From positions 10,936,163 through 11,000,162 of the forward strand of contig NC_088297.1 of assembly GCF_032854445.1 (NCBI RefSeq): a stretch of DNA of 64,000 nt, given 5' to 3'. The position numbers and the translations under genes are program-made. Below the pieces are notes generated by a model. The model was not told the DNA's origin, did no database searches, and was given only the letters and a program-made list of their open reading frames with translations. Source of the DNA: Liolophura sinensis (lineage: Eukaryota > Mollusca > Polyplacophora > Chitonida > Chitonidae). This document shows, piece after piece, positions 1 through 64,000 of this stretch (the stretch's first letter is position 1; every line of letters begins with the position of its first letter).

Positions 1-1408
1 TCTTCACAAAATCTAATTAATTCAGGCAGTTTCATTAGTGAAAGTCAAAAGGTCTGCTGAGTGAATTCAAGCAGATTTGTACCAGCACACGAATGTGTGT
101 TTTAATTGAAGTGTTAAATGAAGTACATACGCTATCACAGAAATCACAATACATCAGCCACCCCTCGGCTGTCAACCCGGATGAACCATCTTCTCTCCAC
201 TGCCGTTGCAAACAATTAGAGACTGTACTGCACGTGTCAAAAGTAAACGACAAGCTTGGAGGTGAATAACGAAGCATAATGTCCGCTGAACCCCCTATGA
301 TAATCTCACGCTGCACCATACTGCTTTATTTACAACACACACACTTAATCCCCTTAGGTTAAGGACGCTTGACAATCACCATTTTTTTCTGTCTTTGATA
401 TCTTTCATGAGTTTTCTTTTTTTTTTTTAAGCTCTCTTTAACAGGCAATTCTTTTTTTTTTTTTGTCACAAGCAGTGGGACAGAATATAAGCCACCCTCT
501 CTTCACAATAGGAGGCAAAACCTGCCGGCCATAATTCATTAGGCAGCCAGGCAGTTCATGACTGCTTTAGTAAGTGTATAGAAATTCCTGTGGGTTGTCA
601 CAGTGAGGAAAGGCCTTAGCTTTGCTCCCTGCAAGTCTGACCTAAAACTTCACCTCCCCTAAGTAGGCCATCACAACGCACCAGTCAATAAAGTACACCA
701 CAGTATATTGAGTGATAGACAACGCACAGAGGAACATGTAGCTAGTCTGCAATCGGCCTTTGTCTATGGATTTCTTGCGCCTAAGACTGGGCTCGGGGAC
801 TGACGCACAGCTGCACATCTGACCACGGCGATAAGGCTGGCCTCAGACAGACATACAATATAGATGGGGGAGGGGGGAGGGAGACAGAGACAGGGAAAGC
901 AGGGGCGTCTCTAGAGATGGCCATAACAGATAACCCAGGACCAGACTGCCCACTACTGTTAATACGGCAACCCCTAACATAAACATCTGCTTATTTATTT
1001 AGATGATTGGTGTTTAACTCCATAACCGACAGAAGATAATTTCGCATATATACCATGCATAATACATTGTTACTGCCGCACATTTGATTGAAATATGATA
1101 CACGGTTAAGGTAGACATAATGGATGAGAATGGTGGACCAGGAATATCACAACCATTTCTGCACAATTCTTAATTTTTTAATCAGCACAACAAGTCCATG
1201 CAACAACTTATATACATGTATATGTATCAAGTTTGTCATACACGTATACATGTATCATTGACATTTTAATACTAAATTGGTGAAGTACTGGTACTTTATG
1301 AGATCACAGTGGATTTACAAGTGCAGATGTTGGCCAAGAGGTTAGCCTGCTAGCTCAGCATAAGTCTCGTGAGGCTCTCACCAAGTTAATGTACTGTATC
1401 TGGTCGTA
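1..1408. other. Unassigned AT-rich DNA, no gene recognised
   Basis: Two T-tracts near 416-430 and 451-464, a purine-rich patch near 865-900, and otherwise unique sequence. On the minus strand a frame of about 59 codons closes near 650 and includes a hydrophobic stretch, but it has no start, no convincing acceptor and no family resemblance that I can name. I do not call a gene here. Confidence 0.5.
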
Positions 1409-1636
1409 CCCTAATTCCTCAACCTTTCTGCAAATGAAAGAGCAACTTGCAGTGCAATTTATGCACATTTTTAAGTTGATTTTGGAGACAAAACTATATG
1501 TACATGTACACTGGTTAGATTAGTAAATTTCAGGGCTTTACAAAAAGTGTAATTTTATCAGTCTACACAGAATTATGCCTCCAAGATATACCTGAATAAA
1601 CACCTTGCAAACTTGTGAAAAGGTTAAAGAATTAAA
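1409..1636. mobile_element. MITE-like element, CCCTAATTCCT family, copy 1
   Basis: The left end reads TA then CCCTAATTCCTCAACCTTT. The right end, near 1617-1636, is a degenerate inverted version (AAAAGGTTAAAGAATTAAAG). The interior shares long stretches with copies at 8293, 10410, 42460 and 44468, including the GCAATTTATGCACATTTTTAA stretch and AGACAAAACTA. Terminal inverted repeats next to TA suggest a non-autonomous Tc1/mariner-like element. Assignment to that superfamily is inference. Confidence 0.55.
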
Positions 1637-2703
1637 GCACATATACTTGGGAAGGTTATCCCTAGATCTGAGATCCATTTCATTCTTTCCAGCTTAGCTA
1701 TCAGAAATTCAGATCTGTACTTTCTCATTTATGCTACAAGTAAGATGTTTCTTTTAATCCCGAAGTAATTCTGACCTTAAATAGTTATAGACAATAACAT
1801 CATAATTAACACACGTACATGTATCTGGGGTATCTGGGGCATATGCAGTTAAACTTTTTTAAAGTTTAATAAAATGAAAAACCACTCAGATATCTGCATA
1901 AAAAGGTACTTTTCTGATCATTTTGTCCTTCCCCTTCTGCCCTTCCCGCACCCATTTCGTTTTTATCAGGTATCACTTGGCAAGTCCACCAGGTAAAAAA
2001 AAAGTGTAAGTACATGTGCCCTTTCATGTACAGTACATGTATTTACCAGTGATAACAAGCACATTTTCAGGGGCTGGCTTTACCTCCGTGTTTGGATCTT
2101 CAAAGACAAATTACATAGCATGCTGGCCAGTTGAAAGAACAAACAAAGACGCTGTTGTCCTGCTCAGATGAACAAACAATCTGCGCAGATGCTGGATGAC
2201 GAAACTATCGGGCTCATGCCCTGAAATAGCTTAGTGGGGCAGGGGGCAATCAATAATCCAGACTTGCACATACCTGTGGGCTAAGGGACAAGGCCTATCA
2301 TGTTTGGACCGTCTGTATTACCCACTCACCTTACGAAACTTAACCCCCTTCAACCCCACCACCCCCTTCTTCATAATACCTTAAGTCTGTGACGCGTACC
2401 CTTTCCTGAGTTTGGAGTATTCATTGATTATGGGACATGGAAATGTATCTTTAGGGTGGGTCAAACTTTAAAAAAATTTCTCTGGGAAAAATACTGGGGA
2501 ATCCAAAACAATGCCTTCATCATACATTTACATGTATTATATGCAATGCAATGATGGTTATAAAACAAGCTAAACACCTGTGGAATATTAATAAATATAT
2601 ACAAAGCTTCCAATTACAGAGATATTCCTCTCAATTTTTGTGGCTAGTTCTAGGGGATAGGACAGTTTTTAGGGGGGTAAGTTTTAGAAGCCAGTGGTCA
2701 GTG
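1637..2703. other. Unassigned spacer
   Basis: AT-rich sequence with scattered TACATGTA-type palindromes and short homopolymer runs. No ORF, RNA gene or repeat boundary that I can support. Confidence 0.4.
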
Positions 2704-3078
2704 ATGGGAAGGTTTTGAGTGAGGTATTGAGTACTTGGGGTTTAATGTCGCACTTAACAATTTTTCAGTCATATGACGACGAACGAATCCTTAGAGTGCA
2801 TGAAATGTGCCTCCTTGTTGCAGGATGATTTCCACCACTCTTCTATCTAATGCTGCTTCACTGAGGCGGCTTACCGAAGGTGAGTAAGCTGCCCCGCCCG
2901 AGCCATTATACTTATATGTGTCAGCTAGTCGTTGCACTATCCCCTTCATGCTGAACACCAGTTACAACTTCCTCTTTTAAAGTCTTAGGTGTAACTCGAC
3001 CCAGGATTGACCATGGATCTACTGCTCCCCAAGTGGAGGCTCAACCAAATGTGCTAACGTCCATGGGAAGGTTTTGAG
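2704..3078 (-). mobile_element. tRNA-derived SINE, family B, with 16-bp target-site duplication
   Basis: The SINE body at 2720-3062 is flanked by a perfect direct repeat, ATGGGAAGGTTTTGAG, at 2704-2719 and 3063-3078. Read on the minus strand it has a decayed tRNA-like head near 3010-3062, a middle with the CTTCGGTAAG-type block, and a 3' end containing the ATGACTGAAAAATTGTTAAG-like segment followed by a CCCCAAGTACTCAATAC tail. The same arrangement occurs at 13958, 14899, 22052 and 60003. The long perfect duplication supports LINE-mediated retroposition. Confidence 0.85.
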
Positions 3079-3300
3079 AGGTCACAAGCTTGTTAGTCCA
3101 AACATGTTAGTTTGATGTCATATATGCAGCATAACCTCCTGACCTCTTATTTTGAATCAATGATAATGCCACCAGTATTTCAGCCATATCCTGGCGATGT
3201 CCTAAATTTGTACTAGCATGTAACCGTAGTAATATGTCATCACACATGTACCGCAGGATTTCAACCCTCGTAAAAACACCACCATGCAATGAGGAACATG

Positions 3301-3491
3301 TATTTACTTATTTATTTGATTGGTGTTTTACGAAATATATCACTTATACTATGGCGGCCAGCATTATGGTGGAAGGAAACTGGACAGAGCTCAGGGGAAA
3401 CCCACAACCATCCGCATGTTGCTGAAGACCTTCCCACGTATGGCCGGAGAGGAAGCCAGTATGAGCTGGACTTGAACTCACAGCGACCGCA
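3301..3491 (-). mobile_element. SINE family A copy, head truncated
   Basis: On the minus strand the 3' end is the conserved block CCATAATGCTGGCCGCCAT, then a decayed AAGTG-type segment, CACCAATCAAATAAATAAG and an A/T-rich tail. The 5' part contains the GCGGTCGCTGTGAGTTCAAG motif, a B-box-like sequence. Copies of this family recur more than 20 times in the window. Confidence 0.85.
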
Positions 3492-3493
3492 TC

Positions 3494-6400
3494 TACTGTC
3501 ATTTGAACCTTCTGTGTAGCTCGCCCTTGTGTTTCCCATTGTAAAACAGATCAAGCAGATTAGCTACCACTGATTAGAAAAGGCTTATACATGTTCGTAC
3601 ATGTAGATCGTAGGAACATCTTGGGAACGAAAGAGGCTTCTTAATGCTTGAAGAATTTAGGTGTGGCAGTTACTGGTGCGAATACATATAAAGCAAGAGA
3701 GCAGATTTTGTAAGAGGTTGGCCCCTGCAGCTCAAAGGATGATACATGCCTGCGGTACATGTTTCAGTGTAAGTTTCACCCAGAAGAGGGCAGGTTAAAG
3801 TCAAATAAATGTGTTAAAACCTACACTTTGCAGAAAAGGATATTATTTTAAATTCTAAATAGCCCTCAAAAAACTGTTCTAAGATCGACAGAACTCTCAC
3901 AATCAGGCAGAATGTGCAACATACAACACTGTAGCCAAGAACAAAACTTTATAGTCATCTACAATACTACCTTACCATATACAGCTTCAACTATCAGAAA
4001 TCAAATCTGCCTGCAAACTACATGTAGGTTTGCATACCACACACAGACACAGACACAGACGCATCATGCTACAGAACATGCTTACATAAACTGTGATTTA
4101 CATGTAGAAGTGTCCTAACAGGAGAACAGCATCCGCTGCCCTACACCCTGGTTTAAAGACAGCTGTTCATTTTATTGACCCATTTACCAGCACATCTAGG
4201 TCATCTCAGGTTAGATGTGCATGCCTGTACATCAGAGTCACTGCAGCCAGCCTGTAGGGTGAGGTACACATTTCAAAATCTGACATGTTCTTTAGGCCAG
4301 TGGGAGTGCCACAAGATTGCCGCAACATTAGTCAAGAGAGAAATCAGTAGACAAATTTAAAAAAAATTTATAGCCAATTAACAAAATGAGTCTGCGAGTA
4401 CAGCAGTGATTTGGCTCAGCATCACATACTACACCAGTAAAATTATTTCCTTTAACGGCTTTGATTTGATCACTTATTTTTTTCTTTCTTTCGTTTTTTT
4501 CTTCACACCATGTTTATCGGGAGTGGGGAGGGATAATGTACATGTAGCTAAATAGTTTGGACACCATTTTTATTCTCAAAGCTGTCAGTTTTGCCATTTT
4601 TATATATATTTATGCACATAAATGCAAGATTATGACAATTTTATCATTTAAGATCCCATTTTACTGACCTTTGAAGGACTCAAAACTGCCCCTGTGTGCA
4701 TATCAACATGTATTGCATGCATTTATGTGGTGCCAATCCATCCACTTGGCACAGAAATTGCGAAGAAAACTGTATTATCAACAGCACATATACATACATG
4801 TGTATGGCAGCGATGCTTAAGAGCTTCAAAGGGGGTTTCCCTCTGTACCCATGCAGCTGCAATACACAGATGGCAATTAAATGTGAGAACTGTATATGCA
4901 GCATGATTAAAGCGGCAGACAAGTAGTCCTTTGTCCTGCCACAAACTTTTATCTTTCACCTCATCAGACATCACTTAGCATCATGCCGATCCTTCCTTTT
5001 CTTCCTTAACATTGGCATGAAATCAAGTAATCCTATAAATACATATACATGTACAGGTACATGAACCACAGTGTACAATTATAGACCCAAGGGGGAACCT
5101 GTTTGCAGGTTACTGACTGCAGGAGAGTCTAGGAATGAATGAATGAATGAATGAAGAAATGAATGAGGAGGATGAGGATTAATTCAATGACATAAATGGC
5201 ACATATGCCAAAATTAAGCAGTTATGTTTTGAGAACAACAATTTCAATTTGCAAATTTTTTAGCTTATATATGTTCTTTCTTTTCTGAAGAACAGATTTT
5301 ACGAGTCCTTAGGGCTTAATATTCTGGATATTCAAATTAATTTTCAACTTAACCAGCACATGCTGTATTTGAGATAAAAATTTCTTCCACGCCTATGTGA
5401 TTAATGTTGCCTGATACGAGGATTGGTGTAGTTTGAGGTTTGTTTAGACAGTAGGGTGATGTTCTATTGAAAACAAAAGTTCCAGCACCAAAAGTAATAT
5501 TTTATGCCATATTTTAATGGCTTATTTTTTAAATTCCAGTATTTAACCTATTATTGAAAAACATTACAAGTAACAGTTTTTTAACTGTTTGCTACAATAT
5601 GGCATTTTGGGCAAATGCGGTGAAAAATTACCCAACTAAAATTTCCAAAAAGGGGTTGCATTGCAACTTTTTCTAAGCTTGACTCACTGAAAGGCAATAA
5701 AATGAGCTATTTTTGCTAAACACAGAAAGTCTGATTTGATTAGCACCTATGGATTTTGAAAAAAAATCTACGGGAAAGCCTCTTAAAAATAAAAGAAGAT
5801 CTGCTTATAAAAAAGTTAGGATATATACAGTATGAAGTATGCTGGCAATGGCTCTGCACCTTGTCTTTAGTGCTTCCTCTCACAGCACATGTAGGCCAAA
5901 TTGGTAATGCGCCCAGTTTGCCCCTCTCTGACCTACAATGTACAGTCTACCAATCTATGCAGCCTTAGCGCTGGGCATGCACCCTGTGTTTACACACCGG
6001 TATCTACATATGGCGGGCAGGGGTCATGCCTCTACATACAGCCTCAGAGAGACTGTGTCTACATGTTACAGCATGTGCTGCATTGCAAGCTGATCTGTAA
6101 TGTACATGTAGGCCGACAAGTGGGTGTTCCACAGGTTGCTGCAGGGCGGAGGTCACTACGGGAAATATTACTAAACTGTCTCCTTACCAGCCTTTCTTTT
6201 CCAGGAATTCTTCTAAACTCTCGTTCTTGGCATCTTCCAGGAACAACAGGGCTAAATAGGATTCTGTCAAATTTATGCTGACCATGTGAAATTTTAAACC
6301 TAAAGCATATCCTTCAATCACGTCTTAGTTTTCACCATCATTACCAGTGAAGTCATTAATCAAAGATCCAATGATATACATGCATATGCAGGCACATCAT

Positions 6401-6992
6401 ACCATTAAATCACAAACAGATACATTATAATTCATTATTAAAGTATACTTCATTACAAAAGGGTTTTATCAAAGGCGGAGAAATGTCACTTCTAACAGTT
6501 TCAAAAGACATTATCACTTTAATAATTACGCACAGACTATGTCTACTGTATACGTGTGCATCCACACAACCTTCACTTTACATAAGCTAAAACTATGACA
6601 AATAAAACAATCTTGTACATGTACACACCCAATTAAGCTTTGCACCTATTCTTATGCAAAAGTTCAGAGCTGCAAACACAAGTGAATAACCTCTAATCAG
6701 TATTGATCATTTGCAGAAACTAGAACTATCCCAGAAATTATTGGTAAAAAGTCGATCACCACAAATCCATTTGAACTTTTATTATTTTTTTTTTCAGAAT
6801 AGCCCAATTATTTACCTTTGACAAATTACACTTATCATACAGCCACATTTCTGGACGTACAATCGATAACAGAGTTCCTAAAAATCATAATCATCTACAT
6901 CATAACTTTTTCACATTATATCACATCATTTCAACCTGATAAATAGCACAGGTTTCAGTGTGACATTTACTGAAAGGCAGTACTTTGAGCTA
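3494..6992. other. Unassigned DNA with small repeats
   Basis: Holds a (GAAT)n microsatellite at about 5132-5161, a segment at 5425-5530 of dispersed repeat family E (GCACCAAAAGTAATATTTT), and numerous TACATGTA palindromes. Open frames at 5901-6281 and 4680-4974 have no domain I recognise, overlap one another on both strands and lack splice or codon evidence, so I treat them as chance. Confidence 0.4.
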
Positions 6993-7970
6993 TTGATTAA
7001 TACAGCAATTCTGATTGGCCAAAAATCTCATGGATAGCATCTTGAAATACACACTATGGGGCCTCCAATTCACTAACTGTTAACAGTGGTGTGCATGTAT
7101 AAAGATGAAAAAATGTTGATTAATATAGCAATTCTGATTGGCCAAAAATCTCATGGATAGCATCTTGAAATACCCACTATGGGGCCTCCAATTCACTAAC
7201 TCTTAACAGTGGTGTACATGTATAAAGATGAAAAAATGTTGATTAATACAGCAATTCTGATTGGCCAAAAATCTCATGGATAGCATCTCGAAATACACAC
7301 TATGGGGCCTCCAATTCACTAACTGTTAACAATGGTGTACATGTATAAAGATGAAAAAATGTTGATTAATACAGCAATTCTGATTGGTCAAAAATCTCAT
7401 GGATAGCATCTTGAAATACACACTATGGGGCCTCCAATTCACTAACTGTTAACAGTGGTGTACATGTATAAAGATGAAAAAATGTTGATTAATATAGCAA
7501 TTCTGATTGGCCAAAAATCTCATAGATAGCATCTTGAAATACACACTATGGGGCCTCCAATTCACTAACTGTTAACAGTGGTGTACATGTATAAAGATGA
7601 AAAAATGTTGATTAATACAGCAATTCTGATTGGCCAAAAATCTCATGGATAGCATCTTGAAATACACACTATGGGGCCTCCAATTCACTAACTCTTAACA
7701 GTGGTGTACATGTATAAAGATGAAAAAATGTTGATTAATACAGCAATTCTGATTGGCCAAAAATCTCATGGATAGCATCTTGAAATACACACTATGGGGC
7801 CTCCAATTCACTAACTGTTAACAGTGGTGTGCATGTATAAAGATGAAAAAATGTTGATTAATACAGCAATTCTGATTGGCCAAAAATCTCATGGATAGCA
7901 TCTTGAAATACCCACTATGGGGCCTCCAATTCACTAACTGTTAACAGTGGTGTACATGTATAAAGATGAA
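6993..7970 (+). repeat. 123-bp tandem satellite, eight copies
   Basis: Unit starts at 6993, 7116, 7239, 7362, 7485, 7608, 7731 and 7854 (TTGATTAATACAGCAATTCT), giving an invariant 123-bp period. Units differ by only a few substitutions (for example ATACAG/ATATAG, CTGTTAAC/CTCTTAAC) with no indels visible. Each contains an inverted CCAAT box (GATTGGCC), a GTTAAC palindrome and TACATGTATAAAG. The low divergence implies recent amplification or homogenisation. Confidence 0.95.
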
Positions 7971-7976
7971 AAATCA

Positions 7977-9316
7977 GTAGACATCAACTGGTGGAGGACT
8001 ATTTTTATTTTCAGACACCACCAAACTGTCAAGGATAACTCTCATTTCTGCAACAAGTCACATCAGAAAAGTTCATAGCTATACTACTTCTTGTATTTAA
8101 TTATTAGATGTGAAGTGATACATTTAAATATAATCAGGTTGGTATAAAGATGTGACCTGTCCAAGCCGGCAAGTACACTGTGTGTACATGAAAACTAAAG
8201 CTACCGACAGACCTCTGAATTCACAATCAATGCAGCATAACATAATGACAAGTACACAAACTGTACATGTACGTAGCTACATGATGCATATACCCTAATT
8301 CCTTAACCTTTTAGCAAATGAAAGAGCAACTTTCAATGCAATTTATGCACATTTTTAATTTGTTTTCTGAGACAAAACTACATTCGTTTGATTGCCCAAT
8401 TTGAGGGCTACACAAAAAGTGTAATTTTATCAGGCGGTCCATAATATTATTCGTGAGTGCTGATGTACACAGAACATATCAAAAGAACATACTCTAGCAG
8501 CACCACTATATGGCTGGAATTTTCATCATATGCTGAATGTGCCACACGGCTTAAACTGGCAGAATGTGGTGTGCAGATCCATGTTACTGCTATATTTGCT
8601 ATATATCTCTGCATGAAGAAAGTATAGTTATTTCTTGTAGCAGAATTAAGCCACACACATAGACAACTATAGGATTTGTGCTGAGGATCAACAAGTGGCC
8701 AGGCCCCAGAGTTAGGAAGCAATTGCAAGACTTAAAACTTTAAAGCATTAAATTTGGTGTGCTCCTTTCTGTTATATTAGCTGAAATTTGTTGGCCAGTA
8801 ACTTAAGCAAAACTTACATTAACAAGCAATCTTTTTGTTATCCTGAGGTCTGGAGGCTGTGTTTGTAAGGTATGTACACATGTACATGTAATGAATGCCA
8901 TCAGGAAGTTGTCAAAAGATTACATAAAATGTTACGCTTTACAGCTAACCAAAACTAAATTTCAACGCAGTTTCTGCAGGTTCCTGTTCAAATCAGAACA
9001 CAAAAGATGTCCTTTCACAAGCTTGTTTTCCAAGTATGAAGTTCGTTACCATGTTATGTAGAGGTTAGACAATGGTTGATGAACCCTACACGACACTGCA
9101 CTGAGGAGAACCATGGGCTAACGTGATAAAGTGACATGTGGCTTTCAAGGAACTAAGAATCAATTTTAACAACTGGTCCTATAGAAAACGAAACTTTCCT
9201 AGATCAAGGATACTACAGTTAAATCCTCTCTACTGATAGGTTGACCAGGACGAGAAAAAAGACGATATGTATATGTATGCGTACTCGGGTCACGTTGTAC
9301 TTTACAATTCATCAGT
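7977..9316. other. Unassigned DNA with one MITE fragment
   Basis: A fragment of the CCCTAATTCCT MITE family lies at 8293-8437, starting after TA and including GCAATTTATGCACATTTTTAA. The rest is unique. A 93-codon minus-strand frame at 8447-8728 shows no family resemblance. Confidence 0.45.
8293..8437. mobile_element. MITE-like element, CCCTAATTCCT family, copy 2 (right end missing)
   Basis: Starts TA-CCCTAATTCCTTAACCTTTT and follows copy 1 through GAGACAAAACTA to AAAAAGTGTAATTTTATCAG, then loses similarity, so the opposite terminus is deleted. Confidence 0.55.
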
Positions 9317-9645
9317 AATATGATGAAGACAAGGAGGATTCATGAGGAAGAGGAGAAGGATTCATGAGGAAGATAAGGAGGATTCATGAGGAAGATGAGA
9401 TGAGGAGGGTTCATGAGGAAGATGAGGAGGATTCATGATGAAGACGAGGAGGATTCATGAGGAAGAGGAGGATGATTCATGAGGAAGAAGAGGAAAATTC
9501 ATGAGGTTCATGAGGAAGAGGAGGAGGATTCATGAGGAAGAGGAGGAGGATTCATGAAGTTCATGAGGAAGAGGAGGAGGATTCATGAGAAAGAGGAGGA
9601 GGATTCATGAGGAAGACGAGGAGGATTCATGAGGAAGACGATATG
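9317..9645 (+). repeat. GA-rich minisatellite around GAGGATTCATGAGGAAGA
   Basis: Degenerate tandem units of about 18-27 bp built from GAGGAGGATTCATGAGGAAG. The array is almost pure purine on this strand apart from the repeated TTCAT, which could favour unusual DNA structure. No coding reading is suggested. Confidence 0.9.
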
Positions 9646-9649
9646 TACT

Positions 9650-11236
9650 AAATTGTAAATCTACATGCACATCCTCATACTCATCTTCATATTCATGACT
9701 GGGTCTTAAGTTCACTCAAACAACATCCACATTTAACATAAAAAAAAACAATACCCTGCAATATTGTTGTACTTGTTGTTTGAAACGTTGTATCAAAGCA
9801 GAATACCTGTTACATTGTTGAAATCTCTCATACAATGTATACACTGTGGCTATGACATACCTGAATGTTCCTGTTCAGGACTATCACAAAGCAGAACAAG
9901 AAAAGAGAAAAAACCCCACAACTGACACCCGGGTTAAATATTGTTTACTCTGGCATATCATGAATATTATATAATAATTAGAACACAGGCAAGTTAGCAG
10001 AGTGCTGTATACATGCATATAAGATAGTGCTGGCCCTGGGTCAAAGACGTCATTCACCATTGCACGGCTACCTGCTTTGCCTTAAAAAGAAGCACGTTTA
10101 TGATGTGTCCTGGCCTCGTAAAACGTGCACTTCATGCATGACCTCCACGATTTCCAAGATGACATCTCCCCCCATCTGCATCTTGATATGTGAACCAAAC
10201 CCTCCATATATAAGGAAAATGCAGACTGCATATATTCCATTACATGTAACTTATCAGTGGCTCTTCACAACAGGCTGCAACGGAGTATTAAAAGAAAGAA
10301 AGCTGAAGAAGTTCTATTTTTTTTGGTCTTTCTTTCAACATTTTATAACCTCGTGCGCAGTGGTTCCATATTAAAAAGTCGAATTGTTTTATGGCCTTTA
10401 GAACATAACTTTAATTCTTCAATCTTTCAGAATGTTTGCAAGGTGCAAAGTCTATGTAGACTGATAAAATTATATCACAATCGTTTTCATCGTTTGACAA
10501 CTGACATCAGCTAAAAATCTACCAACCCAATCAAAGTAGTTTTGTCTCCAAAATCAAACTAAAAAGGTACATAAACTAAGGAATTAGGGTAGGTTTATGT
10601 GTAAGTGGCCTAAATGTTAATCTAAATGTAAATGTACATATAGTACATGTAAGCAGATCTCAATAGGCTTACAACCAGGGCAAATGACAGCTCCTCTTTT
10701 ACAGCACTGTACACACACACATAAATGTACACACAGGTATTTTCAGCTATTCCAATTTGCCTGCCCTATAATGCTTTAGTTCTTCACCCCCGCAGGCTGT
10801 AACAGTTCTAAGCATACCTTACTGCTGTCTCCACACTAGGTGGAAAAAATACATGAAGGGGCAGCCCTGAGATTATCATCGTACCCCGTCTGCATGCAAA
10901 GTGGTCATGACGAGAGTCAATGCTACATCATGAGTCAGATTCATTATCAATGAGCGTCAACACCACATCATGAAAGGTATTCTGCTCTATTTGTGTGTTC
11001 ACCTACATGTACCAATCAGTGATGATAGGAAGTTAATGACTGCATGATACAACTGTATATGTAGCAATAATTAAATCTTGCACAGGATACTTTTGCAGTG
11101 TATTTACAGCCTAACGTTAACCTCAGACAGCATGCAGAAAAATTCACAAATTTCACGATGTGAGGTAAATAATGTGAAACATGTGTTTTTTTTTAAATTT
11201 GTATCAATATTCAAAATGCGGAAATGCCCAACGATT
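9650..11236. other. Unassigned DNA with one MITE
   Basis: Mostly unique AT-rich DNA. Contains the MITE at 10410-10589 and a short degenerate duplication around 10910-10975 (repeated CATCATGA). Overlapping plus-strand frames at 10027-10514 run through the MITE and are not credible genes. Confidence 0.4.
10410..10589. mobile_element. MITE-like element, CCCTAATTCCT family, copy 3
   Basis: Inverted relative to copies 1 and 2. It ends in AAGGAATTAGGG followed by TA at 10590-10591, and begins near TTAATTCTTCAATCTTTC, the degenerate opposite terminus. The middle carries TTTTGTCTCCAAAATCAAA. Having both termini in one copy supports terminal inverted repeats and a length of about 180-230 bp. Confidence 0.6.
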
Positions 11237-11237
11237 T

Positions 11238-11305
11238 TATTGATCTTCAATTGGTGTTTTACACCGTACTCATGAATATTTCACTTATGCGACGGCAGGC
11301 CGGAC
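11238..11305 (-). mobile_element. SINE family A fragment
   Basis: Only the 3' end remains: CAATTGGTGTTTTACACCGT and GAATATTTCACTTATGCGAC on the plus strand, the reverse complement of the conserved SINE 3' block. Confidence 0.75.
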
Positions 11306-11929
11306 GATATCACAAGTTTTTGTGAGGTTGTACTACACACACACACAGGTTGAATCAGGTTGAACACTAGTGAAGAGAGGAAATTGATCAGGATGATCAC
11401 GAAATAAATGACACTAAACTGTCAGAGCTAACCGATGTCCTATAAAACAAGTCACTTTTACAGAATTTAACCATTTTCAACGCTCAAAAATTGAGACTGG
11501 AAATAATGGATAATTAAAACTGATTAACGCTAAACTAGAAACCCAAAACAAATTTGAAGACAAATCTCTGGCCTATGTTTTCATCTATGATCATTTTTCA
11601 TCTAAATCTATAAATGGATTCTCTCAGACTTGCGTAATACCGGAATCCACAAGAAAAGAATTCAAATGTAGTTTCACGTCAGTTGCTTCAGGAGCCATGC
11701 ATGTAACGTTTTTAGAGCCGACAAAACTGATTTTAGGGATTTCTACGTCTACAACTTTAATAACGTGAAAACACGATACGTAAACTCCATTACAATAAAA
11801 CATGACTCTGAATGTGGCTTTTTTCTTGGAATCCTGAAGTTTTAGGTTTACATTTGACCAGAATTAGATTCCAGGTTCACCATGCAAAGCAAAGCTCTGA
11901 ACCTGCACGAGTGAACTACTCCATGGTGT

Positions 11930-12223
11930 CAGTGCGAGAAATATTTACTTATTTATTTGATTGGTGTTTCACGCCGTACTCAAGAATATTTCACTTATAC
12001 GACGGCGGCCAGCATTATGGTGGGTGGAAACCGGGCAGAGCCCGGGGGAAACCCACAACCGCCCGCAGGTTGCTGGCAGACCTTCCCACTTACGGCCGGA
12101 GAGGAAGCCAGCATGAGCTGGACTTGAACTCACAGCGACCGCATTGGTGAGAGGCTCCTGGATCATTACGCTGTGCTAGCGGGCTAACAGACTGAGCCAC
12201 GGAGGCCCCCAGTGCGAGAAATA
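11930..12223 (-). mobile_element. Full-length SINE family A with 14-bp target-site duplication
   Basis: Perfect direct repeats CAGTGCGAGAAATA lie at 11930-11943 and 12210-12223. On the minus strand the element starts GGGGCCTCCGTGGCTCAGTC (tRNA-like head with an A-box-like GGCTCAGTCTGTTAGC) and has GTGAGTTCAAGTCCAG (B-box-like). It then runs through CCATAATGCTGGCCGCCGTC and ends CACCAATCAAATAAATAAG. About 266 bp. This is the best copy for defining the family's ends. Confidence 0.93.
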
Positions 12224-12744
12224 AGACCCATGTTAAAATTAAGAATACATGTATATCTGACCAATGATTTGCAATTGTACACAAGTTACGCATGCACATG
12301 GCGTGAGTCCAGAAAAACTAACAACTGCTTTTACCGAGCTTGTGGACTCCCACTGACTACAACATTACATGTGCATGTACATATATATAATGTAAGATAC
12401 ATGTACAGTTATCATCCGCAAATGTACAATGCTCCGCTGACAGTTTGTATAACCTGTCTGGCCAGTGGAGCATGCTGGGGATAATGTCCTTCGACTCGGC
12501 TTGAGGAATGTGTACAGGACACGACGCTAAGACGGCAAACAAGTACAGTAGTAGAAGGCCTGGCTGCTGTCATTGATTAACATGCTCATGGTGTTCACCT
12601 GCTGTCAACAATCTTAAAAATAGCTATGCGAGATAGTGATCTTATACACATACATATAGGTAAGTGGGTTGAGGTGGGTTACTAGTTGAACAAGTATGGC
12701 TGCCTGCAGCTAAGATTCATGTAATGTACCACACTGTAGTGTAT

Positions 12745-12779
<35 letters not shown>

Positions 12780-13957
12780 ACCGAGCACATGTACATGTAT
12801 GGCCTTTCACACTGTCTTTTTTTTTTTTCATGTATTATTTCTGCATGAAAAATGAGCTTTTTTGTGACTTATCCGAAGATTGTAATAAACCATTTAGGCG
12901 ATAATATGGTTCTGTATGTCACAGTACGCAAGGTCGTTGATAGGGAGAGAGACAAATTCATGGGTAAATACAAAATTTAATTTTAAACTGACACATACAA
13001 GTACAGTACGCCAAAGACCTAACTTCCCTTGTCGGCTGCGGGTTCCCGACACATCGACCATGGATCATGCACAGTGAGGTCAAGTCCTAACAGCAGTCTG
13101 TTTCCATTATAAGTTAATGCACAATGTTTTTTTAGTGGAGTCATGGTGACAGATTTTTTTTTTTCTTCTTGTCAACGTACAACTATCTAGCGCTAAGTTT
13201 TTAACATGAACTCTTTCCTAGGGATGAGCAGTCATTTGTGCATCCACAGAAGAGCAGGAAAAGGCAGAAAAATGTCACCCAGCCAACGTCCATGTGACTT
13301 CATAAACTTAATGACTATGAAGGCATGAAGTGTGATAAAAAAAAGACTAGAAAACTTATTCAAAATAAATGCCAAAAGACCACAGGAGAAATTCATGCAT
13401 TCTGACTCATCACCATACTTGTACTTCATCATATGATATCCAAGTTTGTAGGAGATTTGCCATCATACAAGTCAGCTTTGATTTTATAACAATGTCCTTA
13501 CTTTCAGAGTCCTACAAAGCCAGCTCCTCAGACACAAAAATTGATGATGATCAAAGTACACATGAAAAAGAAGCAAAGCAAATTAAACCAAAATAACAAA
13601 GAAAAATTTTTCTTCAGTACTGGTCATGTTTTATACATATTTTCCACCCTGGTCAAAAATTTTTGGAAATGACCAGCTTTGCACCCTCAGTTCGCTAACA
13701 GTTCACTTTAAGAATTACAGTATAACTGGAGTTGATGTCCAGACTGGCCTCTGGAGCCTTAAGAAACTATTTTTATGCCCCAAAAATAAAGCAAAGTTTT
13801 TCTTGTAGTTTAATATGTTAAGGCTCATCCTAAACTGTATGATAAAGTAAAAATCAAATGTTTCACGACTCCTTTAAATACCTTCAATTCTCATAAATTA
13901 ATAAACAATTGCTGCTTGTTGCTTATACGAGAGCAACTGAATGTGCTGCTGACAAAT
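12224..13957. other. Unassigned DNA with (TA)n microsatellite
   Basis: An alternating (AT)n run lies at about 12747-12780 and T-tracts at 12820-12829 and 13155-13163. Open frames at 12212-12484 and 13232-13596 have no recognisable domain. Confidence 0.4.
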
Positions 13958-14246
13958 TAGTGAGTGTGTGCTTAGGGTTTGATGTCGTACTTAACAATTT
14001 TTCAGTTATATTACACCGAAGATGTCCTTAACAGTACATATACTTGTAATGTGCCTCCTTGTTGTATGACAGACTTCCACCATTCTTTTATCTAGTGCTT
14101 TACTTAAGCAAGTAAGCCATCCCACTGAAAACCAAGCCAGGAAGCTGCCACTTCTTTTTTTAAGGTGTTAGGTGTGACACAACCCAGGGCTGACCCTAGA
14201 TCTACCACCCTCAAAACCGACGCTCTGCCAACCGCGCCATCGAGGC
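13958..14246 (-). mobile_element. SINE family B copy, diverged
   Basis: The plus strand reads GTGTGCTTAGGGTTTGATGT, then ACTTAACAATTTTTCAGT, then the CTCCTTGTTGTATGACAGAC block, and ends in a tRNA-like head on the minus strand (near 14195-14246, GCGCGGTTGGCAGAGCGTC). No clear target-site duplication, consistent with age. Confidence 0.75.
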
Positions 14247-14885
14247 GGGTGCTCTGGGTGAAATTGACATTTCTTTGAATTCAAATTGAGTTTTTTTGTT
14301 TGTTTTGACCAACTGTTTGCGATACTGAAATGGAATAGTTTTGTACTATCCTTCAGTCATTAAACTAATTATCACTGTCTATACATAAACTCAGGCTGGC
14401 CTCCTAGTCGATGCTGCAAACTTATAATCGGTGCACATGGCAGATATTGTCATATGTATTTCAGGATACTTGTCCAGAGAGGTGTGAAGATCTACCCAGA
14501 AAATTTACAACATAAAGAAGTCTAAACTCACAACAGCAGCAATGATCTCACCTTTAAAAATGATTCAATAGTCATGAATTAAGATAGATTGGTCATGCAT
14601 TAATGGTTTATGGAATATGTTGTTGTCACTCTCAGTCTGTAAAAGGACGTATATGACTAAAATGATTTAAAGAAAGAAAAAACATTTGAGAAAATCAAAA
14701 TTTGTGTGACATGTATACTAGAAACTAATCTGAATAGTGCATCATTATGAATGTTCTGCGCATTATCTAAATTCTCTTGAAATATTATCCTTACCTGTTA
14801 AAATAAATGAAGATTTCAATCAAAACAAAGTCAAACTTGACTGGGTACTAGTCACATGAAATTTATCTTGAAAATCAGCCACCGG

Positions 14886-15239
14886 TAATGAGACAATTCG
14901 GAACCGGTAGATCCAGGATCAATCCTTGATCGAGTCACACCTAAGACTTTGAAAGAGGAATTTGTAACTTCCTCGTTTGGCGTGCAGCATGAAGGGGATA
15001 GTGCAATGACTGGTTGACCCGTATCAGTATAATGGCTCGGGCGGGGCGCCTTACTTGCCTTCGGTAAGTCGTCTCAGTGAAGCAGCACTAAATAAAAGAG
15101 CGGTGGAAATCCATCCTGCGACAAGGAGGCACATTACACGTACATGCACCCTAAGGATTCCTTCGTCGTCATATGACTGAAAAATTGTTGAGTACGACAT
15201 TAAACCCCAAGCATTCACTCACTCACTAATGAGACAATT
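14886..15239 (+). mobile_element. SINE family B, 5'-truncated, with 13-bp target-site duplication
   Basis: The body at 14899-15226 is flanked by perfect TAATGAGACAATT at 14886-14898 and 15227-15239. It begins inside the tRNA-like head (ACCGGTAGATCCAGGATCAA) and runs through AGCAGCACTAAATAAAAGAG to a CACTCACTCAC tail. The duplication surrounds the truncated element, so truncation happened during insertion. Confidence 0.9.
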
Positions 15240-18200
15240 AAGAGATGCACAAACAGTGAATTACCCCATGTAGTATTAACTATAATGACTTTTAAATAGA
15301 CAGGCTAAATATTTAGAGAGATAAAATACACTCATTATGTACATTATGTGTCAATGAATTGTCACTTTTTCTACGACGAATACGGCTCAATCTCAACAGC
15401 CTGCTGTCCTGTCTAGCACCCATCTCCATGTTCAATCTTTAAACAAAAAACACACTTTCATAACGAATCGATGTCGCTGCTAAATGCTCATATCTGGCAA
15501 AGAAGGTTTTTATTTCGCTGCTATAATAAGCCATTTATCAAACTTTGGACGCTCAAAAACAAAACCTGGAGGCAATTTGTGTGCCTGCCTTGAAAGAAGC
15601 TGATGATATTAGCACCACCTGATGTCAGGGGGAGGAAACCAGTCATATGCTCATGTGCAGTCACTCACACTATGCTGATGTCAACAGAATGATGAGAGGT
15701 ACGTCAAGTTATTCGTGAGGACCGATTTGGCAGAGACCAAAGAACATGAGAATGTTTGATTTCATACACCCCTCAGCTTCCCAAAATTGCCTTCTTCAAT
15801 CTAATCACCGCAGAGGGTGATGTGAAGATTTCTGTAAAAAGGAGATAACTCGTACAGCAAACAGGCTGCTTCGCGAAACTTTTGATATGTTCAAACTGAG
15901 TTTATGTAAAATTTTGAATATTTCTTTTCAAAAACAATGTCAAATTGAATAAATATAATCAGTTATTGAATTTTTTATTTAATCAATGGACCGAATAATG
16001 GCTCGTTCAAACAATTTCTATGAACCCCTGATAGATCAAATGACATCAGCTGAGCAGTTTGAATAAAAATGCCTAATATATAAAGGACAAAGTGCAGTTC
16101 ATCAAGGATTTATCACAATTCTGTTCACCAAAAATCGCCTAAAATTGCGTCTCCAGCAATACAAATGGCGAGACCATCCGAGGCCGCCCTTGCCCGAGGA
16201 GGCTGGGATACTACCTTTGCTATCTCAGCCCCTCAAAACTTTAAAACGTGCCACTACTCCTGTTAAAAAATTAAGATACTTTTATTCTACTGTATAGCTC
16301 TTTACATGCATTATGCCAGATACAAGTACACCTATACAAGCAAGTACACACATACACTGAACAGTCTCATTTATTTCCTATAAAAAAAAATTAAACAATG
16401 TTGAAAGTTAGGTGGTGCTACAAGCCAAACATGAAGCCTCATTTGCAGATTTAATCAGAACTTAAAATGAGCACAGGTGTACAAGTGCATGTACACAAAA
16501 GAGATGAAAGGCTTACCTATGCACAGGTAAATGACAGGTAAATCTACAGGTAACGGCCGCAATTAAACAAGTGGGGTCTCGATCTAACAGCGTGTGACAG
16601 CTACATGCTGCTTATCACAGCTTGTGGGTCAGAGCCCAGACCAATTCGGACAGGGCATGCCACGAAGCCAAATTACAAAATCTTTATCTGTCACGTTTGC
16701 AAGGCTGCATTACTAGGACTGGCTTTATATTGTTCTGTGCCATATCAGGTATGTTGACCTATTTTCCTTTTGGTCATTACATGAATAGCGAGTGCCGGGC
16801 TTGCATCTATCCACAAGTCCTTTGTGGAGATATGTCAGTTGAAAAGCCCAGTCTTTACAACAGGCCTCTCCGTGTCATTCTTGTGTAATTAATAGTTGCT
16901 GTTTCCATGGTAACTGTCAACCACAGAAACCGTGAAATGTACAGTACCTGAGAAAACACATGTGAACATATAGCAGGGCTAGTGAATGCGGTCACAAAGT
17001 GTTGGTAGTGCTCACTAATTCTTGGTTACTTTGGCAAAATAGCACACTAAAGAGTTCAACAGGTTTTAATATATACATATATGTACATGTATATGTATGC
17101 AGAAGTGAAAATGACACAAGCCAACAAAACACCAATACCAATGTGATAAATGCAAAGTACAAAGCATGTCACTTTCATCTTTGTGTTTTTGTTTGCATAC
17201 ACATCCAAGTTTTGCTTGTCATTTTTCGCACGGTAAAATAAAGCTTAATCCTGAGAATTTATAGGTGCAATAATTTCCCAACATTATGGTGCAAGTGTGT
17301 AAATATTACTCGTAATACCTTCATGAAACAAATTATTATTATTATTATTATTATTATTATCATTATGTGAGATTATTATTTCCTCCCAAAAGCTACATAC
17401 AGTAACGTTCCTTTCGTTCCTTTCTTCAGCAGGCTGGACGACAGTTTAACAAGAGAATGTTAAATTTAGGTTATAAATTATTTTTTCCATAAATAAAGAC
17501 ACCAATCTCAATCTCCAATTGCAATGGTTACAAATATAAACAACACTTTATCCTCACATGTCCGTATGAAAAGAGGCACTAATATACAGTATGTGATTCC
17601 ACATCCTTACAAAATATCCTAACCTTTGTTTGTTTATTTGTTTTTGTTTTTTTTTCCACGTAGTTTGTTTACTGGCGGAATCAAGAATATATTTGTCGTT
17701 CACACCTTTCATTCAACATGACATGTATACATGGCCAAGGTGGTCTAACAACCCCAAAAGTGCGCTTTGATGGATTAAAATAGCACTGATATGCAAAAAA
17801 AAAGGAAAAAAAAAAAAGAAAAAAAAAGAAAAGAAAACTCAATGGAATTCAAAGCCTGCTATTTTTCGCCCAGTCCAAACGAAGAATGGCCTACTTCATG
17901 GAATTTAATATTAAAACATGCGTTACTTTATTTTGTACTAGACCACTGTAGTCCATGGTGGTATGTTTAAGTACATTTTCTAAATACAGTACTGCACAAA
18001 AATGAAAAGGAGAAAATCTAAATAGACAAAAAATCCCCCAATTTTCTATGTTCCAATATAAAAGTATTGCTAAAAAGGTTTAGCTTTCCTTTCAGACTTG
18101 CGATTTCAAGCTCTTCATCCATATACAGGGTACTGAGTTTTATCAAACATGCAAAGATCACATCTTTAGCCAAAGTGTAACAAGAAAATATTTATTGCAA

Positions 18201-20327
18201 AAATTAAATAGATTGTTCTGGGCTCCAGTTTTCACATCAATACACTTGTGCTCAGAGAAAAAAAACTCTCAACTGTAACAAAGGCAAAATGTAAGTCAAC
18301 AAAAATAGATTGACTTCGTGAATGACCTTTACTTTGGCCTTGGTTTACAACAGCTGTGGCATAAGTCATATTTGTCCAGTCCAAAAAGTCAACACAACTG
18401 CAATATTTGCTCCCATGATTTCTACAAGATTGACCAGAAGAAAACACAACATTGATTTTGTTATTGTTTAGCAAATCCAGTAAAGGAAATCTATTCTCAA
18501 CAATTGGAGTACATCTAGCAACTAAGCCACAATGCATTAATCAGTATACAATCTTGCACAATGCAGGGCTAAATATAAGAAAATTTGAATACCTTTAGAG
18601 GTGTCCATACTGCAGCATACTAATACTCTAAAAAAGCTCAAACTATGGAGAACATTGTCTGATAAATTTAACTTTAATCTTTTTTAAAATTCCATATATC
18701 CATCTCAACTGACTGTACACAGATTTAGAAGTAATATTCACACTTGATTTGGTATATAAGACATTAGGTTAAGGTTTCTGACTGTATGAAAAAAGCAAAT
18801 GTTTAAAATTAAGGATAAGCAAAATTTTACAGAAATCAATCTTTCCCTATTAAATCACTTTGAATTAGCCTAATGAATTGGAGACATATATCATTATATT
18901 GTACATCTTCATATGCATAAAATCTGCAGATCTGAAGATATCCCTCCTTTTGCATGTTGGATGGACTTGGCACTAACAAAAGGGTCAGCAGATCATAGTA
19001 AAACGAGCCATAACACAATAATTAGACTGGATTAACTCATTAAGGCAATCAATATTTTTCAAATTTGCTGAATACGCATCAACCCCCTCCGTAGATGTTT
19101 CGTTATGCCTGCACGAAGTCCAAGACTAATTCCACAGCATTATCTGAACAAAAAACCAAGATTAATTAAAGTTCCGGTTAAGATAATTGATATGCGTAAA
19201 ACCATTACATGAAAACTACTGCCCTAATTACATGTTATGTGTTGAATGAAGACAAAGTTTAGTAATAACTCGTGAAGACGATTAGCGTAAAGTTGATTAT
19301 CCAGATATTGACACATGTTCACCGTTTACCGTAATTGATATACATCAAAACTGCTGAAATTTCAATATTCACCTCTTTGAGTCTTGAGAACTCACAGCAG
19401 TATACATAACATCAAACAATGTTTGCTTCAGTGGATGGGAAAAAAACCCTGACTTTAACAAAAAGATTACCCAGGTACACGGACAGGCCAGTTGAACAGG
19501 ATAGCTACTACATGTAGACTCCATCCATCAATTGCTTGCACATGTATGTTAGCATGGGGGTAAAATTCAACACGCTCATAGTTTAACATGGAAACTACAT
19601 ATTACTTGTATAGCATAGTGTACAGATATCCCAAATGATGTCAACAACTTGATGATTTCAATTGTTTTAGAGTTTATTAAAGGGAAAAGACCACCAAAAA
19701 TGAAAGTAGGCATCACTAAGTAGTCTACTTAAAACTATGCATAAAAATACCGGTACTTTCATTTATTTTTTTTAGATTATTATGAAAAGAGTTAAAGGCG
19801 TTCAAACATTTGACTTCAAAGGTGGGCTTTATGAACCAGACTATCAGAGGTTAGGAACATCACAGGAAGTTCATTCAACTCTAATTATGACAATGAATGT
19901 TGGGATAACTCTTTTTAGCTATGAGTGAAAGATTACTGAAATAAACATTCCTAAAATCCCTTCTTTCTGGTGAGTATCGGGAAAAAAAAAAGGTGATGAG
20001 ACATCAGAGCCACCATAGTTTTCAAATATTTGAATGACTTCCAACACTCTCAAAGAATCTGAAAAAATAAATGAAAGTATTTTTACGCATTGTTTCCAGT
20101 TGTCTTAAAGATGAACCTTACTTCATATTTCAGCTTTCTTTTACTTTCAGCACAGGTATTTCAACCACTACGATAAGTTAAAGGCATTATCACATTACAG
20201 AGGTTTTTTCAGTCCACATTAACACCATTGAAAAATGGTACATCCTCATTGTTTTGATTAAAAAAACAAACTATACTTTTTCAAAATCAAATGTTGGATA
20301 ATGATACTGAGGAACAGGCTTTTTATA
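15240..20327. other. Large unassigned stretch
   Basis: AT-rich unique DNA with a (TTA)n microsatellite at about 17334-17360, an A-rich purine run at 17796-17838 and no recognisable exon. A 101-codon minus-strand frame (18232-18537) has no start context, splice site or motif that I can defend. If the minus-strand 5' exons near 24.7-25 kb are real, this could be intron. Confidence 0.4.
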
Positions 20328-20458
20328 ACTTTATTTATTTATTTGATTGTTGTTTTCCATTGTACTGAAGCATGAGCTGGGCTTGAACTCACAACGGACA
20401 CATTGGTGAGAGACTCCTGGGTCATTGTGCTGTATTAGCATGATGGACATTAGGCCAC
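20328..20458 (-). mobile_element. SINE family A copy with internal deletion
   Basis: The extreme 3' end (TTATTTATTTGATTGTTGTTTT on the plus strand, slightly diverged) is joined directly to the 5' half (GAGCTGGGCTTGAACTCACA to TAGGCCACGA). The central CCATAATGCTGG block is missing. Confidence 0.75.

Positions 20459-20496
<38 letters not shown>
20459..20496. repeat. (AT)n microsatellite
   Basis: Uninterrupted alternating AT of roughly 37 bp directly beside the SINE head remnant. Confidence 0.95.
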
Positions 20497-20497
<1 letters not shown>

Positions 20498-21905
20498 ATT
20501 ATTTACATGTACATAATAGGTATCGGAAAGTATATGTTCTAGCAATCAAATTTCAAGTCACCAAAGAAACACACGGAGTCTGCAGTGAAGACAGAAAAGA
20601 GCTTCAATGCATACCTTTCTTTGTGAATGAATCGGTTTGAAACAGGTTTGCAGTGGATCATGATTTACATTAAAAGTATGTTAATATTTAATTTTCTTAT
20701 GTTTATAATACAGAAAGATTGATGTCGAAGTAGAGGCATTGATCAGTTCATGCCACATTGAAATGAAAGCCCCGTGGAACAGAAAATCACATATTTTTCT
20801 TCTTACTATAAATACACGTCCAACACATGTAATTATGTCGAGGCCATCACATAAATCAACCTTCATGTATACTTGTCAAGCATTGGTATTAATAATCATT
20901 AACCGATGCAAATTAAAACATCTGTATCATTACAGATGTATGCACATGTAGAAATCAATCAGACGGTAAACGTATCAAAGATAAAAATTGTAAAGATTAT
21001 GCACATACTAGACATACATAACATGTACAGCTATTTAATCTTACATATGTGTTGTTGAAAACTATACTCAATAACAAATCTATTTATGCATGTGGGTATT
21101 GGTTTAATCATTCACCAACATGGCTAATTAAGTTGCACATTTTCCCAGATCCTCACTGATCTTAGAAAGGTGTATTGAGGTTTGTTTCAAAGGCGGAATG
21201 ATGCAGAACTGTCATTCCAGACTGGATCAAAGGAGTGAGAAATCCAAAAAGCAGGCTGCAGGTGAAGCCTGGGAATAATTCTTGGTGAGTGTCTAAGGGG
21301 TAAGACCCCAGGAAAAGATATATTTAAGCAGTTTTAACTGTTCTTTTTTGGGCACATTTGCTGGCAAGTTTTACGCATATTTCGCTGTTTTACGAGATTA
21401 AAACATCAAACATATTTGAGCAAAAAAATTGTGAGATATAAAATACACTGAGTGTGAGAATGTGATTTTCAATTATAAAACATGGAACTAACCTCAAAAA
21501 TGTGATGGTTTATTGGACAAATGATGTAGGTTTCAGCACCAAAATATGTTATGACATTTATTTGCCCTTCAGAAATGCAATGGAGTTTGAACAAAATTTT
21601 AGGTTAGTTAGAAGCAAATGAAACAAACCTGCTATATAGGACTGTAAGTAGGAATCACAAGTATTGTTTCCAACAGATAGGGGGGCCTAATGTATACATG
21701 TACATTTATCAGTAAAAGGACATTTTGACACAATAATGTTCATAAGGTTAAACCAAAACTGGAAAGGGACAAATTAACCCAAAACAATTGTCCAAATAAC
21801 AAAAACAAAACTTCAAATTTTTCAATTATCTAGACAGTGTAACATGCTGGGTCAAACTTTCACACACTGTCAAACTATGATTTTTCTATTTTTTTTTTAT
21901 TATAT
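20497..21905. other. Unassigned AT-rich DNA
   Basis: Contains a family E dispersed-repeat remnant near 21484-21570 (TTTCAGCACCAAAATATGTT). No gene is supported. Confidence 0.4.
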
Positions 21906-23790
21906 TTTTTGTGTGTGTGTTAGTGTGTACAGTGAGTTTGATGAGAGGTGGGCTACTTGCTGCAAGTCTGATGTGGGGTTAGGGGTGTATACTGAGTCTG
22001 ATATGGGACTATGGTGTACAGGGAGTCTAATGTGGGGCTGCAGGTGTAAGGTGAGTGAGTGAGTGCTTGGGGTTTAACGTCGTACTCAACAATTTTTCAG
22101 TCATATGACGACGAAGGAATCATTAGGGTGCATGCACGTGTAATGTGCCTCCTTGTTGCAGGACGGATTTCCACCGCTCTTTTATTTAGTGCTGCATCAC
22201 TGAGACGACTTACCGAAGGCAAGTAAGCCGCCCCGCCCGAGCCATTATACTGATACGGGTCAACCAGTCGTTGCACTATCCCCTTCATGCTGAACGCCAA
22301 GCGAGGAAGTTACAACTTCCTCTTTTAAAGTCTTAGGTGTGACTCGACCAAGGATTGATCCTGGATCTACCGGTCCCGAAGCGGACGCTCTACCAACTGT
22401 GCTATCCGGGCCGGTGCGCAGGTGTAAGGGAGTCTGAAATGGGGCTGCAGGTGTACAGTGGGTCTGATGTGGGCTTGGGAGTGTATACTGAGTCTGATGT
22501 GGGACTATGGCGTACAGGGAGTCTGATGTGGGACTGAGGTGTACAGGGAGTCTACAATGGTGTACAGTGGGTCTCATGTGGAGCTGGGTGTGTATAGCGA
22601 GTATGATGTGGGGCTGCAGATGTACAGTGAGTCTGATGTAGGGTTGAAGGTATAGAGTGGGTTTAATGTGGGGCTGGAAAGTGTACAGTCTGATGTGAGC
22701 CTGGGTGTGTACAGTGTCTGATGTGAGCCTGGGTGTGTACAGTGTCTGATGTAAGCCTGGGTGCGTACAGTGTCTGATGTGGGGCTGGGTGTGTACATGG
22801 GGCTGGAGGGTGTAAACTCTGATGTGAACCTGGGTGCGTACAGTGTCTGATGTGAGCCTGGATGTGCACAGTGTCTGATGTGAGCCTGGGTGTGTACAGT
22901 GTCTGATGTGAGCCTGGGTGTGTACAGTGTCTGATGATGTGAGCCTGGGTGTGTACAGTGTCTGATGTGAGCCTGGGTGTGTATAGTGTTTGATGTGAGC
23001 CTGGGTGTGTACAGTGTCTGATGTGAACATGGGTGTGTACAGTAAGTCTGATGTGGAGCCGGGTGTATACATTGAGTCTGACATGGGGCTAGGGGTGTAC
23101 AGTAAGTCGAATGTGGCACTGAGGTGTACAGGAGTCTGCTGTGGGCTGAATGTGTGCTGTGAGTCTGATGTGGGACTGTGGTGTACAGGGAGTCAGATGT
23201 GGGACTGTGGTGTACAGGGAGTCTGATGTGAGGCTGCGGGTGTACAGTGAGTCTGATGTGGGGCTGAGGTGTACAGTGAATATGATGTAGGGCTGAGTGT
23301 GCACAATAAGTCTGACGTAGACTGGGGGTTAATATTGTGAGTCTGATGTGGGATTGGCTGTATGCATTGAGTTTGATGTGGGGTTGGGTGTGTACGGTGA
23401 GTCTGGTGTAGGGCTTGGTGTGTATAGTAAGTTTGATGTAGGGCTAGGGGTGTACAGTGAGTCTGAGGTGGAGCTGAGGTGTATAGTGAGTCTGATGTGG
23501 GACTGAAAGTACAGATGCGGGTGAGTCTGATGGGTGAGTCTGAAGTGGGGCTGGGTGTGTACATTTGTTTTGATGTGGAGCTGAAAATGTGCAGTGGGTC
23601 TGATGTGGGCTCAAGGTGTACAGTGGGTCTGATGAGAGCAGGGTATCTACAGTGAGACAGATGTGGGGCTGGGTGTGTACAGTGAGTCTGATATGGGGCT
23701 GGGGGTGTACTGTGAGTCTCTTGAGAGGCTGGAGTGTACTGTAAGTCTGGTTGGAGGATTTGAGTTTGGTGTGAATCTGATGCGGATACA
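21906..23790 (+). repeat. Minisatellite of ~28-bp units, interrupted by a SINE
   Basis: Degenerate units around GTGTACAGTGAGTCTGATGT and GGGGCTG. A more homogeneous core at about 22690-23040 has the 28-bp unit GTCTGATGTGAGCCTGGGTG plus TGTACAGT. Long open frames on the minus strand (up to 274 codons) consist only of translated repeat (His-Pro-Gly-Ser-His-Gln, Thr-Ser-Asp-Thr-Val patterns) and also read through the SINE. They are not genes. Confidence 0.95.
22040..22429 (-). mobile_element. Full-length SINE family B inserted in the minisatellite, 12-bp duplication
   Basis: GCAGGTGTAAGG flanks the element at 22040-22051 and 22418-22429. On the minus strand the head reads GGCCCGGATAGCACAGTTGG then TAGAGCGTCCGCTTCGGGAC, with an A-box-like AGCACAGTTGGTAGAGCG and a B-box-like GGATCAATCC. 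The tail is CACTCACTCAC. About 366 bp. This is the most complete family B member here. The flanking repeat resembles the host minisatellite, so the duplication is slightly less decisive than elsewhere. Confidence 0.88.
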
Positions 23791-24711
23791 CCAATGTATA
23801 CACTAAAAAGTAAAACTGCACATAAAGAACAACTGAAGTTGCAGTCCTAATGATACAGATGAAGAGAAAAGACAACCAGAAAAAAATGTCATACAACGAC
23901 CCACTTAAAGCAGGGATATGAAAATTAACATAATAAATTAACTGTCAGATTTATAAGAATGAGAACAATAGAAGTAACCTGCTGTATCAAATATGGTCAA
24001 ATGATTGGGGGGTGGGGGGAGCTATATATATATACATAGTGCAATTTATGCCAAAATCTTGCTCTAAAATGTGCAAGATACACTAGGTCAAATGTTGACA
24101 TTTTGCCCTTCTTTGTTTTCCTGTATTTGAAAACAAAGGCACTTTCTTTCTATAGGTTATATTATTTAGTGTCATATTTTGTTATATGGAGTTCTCCAGA
24201 TAGCTGTAAAAAAGAAATATTAAATAATACTCCAAGACATGTGTAGGGCTATTTTAAACTGACATACTTTAATTGCTGAATCATAAACAGCCAATGATTC
24301 TGAAGATCCATTTATCAAGAATGTTAGAGTCAGGGTTTACTGCATGTTGGTAAAGAAAAGAAAAAAAAAAAAAAAAACTTCCCTTAAAATTATTTTTATT
24401 GTAGTCATTTAACTACATATAGTACATAGATGTAGTTCCAACAAAAAGAGGTATATGAGGTTTCAACTCAGTAAAATCCCTACCCATCTAAAAAAAAAAG
24501 CAAACCTAAAGAGAAATATTAGACTTGAGACTGATTGATTAAAAGAACACTTAATTTCTTTCTTTCTTTTTTCTTCTTTTTTCTCTCATTTGGCTGGCAG
24601 CATTTCACAATTTTAGCCAGTGTACAGGCATTCAGAATGAAAAGGCATTTCTCACTGACGACAGTGACATAAATCAATTCAGTCGTACAAAGGAAAGGGA
24701 GTTTTTCTTAC
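23791..24711. other. Unassigned DNA left of the putative divergent promoter
   Basis: A-tract at 24361-24379 and a pyrimidine-rich run at 24557-24592. No gene recognised. If the exon at 24712-24779 is real, this is the start of its downstream intron. Confidence 0.4.
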
Positions 24712-24779
24712 CGGTGTCTCGGTTCATGGTAGTATACCACTGTATTTAGTCATCTACTCAAGTCTCAAATAGTGAAGAA
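24712..24779 (-). CDS. Putative 5' exon with start codon of an unidentified minus-strand gene
   Basis: On the minus strand an acceptor-like TTTTGTCTACCACAG ends at 24780. It is followed by a 68-bp stretch with ATG at 24727-24725 (Met-Asn-Arg-Asp-Thr) and a strong donor, CCG|GTAAGA, at 24711. Coding phase at the donor is 1. I could not identify downstream exons between 1 and 24.7 kb, so the product is unknown and intron 1 would be very long. The call rests on splice-site quality and position next to a CpG-richer region only. Confidence 0.3.
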
Positions 24780-24789
24780 CTGTGGTAGA

Positions 24790-25370
24790 CAAAACTAGAA
24801 CTGCAGCCGCAGCAGAATTTTACAAGATATCTCCACACACCAACTTGTTGCATGGCAAATTGGCTAGACACGGTTTCCCGCGCAATAAAACATAATCGAA
24901 TCGCTGATTGGCATAACAAGTTTACTTACTGAAGACATTTCCAGGCAACTGCAGTTTTGCGGGCCCAGTTTTCCCGCAATCTTGACAGCTTCGTCCAAAG
25001 CGTCTCCATTCGGCAGAAAATGCCGTCACTGCCACTGAGACGAGCATTCTTACCTCCCGCCGCAGGAGAGCTCCGGCTGAAGGACGGTGGCAGCCAGACA
25101 CGTGGTGCACCGATGAGGGGTCTGCCCTTAACTCCTAATTAACCAGCGCCGTTATCGAGGGGTAAAATTAACAATTCCCTAAGCTCGTGCATTGTTAGCT
25201 ATTCATGAAGCCAGTGGTTTTTCCTGCTGCGACGTCTTGTCTAGCCGGTGATAAACAGTCTTCAGGGCCAGAGTAAAGGTTGTCGAGAAATACGGCGGGA
25301 AATTATGGCCGCATAGCCTAGTGGAGCGCCTGACGGTGATGTTAAAATGAAAGATGTCTTTCGCTTTAGG
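24790..25370. promoter_or_regulatory. CpG-richer block, candidate divergent promoter
   Basis: Local GC and CpG density is clearly above the flanks (CCCGCGCAATAAAAC near 24877, several CGTC and CGCC words at 24960-25330). On the minus strand CTTCA|GTAAGTAAAC at 24930/24929 is a good donor for a non-coding first exon. On the plus strand CTTTAG|GTAATG at 25369/25370 could be the donor of an mTERF 5'UTR exon. Together these suggest a bidirectional promoter. No transcript evidence is available. Confidence 0.4.
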
Positions 25371-25380
25371 TAATGTTGAC

Positions 25381-25833
25381 GAGAAGTAGTTTTCATGCCA
25401 TTGTACAGGTGTAGCAGAAGTGAGAGGGACTGTGCACAGAAAATGAATCAGTAGCTTGAGTCATTCATTGAATTCTTCAATGAACTTTGACATTTGGAAA
25501 TTTAAATAGGTCAAATGTACTTTGTAACCAATCAAAACCTGAGGATCCTGGTGTAACGGACACTTTTAGGAAACGCCCTCATGTTTTAAGACGTCTCGTT
25601 GTGCCCATCAAAACTCAAATTAAATCGAAGGACTACCGTTATTACAAAAATTATTTGGACAAAAATCAAAACGAATGAAATGGGAATTCCTTTATTTTCT
25701 TTTGTTTTATTTTTAGGCAAATGGCCCTTAACTGATGTCTCAAGTCCTGTTGTAATACGTTAGAAAATTGTTGTGAGCCGGCAGGGAAACAGTGTTTTTT
25801 GATCATTCTCTTTATGTCTGGTGTAAAAAGTAA
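25381..25833. other. Unassigned spacer upstream of mTERF
   Basis: No gene. A 63-codon frame at 25487-25678 has no recognisable motif. This could be the 5'UTR intron of the mTERF gene. Confidence 0.4.
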
Positions 25834-26071
25834 AGGGGGCCTCTATGGCCTAGTGAGGCCCAGGAGTCTCTCACTAGTGTGGTCGCTGTGAGTTCAAGTC
25901 CAGCTCGGGATTCCTCTGCAGCCGTACCTGGGAAGGTCTGCCAGAGACCTGCGAATGGGTTTCCCCCGGGCTCTGCCCACTTTCCTCCAACCATAATGTT
26001 GTCAACCATCTTATAAGTGAAATATTCTTGGGTACTGCGTAAAATACCAATCAATAAATAAATAAAAAAAT
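25834..26071 (+). mobile_element. SINE family A copy
   Basis: Starts GGGGGCCTCTATGGCCTAG, contains GTGTGGTCGCTGTGAGTTCA, the conserved block in diverged form (CCATAATGTTGTCAACCATC), and ends TACCAATCAATAAATAAATA. Confidence 0.88.
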
Positions 26072-26439
26072 GAATTGTAAAGTATACAACTGACTGTGTT
26101 TCGAGTACATCACACTTCCTGTTGTTGTTGCAGATCTAGGGTCAGTTGATGATGATGAAAATGAGTTAAAGGGTCAGAGGATGACAAGGTGGAAATTTTC
26201 ATTTTATACCAGCACCAGGTATCCATAAACTCTATACACTACAGACCATTCGTATTTATCGATCCAATATGCTCAGTAGAAAGACACCTGGTTTTCTGAT
26301 ACGTGTGAAAAGTGATGAAACCACTGTTAGCAAATGTTTACTAATTTTCACTTGGTCAACGCTTGTGTGGCCATTTGTTGAAGACCACTTTTGTCTTGCA
26401 TCAATGTTGTTTGCCTATAATGTATCTGTGCTATATGTC

Positions 26440-26520
26440 CCATGATGTTGGAAAGTTTGTCAGTAACTGGCCAAATGTGGTTTACTCCAGGCTTATCCAC
26501 CCATAAAACTACAGGTGGAA
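26440..26520 (+). mobile_element. Fragment resembling SINE family C
   Basis: GGAAAGTTTGTCAGTAACTG, then GGTTTACTCC and CCACCCATAAAACTACAGG, match the order of blocks seen at 41067-41150 and 63353-63430. Short and diverged. Confidence 0.4.
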
Positions 26521-26727
26521 CTGTGGCCTTGTTTATTTCAAAGACTTGTAGTGTGAAGTGAGGCAATCTAGATTTTTATATCATATATCATAACCTATAG
26601 TACATTTTCCTTGAGAAGCAAATCTGTAAATCCTTAGAATTTTAAGTCGTTTTTTTTCGTTTTTTTTTTTTTGCTGATATAGAATCTTACTGCCAGTGTC
26701 GGTGACTGAAGCTTGAACTGAAAAGTC

Positions 26728-28062
26728 ATGTTGTGGAAAAGGCTGATTAACTGGATAAAGGGACATAACTCTGTCACAATATTGGCGAGGCTTTGCTATC
26801 CTGGTGAAGCTATTTCTAACAATAAAAGATTTTGTGGAGACAGCTTTGGGAGCACTTTACACACATGGGTGACTCTGCAAAGTTCAGGTTTGTTTTCAGT
26901 GTGCCCAAGACAATTACAAACTTTTTGTGCCCTTGGTTACGAATGTGTAACGCATTCATCACTTCGACGGGAGACCCACAGTGCTACAAGATTTGTCTCC
27001 CCTTCGTCACATGGCTCAAGAATACGGAAACAATATACTGAAGAAATTCAGCAGGTTATTGAAGAGAATGTGGACAAAATCGAACGCTTCGCTAGTGTTC
27101 TGAATTGCTCCTTGTCTGAAGTGAAATCCTTGGTTGAAATGGACACTCGTTTGGTCACATCGTTTTCGGAACAAAAAGTCCTTGAAACAATTAAAAGTCT
27201 GAAGAGCTATGGCTTCCTTACACATGAAATTCTTAGTTATCCACCTGTATTTTGCCTCAGCATACAATCACTGCAAACACGACTCAAACAAATGGAAGAG
27301 GTGCGATGTAACAAGATTTACGTGCTGAAATTTGGGCCCAAGAAATTTCGAGAAATGTTGGAGTATTTTCGGGAAGAAAAGAAAGTGATGAAGAGTTTTC
27401 TGTCTCGCGAGACTTATTTAGCTGTTTTGTTCAGTGTTGAAGAGACAGATATTATTGAAGCATCCATAAGATATCCACACCTTGAAAACTATGCGGTGGC
27501 TAGATTGACCCAGGCTTATAATCTACTTCGAGAGTACGGGTTTTCACAGGGAGACATTTGGGAAGATCTTGACACACTTTTGTTGCCTCCCGCAGAGCTG
27601 AAATCAAGACTGGACAGAATGAATTCAGTGGGGAAACTGAACAAAGCTAGTGTCTTCCCTCATTTGCACTATAATGGGAAGGACCAATTTGATAGATCCG
27701 TCCAGGTTTGGACTGAAGACCAAACTGCCCTTGATGGGCACGCAGACAAAGTCAGTTACTTGAGTGCTCGTTTGCAGTGCAGCCCTGCGGAAATCGAATC
27801 TATGTTCATTCGATACAAAATGCTGAAGCCGCTGCGGCCAAGAAGATGGAAAGCTGTCTTAGATATTCTTTTAGATGACATGGAAATGCAACCAATGCAC
27901 ATACTGTCTAAACCAGTGATCCTGGGATACAGTGCTAAGCGCTTACGGCACCGATGTCAAATATTACGAGATAATGGTATCAGAGACCCAAAAGCTGTGA
28001 AAGCTTATTTGTTAATGACAGAGAAAAAGTTCGACAGCAAGTTCAGCCAAGTAGTTTTGTGA
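26728..28062 (+). CDS. mTERF-family mitochondrial protein, intronless CDS
   Basis: 444 codons in one exon. mTERF proteins are alpha-solenoids of repeated ~30-residue units that bind mitochondrial nucleic acid. Family members act in mitochondrial transcription, its termination, and ribosome biogenesis. The N-terminus is rich in basic and hydrophobic residues with few acids (Lys4, Arg5, Lys11, Arg21), as expected of a mitochondrial presequence. From about residue 100 there are repeated helices with proline near helix starts, for example around SYPPVFCLSIQSLQTRL (about 178-195), SIRYPHLENYAV (about 246-257) and ILSKPVILGYSAKRLRHR (about 392-409). The tail (PKAVKAYLLMTEKKFDSKF) is also typical. 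Length suits MTERF1/MTERF2-type proteins (about 380-400 residues) plus a longer leader. The first ATG of the frame is used. An acceptor-like T-tract plus ATAG ends at 26682 and could be the end of a 5'UTR intron. Subfamily is not assigned. Confidence 0.85.
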   Translation: MLWKRLINWIKGHNSVTILARLCYPGEAISNNKRFCGDSFGSTLHTWVTLQSSGLFSVCPRQLQTFCALGYECVTHSSLRRETHSATRFVSPSSHGSRIRKQYTEEIQQVIEENVDKIERFASVLNCSLSEVKSLVEMDTRLVTSFSEQKVLETIKSLKSYGFLTHEILSYPPVFCLSIQSLQTRLKQMEEVRCNKIYVLKFGPKKFREMLEYFREEKKVMKSFLSRETYLAVLFSVEETDIIEASIRYPHLENYAVARLTQAYNLLREYGFSQGDIWEDLDTLLLPPAELKSRLDRMNSVGKLNKASVFPHLHYNGKDQFDRSVQVWTEDQTALDGHADKVSYLSARLQCSPAEIESMFIRYKMLKPLRPRRWKAVLDILLDDMEMQPMHILSKPVILGYSAKRLRHRCQILRDNGIRDPKAVKAYLLMTEKKFDSKFSQVVL

Positions 28063-28065
28063 TGT

Positions 28066-28497
28066 CAGTTTGAAAAACTCCTCTGATAATTAATTACGTT
28101 TGACACAAGAAAGAAAATAATAACTAACCAATGTTGGAAGATGCTGGCATCTCCATGAACAAAAGTCAGAAGTGTTCAGTTGATTTTCTTTTTATTATTT
28201 ATATAAAGGTGAAAGGTCAAGAATTCCTTCACAGATAAATGTGATATTTCAATCAGACATCACTTTTTTTTTTTTATTAGGGGTCCATGTTATCCTTACA
28301 GGACACTTGTTGAAATCATTTGGATTGAATTTGTTATTATTATTCTTAGTCAACTCGTAAAATTGCAATATCTCAAATACTAGAAAAGGTAGAAAAACCA
28401 AACTTTGGCGTTTTGGTAACAAATATATGAAGCAAACTTTGATGTTTTGTGGTATTCACCAGTCGGTGAAGTGAAATATTCACCGTTCCGTGACTGA
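28066..28497. other. mTERF 3' flank
   Basis: AT-rich sequence downstream of the stop, presumably including the 3'UTR. No clean AATAAA lies close to the stop and I did not place the transcript end. Confidence 0.4.
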
Positions 28498-28762
28498 GGG
28501 CCTCCATGGCTCGGTTAGCGTGCTAGCACAGCGGTAATGACCCAGGAGTCTCTCACCAATGCGGTCGCTGTGAGTTCAAGTCCAGCTCATGCTGGCTTCC
28601 TCTCCGGTGGTAAGTGGGAAGGTCTGCTAGCAACCTGCGGATGGTTGTGGGTTTCCCGCGGGCTGTGCCCAGTTTCCTCCCACCATAATGCTGGCTGCCG
28701 TCGTATAAGTGAAATATTCTTGAGTACGGCGTAAAACACCAATCAAATAAATAAATAAATAA
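28498..28762 (+). mobile_element. Full-length SINE family A
   Basis: GGGCCTCCATGGCTCGGTTA head (A-box-like), GCGGTCGCTGTGAGTTCAAG (B-box-like), CCATAATGCTGGCTGCCGTC, and CACCAATCAAATAAATAAAT end. Little diverged from the copy at 11944, so relatively young. No clear target-site duplication found. Confidence 0.92.
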
Positions 28763-29212
28763 CCAGTCCATGATTTAGTGGCCATTTTGAATTTTTATTG
28801 ACAAGCCTAAAAAATCTTGTTCTCCAAAACGCCTAAATATATCGAGATAAAATTTTTCCTTACACTTTCTAGGTGGATCACCCTACAAAGATTAAAAAAA
28901 ATGGTTGAGTTTGTTCAAATCAGGCAAATCAGGCTAAAACTGACCAATGAAATTAGCTCAAAAATAGGTCAACTCCAAAAATGGCACAATTGTATTGAAC
29001 GAAAACATTTCTTGGAAAACCATTGACTGCAGGATTGTGCATTTCAAGAATTTTTTCCATTAGAATTGTGGTTTTCATGTAATTGCCAAAAATAAGCTGT
29101 TACCTTGATAGAGATAAGATGTCAAAGGTTTGATCAGTTGTGAGACAAACAGACATCCAAAAATCATTCATGTAATGACAAAAGACCCGTATTGGTCTGG
29201 TACGTTTGGGCT

Positions 29213-29553
29213 CCTGCCCAGTCTCCTCCCACCATAATGCTGGCCGCCGTAGTATAAGTGAAATTGTGGCTGAGGGGGTTAGCATGCCACCACAGCGCAG
29301 TGACCCAGGGGCCTCCCACCAATGCGGTTGCTCTGAGTTCAAGTCCAGCTCATCCTGACTTCCTCTCCGGCCCTGTGTGAAAAGGTCTGCCAGCAACCTA
29401 CAGATGGTTGCGGGTTTCCTCTAGGCTCTGTCCGGTTTCCTCCCACGATAATGCCCGCCAACGTCTTATAAGTGAAATATTCTTGAGGTGAAGCACCAAT
29501 CAAAACAAGTAAGTGCAATTTTCTTGAGTGTGGAACAAAACACCAATCATATG
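29213..29553 (+). mobile_element. Nested or adjacent SINE family A copies
   Basis: A partial copy (CTCCTGCCCAGTCTCCTCCC to GTATAAGTGAAATT, 29213-29266) runs directly into a head (GTGGCTGAGGGGGTTAGCAT) and an almost complete second copy ending CACCAATCAAAAC near 29508. A third fragment (TTTCTTGAGTGTGGAACAAA to CACCAATCATA) follows to 29553. This suggests insertion into, or recombination between, older copies. Confidence 0.75.
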
Positions 29554-30245
29554 ACTAATAACTGTACTGGTCGGGAGGGGAGTGTCGTCTCCTGTGCAGA
29601 GACTGTGTTACATAAAACAATGTACAGTAATTACAAACAGCTAAATCACAGCAGTGTGACACTTTCTTTTCTTCAAAAATTGAATTTGTTTTCCACAGAA
29701 GAAGGGGTTGAGAAGAGGCCTTAAATTTTCTTCCATATCTGGCTAAGAGATGTATCATGATAAACATTATGTGGTGCTCGTCATTTTCAAACTGTATCTA
29801 ATACTGCTTAACCTGGGGCTAGGGGCCGTAAAGGTAGCCATGCTCATTACATCAGCATGATGCCTTTATGAACAGTTGCAATCAAAGCGCAACTGAGATA
29901 TCTTCTTTAATTGTTATTTGACCTGGAACTCATTCATGGACTACGAATTTGACCTTTGATGTGGAATTCATGCCTGGAATATTCATTGTCTGCCCGGCAT
30001 CATTGAAAACTGATGACCGCTTCTCTCTTGTGTGTTACCGGCTTTATTTCTTATTTGTATAATTTCTTACGTACCTTTGTTTTTCGGAGTTAGTGTTAAA
30101 CTTTGTTTTGGAAATGGATCTTGCGATTATCAACTTGGAATGCCTTTTACGGACTATGGATGGTATATGAATGTCGGACTTGACGCTTATATCCAAAGAG
30201 CCATATCTCAAAAAAACACTTGGACTTTGAAGGTATCTTTTATCA
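29554..30245. other. Unassigned spacer
   Basis: Unique sequence with short frames on both strands (29488-29724, 30032-30253) and no recognisable product. Confidence 0.4.
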
Positions 30246-30990
30246 AGTTGTAATGACTGGTAATTATTTGGTGTCTCGTCACACATAACATGTGGTGGCT
30301 GTGGTAATTGGTCTGGCCTCGCATAACCTGTGATGACAGCTGTAATTGGCGTCTGGCCACACATAACCTGTGATGACAGTGATAATTGGTGTCTGGTCAC
30401 ATAACCAGCAATGCCAGTTGTAAACTGGCCATATATAACCTGTTGTAACAGTGGTAATTGGTACCTGGTCACACATAAGCTGAGCTGACAGTGGTAATTG
30501 ATGTCTGGTCATACATAATCTCTGCTGGCAGTGGTAATTGGTGTCTGGTCACACATAACCTGTGGTGACAGCACCAATTTATAAATAACTGGTGTCTGGC
30601 CACGCATAACCTGTGATGACAGCGGTCATTGGTATCTGGCCACACAAAACCTGTGGTTGCTGTGGTAATTGGTATCTGGTCACATAATGTGGTGACAGTG
30701 GTAATTGGTGTCTGGTTATACATAATGTGATGACAGTGGCAATTGGTGTCTGGTCACACATAACCTGTGATGACAGTGCATGGTACGTAATCGTTGTCTG
30801 GCCACACATAACCAGTGACTGGTAATGCGTTCTGGTCCCACATAATCTGTATGGCAGGGGTAATACGTGTCTTATCTCTCATAGCCTATGGCGACGACTG
30901 GCAATTGATGTCTGGTCACGCATAATCTGTGATGACAGTGGTAGTTGGTGTCTTGTCGCACATTAACAGTGGTAGTTGGTGTGTGGTCTG
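30246..30990 (+). repeat. ~40-bp minisatellite (GGTAATTGGTGTCTGGTCAC unit)
   Basis: Degenerate tandem units of about 40 bp with the order GGTAATTGGTGTCTGG, TCACACATAACCTGTG, ATGACAGT. Some units are shortened. Minus-strand frames here translate the repeat (Cys-Asp-Gln-Thr-Pro and similar) and are not genes. Confidence 0.92.
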
Positions 30991-31280
30991 ACAAATTATG
31001 TGACGACAATGTGACACCATGACAAAGATGAGGTTGCGCATGCGGCCGTACGAACACTGTCAAAAGCTTGTTGTCACCGAGGCCCACGACTATGGGAGCG
31101 AGCGCATCTACACTGAACTCGTTGGTAGAGGTTGCGGAAGTCACAAGCCTTACCGCTGATCAAGCCTCGTTCCACTGGGTTAACCGGCCCTATACTAATG
31201 CATTTTTAACTTATAATGACGGCTAGTTACAGGTCTATTATGTATGGAGGAAATCTTGATGAACGGAGTAAATCAACAGT

Positions 31281-31573
31281 TACTAATATATGATTTGATT
31301 TATTTATTTGATTGTAGTTTCATGCCGTATTCAAGAATATTTCACTCATATGACGGCGGCTAGCATTTTGGTGGGTGGAAGCCGGGCAGAGCCCGCAGGA
31401 AACCCACTACCATCCGCAGGTGGCTGGCAGACCTTCCAACGAACAGCCGGAGACGAAGCCAGCATGAGCTGGACTAGAGCTCACAGCGACTGCATTGGTG
31501 AGATGCTTCTGGGTCATTACGTTGCGCTACCTCGCTAACCAACAGTGCCATGGAGGCCCCTACTAATATATGA
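31281..31573 (-). mobile_element. Full-length SINE family A with 13-bp target-site duplication
   Basis: TACTAATATATGA occurs exactly at 31281-31293 and 31561-31573. On the minus strand the element runs from GGGGCCTCCATGGCACTGTT to a tail of AATCAAATAAATAAATCAAA. About 267 bp, the same length as the copy at 11944. Confidence 0.93.
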
Positions 31574-31840
31574 ACGTACACGTCCGAAGAAATAGCACTG
31601 TATAACAATGAATATACAGGAGTGGTTAATTTAGTTTTGACTGACTGATTCATTGATTGATTTGTTGATTTAGATTCGTGTTCACATGTACACTGCTATT
31701 CATTGTACATTAGGTATATCACCTTGCAGAATTTTACTCAATAATCCAAAAGTGCTCTCTTAAAACGTAAATGTCAACATATTCTTACTTGTTAAATACA
31801 AGTTGATCGCTATAAAATGTTATCACCACACACAAAAAAA
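31574..31840. other. Unassigned spacer
   Basis: Short unique AT-rich sequence with a degenerate GATT-rich patch near 31640-31672. Nothing else seen. Confidence 0.4.
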
Positions 31841-32370
31841 CATTTGTGTTAAAATCTTAAACAGCTTGTGTTGTTTTCATTCAACACAGAAACGTGGTAC
31901 CCGAACATAAACGTGTTAAATAAATATGAAGTACGCATGTTTGTGTTACTAAATAATAAAACACAAACTTGTGTTGAACCAAATGAGGTAATTCATGCAA
32001 TACAACAACAACTTGTGTATTTTGCAAAAAGTGTTGTGTATAGCATCCAACACATCTTGGGTTCAATTATTTCAACACAAGCTATTATGAACTAAATGAG
32101 GTGCTTCATGCAATACAACAAGAATTTGTGTATTTTGCAACAAATATTGTGTATAGCATCCAACACATCTTGTGTTCAATTATTTCAACACAAGCTATTA
32201 TGAACTAAATGAGGTGCTTCATGCAATACAACAAGAATTTGTGTACTTTGCAACAAATATTATGTATAGCATCCAACACATCTTGTGTTCAATTATTTCA
32301 ACACAAGATATAGTTGTTCAAACATGACAAGACTTTTACTGGGACGAACACAAGTTTGTGTTCTTACAAC
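31841..32370 (+). repeat. AACACAA/TTGTGTT-rich region with ~113-bp tandem copies
   Basis: Three tandem units of 113 bp are marked by TAGCATCCAACACATCTTG at 32041, 32154 and 32267. The wider region is dense in TTGTGTT and its complement AACACAA, so short hairpins can form (for example CACAAGTTTGTGTTC near 32350). Confidence 0.85.
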
Positions 32371-32779
32371 ACAAGTGGTCGTTCTGTGCAAGTATACATG
32401 ATCTGGCCCAATTGGGAGCTGCCCTTTCAGAATATCAGGAGGTTGACAGGTGGTAGGAGGAGAAGGCTTCAGGCTGTCATTCAGGGAAACGGCAGATACA
32501 GCCAATACAAACTGCCGTAAAACGCCTTAAGAGATACTAAATGATGTTTTTATTGAATAATTTCAACCACTGTTCACTCCAGAACCATTCTTGTAAAGCC
32601 AGTTTTTCAGATCAAAACCAGTAATGATAGAAATGCATGCGTGTTATCATTAAAACATGATGAATTCGAATCATTTTATCGTTTTTAATTAGCCCATTAA
32701 GGGTTACACGTTTCACCAGCAATCAAATTTTACACTCTTTTGATTCAGAAGAACATTAATCACAGGGCAAACATTTCCT

Positions 32780-33190
32780 CCCTGGTGCAAAAGTTTCCCC
32801 GCGGTAGAAGAGTTTACACTGCGGAGAAAACCTTTGCACCACGGAAAATGTTTTACACCACAGAGAAAACCTTAATTTGCACTGCGGAATAAAATTATAA
32901 CCTTTCCGCTGCAGAGATAACATTTCTAGCTATCATGGAGAAACGGTGAACTGCGGCAAAAGAGAAGACATGGTTTACACCAAAGAGGGAATGTCTTTCA
33001 TTCTTTTACAACGTTATAATGGCTGTATTTATCGTTTTCGCCTCATTTGTCTCTGTGACAGCGTTAGTTCGTTTTTGCATATATGCCTTGAATTAAGAGC
33101 AAAGAATTTGAAATATATACAAAAATGAACCTTTTCTCCGCGATGTAAACCTTCACAATGAAAAGGTTTTCTCGGCTGTGGAAAGATTTT
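32780..33190 (+). repeat. Degenerate ~30-bp repeat (TTTACACTGCGGAGAAAACC)
   Basis: Several imperfect copies of a TTTACACnnCGGAGAAAACCTT motif in one orientation (32785-32935), then related motifs near 33124-33190 on the opposite strand (CTTTTCTCCGCGATGTAAAC). A low-complexity decayed array. Confidence 0.6.
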
Positions 33191-34046
33191 CTTGACATAT
33201 TGTAAGCCTCTTTTTCACAGGAATATGCATGATATAAACACGTACCACAGTCTTTTTTATTGTTTTTTTTTTTTTTTTTTTTTTTGGAGCTTCTTTTATT
33301 ACATTTATATATTTTCCGTCGGTGATAGGGGATATTTTTATTCAATGATTGGGCATATTTTCCGTCGGTGATCGGGAATAATGGTAAAGTTTTGAAGGCA
33401 TTTTTAAAGTGCTGTAAATGGTTTGTAAATCTTTGAAGACAGTGTATTTTTAAACTTTTGAAAATTCCCTTTTAAAGCATTAACATATGTGCCATATATA
33501 GGCCTACGAGCAGTTTCAGCTAGTGATACCGATCTGATCTCTTGGAAAACGCGATCCCATGCCGATTTTCTATTTTATCGTGCCTTAGATGAAATGTTTT
33601 GTTACCTTCATATTATACAAGTACATGTACACCAATCTTTCGGATGTTAACACAGGGTACAAACTCTTAATGCAAAGAATGTATGTTGCAAAAGTCTCAG
33701 TATCTTTATCAATGAAAGGAGAAGAAAACTTAAAAACATGGCACTATAGGATGAAAAGAGCACATTTTCTTCTATCTGGTGGCGCCTGCTGTATCATTTT
33801 TGCGATTTTTCCTCGCCATACACGTAAAGCCTGAAAACGGCAAAACTGGCATAAATCGCGTCCTCCATCTTTAACATCCTGTAATTTATGCTGGGGGTGG
33901 GGGGTGGGGGGGGGGGGTGTGTTAGCCAATGAGAGTGGTTAAAACTGCTGGTTTGTTCGTGTAAACTCGGAACCTTCGTCCAACATTCCAGTTTCCCGAT
34001 CGTCAAGCGGAACACGAACTGTACTGTTTGCTACCTTCTGGGAAGA
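33191..34046. other. Unassigned DNA, T-tract and G-run
   Basis: T-tract at 33264-33285, a short direct repeat ATATTTTCCGTCGGTGAT at about 33309 and 33355, and a G-run at 33892-33919 able to form a G-quadruplex. A CCAAT-like AGCCAATGAG lies near 33924. No gene identified. Confidence 0.45.
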
Positions 34047-34500
34047 AGGCCACAGACCCCCATTAGTTTTCCATAAGCGACAATGTTAACGTTTAGCGCT
34101 GTAGCTCAGTCCCAAACATTCCGAGGCCAATAAGCTTTGGTGCATACCTGGCCCAGCCTGTGAGAAAGAAGCTGTAAAAATCTTGACATAGGTTGACCGT
34201 CAAAATCTGGACCTTTCCATGCCGGCAGCTGGGAGGGGTGCCTAGCAACGCCAAGGGGACGTCACTCGCAGCCTCATCACCACCTGTCTCCTTGTGTCCT
34301 CTCGCCCAGAATTTCAAACTTTCACCATTAAAACTCATACCTGCCCAAAGCTTAGACAATTTCCATCATTTTGATACCAAGCATGCACCTGTACACCAAA
34401 AACGGCAGGCTGGCAGCAAAAAAAGACTTTACACCCTGAAATACACAGAACTACAATCGTCCCTACCGAAAAACGGAAGTTGTAATGGGGGTCTGTGTCC
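34047..34500. mobile_element. 447-bp element with inverted termini, copy 1
   Basis: The shared sequence starts AGGCCACAGACCCCCATTA and ends TAATGGGGGTCTGTGTCC, so the last 15 bp (TAATGGGGGTCTGTG) are the exact reverse complement of CACAGACCCCCATTA at 34051-34065. A second copy at 36945-37398 is identical in length and, on my reading, differs at one base (ACCG versus ACTG near 34477). It encodes no recognisable transposase. Frames of 88-113 codons exist on both strands but have no known domain. Most simply a very young MITE-like element. Confidence 0.8.
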
Positions 34501-36944
34501 TATCACACCAGCCAACTTTTTTCAAAATCAATAATTTTTGCACCACATAATGCTTACTACCTCTAAACCTCACACATAAAGTTACAGCTTGATACATGCA
34601 AAAACTTTTGAGTAGGAGGAATTTAACTTGGGGTACCCCTATCTTGGAAATGTGTCTGTTTGTCCGTCCTCAAGCACAAAGTTCAAAGCTCTGTAGTGCA
34701 CATACCGTTCAAAATATCTCAACCAGGTCAAATGTTTTGGAAAGCTGGTATGTATATCTGCAAGAAAAATGAAAAAATTCCAATGACAAAGTATTTTACA
34801 TTTTCCATTGACAAACATTTAGAAAATTATGGATTTTCAAGTAGATTTTCTTGTTTACAGCAGTGTTAAGAAAATACTTAAAAGCCAAAAGTGTCAAAAT
34901 ATATATCAAAAGACAGGTAATTTATCTGACAATTCACTTACAAAATATAGGACATACCTTTTAGCAACTTTGTGCAAAATTTGACTTAAAGTGATACAGG
35001 TGGGTAGCAAAGCGGAGTTTCAAAATTCCAGAAAAGTACATTTTGATCACCATCAAAGTAAACATATGCATCCAAATTGATATAGAAATGCTCATAGGCA
35101 CAGTTTCCATGGATAGGGCTAAAGAAAAGACTAGTATCCCTTTTACATAGTGATTCACATGATAAAACCCTTTAAAAGATCACCCACTACCCCCCCCCCC
35201 CCCCCCACTACCCCCCTTTCCCGTCTCCCCCATGGCTGCCATTGGTTGGCTGGCTTACCTCAACTCACAGTGCAAAAGAATCCCACCACCTGTGTTGTTG
35301 CCTCAGACTAAATTAGTACTTTCCACATAACAAACACCAAAGTGTGACACTGGCATCTACAAGAGATAAGTAGAGGGGAGAAATATGAATTTGCCACTTA
35401 CAAAAATAAAGCCACACAGTACATGCACATTGGTCATTCAGACAGTCAGCAAGGCAACCCTCCCAAGACATGTTGAAGGGACCCAAGAAGAGGGGAAAAG
35501 CTATACTTTTTAACCTGTAACAACACAGAAATCCTCAAATAATCAGTGAGAAATTACATCCGTAATCAGGTTCCACACTGGGTGTTCCTGGGTGGGCATG
35601 AGGAATGGACATTCAAACTGTCCGTACATATATGAGAAACCTGTGACGTTTCCCCGGTTGGGGGGGAGGGGGGGGCTGGAGGGGTATGTATCATGGTGTA
35701 GTACCAGACCAATGACGGGGATTCTAGGTCGGCCAAGGGAGTGGAAGACTGCATCCGAATGGTCAGGCCTTTGAGGAAGCTGAACGGCTAGTAGACCCCA
35801 CTCACCTAGGTAGATCCCAGTTCAATATATGCATAAACCAGGCAAAGTTCACTGACGCCATGTTTGGGAGACAAGATCTAAAGAGGGAAACCAAGACGAA
35901 AGCTCAATAGGTATTAAACTAGGATGTGAAAGCCATATGTAGCTGTCTAATTTCTAACGTGTGTGAGGACATTGGAAACATAAAAAAATCCCAGTTGCCC
36001 AGGGAGGTGGATGCCACACTGGGCCAGATACTAAAACAAAAACTCCTTGAGATGTCGCAGGAACAGCGTACTATGTTCTGGTGGAGAAACAGACACCTGG
36101 TGGGGCAGAGACTCATTTTCACAAGGGCAATATTCCAACAGATCACACTTACATGTATGCTAGAAACTTGAAATTGATCATTTTTGTTCCAACGCCACAC
36201 ATACTGTGTGAGTGCACATGTAACTTGTCAGAGGAATGAATATACACATGCAATGAAAACTACATGCCTACAGTGGTTTATTTTTAAGTTTAAAGAGGAA
36301 AATTTACCTTGTCCACTTCAAGTCTATGCCCAAAACAGCAGACAGTGTTGCAGCAGAGATGCCTGTTTTTAATGTTTTGTGACCTGCAGGATGATTTGAA
36401 GCACATTTACCTAGTGTGTGGTGGCACACATGGGAGGAACCTGACTTGGTTTGTAAATTAAATGCACACTGGCCCTCTCTACTACTCTAGCCAAGTAAAT
36501 TAATCTGCTGATGTGTTTTTATCCACCTGTGTGAGGCTGGGCCCTTATATGTGATGCAAGGCCTTATTGACCATCCTTAATCACACCACCCTATCTATCA
36601 GCCACATACTCCAATTTCACTCGCAGCACTCAAATTTTGCATTATTTATCAAATGTCAGCCCCAAAAGAGACATTTTAAAAACCAGGAACAATGAAACGT
36701 TGTCTGTGTTTGTTCCAGTCTGTTTATACTCCTGTACTACCCTTGACCACAGAGCGTTTTAGCCGATTTTTAGACAAAATGGATATGTGGGGAAAATATA
36801 GAATTAAAAAGCTTTAAAACTGCTCAATCAAGTTCCATGTCAATGCAAACCACATCGCAGATGTACCCACCAAATATTATCAGGCTGCTGCGAAATCTGA
36901 GCACACAGTGACATATTACATGTTTTGGCACAAGTGGACAGATC
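34501..36944. other. Unassigned DNA between the two 447-bp repeats
   Basis: Contains a C-run at 35189-35210, a G-rich run at 35658-35686 and short frames (35926-36171 plus, 36184-36372 plus) that look coding-like in composition but match no family I know. A 47-codon frame closes inside the second repeat (36817-36960). It could be unique spacer or the decayed interior of a larger element. Confidence 0.4.
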
Positions 36945-37398
36945 AGGCCACAGACCCCCATTAGTTTTCCATAAGCGACAATGTTAACGTTTAGCGCTGT
37001 AGCTCAGTCCCAAACATTCCGAGGCCAATAAGCTTTGGTGCATACCTGGCCCAGCCTGTGAGAAAGAAGCTGTAAAAATCTTGACATAGGTTGACCGTCA
37101 AAATCTGGACCTTTCCATGCCGGCAGCTGGGAGGGGTGCCTAGCAACGCCAAGGGGACGTCACTCGCAGCCTCATCACCACCTGTCTCCTTGTGTCCTCT
37201 CGCCCAGAATTTCAAACTTTCACCATTAAAACTCATACCTGCCCAAAGCTTAGACAATTTCCATCATTTTGATACCAAGCATGCACCTGTACACCAAAAA
37301 CGGCAGGCTGGCAGCAAAAAAAGACTTTACACCCTGAAATACACAGAACTACAATCGTCCCTACTGAAAAACGGAAGTTGTAATGGGGGTCTGTGTCC
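36945..37398. mobile_element. 447-bp element with inverted termini, copy 2
   Basis: Same orientation as copy 1, with the same 15-bp terminal inverted repeats (CACAGACCCCCATTA at 36949-36963, complement ending at 37395). The sequence just right of it begins AGAA, the same four bases that lie just left of copy 1. Confidence 0.8.
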
Positions 37399-38158
37399 AG
37401 AAGAGTTCCACCGGAAATGTACGAACAGCACTTCGGCGGTTTCCGACGGCAATTCTCCAAATACAGAAGACTTAAGGACTAGTTCTTAGGCAAAATGAAG
37501 TGGCCCGCAGCGGATTTTGGCGCTGACTTTTTATATATTTTATCAGCTTGAGGTACATATTGGAATTTTTTTATGGTATGCACCTGCAAGGAAATGCATA
37601 CTCTTTCTGATCGTATTTGATTGATATTTAAATTATCTTCCCCTTTAAAAAGAAAAATAAGTCTTTCTAAACACTCATTGTGTGCATACAGTCTGTATTT
37701 TTACATGACTCAAATCTGATTTTTATAACTTTTAAATCATTTTTAAAGCTTTAACAGGGAATTTTAAAGGCTTGAAAATAGAATTTAAGCTTTAAAAATG
37801 TCGACCATTTCCAGTTCTTTAAACACAATTTCTCTTCAAAGCATTAAAGTTGATTTTCGAGTCCTTAAAACTGATTATCAAAGCTTTGAATAAATCATTT
37901 TTGATGCGTAAAAAAAATCATTGTTAAAGCTTTAAAAAAAATTATTACTAAACCTTTAATATAGGGTGTCTTATTTGTGTTTTGACCTGTTTTACATCAT
38001 CCCACGCAGTCCAGCAGGTGTTTTAAAGTTTAACCGGCTCTCCCGGATATGTCGAACAAAGGTCTCCTTGTATGTGTTGAGTGGATTACGCAATGTCTAC
38101 TTATGCCTATGCAATGGTCCAGAATCTTCTGTTCAACCCCATGCCCTTTCTAAAAATC
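37399..38158. other. Unassigned DNA upstream of GCLC
   Basis: A CpG-containing patch at 37396-37520 and a TTTAAAGC-rich low-complexity stretch at 37630-37960. No gene supported. Confidence 0.4.
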
Positions 38159-38171
38159 TGCTGAATCAGCA
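38159..38171. promoter_or_regulatory. MARE-like palindrome upstream of GCLC
   Basis: TGCTGAATCAGCA is a perfect 6+1+6 palindrome with the two TGCTGA half-sites of the Maf recognition element. Only the central base differs from the usual C/G. The minus strand reads TGATTCAGC, matching the TGAYnnnGC core used by CNC-sMaf (NRF2/CncC) dimers. It lies 1,975 bp upstream of the GCLC ATG. Confidence 0.45.
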
Positions 38172-38540
38172 TGAGGTTGGGGATTTCCAGATCTGGGTCA
38201 GCTCGCGGCACCGCCGTCAGACGCATGGTTTGTTTTTTTTTATACACTTCCGGTTTAGCCACAAAGTGAAAACATCGAAGCATGGGGATTTGTTTAGTAG
38301 TTGTTGCTCGGTCCTGTGTGTAAGAGCTGGTTATCTATGGTCTGTTGACAGGGCGAACGAATTCTGTTGCTTGCTGTGAAGGGGCTTGTTGTCGCTGTCG
38401 GGCGGTGCAGTGGGAAACGGCGAATTGTAGCGTTGAGCAACAACAACACAGCAAACGATATACTGCAATTGCCACTGAGGCAATCAAAGCTCCACGACGA
38501 TCAAGATAGCATACATACACCTGCAAAGTCTTTCACTGAG
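38172..38540 (+). promoter_or_regulatory. Candidate GCLC promoter and non-coding first exon
   Basis: CpG-richer than its flanks (38195-38225, 38390-38420). An ARE-like core TGACAGGGC lies at 38346-38354. CTGAG|GCAAGT at 38540/38541 is a strong GC-AG type donor, and TTTCACAG|GCTATC at 40076/40077 could be the matching acceptor 69 bp before the start codon. All of this is inference from sequence. Confidence 0.3.
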
Positions 38541-40145
38541 GCAAGTTGACTTGTACATATGTGTGTGATAGTGAGACATGGTTTCGTGAATATATGTTTG
38601 GTTCATGTTGTAACTTTCTTCTCATGGGTTTCTTACCTAACACAGCCTAACTCAGAATTAGCCGGCCAGCGGGTCAGTAGGTTCCTAGATATCTGTATAA
38701 CATGCCAGCCTTATCGGTTTTTATATTATCAAATTAAATCTCCAGCATGAACTGTTTAATGAAATGAAATCCGAAAATCCGCTTCTATTTTTTAATTTTT
38801 TTTTATTACTTGAATCTCATGATTTTGTTCCATTTCCTGCACTGACTTTCCAGATAAAAAAAATTAAAAAAAAAAAAACGCTACCTGTGTGGTTTAAATG
38901 TTTGCTTATCCAGGTAAATTAGATATCCTATCCAGAGAGAGTTCTAGTCAAATTCATTATAAATGAGGATATATTTTTTGAGGAATACTTACATTATACT
39001 GTACTATAAGTCTTACCTGGCGTTTAACACTTGCAATGAAAAGTTCTAATGATTTAATAATTTTTTTCAGGAAAGTTTCAAGAGAATTCTTTCACTGGTT
39101 ATGAATTTGACAGGGATGCCAAAGTGGCATTTCAGTAGTTTTCACCAGTTCATGCAGGTTTATGGGAGATTAAATGGCGCTCTTGCAAACTAAAACAGGT
39201 ATATAAGGCGCGATTTTAGTTACTAGATTGATTATATATCGTGCATAATCAGGACTGTTGTCTGAAGGACGCTGTTAGCAGTTACTATAAAATCAGGTCT
39301 GTTAGCCACGTCAGTTTGCGAGAGTTCCCACCTTATCCAGCCTAAACCTGCACGAACTGAAAAGCCAATGTGGCCTATTTGCACTATGGGCCTACAGTAT
39401 ATAATATGCCTTTATATTTTTCAGTTCTGACTTGCTACTGAAAATTGCTACTTACTTTTCAGATTCATGTGCAAAATGCAATATCCCACTTGATCATCAT
39501 TATAAATTTGGTGCAGGCGTTAACCCATATGCATGTAGCTAACGCAAAGCTTCACAGCACCCAGTTCTTAAAAACTTTTTTTTATTTAAGATGGCATATC
39601 ACATCCTGATAGTGCACTTTCCCGCAAGTTATTTGGCAGGTTATCAGAGCAAAGGCAGTTTGTCTGTTTCAAGTCGGACCCATGAAAACAATTTCAATAT
39701 AAATTTTAACATACAGATATTCTTAGAGCAAATTTTTAAGAAAATGCAGAGAAAAAAATTGTTACTTACATTGCACTGAGTCTTCAGTATTTTCAACCTC
39801 TAAAGCACTTTTTTCCAGTGGAATTTATGCATACAAATATTATGAAAATTATGCCAAAAATGACCCTCCTTGTGTCAATGAAGATACAATTTGCATAAAA
39901 CTGTGCAGATTATTTCTCTACACCCCATAGTAGTTTTTTTCTCAGAACATTTCAACATATTGGTCACAGTGATGGTTGAAAAGGTGGAAGAATTAGGGTA
40001 GGTACATGTGCACTGAGTGTAGGAACTAAATCTGGAATATCTCTCTCTAATCTAACAATATCTATGTGTTTCACAGGCTATCTGATTTACTGAAGTTGCA
40101 TTTATTACCGGCCCGTCAAGACACGTTCGCAGAATCTTCCCAATT
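38541..40145 (+). other. Probable GCLC 5'UTR intron and leader
   Basis: AT-rich, no ORF worth reporting. A T/A-rich run lies at 38790-38880. The segment 40077-40145 would be the 5' leader if the acceptor at 40076 is used. Confidence 0.35.
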
Positions 40146-40295
40146 ATGGGTTTACTATCCGAAGGCTCACCGTTGACCTGGGAGAAGACAAAATCCCTGG
40201 CTGATCATGTGAGGAAACACGGCATTAAACAGTTCATTCACCAGTACAGACAGCTGAAGAATCTCACAAAGGATGTGCTATACTGGGGAGACGAG
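40146..40295 (+). CDS. GCLC: GCLC exon 1 (coding part)
   Basis: Residues 1-50, ending GDE. Donor GAG|GTAAAG, phase 0. The start is chosen because MGLLS begins this family in animals. Confidence 0.96.
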
Positions 40296-43200
40296 GTAAA
40301 GCCAAATATGTTCTTGTTCATACAAATAGTTCATACACAGAAAGTACTGTAAATATGCACATTCATGCCTTAATATGACAATATTGCGGCTAACATTAGA
40401 AAATTAAGAAACTACTCAATCTTCTCAAAAGTGGCCCTGTTAAGTGACCCTATAAGGTGAATGAATCAGTGAGAATCAAGGGAAATGTGTGATTTTGAAA
40501 AATGCTAAGCATTAGGTGAAATACAATACGTTTCTTCTTACATACGCTGTACAGTCTATTATATGCAGAGCACATTTCAAGCACCTGTTTGTATATGTTA
40601 CGTTTGCACAGTGTTAATTTATCATTTGCATTTCGGCATGTTTGGCCACACCTAATACCTCTATGCCATCATGCTATGGCCGTGTGATGAAGACATTTGT
40701 CTTTTATTCGCTAGAACATTGATGTGGGTTCTGCCATGAGTAGAAGTCCAGCTCCTGCGGCCCTACGTGGGAAGGGCTGGCAGCAACCTGCGGATGGTCG
40801 TGGGTTTCCCAGGGCTTTATTTGGTTTCCTCCCACAATAATGCTGGCTGTCGTTGTATAAGTGAAATATTCTTAAGTATGGCTTAAAATACGAATGAAAT
40901 AAATGAAGAATTGGGTTGGGTTCAATCCCGGCTTTCGATAAAGGGGAATTCCCCTCTCTCATTTTTTAGTGGAGCTATCAGGTCACAATAAACAATTTGT
41001 GCCACAGTCATTGAAGATGACTTGGCTCCCACCAGTATGGTGTGCATATCTGTTTCATGGAAAAAGTTTGTTAGTAACTTGCTAATGGTTGGTGGTTTAA
41101 CCTCTGTCGTGCCACTTTGGTTTCCTCCACCCATAAAATTGCCTGTCACTGTATAATAGAAAAATCCTAATATGGCATGAAACAACCATCAGATAAATGA
41201 ATAAGTACATTCGATCTGTTTCAGTTAATACTTTTTATTTAAAGTCAATCTCACCATTGTGAAAGTTTTCGTGGATTTTTGTTTCAGGTAGAGTACATGT
41301 TGGTGAAGTTTAACAGAAGTCAGCATAAGGCACAGCTGAGTCTGAAGGCAGAGCCTGTATTGGAGAAACTTCAGGAGAAAGAGAAACTCTCACCTGAGTA
41401 ATTGGCCTAATTACATTATCATGTGGTCTTAATCATTAAGTTTGCTATAGTGTCATTTTTACTATCTGCCACGGAGTTACTAACAGTATGTCCCCATTTT
41501 GTTCGCACATGAAAAGTATATAATACTATACATGTTTGCAAGTCACCATACACAATATGCCAGTTGTAACACTTTTTATGAATGGTCAATTTTAAGAATG
41601 ACCCACTGCCCTGTTTTAGGGGAAGAACCCTTGTCCCAGATAATGTTTCAAACGATTTTCCCTCAGACTTTACTGCAGGTAATAACTGGTTCGGGTTTAT
41701 GTTGCAGTGACCACCCCAGTACATGGCGCCCTGAGTATGCAGCTTATATGGTAGAGGGGACCCCTGGCAAGCCTTATGGGGGTCTCATGGCTCATTTTAA
41801 CCTGGTGGAATCCAACATGAAGCTAAGGTAAAAATAATCTGCATCAGGAAATTTGTTTCTGACCTAAAGTGTTGTCGATGACTAAATTACTCATTTTATC
41901 TTATTCTGGGGTTTGAGAGTTTTTTTTTTTTTCTTTTCATTTTTTTGCTTGGAAGGTAAAATATTTTAGCCTCAAAAGCAATAATGTATTATACCCTTTA
42001 TTCGCCTCTTAAATTGCACATTTTTCAAAGGAAAGTTTTACAGTAAACTTCTTCCTTTGCATTTGTTGATCTCCATTTTTTTCTATCAAAGAATACTTCT
42101 GAAACATTTGTTTTCTTAGAAATCTATTTCAAAGAGAATTATTTTACAGGTTGTTATATTACAGGTTGTTATATTACAGGTTGTTTATGACTATCTTGTT
42201 CATTGTATGCTTGATTACAATTTGTCTGTTCTTTACACATTTGTGTGTCTTTATACTTCCTATCACTTAAATCACATTTATCTACATTGATAGAGCTCTC
42301 TGATCAGTGAAGGTAGATTTAGAAGATCAGAATGTGTCAGGTTTGCGAGAAGAAATGGTAATGCTTTGTGAATCTGTCGGGAATACAAATTTAAAACTGT
42401 AGATGCGTCTTTGTTTGTATACACAAGTATGCAGTAAGCTATAGTTTGAATTCATTTTTCTGTATCTGTAGACTGATTAAATTATACTTTTTGTGAAGCG
42501 CTGAAAGTAACAATTCCAACCAATGTTGTTTTGTCTCCAAAATCAAATTAAAAATGTGCATAAATTGCGCTGAAAGTTGCTTTTTGTCATATGTGAAAAA
42601 CTTGAGGAATTAGAGTATAGGAATACTAGTTCTGTCTGTCCATTGTAAAGAATCATTCCAAAGGTTCCAGATCATGCAGATCACTACCAGAATTTAATAG
42701 ATTAAAGAATTTAAATAATTAGTTCAAGGTCAATATTTACACAGAATTTCATCCCAATTCTATCACACAGCATTCCTGAGATCTAAAGGTTAATTTTCAT
42801 GCAATTACGTAAACCCAACTAATATTGCAGTAGAGCTTGCTTTTTTTCCCCGCAGTTTATTTTCACATAATGGAAACATGGACAATTCTTTGATCATGGC
42901 TGTCGCTGTTTTAGACGTGAAGAAATCCAGCATTTATTAGAAGAAGATGAAGTGCCTCTATCTCTGACATGTTTCCCGAGGTAAGCCTTTGTTCTGTAGA
43001 CAAGCGGCCTCTGGATAGTTTTGTAAGATGAACAGAATGTCTTATGAAAAGGTTGATGTTGAAAAGTGTTATGTCTTAAAAGTGATATAATGATTTTAAA
43101 AAATGGAAGTTGATGAAAACTGATATTAAATAAATTTCGGCAAAAAAAACGTTCTTAAAAAGTGATCATTTGGAGTGTCAAAGCTAGGAAGTGTTCCTGC

Positions 43201-46200
43201 TAAAGAGTGATTATGTGGACTAGTGCTAATTACAAAGTGTTCTCGTTAAAAATGTTCATGTGGAAAAGTGTTGATGCCAAGAACTAAAATAATGATAAAT
43301 TCTAATAAACTGAAAGGTGGTAAAGTATTGATACTGGAAAGTTATAACATAAAAAATGTTATTCTTTAAAATATGATAGAAAGGATAGTTTAATAAGCTT
43401 CAGAAATGTGAATATATGGGTCACTTTGAGAATATATTGAATTGTCACAAATGTGATGAAAGGAGAAGAAGGGGAGATGTGATTTCTTCTTCGAATATCC
43501 TTGAATCCCCTTTTAATGCTAGGCTGCTTCCCGATTTCGGGCCACTTTGGTTTAGTGGTTAGCGTATTAGTACAGCACACTATTCCATGAGCCTTTCACC
43601 ATTGCAGTTACTGTGATTTTAAGCCCTCTCCAGTTGTATGTGGGGAGATCAGCCAGCAACTTACGAATGGCCATGGATTCTCTACAGGCTATGCCTAGTT
43701 TTCTTCCACTAAAATGCTGGCTGAAATTAATAAATGTGTCTTTGAAAGTTGAATCTTCACATTGCTGCATCAGTGCAATCAGTGATATGCTATCTCCTGA
43801 ATTCCACCTAATGTTTGATTTGTGAAAATTCGCTTTAAGAAAAGCACCTAGAGACTAAAATGATATTTTTGATGCCAATATATAAGTTTTTCTGATAACA
43901 AGTGAATCAAACTCTAAAAGTGGCCGTAAATTCAATCAAAATCAAGCTAAATGTCTTACTTGAAAAAATACAGCACTTGTAATTTTCTTTAAAAATGTGC
44001 TTTTGTGTGACATTTGTTATTTACTCTTTCTTGGTTTTGTCTACAGGATAGGCTGTCCAGAGTTCACATCTCCTAGTTACAAGCCAACACCACAAGAGGG
44101 TGCCTCCCACTCTCTTTTTTTCCCAGATAATGTGATATATCCCGGCCACCCCAGATTCAGGTTTGTAAATATTTGTGACTGTATGTACTGTATATCTCTG
44201 GCTGAGTGGTTAGCTTGCCAGCATGGCATAAGGACTCATTGTGGCTTCTTCTGTGGTCGTGAGTGGAAAGGTCTGCCCACAATCTGCAGAGGGTCATGGA
44301 TTCCCCACTGGACTCTGCTGCTCTAGATGCTTAAAGGAGAAGAAAACTTAAAATTAAGACACAATAGGCTGAAAATAAACATTTTAAAACACCAATCAAA
44401 TAAATACACAAATCAAAACTACATTGGTTGGGTGGATCAGTGTTAGCACTTCGTGAAAAGTTTAATGTTATCAGTCTACAGAGAATAATGCCACAGAATA
44501 GACTTGAATAAACATCTTTCAAACATGCGAAATAGTTGAGAAATTACAGTAGTTTCAGTCCCAAAAGTAATATTTTGTGAAATTTATTCCAAGTGCAATT
44601 TTGGGGGCACCTATTTGACATAGTATGTCAGAAGCACCAGTGATTCACAGTTACTAGGTCTTTTTTTAAAATACATGACAGTTGACTTATACATATACTG
44701 AGTTAATAGGACTTTTTTTTTAATGACACAGTTTACACTGATTAACATCTGCCTGCCCCTGCAATATAACAACCTTCATTTCACGATTGAATTTAATTTA
44801 AAATTTGTGTCTGTAACTGAACGGCACATTTAGACAGTTTCTGAGAGTGGTTGTGATCAGTTGTGAAATTCAGTTACCTCTGAAAATGCACTTTTTGGGG
44901 GAAATTTTAATGGCAAATGTTGTATCATGCATAAGTGGTATTGATTGACAGCAGTTGGGTCTGCTTTAATTTAGTCTTTAGTCTGAAATGCCTCTGAACC
45001 TGTACATTCTTGGTAAATGTTCAGGTCATTATGTCAGATGTCCAAACACTTATGCTGTGTTCTGCTAAGCTGTTATGACATTGCAGTTTAGAGTGAAAAA
45101 TAACTGCATGCCTGCACAACAAAACTGTTGGCATTCCACTTACCTGACCTACGCCCACGTGTATTTGCCTCCATATCTCTGTTACTTGTATTGCTGGATT
45201 GTGACAGTTCTGTTGACTTTAAAAAACGTGTTTTGAGGTGGGTTTCAAAAGTAGAATGGTATACTGGGACAGTGTAAATTTGAGCACCAAAAGGAATATT
45301 TTTAATAATTTAATTTGCCAGATTTTGGGGCAGGTATTAGGGGAAATTTTTTGTCATTCAGTGGCAGTATTGATTCACACTGACTGTATTCTGCTGAGCT
45401 GTTATGACATTGCAGTTTTCAGTCAGTAAGATCTGCACACCCACGTGATGAAACTGCAGGCATTTCACTTACCTGACCTACGCCCACGTGTATGTGCCTT
45501 CTTGTCTCTGTTACTTGTATTGCTGGATTGTGAGAGTTCTATTGACTTTAAAAAACATGTTTTGAGGTGGGTTTGAAAAGTAGAATGGTATACTGGGACA
45601 GTGTAAATTTGAGCACCAAAAGGAATATTTTTAATAATTTATTTGCCATTTTTTGGGCAGACTTTGGGGCAAATGTGATGTCATTCAATGGCAGTATTGA
45701 TTCAAACTGACTGCATTCTGCTGTTATGACATTGCAGTTTTTCAGTCATTAAGATATGCACACCCACGTGATGAAACTGCAGGCATTTCACTTACCTGAC
45801 CTACGCCCACGTGTATGTGCCTTCTTGTCTCTGTTACTTGTATTGCTGGATTGTGATTGTTCTGTTGACCTTAAAAATGTGTTTTGAGGTGGGTTTGAAA
45901 AGTAGAATGGTATACTGGGACAGTGTAAATTTGAGCACCAAAAGGAATATTTTAAAAAATTTAGTTGCCACTTTTTTGGGCAGACTTTGGGGCAAATGTG
46001 ATGTCGTTCAATGGCAGCATTGATTCAGACTGCCTGCATTCTGCTAAGCTGTTATGACATTGAAGTTTAGAGTGAAAACAACTGCACGCCCAAGCGATAA
46101 AACTTCCGGTATTTCACTTACCTGACCTGTGTGTCTCCATGTCTGTGTTTCTTATTTTGTCAGATTCTGAGAATTGTGTTGATCTCAGAAACATGTTAAG

Positions 46201-49200
46201 GGCTATGTTAGAAGGTACAGTTGGAATAATGTATGTTGCAACCCCAAAAGTAATACTTTATAAAATTTATTTGTCTCTTAAGAATATATATATTTTGCTG
46301 GGTGTTTCTTTAGTCAGATGCAATGCTTTGGAATGCCTTTATACCTTGATGAATATTCAACCTTTACTACAGCAAATGTCCACACACTGCACTGATACTG
46401 AATTCCCTGCTATTTCATTTACACTCGCTGTCTTGACATGACTTGTGTCAGATTTCTTGAAGAGAGGAAAATAATCTTGACATCACCTTGACTCCTCATT
46501 TTCTTGGAATTGATACATCAGAGACTGTACAATGACGGGGTCTTTTCTTACATAACGTGTAATGCTGGTGAATGCCTTTTTATCGTAGTAAGTGTGTAGG
46601 CCTTTACATTTAAGCTCCAAATACTGACACTGAATTCTTCTGATCTACTCTGACACCACAGTTTACATTCGTTCAGCACCTGTACATTCTCATGAACAAA
46701 TACTATGTACAGGTATTCCACTACACAGGTAATTCAATGACATGCAGAGATATATTATATCATATTATTTATAGAACTGTATTGAAAATCAACCATTGGA
46801 AATGCAGACAAAAGATAGGACTGAAAGTAGCACCTGCTGTACTAGAATTACTGTGTTTCACCTGAGGTTTACCTGTCTTTGAAGTGATACTTTTTGCTAG
46901 ACTCTTATTGATTCATCTACCTCATGTTTAGTTTAATAAATTTTTCATGGGAAAAACCTAAGTGTAGGCATGTAAGTTATCATGTTAAAGCCTTCACATA
47001 CTTGTGAAAGTGTATTTTTTTACATACCAACTTTCAGGTAAAATACAGTAATTTCCTATCAGAAACTTAACTTTTTGGTACTGTATTTCACCTCAAGTTC
47101 AGCATTTTTGAAAGTGACTCATTTTGCTTGATTCTGACTGATTTATTCACCTTAAAATGCCACCTAAGATTTTTTTCATGTTGTTCGGTTGAATTCTTAT
47201 CAGAAAACTTTTAGATGTGTGCATCAGATGTATGTTTTAATGCCTCTATTTCTTTTTTTCCAAACTTCAGGTGAATTGCAAAACATACTGACAATGTGAC
47301 CAGATCTTTTTTCTTTGTTTTCAAATCCATGTTTATTAGAAGAATGCCATATATATACATATATATATATATGTATATTATTACATACATATATAGTCTT
47401 TTTATGTTGGTTGATTCTCACACAGGTGGGTTTTTCATTTATTTATTTTGTTTCCATCTTGTATTTTGTTCTTCAGGACATTGACCCGCAACATCCGTCA
47501 GAGGAGAGGGGAAAAAGTCGCCATAAACATTCCAGGTAAGAATCATTTCATCTCTCTTTAAGATTGTAGTAAAACTAAAAGTTTCATGAACATAAATTGT
47601 ACAAGTTCATTCATTTTCAAGGAATTCTATAACGAGGACCATCTATGCCCTTCTGTCTGCCTTTTCTCATATTTTGGTCTTGAAATTGTTGTATCCTCAG
47701 CGATATATTTCTGTGAAGTTTCTGCAGGGGAGTTTCGAGTTCAAACTGTTTTGTCGTCAAAGTAGAAACTGTCTTATTGCATCATGTGACATGCATCATG
47801 TAACATGCATCATGTGACATGTATCATGTGACATAGATCATGTGACATGCATCATGTGACATGCATCATGTGACATGTATCATATAACATTTCAGGCAGC
47901 CTTTGTTCCCATAAATCATCTTTCTTATCTTTATCCAGAAGTGCACATGATACCTCTTTGCTTTAGGAACTTCTGAAGTCCACAGACAGTTAGCAACTCA
48001 GTTCTCTCTTTCATTTTTCTGCTTTAGATGACTTTTTGCAAACCTGTTTTTTAAGATGCCCATGTTGTAGTATTTATTTATTTATTTATTTGATGGGTGT
48101 TTTACACCATACTCAAGAATATTTCACTTATACGACGGTGGCCAGCATCATGGTGGGTGGAAACCGGGCACATCCCGGGGAAAACCCACGACCATCTGCA
48201 GGTTGCTGGAAAATCTTCCCACTTACGGCCGGAGAGGAAGCCAGCATAAGATGGACTTGAACACAGTGACCGCATTGGTGAGAGGCTCCTGGGTCATTAT
48301 GCTGCGCTAGCGCGCTAACCGACTGAGCCACGGAGGCCCTGCCCCAGGTTGTAGTGAACATGATCACAATAGTTGACAGGTCACATGATACATTTGGACT
48401 TTTTCTGCCTTTAGCGATTATAGAGCTTGAAATTGAATCTCCGCTGTTAAGAAACCCGTGAAATGCTTTCAAATTTTCATTTTACTTTCATAAAAGTAAT
48501 CATTTGAGAAGTAAAAAGATACAGTATAATCAAGATGAACATTTATGAGTGGTGTGCTAATAGTTCACCAATAGCTCACCAGTAGCTTAGTTCCAGAAAG
48601 GATTACAAATCCAGAACACGGGCAGGACATTTGCCCGATCGCCAGCTGACTCCAGTTCCACCTTTCCTACATGTATGTAAGAACCCTGTACAAGGTCGCC
48701 ATGTTGTATACATCTGTTGTCGGGTATGACAAGAGTTGCGCCCCTTGGTTTGCGGTGAGGCGTGGTTATCTATTCACCAGCAATTGGTCAGTTGTTGTGC
48801 ACAAAAGTTCCTAACTATCTTGTCAGAGGCCCGTTCCCTCCACTCATAAAATTGACCACCACGGTGCGACGTGAAACATTTTCGACAATGACATCAAACA
48901 TTCCGGTAAATAAATGATGCCATTTGTTTATATTTAGTCTTTGCATGTGTTTGCTGTGTTCTGTGCTATACATTGAGCAGCAAGCTAAAACATTCTTTCA
49001 GTGTCTCACGGGAGCTTCCATGGTGGCGGTGGTTGGCAAGCCACCAAGGTGCAATGACCCAGGAGCCTCTCGCCAATGTGGTTGCTGTGAGTTCAAGCCC
49101 AGCTCATACTGGCTTCCTCTCCGGCCGAACGTTGGAAGGTCTCCAGCATTTTGCGGATGGGCATGGGATTCCCCCAGGATCTGTCCAGTTTGTTCCCTCC

Positions 49201-52200
49201 ATAATGCTAGCCGCCATCATATAAGTGAAATATTCTTGAGTACGGTGTAAAACACCAATCAAAGAAATAAAAAACAAATCAATGTCTTCTAACTATTGAA
49301 TATGTGAACCACAGATAAACCACGGGCTGGCTAGTGGCTTGCTACCTGCTTGCTTTGTCAAATGTTTACAACCTTTTCTTTATGTGTGTTACATTTCAGT
49401 TTTTAAAGACAAGCACACAAAATCTCCGTTTGTGGAAGATTACCAGCCCCTGGGGGATGACGGTGAGGGTCAGAGGGCAGCCAAACCGGACCATATCTAC
49501 CTAGATGCCATGGGGTTTGGGATGGGCTGTTCCTGTCTTCAGGTCACCTTCCAGGCATGTAACATCACGGAGGCACGCCACCTGTATGACCAGCTCACCC
49601 CACTCTGCCCCATTCTGGTGAGCACACATTTTTGCTAGTTTGATAATATTGGTTTCAGAGGGTGGTTCAGGAGGGGAGTATTGAGATCAAACTAGTGTGG
49701 CTTATGGTGGGAGGAAACAAAAAATTTTAACGTGACATAAATCTTACACAACTTTTGTTGACATGAATTTATTGATCACCTGTCTCACCGTTTTCTTAAG
49801 ATACAAATGCATTACACCTCTTTCCTTCAGGAAAATCACAAGGAAGCAGGACTTTTGTTTACCTTTAGCCAGTTCCAACTCAAATCTCCCCTATTATAGA
49901 GTAGTGCAGGACCACTCCTGCTGTAGCCCTTTACATTTCCCAATGTAACTCCTACTTCTCACAATGCACTCCTACTTGAGCCATTTACATTTCCCAATGT
50001 AACTCCTACTTCTCACAATGCACTCCTACTTGAGCCATTTACATTTCCCAATGTAACTCCTACTTCTCACAGTGCACTCCTACTTGAGCCCTTTACGTTC
50101 TCACAATGTAACTCCTGCTTCTCACAATGCACTCCTACTTGAGCCCTTTACATTCTCACAATATAACTCCAACTTCTCACATTGCACTCCTACTTGAGCC
50201 CTTTACATTCTCACAAATACCACAGATGTGAAATATGGTAAAAGTTCCATGGTAAATATTTAAATTTGAAACCAGAAGAAGAATTAACCTGTATGTAACA
50301 TCATAAAATAAACTGAATAAGATACGTGGCAGTAATGATCAAGCTCTTGTGTATGAATAAACGGCTTGTGATTATCGGTACAAGGAGCTCACGCAACTCT
50401 GTCCCGTGAGTTTGGACACGGAGCATCTTTATTATAAACTTGTAAGAGCTCAAATATGTGTATGTGAGACATCATAGCTTGACTTTTTTTTTGCGCTGTT
50501 TTTGACAGTAAGATCGAATAGCTAGATAAAATATATATATATACACAGATGCTATAGGAAAGCGAACACTGCTATATATAGCCCACCCTAAATGACTGTA
50601 AATTTTGAGCCAAAAAGTGCATTATATTAGGTAATATTTCTGGTGCTAAAATTTACATTTTTCGAGTGGGATATTGTCCTACCTACCCTTCAAACCTCTG
50701 AATATCTGTCAAAAAACCACTAGAACTGCTCGAATTTGGAAAAATGCGCATCTTAGTCATGGATGAAATTGTACGTCACTTAGGGTACACTACCAGTGCT
50801 TCTCAGATAATGATTATGAAGTTTCATTTACATGTAATAACAACTAACCCTAAAAAACAACAACAACAACATGTAAATGGACAGGATGTATCTTGCTTGT
50901 ACATATAACTTAGCTTTACACTTTTAATATTGCTGTATTTGTAATTTCGTGTGTAGTATTAAAAAGTGTGTAAAGACTGTGGTTACTGCACTCAGTATTG
51001 CCAATTATCATATGCAGTTATGTGTAAAATCATAACAAAAAACTGTTAAAAGTTGTAGTGTTAGAACTCCCTGACATGGTAACAAAGTGGAGCCTTATGC
51101 ACATTTCCACAAACATAGTGACATTCGTGGTCAGCTGACTGACTGGGAAGCTGTGGTAAACAGTTACCCTAAATGACCTAACAGTTCGACCACAAATTAG
51201 CATTTTTGAAGGCAAATAAATGTCATGAGATATTACCTTTGGTGCTAAAATTTACCATTTCCCTGTAGGTTACAATCCTACCTTCCAAGCAAATCTCTGA
51301 ACACCTGTCTAAAATCAATAGATCTCCTAGAATCTGGAAAAATGGGCAACTTAATCATGGACGAAATTTTAGGTCATTTAGGGTAAGCTAATCTTGAGAA
51401 ATTATAACCTATTCTAGTTGTAAATATGTTAAACTTACATATTGGAAAGTCCAGCTCGTGCTGGCTTCCTCTCCGCCCGTAAATGGGAAGGTCTGCCAGT
51501 AACCTGCGGATGGTCGTAGGTTTCCTTTGGGCTCTGCCTGGTTTCCCTCCCACCATAATGCTGGCCACCGTCCCATGAGTGAAATATTCTTGAGTATGGT
51601 GTAAAGTATCAATCAAATAAATAAATAAATAAATATATAAATACATATTGGATCAAGTTGGTTTTGAAACTTGTGAAAGGACTGCAAGCTGACTCTGAAC
51701 GGTCATCAAATTTTATCTGAATCGGAAAACAGTAGCTGGAGCAGTCATGATTAAATATGCAAGACTGGCCGTTTTTTTTTTTAACATTGATCGGAGGGTC
51801 TATAGAATGAACGTGCACAAAAAATTGTTTTAACATACGATAATATATGGAAGATCATGTTTTTTACCAGAAATGAAAGCATGACAGACAGACAGACAGA
51901 CAGACAGATAGATCCAAAGAAATGAATATCTTAGCACATAACTTTTCATGAAAACATAACTATAACAGTACATACGATTAATTATACTAGTAACTCTACT
52001 TAACAAGATATCTCAAGAACAGTTGTAAGACAAATTTGTGAGCCAGCACATGGTACATTTATCTTACATGTATAGGTATAAAATGTAATACTGACTAACT
52101 TTTTGTTTGATCATCACATGACCTTGTGCAAGAGGAAGATAATGAAATGTCCATGTGATTAGCTTTGTATAATTGACCTTTTTGATGTGTGGCCAGCTCA

Positions 52201-55200
52201 TTACTTTGCAGTTTGGTAGATGGTGATTTGTTGGCTGATTATTTTTTTTTTCCTTCTTATCCTCAGATATGTAGAGGTTTGACTAAAAACCTGCTTAAAT
52301 ACATATACAGGTTCTAAGATACCCATGTCATACAGGAGAAAAATTTTGGAAGAAAAATTATTTGTAAGAAAGTCATTATTTGCAAGTAATTATTTGCAAC
52401 TGTTTCCGTACCTGTAAGCCTGGTCTTTACTGATCCTTGAAAAAGAGTTTATTTTGGTCTTGAAAGGACGTGATGTTTAAATAAATTTGCCAGATAAGCT
52501 TCTGAAATAGTCGCCATTGATCTCCTTATGAAGGTTTAACTAAATGGTCCTTGAAAGTACTGGAAAATGTAGGATATTGGGTCCTTGAAAGTGCTGGAAA
52601 ATGTAGATCATGGGTTCCTTGAAAGTGCTGGAAAATGTAGGATATTGGGTCCTTGAAAGTGCTGGAAAATGTAGGATATTGGGTCCTTGAAAGTGCAGGA
52701 AAATGTAGGATATTGGGTCCTTGAAAGTGCTGGAAAATGTAGGATATTGGGTCCTTGAAAAGTAGTTCCTTTCACAGGCTGGAAACATGAACCGTTTGTT
52801 TGATAACATACATGATTCCTAAATCACCAGGTCCTCATACAACAGAAAGATCGTAAAAATGTTATAATTAGCGTGAACCCAGCTGTCTCCATACCCAGAA
52901 TCCACCAGTTTGACGTACACCTGGTCCCCAAACTCCAGCTTTGTTATCGTCTGTATGCTACTGGACGGGTAAAAGCCAGCATTGTTGTTGTCATCGGCCC
53001 AAAGTGCTGCGATTGGTCGGTCATTGACCATGACTCTGGCGTTTATTTTGCAGCCGGGCTGGGACATTAGATACACAGACACGATGTAGGTGCCACGTAT
53101 TGTACAGATGAACACACCTGTGTTGTTGTCGTAGTTGTCAGCGATGTCAGTAACTTCTGTGTCAAAGGCCAGAATGACGTCTTTCGCTGGACCGAAATGT
53201 TTTGTCCTGATCGCTGACACTGCAGCCTGTAATCTAGGAGAAGAGGAGTCACCCTTTTCTCCCTTTTCACCTTTCTTGCCACGGTCTCCTTTCGGTCCCC
53301 TGTTGCCTTGCTTCCCTGGCCTCCCTTGGGGTCCAGGAGGACCCCTCTCTCCAGGTGGACCTTGGGGCCCAGGAGGCCCTGGTTCTCCAGGTGGACCCCG
53401 GTCTCCAGCTGCTCCTGCAGAGCCTGCTGGTCCTTGTGGCCCCACTGTGATAAATTTGAAAGCAAAATCTTTTCCTTGTGATGTTACACTTTGATAAACA
53501 AGAAAAACAAATTCACCAGAGCTGTGATATCAGGCATCTTGCACTCCTAGCCCTCATTGCATTAAGACGTCAAAAATTTTGCCTAGTCAACTGATAGACA
53601 GAGTTCATTATAAAGCTGCTTGTTACATTAAAAAACAAAAGTGTCCTAATTTTTATCCCAAATTATTTGATGAGCACAAATTTTGCGTGTGATATTTTAT
53701 GGAAAAGTAGATGTAGAAGTTTTGCATCTGACTTGCAGTGAACACAAACATAAAATTTTTTCATCTGTTAAGCATAATATGTTTCCCATCTGACATGTGA
53801 TGAGTACTCTGGTATCAAATTTCTTAGATAGAGCATTCAAGCCAAGTATTATCTGTCTATAGAGGAAAGAGTCTCCGTCTGTATGTCCAGCTTTCTAAGT
53901 TCTCCGCTATCGTTCAGCCAATTAACTTCACTCTTGACTTCACACTTTACAAGTGTATTGCTGAGAACCCTATTATTTTCATGGAGCAGTTGCCCTTGAC
54001 ATGCTGGGTTATTACACTAAACCTGCATTTCTGACAGGGTCTCCAAAAGGGCTTAGAATAAAGCAGTCTCCAACACAAAAAACTTACAATCATCAGATCT
54101 CCAAGAGATTTTTGTCACAGTAAAACAGTTTCTAACAGATCGCTTCGACGGTGACTGCATGAATAGAAATCCAAATACTTACCAGCCGAGGCAGGGGAGT
54201 TAACTGCGACAGTAAGGTTCATCGGAGCAGAGTTGTTAGGGCCACACATTTTGTAGTTTGCCACAGGTATGATGTTGTCTTTATCTTGACTGGCGGGTTG
54301 GGATGGTGATGAATACCTTTGAGGGGTGTGTCCATTAAAGTGAGTGGTATTAACAGTGACCTGGATGGTGTGGTGATGGACATTTTCGTCAGAGCTTTCG
54401 TTTGAGAGCACTGCACCAGCAGCCCAGAACAAGCACATGGCAATCAACGCTGAATGCTGATTGGACATAGACTTCATTATGCATGCAATTTTGTGGCTTA
54501 AGCAGTCGGGTGGTGGGTCGGTGGAATAGTTTTTGCCTGGAGAGGAGAAAAAAGTATGAAACCTGATAATTGAAGCTTGATCAAACAAACCTGATGCAAA
54601 GAAGTGTATTGTATTTTAAAAAGCTGTCAATCAATCTGGACATACTGGAAGCTTGATGAAGCAAACCTGATGCAAAGAAGTGTATTCTGTTTTAAAATGC
54701 TCTCAATCAATCTGGACATTTTCGAACTAGAGGTTACATTACAGTTAAATCCAAGACAAGGTGCACATGATGGCAAGTTGAAAAAATGTAGCTAATGAAA
54801 TGAAATTTGTGGACATTTCTTACTTGAGTATTGAGCATATTTCAATGCCACACCAACGTACAGTGCATTTTTGATACATGCGTTTAGCGGTAATTAAACA
54901 ATCCATGAATAAAATTTTAATGGAGTAGATAATTTTTGTCACAGCTGGCTTCATGCATTGCAAGGTGGCATTTGACTGAAATCGGCATTGTCTTAATAAA
55001 CTTAAAATTACAATACAAAGTATAGGATATGTGCCTACCTATGTACCTGTATTTTTGTACGCAGAAATAAAATTTGTAAGCACTTACCTGTTAGCAGTTA
55101 CAGATAGCATATGTAGAGCACAGTGATTGGCATATGGAGTGGTTCATCATCCCAGCCTGTCCCTTGCACAGATCATCATTTTATCTCATTCCTTGGTTGA

Positions 55201-58200
55201 TTCTGTCTCTAAAATATGTATCTAAAGCAAACGATGTTTTTTGTTTTCAAAAAATTACTGCACTTGGGATGCCTAGAAATCCCTACACATGAAATGCTTG
55301 TTGTTGATCGTCACCAAACAGGCATCCCAGTTTTTTGGTTCTCTGAGCTCCTGATATTACCACAGTATGAGGTCAGCCAGGATTGTTTTCAAGCAGATAC
55401 TTCTTTCTTGTTTTGTTACTGGTAAATGTCCGTCAGGTAAAACGCAACGCAAGCCCATGAAATCTTACCCTGGTCATTGTATGTGGCATGACGAATCTCT
55501 TGTTCAGATCGGGGAAACACGGCTAGCTTTACCCCATAACCATGCCATGTTAAAGACTCGATCACTCTCGGCTGATTCTAACAGGTCTGAAACCTTCTCA
55601 GCGTATTCACTCCCTTTATATTTACCCACTAATATATGTATGGGGCTGTCGGCTTTTTTTTTTTCATGTTCTCCCATACAGGTTTTATTTTTTACCTCCT
55701 GTCAAGGTATTACTGGGGCTTCTACAGTTCCTCGCCTACACATGCTGTTGCCGTGAAGATTAGCCGTTTGTCATTTTGTTTGCCAGGCCTGTCAGTTGTT
55801 GAATTGTTACAGTTAATCTTGTTTTGAATTTCCGACGTCCGTCCTAAGTTGCACGGATCAGCCTCCGAAGGATCGTCAGGCTTCCACCCAACGAAAGTCT
55901 TTAGTCCTTTGTTTACATAGAGTTCTCAGCTTGTTGACTGGCGTGCGGCCAGCCCTTGCGTCTTCCGTCTGCAAGCGCTCGTCTGCAAACAACAAACACC
56001 CATTAAGATGCCAGGGCTGGGATTCTTCACTCAAATCCTGGTGCACGTGTTTGCAGTGCTGTTATGGGGTTGTGCAGGGTGATGTGCTATGCTGCCTTCT
56101 GTTCACACACACCGTATGGCAACCGTCTAGTATGGGTTAAAACAGATTATTTTGAATAGTGAAAAACATAAAACATACATACATATACCTATTTCTTCAA
56201 TCTTTCTGTCCCCCTGGGCTCTGCCCGGTTTCCTCCCACCATAATGCTGGCAGTCATCGTATATATGAAAGTGAAATATTCATGAGTATGGTGCAAAACA
56301 CCTGTCAAATAAATCAAACTCATACTTTTACCTGTCCATCAAGGTGCTGTTTCAAGCATATTTTTCTCTGCCTGGATGGGAAAAATCATTTTTTTCTGCG
56401 GAGCGCTGCTGCTGACAAACATACATATATATTTAATATCCACATAATCAAAATATTAAAGTTGATAAATTGCCAGAAAAAACATTACTCTGAAAGATAT
56501 GCTGTGTATGTTTAACAATAAAAACACAATAAACTCATGCTTATTGCTATTAGATTGTCTCAATGATAAATGCCCTCCTGACTCATGCTTGTGAGAAACA
56601 TTTAATGATGCTGATAATACAGACCATTTACTCCTACATCTCAAACACTGCAAACCTTCAAAGACTTTTGGAAGGAAAGACCACATTTTTGCTAACTAGA
56701 CACAACTTACTGTAGATTAATCATAAAACAGTTATTCATCTATATTTTTTTTCCATGAATAACACCCAAGCATGACAAAGACAGAATATCCTAATTCCTC
56801 TAATTTTTGGGACGTTGGGTCTGCTCTTTTGAGCTAAATATTTAGTTTCTTTTTTTTTTTTCACTTCGTTAGCACGTCTAATGACCATCATATTCATATC
56901 TTTACTTTCCCAAAAAGCAGAGAAAAAAATGTAATTCTTATATCTGTCCTACAAATTAGAAGAAACAGGGTAATCACAGGCCTGAACTTATTACCGCACA
57001 GATGAGATGCCACAAGGTATGCACTGTTTACAGGAACTGTGCATACATGTGTGACCAGTGCTACAAGACCAGTGCAAAATTGCAACAGATATTCATTCTT
57101 ATGTGGAAAATCTACCAGTATTTGATATTTCATAATTTATTATCCCCATGTCTTCTGCAATACCATGTATTTAATGACTGTATAAATGGAATATTCCCAA
57201 AACAGCTGATTTGTTCTCGCATCATACAAAAATTGTTTGATTTTTCATGTGTTTTCTTCATGATTTTGTGAGACTCCTGTATTTAAGACTGCATATATCC
57301 ATGTATTGACAGTTCTGTAAGTTCAGTAGGCACAATATTGATTGACAAAAATTCCTGTCCAAAAAAATATGTTTGTAAAAACGAAATTGTGCAGATAATA
57401 TTAGTTCATAACCTGAAAGATTCAGGATCCACACATTCTGAGCAACCTGCAAAGGTGCAGGCTGGGTTTGCATCAGCCACTGGGGTCCCAACATGGACAG
57501 CCGCATGCTGAGATCTCCAAACATTACCTCATTGATATGTGTCTGTGGAGTTAGCAGGAGATTTGCTGGGGATCAGAGATAGCCTCTCACATGCAGGCTG
57601 GAATGTGTGTTTGTGGAGTGGAGGTTTGGGGTGGGAGGATGTTAGACTCTCCATTTGGCTCCTCTCCCCCACCCTGCAACAACAGCAGCTGTAACTGGTG
57701 GGAAATGCAAGCGCTCAAGCCCATTTGTACATTGTCGTGTAAAGGACTGGCACTTGTGGCCATGTTGGTTTCTTTATCAACAGAATTTCATGTTTTCTCC
57801 TGTGATGTAACTCACTCCGTGCACTGGACCATGAAATTGTTCTGTTAGAGATCCAACATGGCTCTGAATGAATAGACTGTGTAAAACTATGTTGATTAAC
57901 TTGAAATTAAGGTGAAAATTAAACCAGGTATTCAGAGTGGAATTGTCTAGGTATAGGTGATAATGGATCCAGGACACTCTCCACCTCCCTTGTAGACATT
58001 TCCCCCTCCCTGTGGACATTTCCCCTCCCTGTGGACATTTCCCCTCCCTTGTGGACATTTCCCCCTCCCTAATTGTTGCGGACATTCCCCAGTGAAATTT
58101 CCAGATTAGAAATGTGTATACTAGGGGAAATTGTTCAGTGGGGCAAGTGTCCATATATACAGGGAAATTGTCCAAATGGTGAAAATGCCATTTACACATT

Positions 58201-61200
58201 TATTTGTATGAATTTTACACCATTCTCAAGAATATTTGACTTATTTGACGAAAATGGCCAGCATTATGGTGAAAGGATTCAGGCAGGGAGGAAAATTAAC
58301 CCATTAGGGAAATATGGTAGAAAAATTGTCCAGCTGTTGGGGGAAGTGTCCATTAAGGGAAATTGTCCATGGGGGAGTTGTCCATTAGGGAAATTGTCGA
58401 TAGGAAGACATGTTCATAAGGGTAATTGTGAATAGGGGGAAATGTTTATACTTAAAACTGTCCATAGGGGAAAACGTCCATAAGGGGAATTGTCCACAGG
58501 GGAAAATTTCCAAACAGGGAAACGACCCATAAGGGGAAATGTCCATACGGGAAATTGTCCACGGGGAAATGTCCACAGGGGGAAATGTCCACAGGGAGAA
58601 ATGTCCACAGGGAGAATTGTCCACAGGGGGAAATGTCCACAGGGAGAAATGTCCACAGGGGGAATTGTCCACAGGGGGAAATGTCCAAGTCCACGTAATA
58701 ATTAACACATAGCTCTATAACTGTTCTACAGCCATTGAGTGCAGTGGGCAAACCACAGGGTCACAGTCCAGCCAGATGCCACTTAATTCCCATGATACAT
58801 GTGTCCTGAATTGATCATATGCCCATAAACCCCCCAGCATCAAACAGGATCTGACCATGGTCAAACCACCATACAGTCCAACCAAGATGGACGTAGCATA
58901 TTCGGATATTAGATCCGGCTGTACTGTGCATACATGAGGACTATCTATTGAAGCACACGGTTTTTCAGATCACAAGTCTGAGTGTTGTCAGATTTTTTGA
59001 TCTCTTCCACAGAGTTTGAGGAAACATTTGTTTTATCTGTTAAGTTTAGGGCTCTCAGAATAAATGTATGGTATTTGTCAGGTAAATCTTTTTGTTCCGC
59101 TCACACACACACACACACACATACATAGATTTGTGGCTTTGCTGTGTTGATATAACTTGTACACATTCACACATTATGTAAGTGACAAGAACGGGTATAT
59201 CCATTGCTGTATAACACTATTTAAATGGGAGTCTCTGATAAGTTGTAGACTGACCCCAGCTTATGACAGGAATGTAGGTTTCCCCTGGACTCTGCCCGGT
59301 GTCCTCCCATAATGCTGGCTGCCATTTTATGAGTGAAATATTCTTGAGCATGGCCTAAAACACCAATCACATAAATAAATAAATAATACAGGAATGTTAC
59401 ATGCATAATTATCTGTAGACACAAGCATAAACTTCTAGTTTGGAGGTGTGAAAGGCATTTATCAGTCTCAGGCTTAATTAGCTAAATTTCTTAAGTTATC
59501 TATATACTGTATTTCAGAGAAAGTTTGGCATGTAAAAATACAATTTCCAAAACACATAGAGAGCTTAAAATGATACTGTAACTGCCAACACCTAAGCTTT
59601 TCTGATAAATTGATCACACATAACAAAAAAAAGAAAGCAATTTTTAAGTGACTATGAGTTATTTGATTTGATTAGTGTTTTATGCCATTCTCAAGAATAT
59701 TTCACTTATACGACGATGTCCAGCATTATGGTGGGTGGAAACAGGGCAGTGCCCAGGGGAAACCCATGACCATCTGCAGGTTACCGGCAGACCTTCCCAC
59801 TTATAGGACTCTATGAGTTAGGGGAATCAGTCAAAATAAATGAAAATGTGAAAAATGCGAATTTTAGTTGAAGAACGGCATTTTAGGCCAATCGTTTTGG
59901 CCCAAGTTTCAATCTATTATCAATTTTGAGCTACATATACTTTCTGTGTTGGCTGCACTGATCAGTTTATAGCAATAAAGTTTCAGATGGAGCAATACTC
60001 GTATCAGTATAATGGTTTGGGCGGGGTGGCTTACTTGCCCTCGGTAAGGTGTCTCAGTTTAGCAGCACTAGATAAAAGAGCGGTGGAAATTTTGTCCCTG
60101 CAACAAGGGGGCACATTACAAGCACTCACTCACTCACTCTTCAGCTCAGCCTCTTAATTTTCTCCATCGTTCATCCACTCTTGATTACTTTTGATGAAAC
60201 TTTTTTTCAGCCAGTGTAGGCTGATGAAAACTTTTAGTCAATGTGATAAAAACAGATCATTTTGGGCAGATCACATGATACAGCAGCACTTTCAACAATA
60301 AAGAGTTTGAACCCAAAACTCCCCTACTGACATTTGATCACATTTACCCATCGATCCATTCTTTTGTGTTCGTGAATAATGAATTGGAGGGTGGTAACTT
60401 TCATTCTTACTTTCATTCAAGCATACTTTAAATGTGGCAACAACTCCTGTTTTCTTTTTAAATATCTTTCAATTTAAAAAAACAAAAAGAGAAAAACCGG
60501 TGAGAAGTGTTCTCATTTGTCAGTCAAATTTATCAAATGAGATACATTTCTTAGGGCTTTTTTTATCTTTTTGAGCCAAAGGCTACCCTGGAAATGTTTT
60601 GCCAGCTACATGGCAGAGAATTAAATGAAGTAGAAGAGGAGGTTTTATAGTAGGCGGCTACTTGGGTCAATTTTCTGCAGAAGTACATGTAGCAGGTGGC
60701 GGGTTCAATGTAGATGATAACCACCTTCTAATTAAGCAAATGTAAAGTACGAACCAAGTATACCAGTTGGTCAGGAATGCAGCATTTATGATGTTAATGT
60801 TCTTTTTCCAGTTATCGTTGAGTGCAGCATCACCTATTTACCGTGGCTTGCTGGCAGACATTGACTGTCGCTGGACAGTGATATCCCAGTCTGTGGACGA
60901 CAGAGTCAAAGAAGAAAGGGGGGAAGAGGTAAGAGCGTGGTGTGTCTCAATAAGGGAAGCGGGTTGGGGAGTGGAATGTTGAGGAACAGTACCTATAACA
61001 GTTTGATGTCTCCAAAATGTGAAGGGAGTGCATGCAAGAGCCTGTTGTGTTAGGACAGGGTGGGGGAATAGTAGTCAGAGAGGAGGGGGCGTGGGGTAGA
61101 GGTAAGAGTGTGGTGTCTCCATATAGGGACGGGGGAGAAGCAGTTCATGCAAGAGCTTATTGTGACAGGACAGGGTGGGGGTATAGTAGTCAGAGAGGAG

Positions 61201-64000
61201 GGGGTGTGGGGAAGAGGTAAGAGCCTATTGTGACATGACAGGGTGGGGTACAGTAGTCAGAGAGGAGGGGGCGTGGGGAAGAGGTAAGAGCCTGGTGTCT
61301 CCATATAGGGACGGGGGAGAAGCAGTTCATGCAAGAGCCTGTTGTGACAGGACAGGGTGGGGATATAGTTGTCAGAGAGGAGGGGGTGTGGGGAAGAGGT
61401 AAGAGCCTGGCATCTCCATATAGGGACGGGGGAGAAGCAGTTCATGCAAGAGCCTGTTGTGACAGGACAGGGTGGGGATATAGTTGTCAGAGAGGAGGGG
61501 GTGTGGGGAAGAGGTAAGAGCCTGGCGTCTCCATATAGGGACAGGGGAGAAGCAGTTCATGCAAGAGCCTGTTGTGACAGGACAGGGTGGGGGTATAGTT
61601 GTCAGAGAGGAGGGGGCGTGGGCAAGAGGTAAGAGCCTGGTGTCTCCATATAGGGATGGGGGAGAAGCAGTTCATGCAAGAGCCTATTGTGACTGGACAG
61701 GGTGGGGGCATAGTAGTCAGAGAGGAGGGGATGTGGGGAAGAGGTAGGAGTATGGTGTCTCCATATAGGGGTGGGGGAGAAGCAGTTCATGCAAGAGCTT
61801 ATTGTGACTGGACAGGGTGAGGGTATAGTAGTCAGAGAGGAGGGGGCGTGGGGAAGAGGTAAGAGCCTGGTGTCTCCATATAGGGATGGGGGAGAAGCAG
61901 TTCATGCAAGAGCCTGTTGTGACAGGACAGGGTGGGGGGGTATAGTTGTCAGAGAGGAGGGGGTGTGGGGAAGAGGTAAGAGCCTGGCGTCTCCATATAG
62001 GGATAGGGGAGAAGCAGTTCATGCAAAAGCCTGTTGTGACGGGACAGGGTGGGGATATAGTTGTCAGAGAGGAGGGGGTGTGGGGAAGAGGTAAGAGCCT
62101 GGCGTCTCCATATAGGGACGGGGGAGAAGCAGTTCATGTAAGAGCCTGTTGTGACAGGACAGGGTGGGGGTATAGTTGTCAGAGAGGAGGGGGCATGGGG
62201 AAGTGGTAAGAGACTGGTGTCTCCATATAGGGACAGGGGCGAAGCAGTTCATGCAAGAGCCTGTAGTCTCTAACATATACTTTGTTTGAAAGAAAACTAA
62301 TCAGCATTGTGGGAGGAGGACACTGCATTGCTCCATGTAAACCACTAACCTTGGGCAAATCAGTTGTAAACTTTTTCACTTGTAACATACAGTTATGCTG
62401 TTGATGGAATTGATCAGGTAGTCTTCAACAAGCATTACACTATGAAGACACTCACTCAAGTGTTGTCGACCCAGTATTGTCGCCAAGGCCACACAAGCAT
62501 TGACAGCAGCTAGAAATATGAGGAAATTCAATGTATCATTCAAATTATCAAGTCAGTTGTCCAGATGTAACAAAACAGCATTCATGCCGTGATTGTAGTA
62601 GTATAAACAGTGTAAATAATTTCCATGCACCCGTTTATGTGTACAACTTTCTGACAACCTCTTGGAACAAGGATCATTGTTTGGGTTCTTGTGGGCAGGG
62701 CGACAGATTAGCCGGGAACATCTGTCAGAGCTAAGCCCATAGGATTAACAGATTATACCTCACGTGAGGATAATCCGGTGGATCTGCTGGATGTTGAGAA
62801 TAACAGCCCAGTTGCTTCCTTCTGCGTGCATATGCTTACATGTGTTTATAATATGTGAAGAAGAAAAAAGAGGAAGAAAATAAATTACCAAAAGAGAACA
62901 AAAATTACAAAACCTCCGCATAAATGTAGATAGTAATTTAGAGGGTTTGTCATTATTACTTTTTTTTTTAATGCTTTTTGACTGTTTTGTAAAATCTTCG
63001 GTGTAAAAGAAATAAATAATAAAAATAAAACTTTGTTCTTTATTTATCCTTTTATTCAAGCTTCATTATTAAACAAACAAAAAAATTAATAGAATTGATG
63101 TCCATTACAAAAAAATTGAATTGATAGAATCTTTGACTATAACGTCATTATGGTACAAGGCTATTTCATGCAAATTTGTCTTTGTACGTAAATAATGAGC
63201 AATAATCGTTCAATCCCGGCTTTAGACATGGACAGAGAAATTGTAGATCCCCTTCTTCTCACTTTTTGTGTGGCTTCGGTGACCATAAGCAGTCAGCGGC
63301 TCCCATGTGTTGTTGTTCACCAATATGGTTCACAAATCTGTAGGGATATTTAGAAAAGTTTGTCAGTAACTTGCCAAAGGTCAGTGGTTTACCATGGGCA
63401 ATCTAGTTTCCTCCTGCATAAAACTGACAGCCATCTTATGACTGGAAAATTCTTGTATGTATGACATTTTTCTCCCGGGGCCTCTTTGCGGTTTTCTCCC
63501 ACCATAATGCTGGTCGCAGTCATGTAAATGAAATATTCTTGAGTGCGGTGTAAAACACCAATCATAAAGATAGATTAATAAATTGTGTATAACATTAAAC
63601 ACCAATGAGGAATTTGCCAATGACATCATTACGATAATAAATTACATTCTCTAAGGTTGAATATTGCATGCAGTTTTGCCTTTATACATGAATTTTGTAT
63701 ACGTAGCATTATTTTGTTAACCATGACAGAAGGGTGTGAGGTGTTGCTAAAAAATACCCCATATATGTATGCACAGATAAGTCATTGTGGTACGTGGGAA
63801 GGTCTGTCTCTGCTAGGTTTCCTCACACCATAATGCTGGCTGCCGGTATATAAGTGAAATATTCTTGAGTACGGCATAAAACACCAATGAAATAAATAAA
63901 TAAATCATTGTGTCGTTTGCTGTGATCTAAACACATATTATCACTTCTTGTTTGATAGCTGCTGAAGAATTATCGCTACAGAATAAACAAGTCTCGTTAC
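40146..64000 (+). CDS. GCLC: Glutamate-cysteine ligase catalytic subunit, exons 1-9 (3' part outside window)
   Basis: Spliced CDS: 40146-40295, 41288-41397, 41708-41827, 42915-42980, 44047-44160, 47477-47535, 49400-49617, 60812-60928, 63959-64000. It gives 996 nt or 332 residues, roughly the first half of an enzyme usually about 630-640 residues long. All introns are GT-AG and every junction keeps frame. The enzyme joins glutamate to cysteine with ATP, the rate-limiting first step of cytosolic glutathione synthesis. Recognition rests on the [13 protein letters not shown] start, GDEVEY across exons 1/2, [20 protein letters not shown] (about residues 93-112), [26 protein letters not shown] across exons 6/7, [20 protein letters not shown] in exon 7, [10 protein letters not shown], and [17 protein letters not shown] in exon 8. 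The acidic residues near 50-52 and Glu103 lie where the family's metal and substrate site is expected. No frameshift or internal stop seen. Confidence 0.97.
40716..40905 (+). mobile_element. SINE family A copy in GCLC intron 1
   Basis: Diverged head, then CTACGTGGGAAGGGCTGGCA, CAATAATGCTGGCTGTCGTT and a TACGAATGAAATAAATGAAG end. An old copy. Confidence 0.8.
40918..41205 (+). mobile_element. SINE family C copy in GCLC intron 1
   Basis: TCAATCCCGGCTTTCGATAA, then GGCTCCCACCAGTATGGTGTG, AGTTTGTTAGTAACTTGC, CCACCCATAAAATTGCCTGTC and a CATCAGATAAATGAATAAG end. The same block order occurs at 63208-63462, so this is a separate family whose 3' end distantly resembles family A. Confidence 0.6.
41288..41397 (+). 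CDS. GCLC: GCLC exon 2
   Basis: Acceptor TTTGTTTCAG, donor CCTGA|GTAATT. Residues 51-86 plus two bases of codon 87. Starts [12 protein letters not shown]. In-frame reading past the donor meets a stop (TAA) at once, which confirms the boundary. Confidence 0.94.
41708..41827 (+). CDS. GCLC: GCLC exon 3
   Basis: Acceptor TTTATGTTGCAG, donor CTAAG|GTAAAA. Encodes the highly conserved [20 protein letters not shown] segment and ends NLVESNMKL. Phase 2 on both sides. Confidence 0.96.
42460..42619. mobile_element. MITE-like element, CCCTAATTCCT family, in GCLC intron 3
   Basis: Contains TTTTGTCTCCAAAATCAAAT, AATGTGCATAAATTGC and a right end of TTGAGGAATTAGAGTA, all as in the copy at 10410-10589. 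The opposite terminus is eroded. Confidence 0.5.
42915..42980 (+). CDS. GCLC: GCLC exon 4
   Basis: 66-bp exon with acceptor GTCGCTGTTTTAG and donor CCCGAG|GTAAGC. Encodes [21 protein letters not shown] with split codons at both ends. Confidence 0.93.
43020..43350 (+). repeat. Degenerate AAAGTGTT-type simple repeat in GCLC intron 4
   Basis: Loose repetition of GAAAAGTGTTnATG and AAAAAGTGAT words with no fixed period. A decayed tandem array. Confidence 0.5.
43541..43735 (+). mobile_element. SINE family A copy, old, in GCLC intron 4
   Basis: GGGCCACTTTGGTTTAGTGG head, then TCACCATTGCAGTTACTGTG, GGCTATGCCTAGTTTTCTTC and AAAATGCTGGCTG. The 3' end is eroded. Confidence 0.7.
44047..44160 (+). CDS. 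GCLC: GCLC exon 5
   Basis: Acceptor TTTTGTCTACAG, donor TTCAG|GTTTGT. Encodes [20 protein letters not shown], then [17 protein letters not shown], flanked by split Arg codons. Corresponds to the GCPGF...SLFFPD segment of other animals. Confidence 0.95.
44196..44415 (+). mobile_element. SINE family A copy, broken, in GCLC intron 5
   Basis: CTCTGGCTGAGTGGTTAGCT head, GTGGTCGTGAGTGGAAAGGT and CTGCAGAGGGTCATGGATTC. An unrelated insert separates it from the terminal CACCAATCAAATAAATACAC at 44390-44409. Confidence 0.6.
44468..44548. mobile_element. MITE remnant, CCCTAATTCCT family, in GCLC intron 5
   Basis: ATCAGTCTACAGAGAATAATG through CTTGAATAAACATCTTTCAA to GAAATAGTTGAGAAATTACAG parallels 1558-1636. 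Confidence 0.5.
45055..46260 (+). repeat. ~325-bp tandem repeat, about 3.7 copies, in GCLC intron 5
   Basis: TCTGCTAAGCTGTTATGACA or its variants mark units at 45061, 45390, 45717 and 46040 (spacings 329, 327, 323). The first three units contain ACCTACGCCCACGTGTATnTG with an E-box CACGTG, and a segment (GAGCACCAAAAGGAATATTT) shared with dispersed family E. The last copy is diverged and truncated, and lacks the E-box. Confidence 0.9.
47477..47535 (+). CDS. GCLC: GCLC exon 6
   Basis: 59-bp exon with acceptor TTTTGTTCTTCAG and donor TTCCAG|GTAAGA. Encodes [19 protein letters not shown]. Enters in phase 2 and leaves in phase 1. Confidence 0.94.
47770..47892 (+). repeat. 14-bp tandem repeat with TCATGTGA in GCLC intron 6
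   Basis: About eight or nine copies of GCATCATGTGACAT, with variants TCATGTAA and TCATATAA. Each intact unit contains TCATGTGA, the M-box type of E-box. Confidence 0.9.
48064..48355 (-). mobile_element. Full-length SINE family A in GCLC intron 6, 8-bp duplication
   Basis: GTTGTAGT at 48064-48071 and 48348-48355 flanks a complete copy. On the minus strand it runs AGGGCCTCCGTGGCTCAGTC to AAATAAATAAATAAATAC. Antisense to GCLC. Confidence 0.9.
48581..48920 (+). mobile_element. Possible family C-like SINE in GCLC intron 6
   Basis: The end, CTCCACTCATAAAATTGACC through ACATCAAACATTCCGGTAAA and TAAATGA, parallels the 3' ends of families A and C (CCCATAAAATTG...). The 5' part is not matched elsewhere in the window. 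Confidence 0.4.
49012..49277 (+). mobile_element. Full-length SINE family A in GCLC intron 6
   Basis: GGAGCTTCCATGGTGGCGGT head, GTGGTTGCTGTGAGTTCAAG, CCATAATGCTAGCCGCCATC, and CACCAATCAAAGAAATAAAA end. It ends about 120 bp before the acceptor of exon 7. Confidence 0.88.
49400..49617 (+). CDS. GCLC: GCLC exon 7
   Basis: Acceptor TGTTACATTTCAG, donor CTG|GTGAGC, residues 208-279. Encodes [52 protein letters not shown]. The largest and best conserved exon in the window. GC content is visibly higher than the introns. Confidence 0.97.
49926..50218 (+). repeat. 54-bp tandem repeat
   Basis: TTTACATTTCCCAATGTAAC marks units at about 49930, 49984, 50038, 50092, 50147 and 50202 (54-55 bp). Each unit has ACTCCTACTTCTCACAATGC and ACTCCTACTTGAGCC. 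Confidence 0.92.
50586..50785. mobile_element. MITE-like element, CCCTAAATGAC family, copy 1
   Basis: Begins CCCTAAATGACTGTA and ends TACGTCACTTAGGG followed by TA, imperfect inverted termini. The interior shares GGTGCTAAAATTTAC, CTGGAAAAATG-like and CATGGATGAAATT-like blocks with copy 2. Confidence 0.65.
51165..51385. mobile_element. MITE-like element, CCCTAAATGAC family, copy 2, with TA duplication
   Basis: Perfect 14-bp inverted ends, CCCTAAATGACCTA (51167-51180) and TAGGTCATTTAGGG (51370-51383), with TA on both sides. The 217-bp body, TA target and short inverted repeats fit a non-autonomous Tc1/mariner-type element. No internal coding. Confidence 0.75.
51437..51652 (+). mobile_element. 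SINE family A, 5'-truncated, 10-bp duplication
   Basis: ACATATTGGA at 51437-51446 and 51643-51652. The body starts inside the element at AAGTCCAGCTCGTGCTGGCT and ends AATCAAATAAATAAATAAAT. Truncation is therefore original to the insertion. Confidence 0.9.
52448..52818 (-). other. Probable 3'UTR of the collagen-C1q gene
   Basis: The first AATAAA on the minus strand downstream of the stop is the complement of TTTATT at 52448-52453. The intervening 365 bp would be 3'UTR and includes the 34-bp tandem repeat. Confidence 0.4.
52546..52765 (+). repeat. 34-bp tandem repeat downstream of the C1q stop codon
   Basis: Six to seven units of GTCCTTGAAAGTGCTGGAAA followed by ATGTAGGATATTGG, with one variant unit (AGATCATGGGTT). 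On the minus strand it translates as a repeated Phe/Pro/Ser/Thr frame, which I regard as chance. Confidence 0.93.
52819..53444 (-). CDS. Collagen-C1q gene, last coding exon
   Basis: Carries the whole Gly-X-Y region and the whole C1q domain, ending LLYEDLVI-stop. A further sequon lies in the C1q domain (Asn-Asn-Thr, within [10 protein letters not shown]). The opposite strand has a Pro-rich open frame that is only the complement of the collagen repeat. Confidence 0.93.
52819..54477 (-). CDS. Secreted collagen-like C1q-domain protein, two coding exons
   Basis: CDS joins 54477-54183 to 53444-52819 for 306 residues. Donor GCTG|GTAAGT and acceptor TTATCACAG|TGGGG are both phase 1, and the join restores Val then GPQGPAG. 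Residues 1-25 are a signal peptide (hydrophobic [18 protein letters not shown]). Residues 26-99 are an unmatched spacer with N-glycosylation sequons at Asn26, 43, 81 and 87. Residues 100-165 are 22 uninterrupted Gly-X-Y triplets, and 166-306 form a globular C1q domain ([36 protein letters not shown]). Such proteins trimerise through the C1q head and act as secreted recognition or structural proteins. A role in innate recognition is an inference from expanded molluscan C1q families. Lies wholly inside GCLC intron 7 on the opposite strand. Confidence 0.92.
54183..54477 (-). CDS. Collagen-C1q gene, first coding exon
   Basis: Start taken at 54477 (MKSMSNQ) because it puts the hydrophobic signal core at residues 9-24. 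The frame is open further upstream, but a pyrimidine-rich acceptor (CTCCTCTCCAG, minus strand, ending near 54535) indicates that a 5'UTR intron ends there. Confidence 0.85.
55088..55200 (-). other. Putative untranslated first exon of the collagen-C1q gene
   Basis: On the minus strand CTAACAG|GTAAGTG at 55088/55087 is an excellent donor, about 550 bp upstream of the acceptor near 54535. The 5' limit of this exon cannot be placed. Confidence 0.4.
56208..56320 (+). mobile_element. SINE family A 3' half
   Basis: CCCCCTGGGCTCTGCCCGGT, CCATAATGCTGGCAGTCATC and CACCTGTCAAATAAATCAAA. Confidence 0.8.
57981..58092 (+). repeat. Minisatellite CCTCCCTGTGGACATTTCCC
   Basis: About four to five units of 20-21 bp. 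The unit is the reverse complement of the unit in the array at 58304-58688. Confidence 0.9.
58197..58279 (-). mobile_element. SINE family A 3' fragment between inverted arrays
   Basis: ACACCATTCTCAAGAATATT through GGCCAGCATTATGGTG on the plus strand, the complement of the SINE 3' block. Confidence 0.75.
58304..58688 (+). repeat. Minisatellite GGGGAAATGTCCACAGGG, opposite orientation
   Basis: Roughly 18-20 units of 17-19 bp. Homogeneous at 58555-58688 and degenerate to the left, where units vary in the GTCCATAAGG part. Confidence 0.92.
59266..59397 (+). mobile_element. SINE family A, 5'-truncated, 10-bp duplication
   Basis: ACAGGAATGT at 59266-59275 and 59388-59397. The body runs AGGTTTCCCCTGGACTCTGC to CACCAATCACATAAATAAAT. 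Confidence 0.9.
59652..59820 (-). mobile_element. SINE family A, 5'-truncated, 10-bp duplication
   Basis: CTATGAGTTA at 59652-59661 and 59811-59820. On the minus strand the copy starts at AAGTGGGAAGGTCTGCCGGT and ends ACTAATCAAATCAAAT. Confidence 0.9.
60003..60141 (+). mobile_element. SINE family B 3' fragment
   Basis: TATCAGTATAATGGTTTGGG, then AGCAGCACTAGATAAAAGAG and GGGGCACATTACAAGCACTC with a CACTCACTCACTC tail. Head and terminal core are missing. Confidence 0.8.
60812..60928 (+). CDS. GCLC: GCLC exon 8
   Basis: Acceptor TTCTTTTTCCAG, donor GAAGAG|GTAAGAG, phase 0 on both sides, residues 280-318. Encodes [20 protein letters not shown] then [19 protein letters not shown]. Reading on into the intron meets TGA at 60980-60982. 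The last bases are unusually G/A-rich and match the minisatellite that follows in the intron. Confidence 0.96.
61018..62268 (+). repeat. 115-bp G-rich minisatellite repeating the exon 8 splice donor, GCLC intron 8
   Basis: About eleven units. GAGGTAAGAG-type donors occur at GT positions 61102, 61217, 61284, 61399, 61514, 61629, 61744 (GTAGGAG variant), 61859, 61976, 62091 and 62206 (after AAGTG). Spacing is 115 bp except one 67-bp unit and one of 117. Each unit reads roughly CAGAGAGGAGGGGGTGTGGG, GAAGAGGTAAGAGCCTGG, TGTCTCCATATAGGGACGGG, GGAGAAGCAGTTCATGCAAG, AGCCTGTTGTGACAGGACAG, GGTGGGGGTATAGTAGT. The frames open through it are translated repeat, not genes. Confidence 0.96.
62269..63207 (+). 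other. GCLC intron 8, unique part
   Basis: No gene. AT-rich, with A- and T-rich runs at 62860-63110. Confidence 0.5.
63208..63462 (+). mobile_element. SINE family C copy in GCLC intron 8
   Basis: TTCAATCCCGGCTTTAGACA, GCGGCTCCCATGTGTTGTTG, AAGTTTGTCAGTAACTTGCC and CCTCCTGCATAAAACTGACA in the order seen at 40918-41205. Confidence 0.6.
63464..63583 (+). mobile_element. SINE family A 3' half in GCLC intron 8
   Basis: CTTTTTGCGG-like start, then CCATAATGCTGGTCGCAGTC, TGAAATATTCTTGAGTGCGG and CACCAATCATAAAGATAGAT. Confidence 0.8.
63782..63912 (+). mobile_element. SINE family A, 5'-truncated, next to GCLC exon 9
   Basis: TCATTGTG at 63782-63789 and 63905-63912 flanks a copy that runs GTACGTGGGAAGGTCTGTCT to CACCAATGAAATAAATAAAT. 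It ends 54 bp before exon 9, leaving only a short native segment for the branch point and pyrimidine tract. Confidence 0.85.
63959..64000 (+). CDS. GCLC: GCLC exon 9, 5' part
   Basis: Acceptor CTTGTTTGATAG, then [14 protein letters not shown] up to the window edge, matching the family's NYRISKSRY segment. The exon continues outside. Confidence 0.92.
   Translation, partial: MLKNYRYRINKSRY

Follow-up and report, generated by a model that had tools for sequence, protein, structure and literature searches.

GCLC of the chiton Liolophura sinensis carries, in the intron behind its exon 8, a minisatellite of mostly 115-bp units with 11 decoy splice donors. We consider it probable (at roughly 0.82) that this array is a largely neutral junction minisatellite of the mirage kind: the exon-proximal donor is still used, and the array is removed with intron 8. 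Positions without a contig name refer to the window, i.e. the whole 64-kb stretch of DNA that was analysed.

The host gene was identified as GCLC by a profile search of the genome contigs (609 Mb in 632 contigs), where PF03074 matches follow on C3, one exon after another. Exons 8 and 9 match glutamate-cysteine ligase 3ig5 (E 4.5e-9), a yeast enzyme. Sixteen exons were placed with human GCLC as the query, the boundaries of exons 1, 2, 14 and 16 being uncertain. Exon 8 (60812..60928, plus strand; 117 bp, phase 0), which holds the exon-proximal copy of the junction, ends in the authentic donor GAG|GTAAGA (reading GAG|GTAAGAG), or at greater length GGGGAAGAG|GTAAGAGCGTGG. It is followed by the 3030-bp intron 8 (60929..63958, plus strand), the host of the array, and by exon 9, which starts at 63959 and into which the protein runs on. 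Reading past exon 8 reaches a stop after 51 bases, and a TGA in frame with the exon lies at 60980..60982 (plus strand). A divergent GCS/GCLC-like gene (C6:14712500-14722499, minus strand) has DDRTEEERKPV as its exon-8 counterpart, without the G-rich end. Further long minisatellites occur within the window at 6993-7973 (123-bp units), 22420-23749 (28-30-bp units) and 45060-46128 (329-bp units).

The junction minisatellite of intron 8 spans 61036..62264 (plus strand) and consists mostly of 115-bp units, with one 67-bp and one 117-bp spacing; in the TRF output, a 115-bp array covers 61219-62264 and related rows start at 61036. The sequence-only reading had placed an array about 90 bp past the donor. 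The array is there, and its regular part starts ~105 bp past the donor, after a degenerate-looking stretch (60929..61035, plus strand) of which the first ~35 bases are homologous to the unit and the remainder resembles, by eye, a degenerate unit. The decoy GTs come after positions 61101, 61216, 61283, 61398, 61513, 61628, 61743, 61858, 61975, 62090 and 62205, i.e. at spacings of 173, 115, 67, 115, 115, 115, 115, 115, 117, 115 and 115 bp. GT is kept in all 11 decoys, GGTAAGAG in 10 (decoy 61743 has GGTAGGAG instead) and the authentic 9-mer GAG|GTAAGA in nine; the plus strand of the 64 kb contains GGTAAGAG at 11 places, namely exon 8 and ten array donors. The first decoy (GT at 61102..61103, plus strand; GAG|GTAAGA) lies 173 bp past the authentic GT, the altered one (61744..61745, plus strand) reads GAG|GTAGGA, and the last one (62206..62207, plus strand) has GTG ahead of its GT (GTG|GTAAGA). 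The donor-bearing 115-bp repeat that had been described behind exon 8 is thus real, with donor copies at 61101-62205, and the transcript does offer eleven further donors. By a consensus table, which also served to place exon boundaries, 9 of the 11 decoys have the same score as the authentic donor, and some decoy use is therefore plausible. Every decoy would, as had been predicted, retain the in-frame TGA at 60980-60982, and each would therefore be non-productive.

The proposed origin of the repeat from the exon 8/intron 8 junction is borne out by comparison with the unit consensus (10 of the 11 units included). The junction reaches a local score of 50 against this consensus; 1000 dinucleotide shuffles score at most 31 (0/1000 reach 50), and 3370 other windows of the 64 kb, both strands included, at most 24 (0/3370 reach 50). 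Once the 17-base core is taken out, the intron flank scores above all 2000 shuffles, whereas the exon flank is equalled by 85 of 2000 and is not convincing. The similarity that had been claimed for both sides of the core therefore stands on the intron side and is weak on the exon side. In a self-alignment, which had been named as a check, the match to the unit extends 25 bases into the exon. Because shuffles match the exon flank this often, exon-side homology is firm over ~9 bases only; the firm shared part thus comprises ~9 exon bases plus ~35 intron bases, with further exon homology only hinted at. DNA queries of the genome, a search that skips common words and may thus miss them, returned no second locus for the array, and a dispersed repeat or transposon-borne satellite was rejected on this result.

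Exon 15 of the same gene (C3:11009095-11009215; exon plus array, C3:11009095-11010327) is, as its copies read, the clearer case. The 127-bp units of its array run from at least the last 83 exon bases through the donor into 44 bases of intron, and provide eight further CAG|GTAAG donors, with GT in 8/8 and donor scores at or above that of the authentic site in all eight. Relative to the exon, 7 of 127 positions are changed in the nearest copy and 22 in the last. Six of the eight copies have TGA where the exon has CGA, which indicates that copying proceeded from exon to intron. Extension past exon 15 meets a stop after ~23 bases. Across GCLC, junction arrays occur at two of the 15 donors and at none of the 15 acceptors considered (first acceptor and last donor left out).

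Constraint on the decoy sites gives no signal in either GCLC array, where the donor 9-mer is about as variable as its surroundings. It shows 2 variant cells versus 4.3 expected in the exon 8 array (10 of the 11 units) and 1 versus 3.0 expected in the exon 15 array (8 units), and as little variation is seen in 28 of the 80 and 43 of the 119 other 9-mers, respectively. Selection on the decoys and on donor choice, which the sequence-only reading had expected, is not supported by these counts, and the decoy sites are not visibly purged. The suggestion that the G-rich strand forms structure near the real donor also finds no support: in a fold model without G-quadruplexes, the fold at the exon 8 donor is ordinary (z -0.78) and is equalled in stability by 22 of 100 shuffles.

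Exon ends of other genes were surveyed in three families (i.e. TCP1, myosin and kinesin) found by Pfam search, with flanks fetched and exon boundaries computed for 128 exons (256 ends); the sample is small and is confined to these families. For TCP1, 50 matches were listed and 47 entered, two on C5 and C6:7942446 being set aside (long open frames); 2 of the 47 were without covering DNA, which left 45 analysed, several with shortened flanks. For myosin, 40 of the first 43 of 81 listed matches were taken (without C6:9124231, C8:20021696 and C10:15373935), and three matches inside the same DNA pieces bring the total analysed to 43. For kinesin, 40 of 132 listed matches were taken in order among those without internal stops. 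Ends with short flanks (<180 nt at two acceptors and one donor, <40 nt at one of each) were counted as negative.

An automatic screen returned six donors and five acceptors, which were then checked by eye. Clear copying into arrays was seen at 8 of the 256 ends, i.e. five donors (C8:53405971, C8:53407400, C1:72038329, C12:686729 and C11:2675303) and three acceptors (C1:67512493, C2:5378501 and C8:682171); two further acceptors (C8:53412069 and C10:35282571) were judged borderline by eye. The donor call at C8:53412069 was wrong by eye (the array abuts the real donor), and the arrays at C4:1247172 and C10:719970 adjoin an exon and were judged not to be junction-derived. A donor polarity, suggested by the 45 TCP1 exons (three donors by eye, no clear acceptor), was dropped on the totals for all 128 exons. 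At each of the three clear acceptors, it is the copy nearest the exon that runs on into conserved protein. Four of the five decoys listed for C8:53407400 are weaker than the authentic donor. The TCP1-family exon C8:53405971-53406162 (minus strand) is followed by 66-bp junction units in frame, with decoys from +66 to +396 and an open frame to +432, so that decoy use would add peptide, 22 residues per unit. Upstream of the myosin exon C2:5378501-5378653 lies a 32-bp array of decoy acceptors TTTGTAG|GTTTGAGCG in at least 14.3 copies. Outside the survey count, a motif search found a 126-bp array (C1:1903200-1904700; ..QEISELKREK|GTAAGTGAG) in which 62 open codons reach the donor and which resembles an exon end by appearance rather than by a homology check. 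It is the one exon-end-like case among 13 motif arrays inspected on C1; no exonic origin was established for the remaining 12.

Under the survey criterion, 983 of 11119 intronic grid points fall inside tandem duplications, as do 28 of 253 points lying 150 nt off junctions and 1 of 127 exon middles. Junctions (8/254) are spanned less often than the intronic points (28/253; p 0.0005, or p 0.002 if 10/256 junctions are counted). Such depletion is the expectation under selection, and it is uncertain here because 11 of the 28 control points fall inside the ten junction-array exons; without them the control becomes 17/242 and p 0.064, and we do not claim depletion. Genome-wide, a pattern of three AGGTAAG motifs spaced 105-135 bp apart matched 3105 times versus 1260 for the backwards motif, and CAGGTAAGT gave 9807 versus 4854. 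We do not take this as evidence of donor enrichment, since long arrays inflate the counts and the backwards motif clusters too (among the first 100 matches listed).

The passages cited on lancelet mirages name Adh3, the globins BflGb6 and BflGb9, troponin C and PGBD5 repeats (PMC3087553, PMC3902484). Lancelet mirages, as described there, and chiton arrays are both minisatellite-like tandem duplications across exon/intron boundaries with many units that bear splice signals, and both affect donors as well as acceptors (in the chiton, five donors and three clear acceptors in 128 exons). The units behind exons 8 and 15 are homologous to the exon/intron boundary and carry its splice signals, and the chiton arrays match lancelet mirages in such structural features. 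They differ in that the host is a mollusc rather than a cephalochordate, that exon 8 has 11 decoys, more than the 6 and 3 units given in the case of BflGb6, and that the chiton arrays are known from sequence alone.

A human CBS VNTR, c.1444_1467+7(16_21), is given as a 31-bp unit in 16-21 copies (PMC2630376). Like the chiton unit, it crosses a donor junction (24 exon and 7 intron bases, as read off the coordinates); it is shorter and human, its population variation is known, and no homology is claimed. In a known duplicated acceptor junction, the site closer to the exon, which is the more distal one, is strongly preferred, although that case has one duplicate and no array. The abalone TSSK1-like gene likewise has an intronic minisatellite in a mollusc (intron 3; 27-bp unit, length-polymorphic), for which the cited text does not state a splice-junction span (PMC6905558). 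An excerpt on an earthworm describes an intronic minisatellite without mention of splice-site crossing. Among the matches listed in a partial literature, covered by titles and starts of abstracts, there was no mollusc junction minisatellite.

A chance resemblance between the junction and an unrelated G-rich minisatellite is hardly credible as an explanation of the exon 8 array. The exon flank alone, not significant with 85 of 2000 shuffles as good, would allow it; however, the junction score is reached by none of the shuffles or windows, the intron flank alone beats every shuffle, and exon 15 plainly shows the same process. We also give very little credence to an assembly artefact. Tandem arrays can be mis-assembled, but the units of this array differ among themselves, and the HiFi reads average 8,347 bp in the published description of the Liolophura japonica assembly (PMC11068029), well over the 1.3-kb array.

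It is unlikely that the array works as a splicing rheostat, in which decoys compete with the exon 8 donor and unit number sets the nonsense share of GCLC mRNA, hence glutathione synthesis. Eleven nearby donors, nine of them identical to the authentic one over the 9-mer and all ending in a stop, would suit such a role, and lower activity is reported in the title of a study on the human CBS VNTR that PMC2630376 cites. On the other hand, unrelated genes and GCLC exon 15 share the arrangement, the decoy sites are without detected constraint, and in the lancelet examples RT-PCR, as quoted, suggests that regular splicing is undisturbed (PMC3087553, PMC3902484). Regulation of GCLC, including the tuning by copy number that the sequence-only reading had suggested, is unsupported, as nothing that shows it was found in the sequence of one assembled haplotype. 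Very unlikely, too, is an intermediate of intron or exon gain, with a unit becoming the new exon end, as the model outlined for lancelet globins proposes (PMC3087553). The in-frame, open units of the TCP1-family exon C8:53405971 would fit this model, but in GCLC the early stops behind exons 8 and 15 argue against it.

In the preferred reading of a largely neutral junction minisatellite, the array originated, as the homology shows, by tandem duplication across the exon 8/intron 8 boundary. The intron-side copies then grew to about eleven units and drifted, as the unit alignment shows, while coding constraint presumably holds the exon copy. Junction copies would be tolerated because splicing stays on the donor nearest the exon and excises the array with the intron. 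At donors, the original would remain the copy beside the exon, its use leaving the mRNA unchanged and the rest drifting in the intron. Stray decoy use would produce nonsense mRNA via the retained TGA, and this mRNA would probably be degraded. One rule, that the exon-proximal site wins, would keep the mRNA intact on donor and acceptor sides alike. The cause would be general rather than GCLC-specific: the survey points to introns dense in tandem arrays that do not spare exon ends, and the arrangement is not special to exon 8, as exon 15 and 8 of 256 ends elsewhere show the same. Against the neutral reading, one intronic minisatellite of C. elegans is described as enriched near multiply spliced exons; such repeats are therefore not always inert, and an effect of the array on splicing may be possible.

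We tentatively propose, at somewhat less than even odds, that junction copying is routine in chitons (~3-4% of sampled exon ends), that thousands of introns present series of almost identical splice sites, with the correct mRNA arising only from the site nearest the exon, that the spliceosome chooses among them by position alone, and that a few genes gain peptide stepwise (22 residues in the TCP1-family case C8:53405971). If this is true, chiton arrays would be a natural large-scale test of exon definition; they present a near-constant splice site at growing distance from the exon and would thus test directly the part of position in site choice. Gene prediction may err at exon ends with junction arrays. 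The papers cited describe mirages for lancelets; that a mollusc has them too, at a rate that can be measured, suggests that their formation is not confined to cephalochordates, and the many chiton cases could be used for testing ideas on intron gain.
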